Below the pieces are notes generated by a model. It searched no databases and had not been told where the DNA came from. It was given only the letters and a program-made list of their open reading frames with translations. Below are positions 1 to 11,864 of a stretch of DNA of 11,864 bases, piece by piece. Position 1 is the stretch's first letter, and each line of letters begins with the position of its first letter. The position numbers and the translations under genes are program-made. This DNA is from Chloroflexota bacterium (GTDB taxonomy: Bacteria; Chloroflexota; Anaerolineae; Anaerolineales; UBA4823): positions 1-11,864 of the forward strand of contig JAUWLJ010000028.1 in NCBI GenBank assembly GCA_030613705.1, given 5' to 3'.

Positions 1-834
1 CTGGGACTCAACGACGTCAGCAGCAAGAATGTTTTCGTGAAGCCCAACTTCAACAGCCCCGATCCAGCGCCCGGCTCCACTCACCCAGACGTCCTCCGCA
101 CGCTCGTATCCATGCGACATGCAAATGGTGCTGACCAGATAACTGTCGGAGCCCGCAGCGGGATGGGCGACCCGCGCTACACGATGCAAAAGATCGGGGT
201 TTACGAGATGGCTGCAGAGCTGGGCTTCAATATTTTAGTTTTTGATGATCTGCCAGCAGAAGATTGGATCATGATCGAGCCGCTAAGAAGTCGTTGGCAG
301 CAGGGCTTTCCTTTTGCCCGACCTTGCCTGGAGAATGACGCCATCATCCAGGCCTGTTGTCTGAAAACTCACCGATTCGGTGGTCATTTCAGCATGTCCT
401 TAAAAAACTCTGTGGGCATGGTCGCCAAACGCAACCTGGTCGACAATCACGATTTCATGCGTGAGCTGCATTCCTCTCCCCACCAACGCCGCATGATCGC
501 AGAGATCAACACAGCTTATACTCCATACTTAATCGTCTTAGATGGCGTCGAGGCTTTCATTTCCGGGGGTCCGGATAATGGCAAGCGGGTTATATCTGAG
601 GTGGTGCTCGCAGGTACAGACCGGGTGGCCATCGACGCTGTGGGTGTTGCCCTTCTGCGCTACCATGGCTGCCAGACCGAAGTTGCACGCGGTAAGATCT
701 TCCAGCAAGACCAGATAAAAAGAGCCGTCCAGTTGGGTTTGGGGGTGGAAAGCCCGCATAAAATTGAATTTCTCACCGGGGATGCTGAGAGTGCTGCTTA
801 TGCCACCCAAATCCAGGAAACACTCCTTTCTTGA
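1..834 (+). CDS. DUF362 domain protein, 5' end outside window
   Basis: The frame is open from base 1, so the true start lies upstream; the GTG at 37 is only the Val of the motif VFVKPNFN and is not a credible start. 277 residues are visible. Family hallmarks seen are the lysine-Pro-Asn strand (VKPN), the stretch KTHRFGGHFSMSLKNSVGM that matches the DUF362 'K-T-H ... lKN-x-G' core, a central LDGVEAF segment, and ISEVVLAGTDRVAIDAVGVALL, which matches the usual 'aG-D-p-vavDav' end. DUF362 proteins are often found next to, or fused with, 4Fe-4S ferredoxin domains; no CxxCxxC cluster is visible in this part, so this is the ferredoxin-free form or the cluster is absent. The biochemical role is unknown. 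About 210 bp of AT-rich sequence with no clear hairpin separates it from the next gene, so co-transcription is uncertain. Confidence 0.9.
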   Translation: MGLNDVSSKNVFVKPNFNSPDPAPGSTHPDVLRTLVSMRHANGADQITVGARSGMGDPRYTMQKIGVYEMAAELGFNILVFDDLPAEDWIMIEPLRSRWQQGFPFARPCLENDAIIQACCLKTHRFGGHFSMSLKNSVGMVAKRNLVDNHDFMRELHSSPHQRRMIAEINTAYTPYLIVLDGVEAFISGGPDNGKRVISEVVLAGTDRVAIDAVGVALLRYHGCQTEVARGKIFQQDQIKRAVQLGLGVESPHKIEFLTGDAESAAYATQIQETLLS

Positions 835-1048
835 AAGTCAAGATTTCATTCCGACAAAATAATTGATTTCCGCTGAGATATCCCACCGGAATATCACATA
901 ATTATCAACAGAAAATACTTTATTAATCAATGACACCAGCGGAATTTAATGGAATAATAGTATTAGTTTCATCAATAGGGTTGGGACTTCAATTGACATG
1001 GACCATCCCGTTCACAAAATACTAGCGTTACCTGAAAGGGGGTAGCTC

Positions 1049-2842
1049 ATGGCAGATCGTTCATCCACCGCATTTCAACCAGCAAGTCTTGATTCAAATC
1101 GTTCCACAGGGACAATGGATCCAATCTCACCTAGCTCAACCCGAGAGATGGACATTGCCCTCGACACTCTTCAAGGGTCTAAAGACCGTTGGATAAATCT
1201 CGACCTTGGTCGCAAAATCAATATTCTTGATCAACTTATGGTCGATTTCAATGCTGTTGCGGATGAGTGGGTTGCTGTCAGCATGCAGGCTAAGGGTATC
1301 CCAAAGAATTCGTTCGGTGAGGGTGAGGAATGGTTCAATATCGCCATCAGCAACCGCTTAATCCGCCTGTATAAAGGAGCACTATTAGATATCCAGAAGC
1401 ATGGTAAACCCACCATCCCAGGACCAATGACCACCAATCCGAATGGTCAGCTCTCGGTTCAGGTTTTCCCGCAAACAAACATCGACCGCTTGCTCCTGCG
1501 TGGAACCACGTGCCAGATCATCATGGAACCAGGGATAACTCCCAAAAAGCTTGTCCAGGATCAGGCTTCAATCTACCAGCAGGTGGATCCTGCCGGGAAA
1601 ATCACACTAGTTCTCGGCGCTGGCAACACCTCCTTTCTAATTCCAGGTGATATTCTAGCCAAGTCAATTAACGAAGGGCATGTCATCCTCTTTAAACCCA
1701 ACCCAATCAATGAGTATTTAGGACCTCTCGTTGAGTATGCTTTCCGCTCATTGATCGAGCCTGGTTATATGCGGGTCGCCTATGGCGGTGCCGAGCAAGG
1801 GTCCTACCTCAGCCCTCACCCGCTCGTCGATGATCTCCATATGACTGTCTCCCACCGCCCTTTCGAGGCCAGCGTGGGTGGTGCGCGGGCAGAGGGCGCC
1901 CAGCGGATAGCGGCCGCAGATCCACTTCTCAAATAGCGTTTCACCGCAGAGTTAGGCAATATCACTCCCGTGATCGTCGTCCCCGGAGATTGGAGCAAAA
2001 GTGATATACAGGCTCAAGGGATCTATAGCGCCACCTGGCTGGTATATAACGGTGGCTTCGCTTGCCCGGCTCCGCGATTGATAATCCAGTCCAAGAACTG
2101 GCCCCATCGACAGGCCCTCAATCAAGCTATCGCAGATGCATTTACCCAGGTTGAGACCAGGAACGCCTTTTATCCTGGCGCCGATCAGGTCCACCAGCGC
2201 TTCGTCTCAGCCCATCCATCCGCCTTGCAGATCGGAGATACCCCCGAGGGACACCTTCCCTGGACCTTCATTACGGACGTTGACTCGTCGGATGTAAACG
2301 ATATCTGCTTCCAGGAGGAACCGTTTTGCAGTATCTTATCCGAAACCGCCATAGAAGCTGATTCTGTGCCGGAATACCTCGACCGAGCGGTATCATTTGT
2401 CAATAACCATGTCTGGGGAACTCTGCACGCGATTCTTATCATCGACCCACAGACGCAGAAAATTTCCCAAATATCCTCTTCCCTCGAGAAGGCAATTGCA
2501 AACTTGTGCTATGGGACAATATCCGTTAACCAGTACCCAGCCATCTCATACTATATTGGCCTGACCACTTGGGGAGGCTATCCGGGTCACGATATTTACG
2601 ATATTCAATCTGGCACGGGATTCGTCAATAATACTCTCATGTTCTCCAACCCCCACAAATCAGTCTTGCGTGCGCCGTTTAAACTCTCACCGGATCCCTT
2701 TGTGGTCTCCACCAGACGCGCCCACGAATTTGGCGCGAAAATGGCAGCTTATGAGGCTTTCCCCTCCTTCAAGCAGCTGCCCAGCATCATCTGGACTGTT
2801 CTCCGCAGTCCACATGAGCACATATTTAAAAAATCTGACTGA
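1049..2842 (+). pseudogene. Aldehyde dehydrogenase family protein interrupted by in-frame TAG
   Basis: One frame of 598 codons encodes a long ALDH-family protein but holds a TAG at 1934-1936 (codon 296). Before it lie the N-terminal region and the Rossmann part, with VLGAGNTS and KPNPINEYLGP, typical of a roughly 550-600 residue ALDH subfamily seen in environmental bacteria. Directly after the stop, in the same frame, come RFTAELGNITPVIVVPG (the general-base Glu of the ELG motif, codon 301) and GGFACPAPRL (catalytic Cys, codon 339), then the C-terminal domain. The ATG at 1049 has a strong ribosome binding site (AAGGGGG, about 7 nt upstream). The downstream half has no independent start: the GTG at 1970 lies inside the conserved TPVIVV strand. 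The upstream half alone (295 residues) lacks both catalytic residues. Either the gene is freshly inactivated, the stop is read through, or it is a sequence error. The substrate cannot be inferred. Confidence 0.85.
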
Positions 2843-2901
2843 TGTCTCGATTCTTGTCCGGTAAATTTACTGCATAGCCATTCTCTTGAGCATGGATCGG
2901 G

Positions 2902-2929
2902 GTTAACCAATATTAATGGTAACTTTTTT
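2902..2929 (+). terminator. Rho-independent terminator after the ALDH gene
   Basis: GTTAACCA (2902-2909) can pair with TGGTAAC (2917-2923) with one bulged A, and six T residues follow at once (2924-2929). The stem is short and AT-rich, so it is probably of modest strength. It lies about 60 bp after the ALDH stop codon. Confidence 0.55.
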
Positions 2930-3085
2930 ATCATCTTGGGTTTATATACATAGACCTATTTTTCTTTATGATTGATAAAATCCACGGCAAATGGCCCAGA
3001 AAGGAGAGTATTTACAACTGAATTAGGTATCAGAAATAATAAACCATAATAACATTCATCATCGTCAAAACAAGGAGCATTCATA

Positions 3086-3640
3086 ATGGATAGAATTATT
3101 AAAGCTTTTACCTTTAAAACTGAGGTGTACGCCGAGGTCGAAAGCGACACTTCCTTTACCACCACGGCCTGGATAATTGTCGCTGTCGTTAGCTTTCTAA
3201 ATGCACTAGGTGCGAGTTCTATTGACAATGTATTGAACTGGCTCCTTGGTGCACTAGGTAGCGCCATATTTGCCATCATTGGTTTCGCCATTGCCGCATT
3301 TGTTATTGACTTAGTTGGTCGCTCAGTTTTTAAAGCCGAATCCAGCTTTAACGAAATTGTTCGCACCGTTGGTCTGGCTTATGTATGGCAAATATTTGGC
3401 TTACTTGGTATATTTGGATTGTTCTTGGCATGCATTACAGGACCGATAAAAGTTATTGCCGGGATACTTTGGGTTATCGCAGCTTTCATTGCTGTGAAGG
3501 AAGCCTTAGACCTTGAGTGGCTGCAGACGATCATCACAGTAGTTATTGGTTGGATCGCATTTTTCGTCGTTGTAGTGATTGGCGGATTCATCCTAGGTGC
3601 CATTGGACTCGCAGGTGCCGCGATTTTTGGGGCTTTCTAA
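3086..3640 (+). CDS. YIP1-like multi-pass membrane protein
   Basis: A 184-residue, very hydrophobic protein. Predicted membrane segments lie near residues 28-45, 51-77, 97-115, 119-138 and 147-183, the last long enough to be two helices. The soluble N-terminus (MDRIIKAFTFKTEVYAEVESD) reads like the bacterial YIP1 family, where a short amphipathic start with acidic residues comes before the first helix; the charged loop around 79-92 (RSVFKAESSFNEIVRTVG) also fits that family's pattern. The start ATG has a clear AAGGAG at 3072-3077, 8 nt upstream. Terminators on both sides (2902-2929 and 3667-3694) show it is a one-gene unit. The function of bacterial YIP1-like proteins is not established, and nothing in the neighbourhood suggests one. 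Confidence 0.78.
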   Translation: MDRIIKAFTFKTEVYAEVESDTSFTTTAWIIVAVVSFLNALGASSIDNVLNWLLGALGSAIFAIIGFAIAAFVIDLVGRSVFKAESSFNEIVRTVGLAYVWQIFGLLGIFGLFLACITGPIKVIAGILWVIAAFIAVKEALDLEWLQTIITVVIGWIAFFVVVVIGGFILGAIGLAGAAIFGAF

Positions 3641-3666
3641 AGTTTTATATCCTTTCCAATCATAGG

Positions 3667-3700
3667 CGGTTTGAGGAATTTGTCTCTCAAACCGTCTTAA
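3667..3700 (+). terminator. Rho-independent terminator after the YIP1-like gene
   Basis: CGGTTTGAG (3667-3675) and CTCAAACCG (3686-3694) form a perfect 9-bp stem around a 10-nt loop, followed by a T-rich but not pure T stretch (TCTTAATTT). It lies 26 bp after the stop codon. Confidence 0.7.
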
Positions 3701-3932
3701 TTTCCCCTTATTAATTATGGCTATGCGCATTGTTTCTTCTATTCTTATAATCTGCTTTCGACTCCATATTAATTGAAAGGCTTCCTCTTCTACAAAATCA
3801 AACTTCCAAAATTCCAGCTGAGTATAGTGCTATACCTCCACCCAATAAACCTTCTTGATCATCCAAGATTTGCTGATTCTTAGATCTTGATGTATATTCT
3901 CTTATAAGTGGAACCGTGATTTTTGTGCTGCC

Positions 3933-4646
3933 ATGAATAAGAAGTGGGTATTGACCCTTTCAATCTGCCTTTTCCTCGTATTAGTTGGAGGAGCAATGTT
4001 CAATTATTTTCGTAAGTCTGAACCTGAAATCAGATCCGAATCGGGTGACTGGATATCTCTTCCTGAACCAGCTCATGACGGTCAGACATCGATTGAAAAC
4101 GCCCTCCTCAAGCGGCAATCTATCCGTCAATACGCACCTGATCCCTTGACCTTAGCTGAGGTATCACAGCTGCTTTGGGCTGCTCAAGGTATTAATCGAC
4201 CGGGTGGCTATCGCACTGCTCCCTCAGCGGGGGCACTTTATCCAGTTGAGCTGTATTTGGTCAGTGGTCAGGTAGACCAGCTACCCTCTGGGGTTTACCG
4301 CTACCATCCGGAAAACCACAGTTTAGAGCAGTTAATGTTGGGTGATTTCCGCCGGGAACTCAGCCAGGCGGCTTTGAATCAAGAGTCAGTTCAGGATGCA
4401 GCTGCTGTTATTCTCATCTCAGCCATCTACCAGCGTACTACCGGGAAATACGGAGACCGCGGCATCCAGTACGTGCACATGGAGGTCGGCAGTGCTGCAG
4501 AAAATGTCTACCTGCAGGCAGTTTCTCTCAATTTAGGCACTGTATTTATCGGAGCTTTTAACGACGACCAGGTTAAGAGCCTTCTCAATCTGGATGTTCA
4601 AGAACAACCATTATGTCTCTTACCAGTCGGCAAGATCGCTCCGTAA
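3933..4646 (+). CDS. Membrane-anchored SagB-type nitroreductase-family protein
   Basis: 237 residues. An N-terminal hydrophobic stretch (about residues 5-25, after MNKK) acts as a signal anchor; it has no lipobox Cys. After a short linker comes a SagB/ThcOx-type nitroreductase fold: the FMN phosphate-contacting R-x-S-x-R (R61, S63, R65 in KRQSIRQY), LLWAAQGIN, the family hallmark APSAGALYPVELY (96-108), GVYRYHPENHSLEQL (120-134), and the C-terminal HMEVGSAAENVYLQAVSLNLGTVFIGAF. Stand-alone proteins of this type, without a cyclodehydratase or precursor peptide, are common in bacteria and archaea and have no assigned substrate; none of those biosynthesis partners occurs here. Placement outside the membrane is an inference from the signal anchor. 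No good ribosome binding site precedes the ATG, but its position before the anchor makes this start the natural choice. Confidence 0.85.
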   Translation: MNKKWVLTLSICLFLVLVGGAMFNYFRKSEPEIRSESGDWISLPEPAHDGQTSIENALLKRQSIRQYAPDPLTLAEVSQLLWAAQGINRPGGYRTAPSAGALYPVELYLVSGQVDQLPSGVYRYHPENHSLEQLMLGDFRRELSQAALNQESVQDAAAVILISAIYQRTTGKYGDRGIQYVHMEVGSAAENVYLQAVSLNLGTVFIGAFNDDQVKSLLNLDVQEQPLCLLPVGKIAP

Positions 4647-4772
4647 CCCTGCCATGAATTTGTTAGATTTTAGTGGTTGTTCCAAATCCGCACAAAACGC
4701 TTTCCTGCCCTGTGTATGGTTACCCGTGGGTTATATCCCCCCCAAAGGTATCCCACATTAATTAATGCAACT

Positions 4773-4799
4773 TCCTTGATACATGTAAAATATCAAGGA
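4773..4799. repeat. Perfect 9-bp inverted repeat upstream of the small-protein gene
   Basis: TCCTTGATA (4773-4781) and TATCAAGGA (4791-4799) are exact reverse complements separated by CATGTAAAA. It carries TTGAT and ATCAA half-sites like those of FNR, but they are 11 bp apart instead of 4, so it is not a normal FNR box. No T run follows, so it is unlikely to be a terminator for the SagB-type gene. It could be an operator or a leader hairpin. Confidence 0.6.
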
Positions 4800-4868
4800 T
4801 AGATTTGGACCCTTTCTGGTATTGATTAATTGGAGATTTTAGAGTAAAGTAAGTGTTGAAGTTCATAC

Positions 4869-4902
4869 TTGACATCAGGGGAAGTATACCAACCAGATGT
4901 CA
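4869..4902 (+). promoter_or_regulatory. Inverted repeat in the leader of the small-protein gene
   Basis: TGACATC (4870-4876) and GATGTCA (4896-4902) are exact reverse complements; past one A/A mismatch, GG can pair with CC, and a GTATAC palindrome lies at the centre. The left arm overlaps a perfect -35-like TTGACA (4869-4874), but no convincing -10 lies 16-18 bp downstream. The repeat ends 19 bp before the AAGGAG of the gene at 4934, so it could be a repressor site or a hairpin affecting translation. Confidence 0.45.
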
Positions 4903-4933
4903 TTTTACACTAATTTATACGAAGGAGATTACC

Positions 4934-5134
4934 ATGGCATTTAGTTTCGTGAATTCAAAAGGTGTTACCTATTATCTGCACGGAAATGCACGCACCACCA
5001 AGAGCGGCAAGACCTCCTGGCTGTACTACTTCGCCAAGGCAGAAAAACCTGAAGGCGGTTTGGATGCAGTCCCTGATGGCTACGTCGTCGTCGAGAACAA
5101 GAATGGTCTTCCCTTGCTCAAGAAATCAACCTAA
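4934..5134 (+). CDS. Conserved small protein of unknown function (66 aa)
   Basis: The ATG at 4934 has an ideal AAGGAG at 4922-4927 (6 nt spacing); the same frame is open further upstream to an ATG-less TTG at 4853, but that extension runs through the leader inverted repeat and is rejected. The product starts MAFSFVNSKGVTYYLH and continues with a basic TTKSGKTSW stretch, YYFAKA, DAVPDGYVVVENKNGLPLLKK. This pattern (N-terminal FVNSKG-x-TYYL, central YYFA, C-terminal P-x-GY-x-V-x-E ... GLP-x-LKK) resembles a family of 60-70 residue hypothetical proteins that I recall from several bacterial phyla; no function is known to me. It has no signal peptide, membrane helix or cysteine. The strong ribosome binding site, structured leader and strong terminator at 5159 point to a single-gene unit with high or tightly controlled expression. 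Confidence 0.78.
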   Translation: MAFSFVNSKGVTYYLHGNARTTKSGKTSWLYYFAKAEKPEGGLDAVPDGYVVVENKNGLPLLKKST

Positions 5135-5158
5135 CCATTCCTGTACAAAATAGCTAAG

Positions 5159-5204
5159 AAAAAAACCACTGGTCCTGCAGAACTTTTTCCAGCGGTTTTT
5201 TTTT
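5159..5204 (+). terminator. Strong Rho-independent terminator after the small gene
   Basis: AAAAAACC-A-CTGG (5160-5172) pairs with CCAG-C-GGTTTTTT (5189-5201) with a single internal A/C mismatch, and nine T residues (5196-5204) end it. The mirrored A run on the left arm means it could also work on the opposite strand. Confidence 0.88.
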
Positions 5205-5776
5205 ATTGCTTAGTTTCTAGCCAGGGTTCGATCTTTTTTTTATCTGGCTGTGGGTCAGGGGACAGACAGGGTAAGCATAGTGCTCCATGTTTATACCCTC
5301 ATCATGATACAACGGCTCGATTAACTCATCTAGGAGTATCGATCATGGCTAATCTGCGCCGGGAGGATGCACCCTAGGAGAGCACCTGGGATTTCTCTTC
5401 GTTTATCAGGATCGGCAAGGCTGGCAGCTGGTTTTTGAGTCGGCAAGGTCAAAATAAGTCAAGTTAGCTGGATACACTGGAAAACTGAAACACGGACCAG
5501 CTGTATTGCTGGATTAGTTCGACTCAGATAACTCCCACATGCGTAACGTGTTGAAACCCTATACCTTTTCTAGGACCGCGGCATCGGTGGGCTCAAACAA
5601 CCTGGATGCAAATCCAGCACTGCTCCAAGCATGTGCACATATTATGGTCAGATTAGAGCTGCGTTTTCGAACCCCCGTGCGTATCTTCCAAGGCTGATTT
5701 CCCGCTATTGCAGTTGTGATAAAATAGGTAAGTAGATATTTTTGAGCAATTTTACCTTGTTATTATTTTCACAATT
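5205..5776. other. Gene-poor interval, 570 bp
   Basis: No frame gives a convincing gene. A small stem-loop CTGGAT-GCAA-ATCCAG (5602-5617) has a GNRA-type tetraloop but no further conserved RNA shape that I recognise. A stretch at 5353-5457 reads GFLFVYQDRQGWQLVFESARSK before a TAA, protein-like enough to be a decayed coding remnant, but it has no start and is too short to identify. No tRNA and no transposase fragment was seen. The last 60 bp hold the leader of the regulator at 5777. Confidence 0.6.
5714..5774 (+). promoter_or_regulatory. Nested inverted repeat just before the regulator start codon
   Basis: TTGTGA (5714-5719) matches TCACAA (5769-5774), and AGGTAA (5726-5731) matches TTACCT (5752-5757) inside it, with an uneven AT-rich stretch between the two arms. 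The outer right arm ends two bases before the ATG at 5777, where no Shine-Dalgarno sequence is visible. It might be an autoregulatory site or a leader hairpin; the spacing does not fit one CRP or FNR dimer site. Confidence 0.3.
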
Positions 5777-6484
5777 ATGGCAATCTTAGCAGGCAACCCT
5801 ACTCACCTTTTGGCTCCGATCGGCTTCTTCCACCAACTATCCTTCCAGGATTTGGATGAAATTGCCTCCACAGCCACCCATCGAGAATACGATAAAAACA
5901 CGTATCTATTCCACCAGGGCGATCAAGCCCGACGTTTTTGCGTATTGGTGAAGGGGAAGGTAAAACTGACACAGCTTACCGAAGATGGGCAACAAATAAT
6001 TCTGCGCTATGTCAGTCCTGGTGAAGCATTTGCAGTCGTTGCTGTATTGAGTAAAATTCCTTATCCGGTTACGGCAACTACAGTCAACCAGGTTTCGCTA
6101 CTGACCTGGGAAGATCAGGTTATGCTGGATTTGATGAAAAAATACCCCCAGCTGGCCATTAACTCCCTCCGCATCCTTGCCGGCCGAATACAGGAATTTC
6201 AGGACCGTTTCCGCGAGCAGGCAACAGAGCGCGTTGAAAGAAGAATTGCCCGCGCTTTGTTGCGTTTAGCCAGCCAGACCGGCCGTAAATTAGATCGAGG
6301 CATCCTGATCGACATCGCCCTCACCCGACAGGACCTGGCGGAGATGACCGGCACCACCCTCTACACCGTCAGCCGCACGCTGAGCCAATGGGAAAAAGAT
6401 GGTCTGGTGAGCAGCCAAAGGGAACAGGTAACCATCCTGGCTCCCCACCAGCTGGTAGTCATTGCCGAAGATATGTCCAAATAG
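5777..6484 (+). CDS. Crp/Fnr-family transcriptional regulator
   Basis: 235 residues, normal family length. Residues about 17-135 form the cyclic-nucleotide-binding-like beta barrel (FHQGDQARRFCVLVKGKVKL, then the PGEAFAVVAVLSK loop), followed by the dimer helix and a winged helix-turn-helix at about 184-205 (RQDLAEMTGTTLYTVSRTLSQWEKDGLV). The single Cys (C55) and the absence of an N-terminal Cys cluster rule out an FNR-type 4Fe-4S sensor. The phosphate-binding loop lacks the Arg-Ser/Thr pair of true CRP and instead reads YPVTATT, so cAMP binding is unlikely; NO- or haem-responsive members of the DNR/NnrR kind are closer in style, but the signal is unknown. The recognition helix has Tyr (Y196) where FNR has the specificity Glu of E-x-x-S-R. 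It stands alone, directly upstream of the nos genes, and is the obvious candidate to regulate them. Confidence 0.92.
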   Translation: MAILAGNPTHLLAPIGFFHQLSFQDLDEIASTATHREYDKNTYLFHQGDQARRFCVLVKGKVKLTQLTEDGQQIILRYVSPGEAFAVVAVLSKIPYPVTATTVNQVSLLTWEDQVMLDLMKKYPQLAINSLRILAGRIQEFQDRFREQATERVERRIARALLRLASQTGRKLDRGILIDIALTRQDLAEMTGTTLYTVSRTLSQWEKDGLVSSQREQVTILAPHQLVVIAEDMSK

Positions 6485-6496
6485 CTCCAGCTCCCA

Positions 6497-6554
6497 CCAA
6501 TGCCCTGGTTCCAAGGCTCGGCGTTGGACCCTTCCAGCCCCCCCCTTTTTTTTT
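6497..6554 (+). terminator. Possible terminator after the Crp/Fnr gene
   Basis: An 8-bp stem (6497-6504 with 6520-6527, one G-U) is followed by 10 mixed bases, then C8 (6538-6545) and T9 (6546-6554). The gap between stem and T run is unusual, so termination here is only possible. Confidence 0.35.
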
Positions 6555-6710
6555 CTCCGATCCCAATAATCTACTTAACTTTATCCGGGTTCCAATACCT
6601 TGCATTGGAATCACCTGACATCTCTTCCCCTTTACTCCCGCAGCTCCCTCACTCCCTCACGCCACCCGCTCGCTAATCTCCTTCAGCCCGCCTCCACCCA
6701 GCTCTTTCCC

Positions 6711-6730
6711 TCTTTGCGCTAGCACAAAGA
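6711..6730. promoter_or_regulatory. 20-bp palindromic operator candidate for the nos unit
   Basis: TCTTTGCGCTAGCACAAAGA is symmetric at 18 of 20 positions. Its centre, 6720.5, is 41.5 bp upstream of the start site expected from the -10-like TATCAT at 6750-6755 (about 6762). That is the class II activator position used by CRP/FNR-type proteins. The half-site differs from both FNR (TTGAT) and CRP (TGTGA), which fits the non-standard recognition helix of the regulator encoded just upstream. The link to that regulator is inference. Confidence 0.55.
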
Positions 6731-6749
6731 ACAAAATCGATAAGAAAAG

Positions 6750-6755
6750 TATCAT
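6750..6755 (+). promoter_or_regulatory. -10-like hexamer of the nos unit
   Basis: TATCAT matches the sigma-70 -10 consensus at five of six positions. There is no -35-like hexamer 17 bp upstream (AAGAAC), as expected for an activator-dependent promoter. The predicted transcription start is about 6762, leaving a roughly 32-nt leader before the TTG at 6794. Confidence 0.4.
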
Positions 6756-6773
6756 TTAGCTGCTATCAGCTAA
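6756..6773. promoter_or_regulatory. Perfect palindrome TTAGCTG-N4-CAGCTAA at the predicted start site
   Basis: Two exact 7-bp arms (6756-6762 and 6767-6773) around CTAT make an 18-bp site that overlaps the predicted transcription start and ends six bases before the ribosome binding site of the DUF1858 gene. The position suits a repressor site; if transcription starts further upstream it would instead form a hairpin in the leader. Confidence 0.5.
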
Positions 6774-6793
6774 CCTGCCAAGGTGTAATTGTA

Positions 6794-7030
6794 TTGTCTA
6801 CTGAGCGAGATTCAACTTTCCTGCAAATGACCATATCCGAGATCTTAGACCGCTGGCCTGAGATCATCCCCATCTTCTTAAATCGCAAGATGGCCTGTGT
6901 TGGCTGTTCGCTAGCTGATTTCATGACCCTGGAGGATGCCCTGGATATTTATCACATAAATATGGAGCCGTTTATTGAAGAAATTGAAAACACTATCCAA
7001 GCCCGAAAATCTGAGGCGGATGTCTCTTAG
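6794..7030 (+). CDS. DUF1858 (CxxC redox-disulfide) small protein
   Basis: 78 residues from a TTG start supported by AAGGTG at 6780-6785 (8 nt spacing); the in-frame ATG at 6827 would give 67 residues but has no ribosome binding site. The sequence follows the DUF1858 pattern: MTISEILDRWPEIIPIFLNRKM, then C35-V-G-C38, then LADFMTLEDALDIYHIN. The family, annotated as hybrid-cluster-protein-associated redox disulfide domain, is an all-helical small cytoplasmic domain with an invariant CxxC suggested to be a redox or metal site; no reaction is proven. Related helical domains (ScdA/YtfE N-termini) belong to proteins that handle nitrosative damage. It is the first gene of the nos unit, 54 bp before nosZ, and very probably co-transcribed with it, suggesting a role in nitrogen-oxide stress or in copper or redox supply for N2O reduction; this role is inference. 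Confidence 0.85.
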   Translation: MSTERDSTFLQMTISEILDRWPEIIPIFLNRKMACVGCSLADFMTLEDALDIYHINMEPFIEEIENTIQARKSEADVS

Positions 7031-7084
7031 ACCGTCTCATTTTAATTATCCGCTATTCTAACTTCGCCTTAGGAGGAATACAAG

Positions 7085-9100
7085 ATGAATCTAAGAACCA
7101 TGAAGAAATACTTACTCCCCTTCGTTTTGATGGCTGTGGTCGGCTTCTTGCTGGTGACTGCCTGCAGCGGTATTGGAGGTGATACCGAAACACCTGAAAG
7201 TGCTGCTGCCCCGGGTGATATAAATGCCATCGCCGCAGAACGCGGGCTCACCCCAGCTGATATTGAAGCAGCCGTCAAAACTTATACCCCCACAGGGCAG
7301 CATGACGAATACATCATGTTCGCTTCTGGTGGACATTCCGGTCAAATGCTCGTCATCGGTATGCCGTCCATGCGCCTCCTGAAACTCATCGGAGTCTTCA
7401 CTCCCGAACCCTGGCAAGGATGGGGTTATGGTGCTGAATCCTCCATGGAAGTACTCGAACAGGGTAAAATCAATGGTGAGGAAGTCCTTTGGGGTGATAC
7501 CCATCACCCGGCATTGAGCGAAACTGGTGGTGAATACGATGGTGAGTGGGTGTTCATCAATGATAAAGCCAATGCCCGCATCGCCGTTATCGATCTGCGG
7601 GATTTCGAAACCAAGCAGATCGTGAAAAACCCCATCGCAATCAACGATCATGGCGGCACCATGGTCACCCCAGATACCGAATGGATCATTGAAGGTGGTC
7701 AGTATGCTGCTCCACTCGGCTGGGAGTACGCTTCCCTGGCGGACTACGAAGAGGAATACCGCGGCATGGTCACCTTCTGGAAATTCGATCGCGAAAGCGG
7801 GCGTATCCAGACCGACCAATCCTTTGCCATAGAGCTGCCTCCTTATTGGCAGGATCTGTGCGATGCTGGTAAGTTGGTCAGCGAAGGATGGGTTTTCTGC
7901 AACTCCTTCAACACCGAGATGGCCACCGGTGGCGTTGAGGATGGTGAACCGCCTTTTGAAGCCGGCGCTTCCCAACGTGATATGGACTATATGCATATCT
8001 TCAACCTGGATAAAGCCATTGAGGTCTTCAAGGCTGGTCAGACCGAGATGGTCGCCGATTTCCCGGTTATCTCCCTGCAAACCGCCATCGATGAGGAACT
8101 GCTTTACTTTGCTCCGGAGCCGAAGAGCCCTCATGGAGTCGATGTCTCTCCCGGTGGTGATTACATGGTCGTCTCCGGCAAGCTCGATCCCCATGTAACC
8201 ATCTACAGTTTCGAAAAAATCCAATCTGCTATCGCGGCTGGAGGATTCGAAACCGATGACTACGGCATCCCGATCCTGGATTTCGACGATGTCGTTGAAT
8301 CCCAGGTTGAGGTTGGGCTGGGTCCGCTGCACACTCAATTCGGTCCTGATGGTTATGCTTACACCAGCCTATTCTTAGAACCGGCAGTTGCCCGTTGGAC
8401 GATGGGCGGCCCATATGCTGACCTAAACGATGATGAGCCCTGGTCGTTGGTCACCAAGACTTTTATCCATTACAATGTCGGTCACCTTGCCGCTGCTGAA
8501 GGGGATACTGTCAGCCCAGATGGAAAATATCTGGTCTCGCTGAATAAATGGGCTATTGATCGCTTCCAGAACGTCGGCCCATTGGTTCCTCAGAATTTGC
8601 AGCTGCTCGATATCTCCCAACCCGGTACCACCATGCCCCTGATCGACGACATGCCGCTCGGGATCGGAGAACCTCACTACGCCCAGATTATCAAAGCTGA
8701 TAAACTCGATCCCTGGGAGGTTTATCCGGAGATCGGCTGGAATCCCGCTACCCAGAGCCTCGATCCAAACGCCACCCTGGCTGGCGAAGAGCGCATTGAA
8801 CGGGATGGCAATAATGTGGAAATCTGGATGACCGCTGTCCGCAGCCATTTCAATCCCGAACACGTCGAGATCAATCAGGGCGATCACGTGATATGGCATC
8901 TCACAAATGTTGAACGTGCTTACGATGCCACCCACGGCTTCTCCCTGCCCGGTTACAATATCAACATCAGCATAGAGCCCGGTGAGACCGCCACTTTTGA
9001 GTTCGATGCCACTCAAGACGGCGTCTTCACCTACTACTGCTCGGAGTTCTGCTCCGCGCTGCACCTCGAAATGGTCGGTTACATGCTGGTTCAACCCTAA
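7085..9100 (+). CDS. nosZ: Nitrous oxide reductase, clade II, lipoprotein form
   Basis: 671 residues; reduces N2O to N2 with two electrons outside the cytoplasmic membrane. The start ATG has a strong AGGAGG at 7071-7076. The N-terminus is a Sec lipoprotein signal: KK, a hydrophobic core, then the lipobox V-T-A-C27, rather than the twin-arginine signal of clade I enzymes. The seven-blade propeller carries all seven CuZ histidines: H140 and H141 (DTHH), H189 (NDHGG), H350 (SPHGV), H416 (PLHTQ), H467 (VGHL) and H531 (EPHYA). The C-terminal cupredoxin has the full CuA set: H617, C652, C656, H660 and M663 (CSEFCSALHLEM). Its CSEFC core looks like cytochrome oxidase subunit II, in place of the Trp-containing core usual in clade I. 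Length and order are normal for clade II. It is followed by a strong hairpin, then NosB- and NosD-like genes. No nosR is seen, as usual for clade II. Confidence 0.97.
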   Translation: MNLRTMKKYLLPFVLMAVVGFLLVTACSGIGGDTETPESAAAPGDINAIAAERGLTPADIEAAVKTYTPTGQHDEYIMFASGGHSGQMLVIGMPSMRLLKLIGVFTPEPWQGWGYGAESSMEVLEQGKINGEEVLWGDTHHPALSETGGEYDGEWVFINDKANARIAVIDLRDFETKQIVKNPIAINDHGGTMVTPDTEWIIEGGQYAAPLGWEYASLADYEEEYRGMVTFWKFDRESGRIQTDQSFAIELPPYWQDLCDAGKLVSEGWVFCNSFNTEMATGGVEDGEPPFEAGASQRDMDYMHIFNLDKAIEVFKAGQTEMVADFPVISLQTAIDEELLYFAPEPKSPHGVDVSPGGDYMVVSGKLDPHVTIYSFEKIQSAIAAGGFETDDYGIPILDFDDVVESQVEVGLGPLHTQFGPDGYAYTSLFLEPAVARWTMGGPYADLNDDEPWSLVTKTFIHYNVGHLAAAEGDTVSPDGKYLVSLNKWAIDRFQNVGPLVPQNLQLLDISQPGTTMPLIDDMPLGIGEPHYAQIIKADKLDPWEVYPEIGWNPATQSLDPNATLAGEERIERDGNNVEIWMTAVRSHFNPEHVEINQGDHVIWHLTNVERAYDATHGFSLPGYNINISIEPGETATFEFDATQDGVFTYYCSEFCSALHLEMVGYMLVQP

Positions 9101-9117
9101 ATCTGCATACCATTCAA

Positions 9118-9146
9118 GAGCAGGGGACGAATCCTGTCCCCTGCTC
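9118..9146 (+). other. Strong 11-bp hairpin between nosZ and the nosB-like gene
   Basis: GAGCAGGGGAC (9118-9128) and GTCCCCTGCTC (9136-9146) are perfect reverse complements around the loop GAATCCT. The stem is GC-rich, but the following bases (AGTTATATG) hold no T run, so a classical intrinsic terminator is unlikely. It lies 17 bp after the nosZ stop and about 20 bp before the next start, and might stabilise the nosZ message end or lower expression of the downstream maturation genes. Confidence 0.75.
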
Positions 9147-9166
9147 AGTTATATGAAAAGATCCTT

Positions 9167-9856
9167 ATGGCTACTTCACTAGAAAAAATCATCGGTCCTC
9201 GCACCCCAGAGGAGAATCTGGCAGAAGATCGTTTTCGCTTTAGGCTGCCCATTATCTTTTTCCTAATCGCTGCGCTGCTGCTCATCGCTTCTATCTTTCT
9301 TCCTTACTGGAAGATGACCCTCCAGGCACCGCAATATCCCAAGGGTCTCAGCATCACGGCTTATATCAATAAGCTCACCGGTGATGTGGGGGAAATCGAT
9401 GGACTAAACCACTATATCGGCATGCGCCCCCTGGCTGAGGCTGCCCAGCTCGAGCGTTCATTGAGTATTGCTGCCGTCAGTGTGCTATCCCTCTTGCTCG
9501 TTGCCGCGATTTTCATCCATTCCAAATATGCCGTCCTTCTCGCCTTGCCAGCCATCCTTTACCCTTTTATCTTCCTGGGTGACATGTATTTCTGGCTGCG
9601 TAACTTTGGCCTTAATTTAGATCCAACTGCCCCACTCAGCAATGCCATCAAGCCTTTCGTTCCCCCTATCCTCGGCGTGGGCAAGCTCGCCCAGTTCGTG
9701 ACCATCGCCCAGGTGCAGAGTGGATATTATCTGGCCTTGATGGCTTCGATTTCTATCTTGATTGGTCTTTACTTTCAACGCCGGGCCTACAAACCCTTGA
9801 TCGATTCCCCGGCTGGTTCCGAAGATCAACCTATCGCTATAACAGATCTGGACTAG
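9167..9856 (+). CDS. nosB: NosB-like four-helix membrane protein of clade II nos clusters
   Basis: 229 residues with predicted membrane helices near 27-48, 97-118, 120-143 and 183-203. Between helices 1 and 2 is an outside loop of about 50 residues with a striking conserved-looking core: FLPYWKMTLQAPQYPKGL (44-61), GDVGEIDGLNHYIGM (72-86). Clade II nos clusters typically carry, right after nosZ, a membrane protein of unknown function called NosB (genetically studied in Wolinella succinogenes); position, topology and the LNHYIGM motif agree with that. Tyr, His, Trp and Met in the outside loop make contact with copper, NosZ or an electron carrier conceivable, but no role is proven here. The C-terminal tail (RRAYKPLID...) is cytoplasmic by the positive-inside rule. 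No strong ribosome binding site is visible before the ATG. The frame at 9153 (MKRSLWLLH) is a short out-of-frame ORF and is rejected. The next gene starts 11 nt after the stop. Confidence 0.78.
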   Translation: MATSLEKIIGPRTPEENLAEDRFRFRLPIIFFLIAALLLIASIFLPYWKMTLQAPQYPKGLSITAYINKLTGDVGEIDGLNHYIGMRPLAEAAQLERSLSIAAVSVLSLLLVAAIFIHSKYAVLLALPAILYPFIFLGDMYFWLRNFGLNLDPTAPLSNAIKPFVPPILGVGKLAQFVTIAQVQSGYYLALMASISILIGLYFQRRAYKPLIDSPAGSEDQPIAITDLD

Positions 9857-9867
9857 TCAGGCCACCC

Positions 9868-11864
9868 GTGAAAATCACCCTTTTCAAGTCATTGGTGCTC
9901 CTAATGCTTGTCCTTGCATTTACTCTCCCAGCTGGGAGTTCTTCTGCCAAGGATGACACTATTCTGATCGTCTCCCCACAAGGTCCCTACACCTCGATCT
10001 CTGCTGCATTGGACGCAGCCGTTGATGGTGATCGGATCGAAGTTCGTGGTGGATATTATTCCGGTCCGCTGGTCGTAGATAAATCAGTCACCTTGTCTGG
10101 GATCGATTGGCCGGTAATCGACGGGAATGACCAGGGTACGGTGGTAAAACTGGTATCCCCAGGCACCCATTTCCAGGGTTTTGTCATCCGGAACAGTGGC
10201 GCCTCCTTGGACCAAGAAAATTCTGGGATAGCAGGTGAAGCACCGAATTTAGCTATCGAACACAACCGCCTTGAGCAGACCCTCTTTGGCATATACCTTC
10301 GTGAAGCGTCAGGCACCGTTATCCGTGATAATTACATCCAGAGTAAGGATTTAGGTCTTGCACGTCGTGGTGATCCGATCCGGGTCTGGTTCAGCAACGA
10401 TGTGCTCATAGCAGAGAACAAGGTGGAAAAGGGTCGCGATGTGGTCCTTTGGTATTCCGAAAACCTGACTGTTCGCGACAACACCATCACCGAGGGTCGC
10501 TACGGACTCCATTTCATGTATTGTGACGATGCTACCATCACCAACAACCTCTTGGCTTACAACTCGGTGGGCACATTCATGATGTACAGCCGGCGCCTGG
10601 AGCTCACCCACAACACTATCGCCTACAATCATGGACCCAGCGGTTTCGGTATCGGTCTTAAGGATATGGATGATGCCGTCTTCCAGGACAATTTATTCCT
10701 TGCAAACCGGATCGGCGCCCATCTCGATAATTCACCCCGCGAGGTTGACAGCCTTGGCACCTTTGACGGCAATGTCTTCGCTTATAACGACATCGGCATA
10801 AACTTAATGCCATCCGTCCGCCACAACCAGTTCTCAAACAACAGTTTCATCGAAAATCAGGAACAGGTCAATATCGGTGGTGGCGGTATGAACCAGGATA
10901 ATCTCTGGACTGTGGATGGAGTGGGAAACTTCTGGAGCGATTACGCTGGTTATGACCAGACCGGGGATGGTTTCGGAGACGAAATTTACCGGGCTGACCG
11001 TTTATTTGAGAATCTCACCTCCCGATTTCCCAATTTACGCTTATTTATTTTCAGTCCCTCCTCGCAGGCCGTTGATTTCGCGGCCAAAGCGGTGCCTTTC
11101 GTCCGCCCCCAGCCGAAATTGACCGATTCTCAACCATTAATGTCCCCCGTTTTCCCTAAAAACCTTCCGGCTCTACCTGAAGAAAACGATAGTTGGTTTC
11201 TTTGGGTATCAGCTGGATTGATCCTCTTGGCCAGTATCGTCTTCCTGGGTGGTGCAGGATTGCCCCTCTCACGATCGAACAAACCAGGTCCATCACCATA
11301 TCGACCCCCGATAGGAATTGGGAAAGATCAGAAAGGAAATAATCTTTTGATTCAAGTAAAACAGCTAACCAAAAGTTTCAAGGGTATCACCGTCGTTGAC
11401 CAGCTCTCATTTGAAATTCCTGCTGGTCAGGCAGTCGCTTTGTGGGGACCCAATGGTGCTGGAAAAACCACCTCTTTACGCTGTCTGATTGGCCTCTTGC
11501 CTTTTGAAGGAGAGATCACCGTCAACGGGATCGATGTTCGCCGCCAGGGAAAAGTTGTCCGCAAGCTGGTCGGCTTTGTCCCCCAGGAACTCGCATTTCA
11601 CGATGATCTCACGGTGCAAGAGACCATGAAGTTCTACGCTCGCTTGAAAGGTGTTCCCAATCCTTTAGAAGCACAAATCCAGCCCATATTAGAACGGGTT
11701 GATTTATCAGGACACGAGGGCAAACTGATCCGTGAACTTTCTGGTGGTTTGAAACAGCGCCTTGCCTTGGGCATTGCCCTGCTCGCAAACCCGCACATTC
11801 TTGTTCTCGATGAACCGACCTCCAATTTGGATTTCCATGCTCGCGATGATTTCCTCGACCTGCT
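9868..11864 (+). CDS. NosD-NosF fusion protein (3' end outside window)
   Basis: One frame without a stop from GTG 9868 to the window end (665 codons). Residues 1-27 are a Sec signal (cleavage likely after SSA27). Residues about 30-425 are NosD: a right-handed beta helix of N-x-I/F repeats with family motifs YGLHFMYCDD (212-221), GNFWSDYAGYD (353-363) and SPSSQAVDFAAKAVPFVRP, ending PLMSP. A single helix follows (about 443-467, WFLWVSAGLILLASIVFLGG), then a basic linker (SRSNK ... GKDQKG), then NosF: Walker A GPNGAGKT (527-534), Q-loop Q573, signature LSGGLKQR (624-631), Walker B ILVLDEPT (644-651) and D-loop SNLD. In known systems NosD is a separate periplasmic protein and NosF the ATPase of the NosDFY complex that builds the CuZ/CuA sites of NosZ. 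The helix gives correct topology: NosD outside, NosF inside. An internal SD-TTG may also yield free NosF; a one-base error near 11305-11309 could mimic the fusion. Confidence 0.88.
   Translation, partial: MKITLFKSLVLLMLVLAFTLPAGSSSAKDDTILIVSPQGPYTSISAALDAAVDGDRIEVRGGYYSGPLVVDKSVTLSGIDWPVIDGNDQGTVVKLVSPGTHFQGFVIRNSGASLDQENSGIAGEAPNLAIEHNRLEQTLFGIYLREASGTVIRDNYIQSKDLGLARRGDPIRVWFSNDVLIAENKVEKGRDVVLWYSENLTVRDNTITEGRYGLHFMYCDDATITNNLLAYNSVGTFMMYSRRLELTHNTIAYNHGPSGFGIGLKDMDDAVFQDNLFLANRIGAHLDNSPREVDSLGTFDGNVFAYNDIGINLMPSVRHNQFSNNSFIENQEQVNIGGGGMNQDNLWTVDGVGNFWSDYAGYDQTGDGFGDEIYRADRLFENLTSRFPNLRLFIFSPSSQAVDFAAKAVPFVRPQPKLTDSQPLMSPVFPKNLPALPEENDSWFLWVSAGLILLASIVFLGGAGLPLSRSNKPGPSPYRPPIGIGKDQKGNNLLIQVKQLTKSFKGITVVDQLSFEIPAGQAVALWGPNGAGKTTSLRCLIGLLPFEGEITVNGIDVRRQGKVVRKLVGFVPQELAFHDDLTVQETMKFYARLKGVPNPLEAQIQPILERVDLSGHEGKLIRELSGGLKQRLALGIALLANPHILVLDEPTSNLDFHARDDFLDL
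11332..11349 (+). promoter_or_regulatory. nosF: Internal ribosome binding site and TTG start for free NosF
   Basis: AAAGGA (11332-11337) lies 9 nt before TTG 11347-11349, which would begin MIQVKQLTKSFKG, the usual first residues of a NosF-type ATPase. It sits inside the NosD-NosF reading frame exactly at the domain border. It could be a working second start giving extra free NosF, or a relic of two separate genes. Confidence 0.55.

What the first reader, a model, noticed from the sequence alone, without database searches (positions are those of the whole stretch)
9868..11864. NosD and NosF encoded as one membrane-spanning polypeptide
Reading every codon from GTG 9868 to the window end shows no stop: exported NosD beta helix, one transmembrane helix, basic linker, NosF ATPase. 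Topology is right for a fusion (signal peptide puts NosD outside, helix returns the chain, positive residues follow on the inside). In the studied NosDFY complex NosD and NosF are separate chains with two NosF per NosD, so a fusion would change the stoichiometry and physically tie ATP hydrolysis to the copper-maturation domain. I do not recall this as a standard layout.
Basis: partly seen in the sequence, partly recalled or inferred. Interest (0 to 1): 0.82.

Follow-up and report, generated by a model that had tools for sequence, protein, structure and literature searches.

The report
Copper-loading protein fused to its ATPase
In these bacteria two parts of the machine that loads copper into the nitrous-oxide-destroying enzyme are made as one membrane-crossing protein, a common but apparently undescribed layout that raises the question of how the known one-to-two ratio of these parts is kept.

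Summary
From GTG 9868 to the contig end one open frame encodes exported NosD, one transmembrane helix, a basic linker and a NosF-type ATPase. It is not a frame error: all 120 listed relatives (of 1725) carry both domains in one chain, the nearest 96% identical. In a draw of 396 genomes of the class, 84 have NosD: 51 fused, 28 separate, 5 unresolved. The state changes at least 19 times on a 156-row NosD tree, 7 of them forced by well-supported branches. Fused operons carry one NosF domain with NosY behind (extra NosF near 0 of 80; NosY in 63 of 63 with room); 12 fused genomes show no spare NosF-grade gene. Separate NosD already ends in a transmembrane helix (58 of 60), so fusion is topologically simple. 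How two ATPases per NosD are kept is open: many fused genes keep an in-frame start with a ribosome-site-like sequence in the linker, which suggests NosDF plus free NosF; others have none. The window's own start signal is weak. New variant of a known kind.

The parts
9868..11862 (+). nosDF: fused NosD - transmembrane helix - linker - NosF ATPase; 3' end cut by contig end
9868..9951 (+). signal peptide (helix 2-18 in the model; boundary approximate)
9997..11142 (+). NosD copper-maturation beta-helix (TIGR04247, residues 44-425)
11191..11256 (+). transmembrane helix (residues 442-463, by the model of the 96% identical homologue)
11260..11337 (+). basic linker, predicted disordered (residues 465-490, pLDDT under 50)
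11330..11337 (+). ribosome-site-like AGAAAGGA, 9 nt before TTG 11347 (candidate internal nosF start; duplex -5.6 kcal/mol; weak on its own)
11347..11349 (+). in-frame TTG at the column where separate nosF genes most often start
11347..11862 (+). NosF ABC ATPase domain, first 172 residues
11446..11472 (+). Walker A GPNGAGKTT
   Evidence: sequence; invariant columns; motif name recalled
11737..11748 (+). ABC signature LSGG
   Evidence: sequence; motif name recalled
11800..11817 (+). Walker B LVLDEP
   Evidence: sequence; motif name recalled
9167..9856 (+). nosB-like membrane protein directly behind nosZ (no Pfam or NCBIfam match)
   Evidence: place as described in PMC11096178 (passages)
7085..9100 (+). 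clade II Sec-dependent nosZ (TIGR04246, 832.6 bits, cut-off 625)
5777..6484 (+). Crp/Fnr-type regulator gene upstream of nosZ

Best explanation
nosDF encodes a real fused subunit of the NosDFY copper-maturation ABC complex of a clade II nitrous oxide reductase operon. NosD is exported by its signal peptide and folds outside; the helix at 442-463 brings the chain back; a flexible basic linker tethers the NosF ATPase inside, where it docks on NosY, whose gene follows in relatives. Shown: one frame, both domains, wide and recurrent occurrence, one NosF domain per operon, NosY next door, and a C-terminal helix already present in NosD that is not fused. Inferred: ATP hydrolysis by the tethered NosF drives copper delivery as in NosDFY. 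The second ATPase of the complex comes either from a second NosDF chain (2 NosDF : 2 NosY) or from free NosF made at an in-frame start in the linker (1 NosDF : 1 NosF : 2 NosY). For this gene I put about 0.5 on the first, 0.35 on the second and 0.15 on cleavage in the linker.
For: Open frame and domain scores. All 120 listed relatives carry PF05048 and PF00005 in one chain (the list favours fused ones, which score over both domains). 80 fused, 77 separate and 4 unresolved of 161 loci at 97% NosD identity; NosY behind 63 of 63 fused loci with room; extra NosF near 0 of 80. Of 69 fused loci with 1.3 kb or more upstream, nosB-like gene in 69 and nosZ within 4 kb in 61. 12 fused genomes each have one NosF-grade match (284-502 bits), next best 211 or less. 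C-terminal helix in 58 of 60 separate and 42 of 49 fused NosD, with net positive charge after it on average. Same-genus operon nosZ-nosB-nosDF-nosY(PF12679)-nosL(PF05573)-cytochrome c. The ATPase part matches NosF of NosDFY (7osf_B, 7o14_B, 7o0y_B) among many ABC ATPases by fold. Fusion in a two-contig genome whose first contig has the length that I recall for Sphaerobacter thermophilus chromosome 1.
Against: No protein evidence. The window itself lacks NosY and the NosF end (contig end). A close relative on the tree, L052, is separate, though its nosF is itself broken in the record. L019 (G019) has no nosZ found within the fetched 8 kb and only a weak NosB match. Family and fold matches do not test copper delivery. 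I did not search systematically for a cultured fused organism with shown N2O reduction; T. hugenholtzii, which I only suspect is fused, showed no N2O consumption in culture (PMC8129789, passages).
Confidence: 0.88

Rival explanations
1. Dual product: the same gene makes NosDF from the first start and free NosF from an in-frame start in the linker, so that 1 NosD : 2 NosF : 2 NosY is kept without a second gene.
For: Among 80 fused genes, 35 have an in-frame NTG in the linker with ribosome-site energy -6 or lower, against 16.6 +- 2.9 in codon-permuted and 22.3 +- 3.2 in synonymously recoded linkers (largest 26 and 31, 200 runs each) and 17.3 expected from own-gene windows; 24 of the 35 lie within 16 codons of the NosF anchor. 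In-frame linker ATGs average -4.8 against -2.8 for body ATGs and -2.0 for out-of-frame linker ATGs. Column -3, the best start of separate nosF in 58 of 76, is Met in 27 of 80 fused. Met at -3 is kept in 6 of 6, 5 of 6 and 4 of 4 in three fused clades whose linkers are 15, 24 and 19% identical. No second nosF gene was found to supply the extra ATPase.
Against: Could be a remnant of recent fusion. Sequences are related: at cluster level the paired test gives p=0.017, and one-per-cluster tests give median p 0.0026 but up to 0.19. For the 27 Met-at--3 genes the site is no stronger than synonymous recoding gives (42 of 300 runs as low). Four linkers have no start codon at all, and the five-member f23 clade has no usable site. 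11 of the 35 lie further upstream, the window's among them: it counts by TTG 11260 right behind the helix, not by TTG 11347, whose site is weak (-5.6).
Confidence: 0.35
2. Proteolytic cleavage in the disordered linker releases NosF, so that the mature parts are the ordinary separate ones.
For: The linker is predicted disordered and varies in length and sequence.
Against: I saw no shared motif in the linkers that I read, without a formal motif search. Cleavage of every chain would give equal NosD and NosF, not 1:2.
Confidence: 0.15
3. Artefact: a missing base in the C run at 11305-11309 joins two genes.
For: Single draft genome, contig end, no reads.
Against: The same frame is open in P0002 (96%), in a same-genus genome and in dozens of other genomes including single-contig ones.
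Confidence: 0.01
4. The fused protein serves a copper or other transport task unrelated to NosZ.
For: Function was not tested.
Against: Directly behind clade II nosZ and nosB in the window; nosB-like gene in 69 of 69 and nosZ within 4 kb in 61 of 69 fused loci with room upstream.
Confidence: 0.03

Closest known systems
NosDFY copper-maturation ABC complex (PDB 7o0y and related entries; its organism, Pseudomonas stutzeri, is recalled)
   Same: NosD beta-helix, NosF ATPase and NosY membrane partner, all beside nosZ; matched by sequence and, for NosF, by fold
   Different: There NosD and NosF are separate chains with twice as many NosF chains in the entries; the match to the 436-residue NosD chain ends at its residue 422, so it holds no counterpart of the helix and ATPase that follow here
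Clade II nos gene clusters with nosB and separate nosD, nosF, nosY (PMC11096178 and PMC13274427, passages read)
   Same: Sec-type nosZ, nosB directly behind, then nosD, nosF, nosY, nosL parts
   Different: nosD and nosF joined in one frame
Cas11b made by internal in-frame translation of cas8b (PMC11899642, outline and abstract)
   Same: works-like precedent for the dual-product reading: one frame gives a large protein and a second protein from an internal methionine
   Different: unrelated family; the internal start is shown there by experiment, only inferred here
ABC transporters with membrane and ATPase domains in one polypeptide (ABCA and ABCB entries among the matches)
   Same: ATPase tied to a membrane segment
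   Different: here the ATPase is tied to the exported copper-handling domain, not to the transmembrane domain NosY

Membership tests
NosD (TIGR04247) | score over the curated cut-off of 300 bits | tested here: met
   406.7 bits, residues 44-425
NosD (TIGR04247) | next to a nitrous oxide reductase gene | tested here: met
   TIGR04246 nosZ at 7085-9097, 832.6 bits
NosF ABC ATPase | ABC ATPase with Walker A, signature and Walker B | tested here: met
   PF00005 105 bits; motifs; the H-loop lies beyond the contig end and is present in P0002
NosF ABC ATPase | closer to NosF than to other ABC ATPases | tested here: met
   NosF profile: 290.8 bits for the truncated window copy, next in its genome 158.9 (the profile includes the same-genus fused NosF). 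In the PDB, other ABC ATPases score like NosF or higher
NosDFY complex | NosY membrane partner gene behind | tested here: inconclusive
   window contig ends before it; present in 63 of 63 fused relatives with room
NosDFY complex | NosD and NosF as separate chains, 1:2 | tested here: not met
   single frame; whether free NosF is made too is not testable here
Clade II nos operon | Sec-type NosZ with a nosB-like gene directly behind | tested here: met
   NosB matched no Pfam or NCBIfam family and is named by its place and by homologues in relatives
Internal in-frame translation product (as Cas11b) | second protein made from the internal start | not testable with these tools
   only sequence signals

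The most novel reading that the evidence does not exclude
Fused nosDF is a one-gene, two-protein unit: NosDF plus free NosF from a selected internal start, which keeps the asymmetric 1 NosD : 2 NosF stoichiometry. In lineages that have lost the internal start (such as the f23 clade), the complex has become a symmetric NosDF dimer with two NosD domains, a natural experiment on whether the asymmetry of NosDFY matters.
Probability: 0.3. Interest if true: 0.72.

Novelty: new variant of a known kind. Interest (0 to 1): 0.52.

Why it matters
NosDFY loads copper into nitrous oxide reductase, the known biological sink of the greenhouse gas N2O. A chain that physically ties the ATPase to the copper-handling domain limits models of how the cycle couples the two, and gives a single-gene handle for expression. 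It may also explain why nosF can seem to be missing in annotated genomes of this group: the Thermoflexus paper lists nosDYLZ without nosF (PMC8129789, passages; that its nosD is fused is my inference), and database sources name full-length fused proteins NosD or nitrous oxidase accessory protein, with some fragments named for an ABC ATPase. The paired fused and separate lineages make the role of the 1:2 ratio testable.

Tried and rejected
Sequencing error at the C run: rejected by relatives. A second nosF gene restoring 1:2: looked for near 80 fused loci, of which 61 have 2.5 kb or more downstream, and in 12 fused genomes (in three of these, G673, G697 and G720, only 150 of 156-253 candidates were scored), none found; L024 has two general ABC ATPases 4.7 and 7.9 kb downstream at 70-78 bits, not counted. 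A more distant ABC ATPase pairing with NosDF is not excluded. A first junction test with a 16-codon window missed starts further upstream; the anchor was off by ten codons in six f128 rows. The test was redone over the whole linker (anchors still uncorrected) and then with refined anchors. The synonymous-recoding control for the 27 Met-at--3 genes was not significant, told as evidence against. Fnr-box search: 13 matches with up to 2 mismatches against 8.1 expected, no use. PDB hits of the whole chain are dominated by general ABC ATPases. Literature: the listings and abstract starts (no paper) showed no paper on a NosD-NosF fusion; only open-licence PMC text was searched, most listed papers were not opened, and passages of six were read. 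The NosDFY structure paper did not appear in these listings; its 1:2 stoichiometry is recalled and agrees with the chain counts.

Rows dropped: L001-L017 (duplicates of later loci or other ABC genes of G000), L036 (same as the window) and L049-L051 (NosD-like without NosF) before the counts; 161 of 205 loci kept at 97% identity; 5 more left out of the tree (4 unresolved, 1 short NosD). In one search two of 84 genomes (G469, G627) were not fetched because their matches end at contig ends. The helix counts use the 110 loci, near-duplicates included.

Full report
What is there. The frame from GTG 9868 to 11862 is open for 665 codons. The window is the whole of contig C79 of a 2.24 Mb draft genome, 58% complete, so the gene is cut by the contig end. 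Residues 44-425 score 406.7 bits against NosD TIGR04247, above its cut-off of 300, and 511-652 match ABC_tran. Walker A, the LSGG signature and Walker B are intact. Upstream lie clade II nosZ (TIGR04246, 832.6 bits) and a 229-residue membrane protein in the place of nosB, which PMC11096178 describes as directly behind clade II nosZ (passages read).

Not an artefact. The 120 listed best database relatives of 1725 all carry both domains in one chain; the nearest is 96% identical and 784 residues long (candidates were limited to 0.55-1.75 times the query's length, and chains with both domains score highest). Of 61 genomes searched (the window's and 60 relatives), 10 have a match at the cut-off used, the window's own among them; in the same genus G002 is fused at 76% identity and three others have no match, while G020 of the same family has separate nosD and nosF. 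In a draw of 396 genomes of the class, 84 have NosD: 51 fused, 28 separate, 3 cut off or unclear, 2 not fetched. In a draw of 400 genomes of the phylum, 25 have a match, of which I read 12 as fused, 10 as separate and 3 as NosD-like without NosF. A scan of one genome per species kept the best 80 loci; fused ones include records titled Planctomycetota, Acidobacteriota, Armatimonadota, Calditrichota, KSB1 and Tectomicrobia.

Counts and history. All loci together gave 205, or 161 at 97% NosD identity: 80 fused, 77 separate, 4 unresolved. On a 156-row NosD tree (quick search) the state changes at least 19 times (shuffled labels 52.3 on average); well-supported branches alone force 7. The window and L018 pair with SH-aLRT 99; L052 (separate), L019 and L054 (fused) are the next kin at 89. 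So fusion, fission or both recurred.

Operon and partners. No fused locus of 80 has another NosF domain nearby (61 of them have 2.5 kb or more downstream), and all 63 with room have NosY directly behind. Of 69 with 1.3 kb or more upstream, all have the nosB-like gene and 61 have nosZ within 4 kb; G019 (L019) has only a weak NosB match and no nosZ within 8 kb. In G002 the order is nosZ, nosB, nosDF, nosY (PF12679), nosL (PF05573), cytochrome c. A NosF profile in 14 genomes (12 fused, 2 separate) finds one NosF-grade match each (284-502 bits), the next best being 211 bits or less. I found no spare NosF, though some other ABC ATPase could in principle pair.

Topology. NosD that is not fused already ends in a hydrophobic helix in 58 of 60 loci, followed by net positive charge on average; fused ones have it in 42 of 49 at the same threshold of 1.6, six more lie between 1.13 and 1.55 and one has an odd, short tail. 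So the C-terminus of NosD was probably already inside before fusion, and separate nosF usually starts overlapping or just behind the nosD stop. A model of P0002 from 45 sequences (mean pLDDT 82.9, pTM 0.54) has the helix at 442-463, linker 465-490 under pLDDT 50, and folded domains on both sides; at this pTM their relative placement should not be trusted. Foldseek matches the ATPase part to NosF of NosDFY among many ABC ATPases.

The stoichiometry puzzle. In the PDB the commonest NosD sequence of NosDFY has 16 chains in 16 entries and the commonest NosF sequence 30 chains in 15 entries. A fused gene without a spare nosF must either put two NosD on one complex or make extra NosF. Fused linkers often keep the nosF start: column -3, where 58 of 76 separate nosF genes have their best start (one of 77 had none), is Met in 27 of 80 fused genes and an NTG codon in 37. 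Linker starts with a strong ribosome-like site are commoner than three controls give: energy -6 or lower in 35 of 80, against 16.6, 22.3 and 17.3; 24 of these lie within 16 codons of the NosF anchor. In-frame linker ATGs (81) have stronger sites than body ATGs (841) or out-of-frame linker ATGs (34) (p 6e-9 and 4e-5, not corrected for kinship). In the f112/f135 clade all six keep ATG at -3 while linkers are 15% identical and NosD 79%; f128 keeps it in 5 of 6, the L055 clade in 4 of 4, the L053 clade in 2 of 3, f23 in 1 of 5. Against this: relatedness weakens the statistics (paired cluster p=0.017; single draws up to 0.19), the 27 Met genes do not beat synonymous recoding (42 of 300), and several lineages have no usable start. 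The window's own candidate, TTG 11347 behind AGAAAGGA, is only moderately placed (-5.6; 7th percentile of its gene); the window counts by another TTG, at 11260 right behind the helix. Its relative G019 has a strong site at the same column (-13.0). I therefore hold the dual product as a serious rival, not as shown.

A cultured case. Genome G402 has two contigs; C1 is 2,741,033 bp, the length that I recall for Sphaerobacter thermophilus chromosome 1; the published genome has two replicons and 3,993,764 bp in all (PMC3035262, passages and one section), which fits the rounded 4.0 Mb. It carries a fused frame of up to 852 codons with NosY behind and no good internal start (best -2.3, row L027). Its nearest database protein is 99% identical and 797 residues long, and all 120 listed relatives of 1213 again carry both domains. 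A composting study reports nosZ and nosD expression in a bin assigned to that species (PMC8434746, two passages).

Known or not. The parts are known; their fusion is common in databases, where full-length ones are named NosD or nitrous oxidase accessory protein, but eight literature searches, seen as listings and a few passages, showed no paper that describes it. The Thermoflexus paper lists nosDYLZ without nosF (PMC8129789, passages), as expected if nosF hides inside nosD; I did not verify which genome here is Thermoflexus. I file this as a new variant of NosDFY.

Noticed in passing
window 1049-1936 and 1970-2842: Two adjacent same-strand frames without any Pfam match; they could be halves of one broken gene.
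   Followed up: partly
window 3933-4646: SagB-type nitroreductase family protein (TIGR03605, 145.9 bits) with an N-terminal hydrophobic stretch.
   Followed up: no
window 5777-6484; L018:1971-2678: Crp/Fnr-type regulator upstream of nosZ, kept in the same-genus relative at the same place (425 bits).
   Followed up: partly
L052:5173-7434: Nearby separate relative: nosD stop and nosF ATG lie in the same frame 12 bases apart, and its nosF is split over two frames with an undetermined base, so its state may be unsure.
   Followed up: partly
L049-L051: NosD-like frames of 803-832 codons in family f44 with two NosD-like stretches and no NosF in the fetched piece.
   Followed up: no
L019:8720-11374: In this single-contig genome the gene before nosDF gives only a weak, partial NosB match and no nosZ is found within 8 kb, unlike most fused loci.
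   Followed up: no
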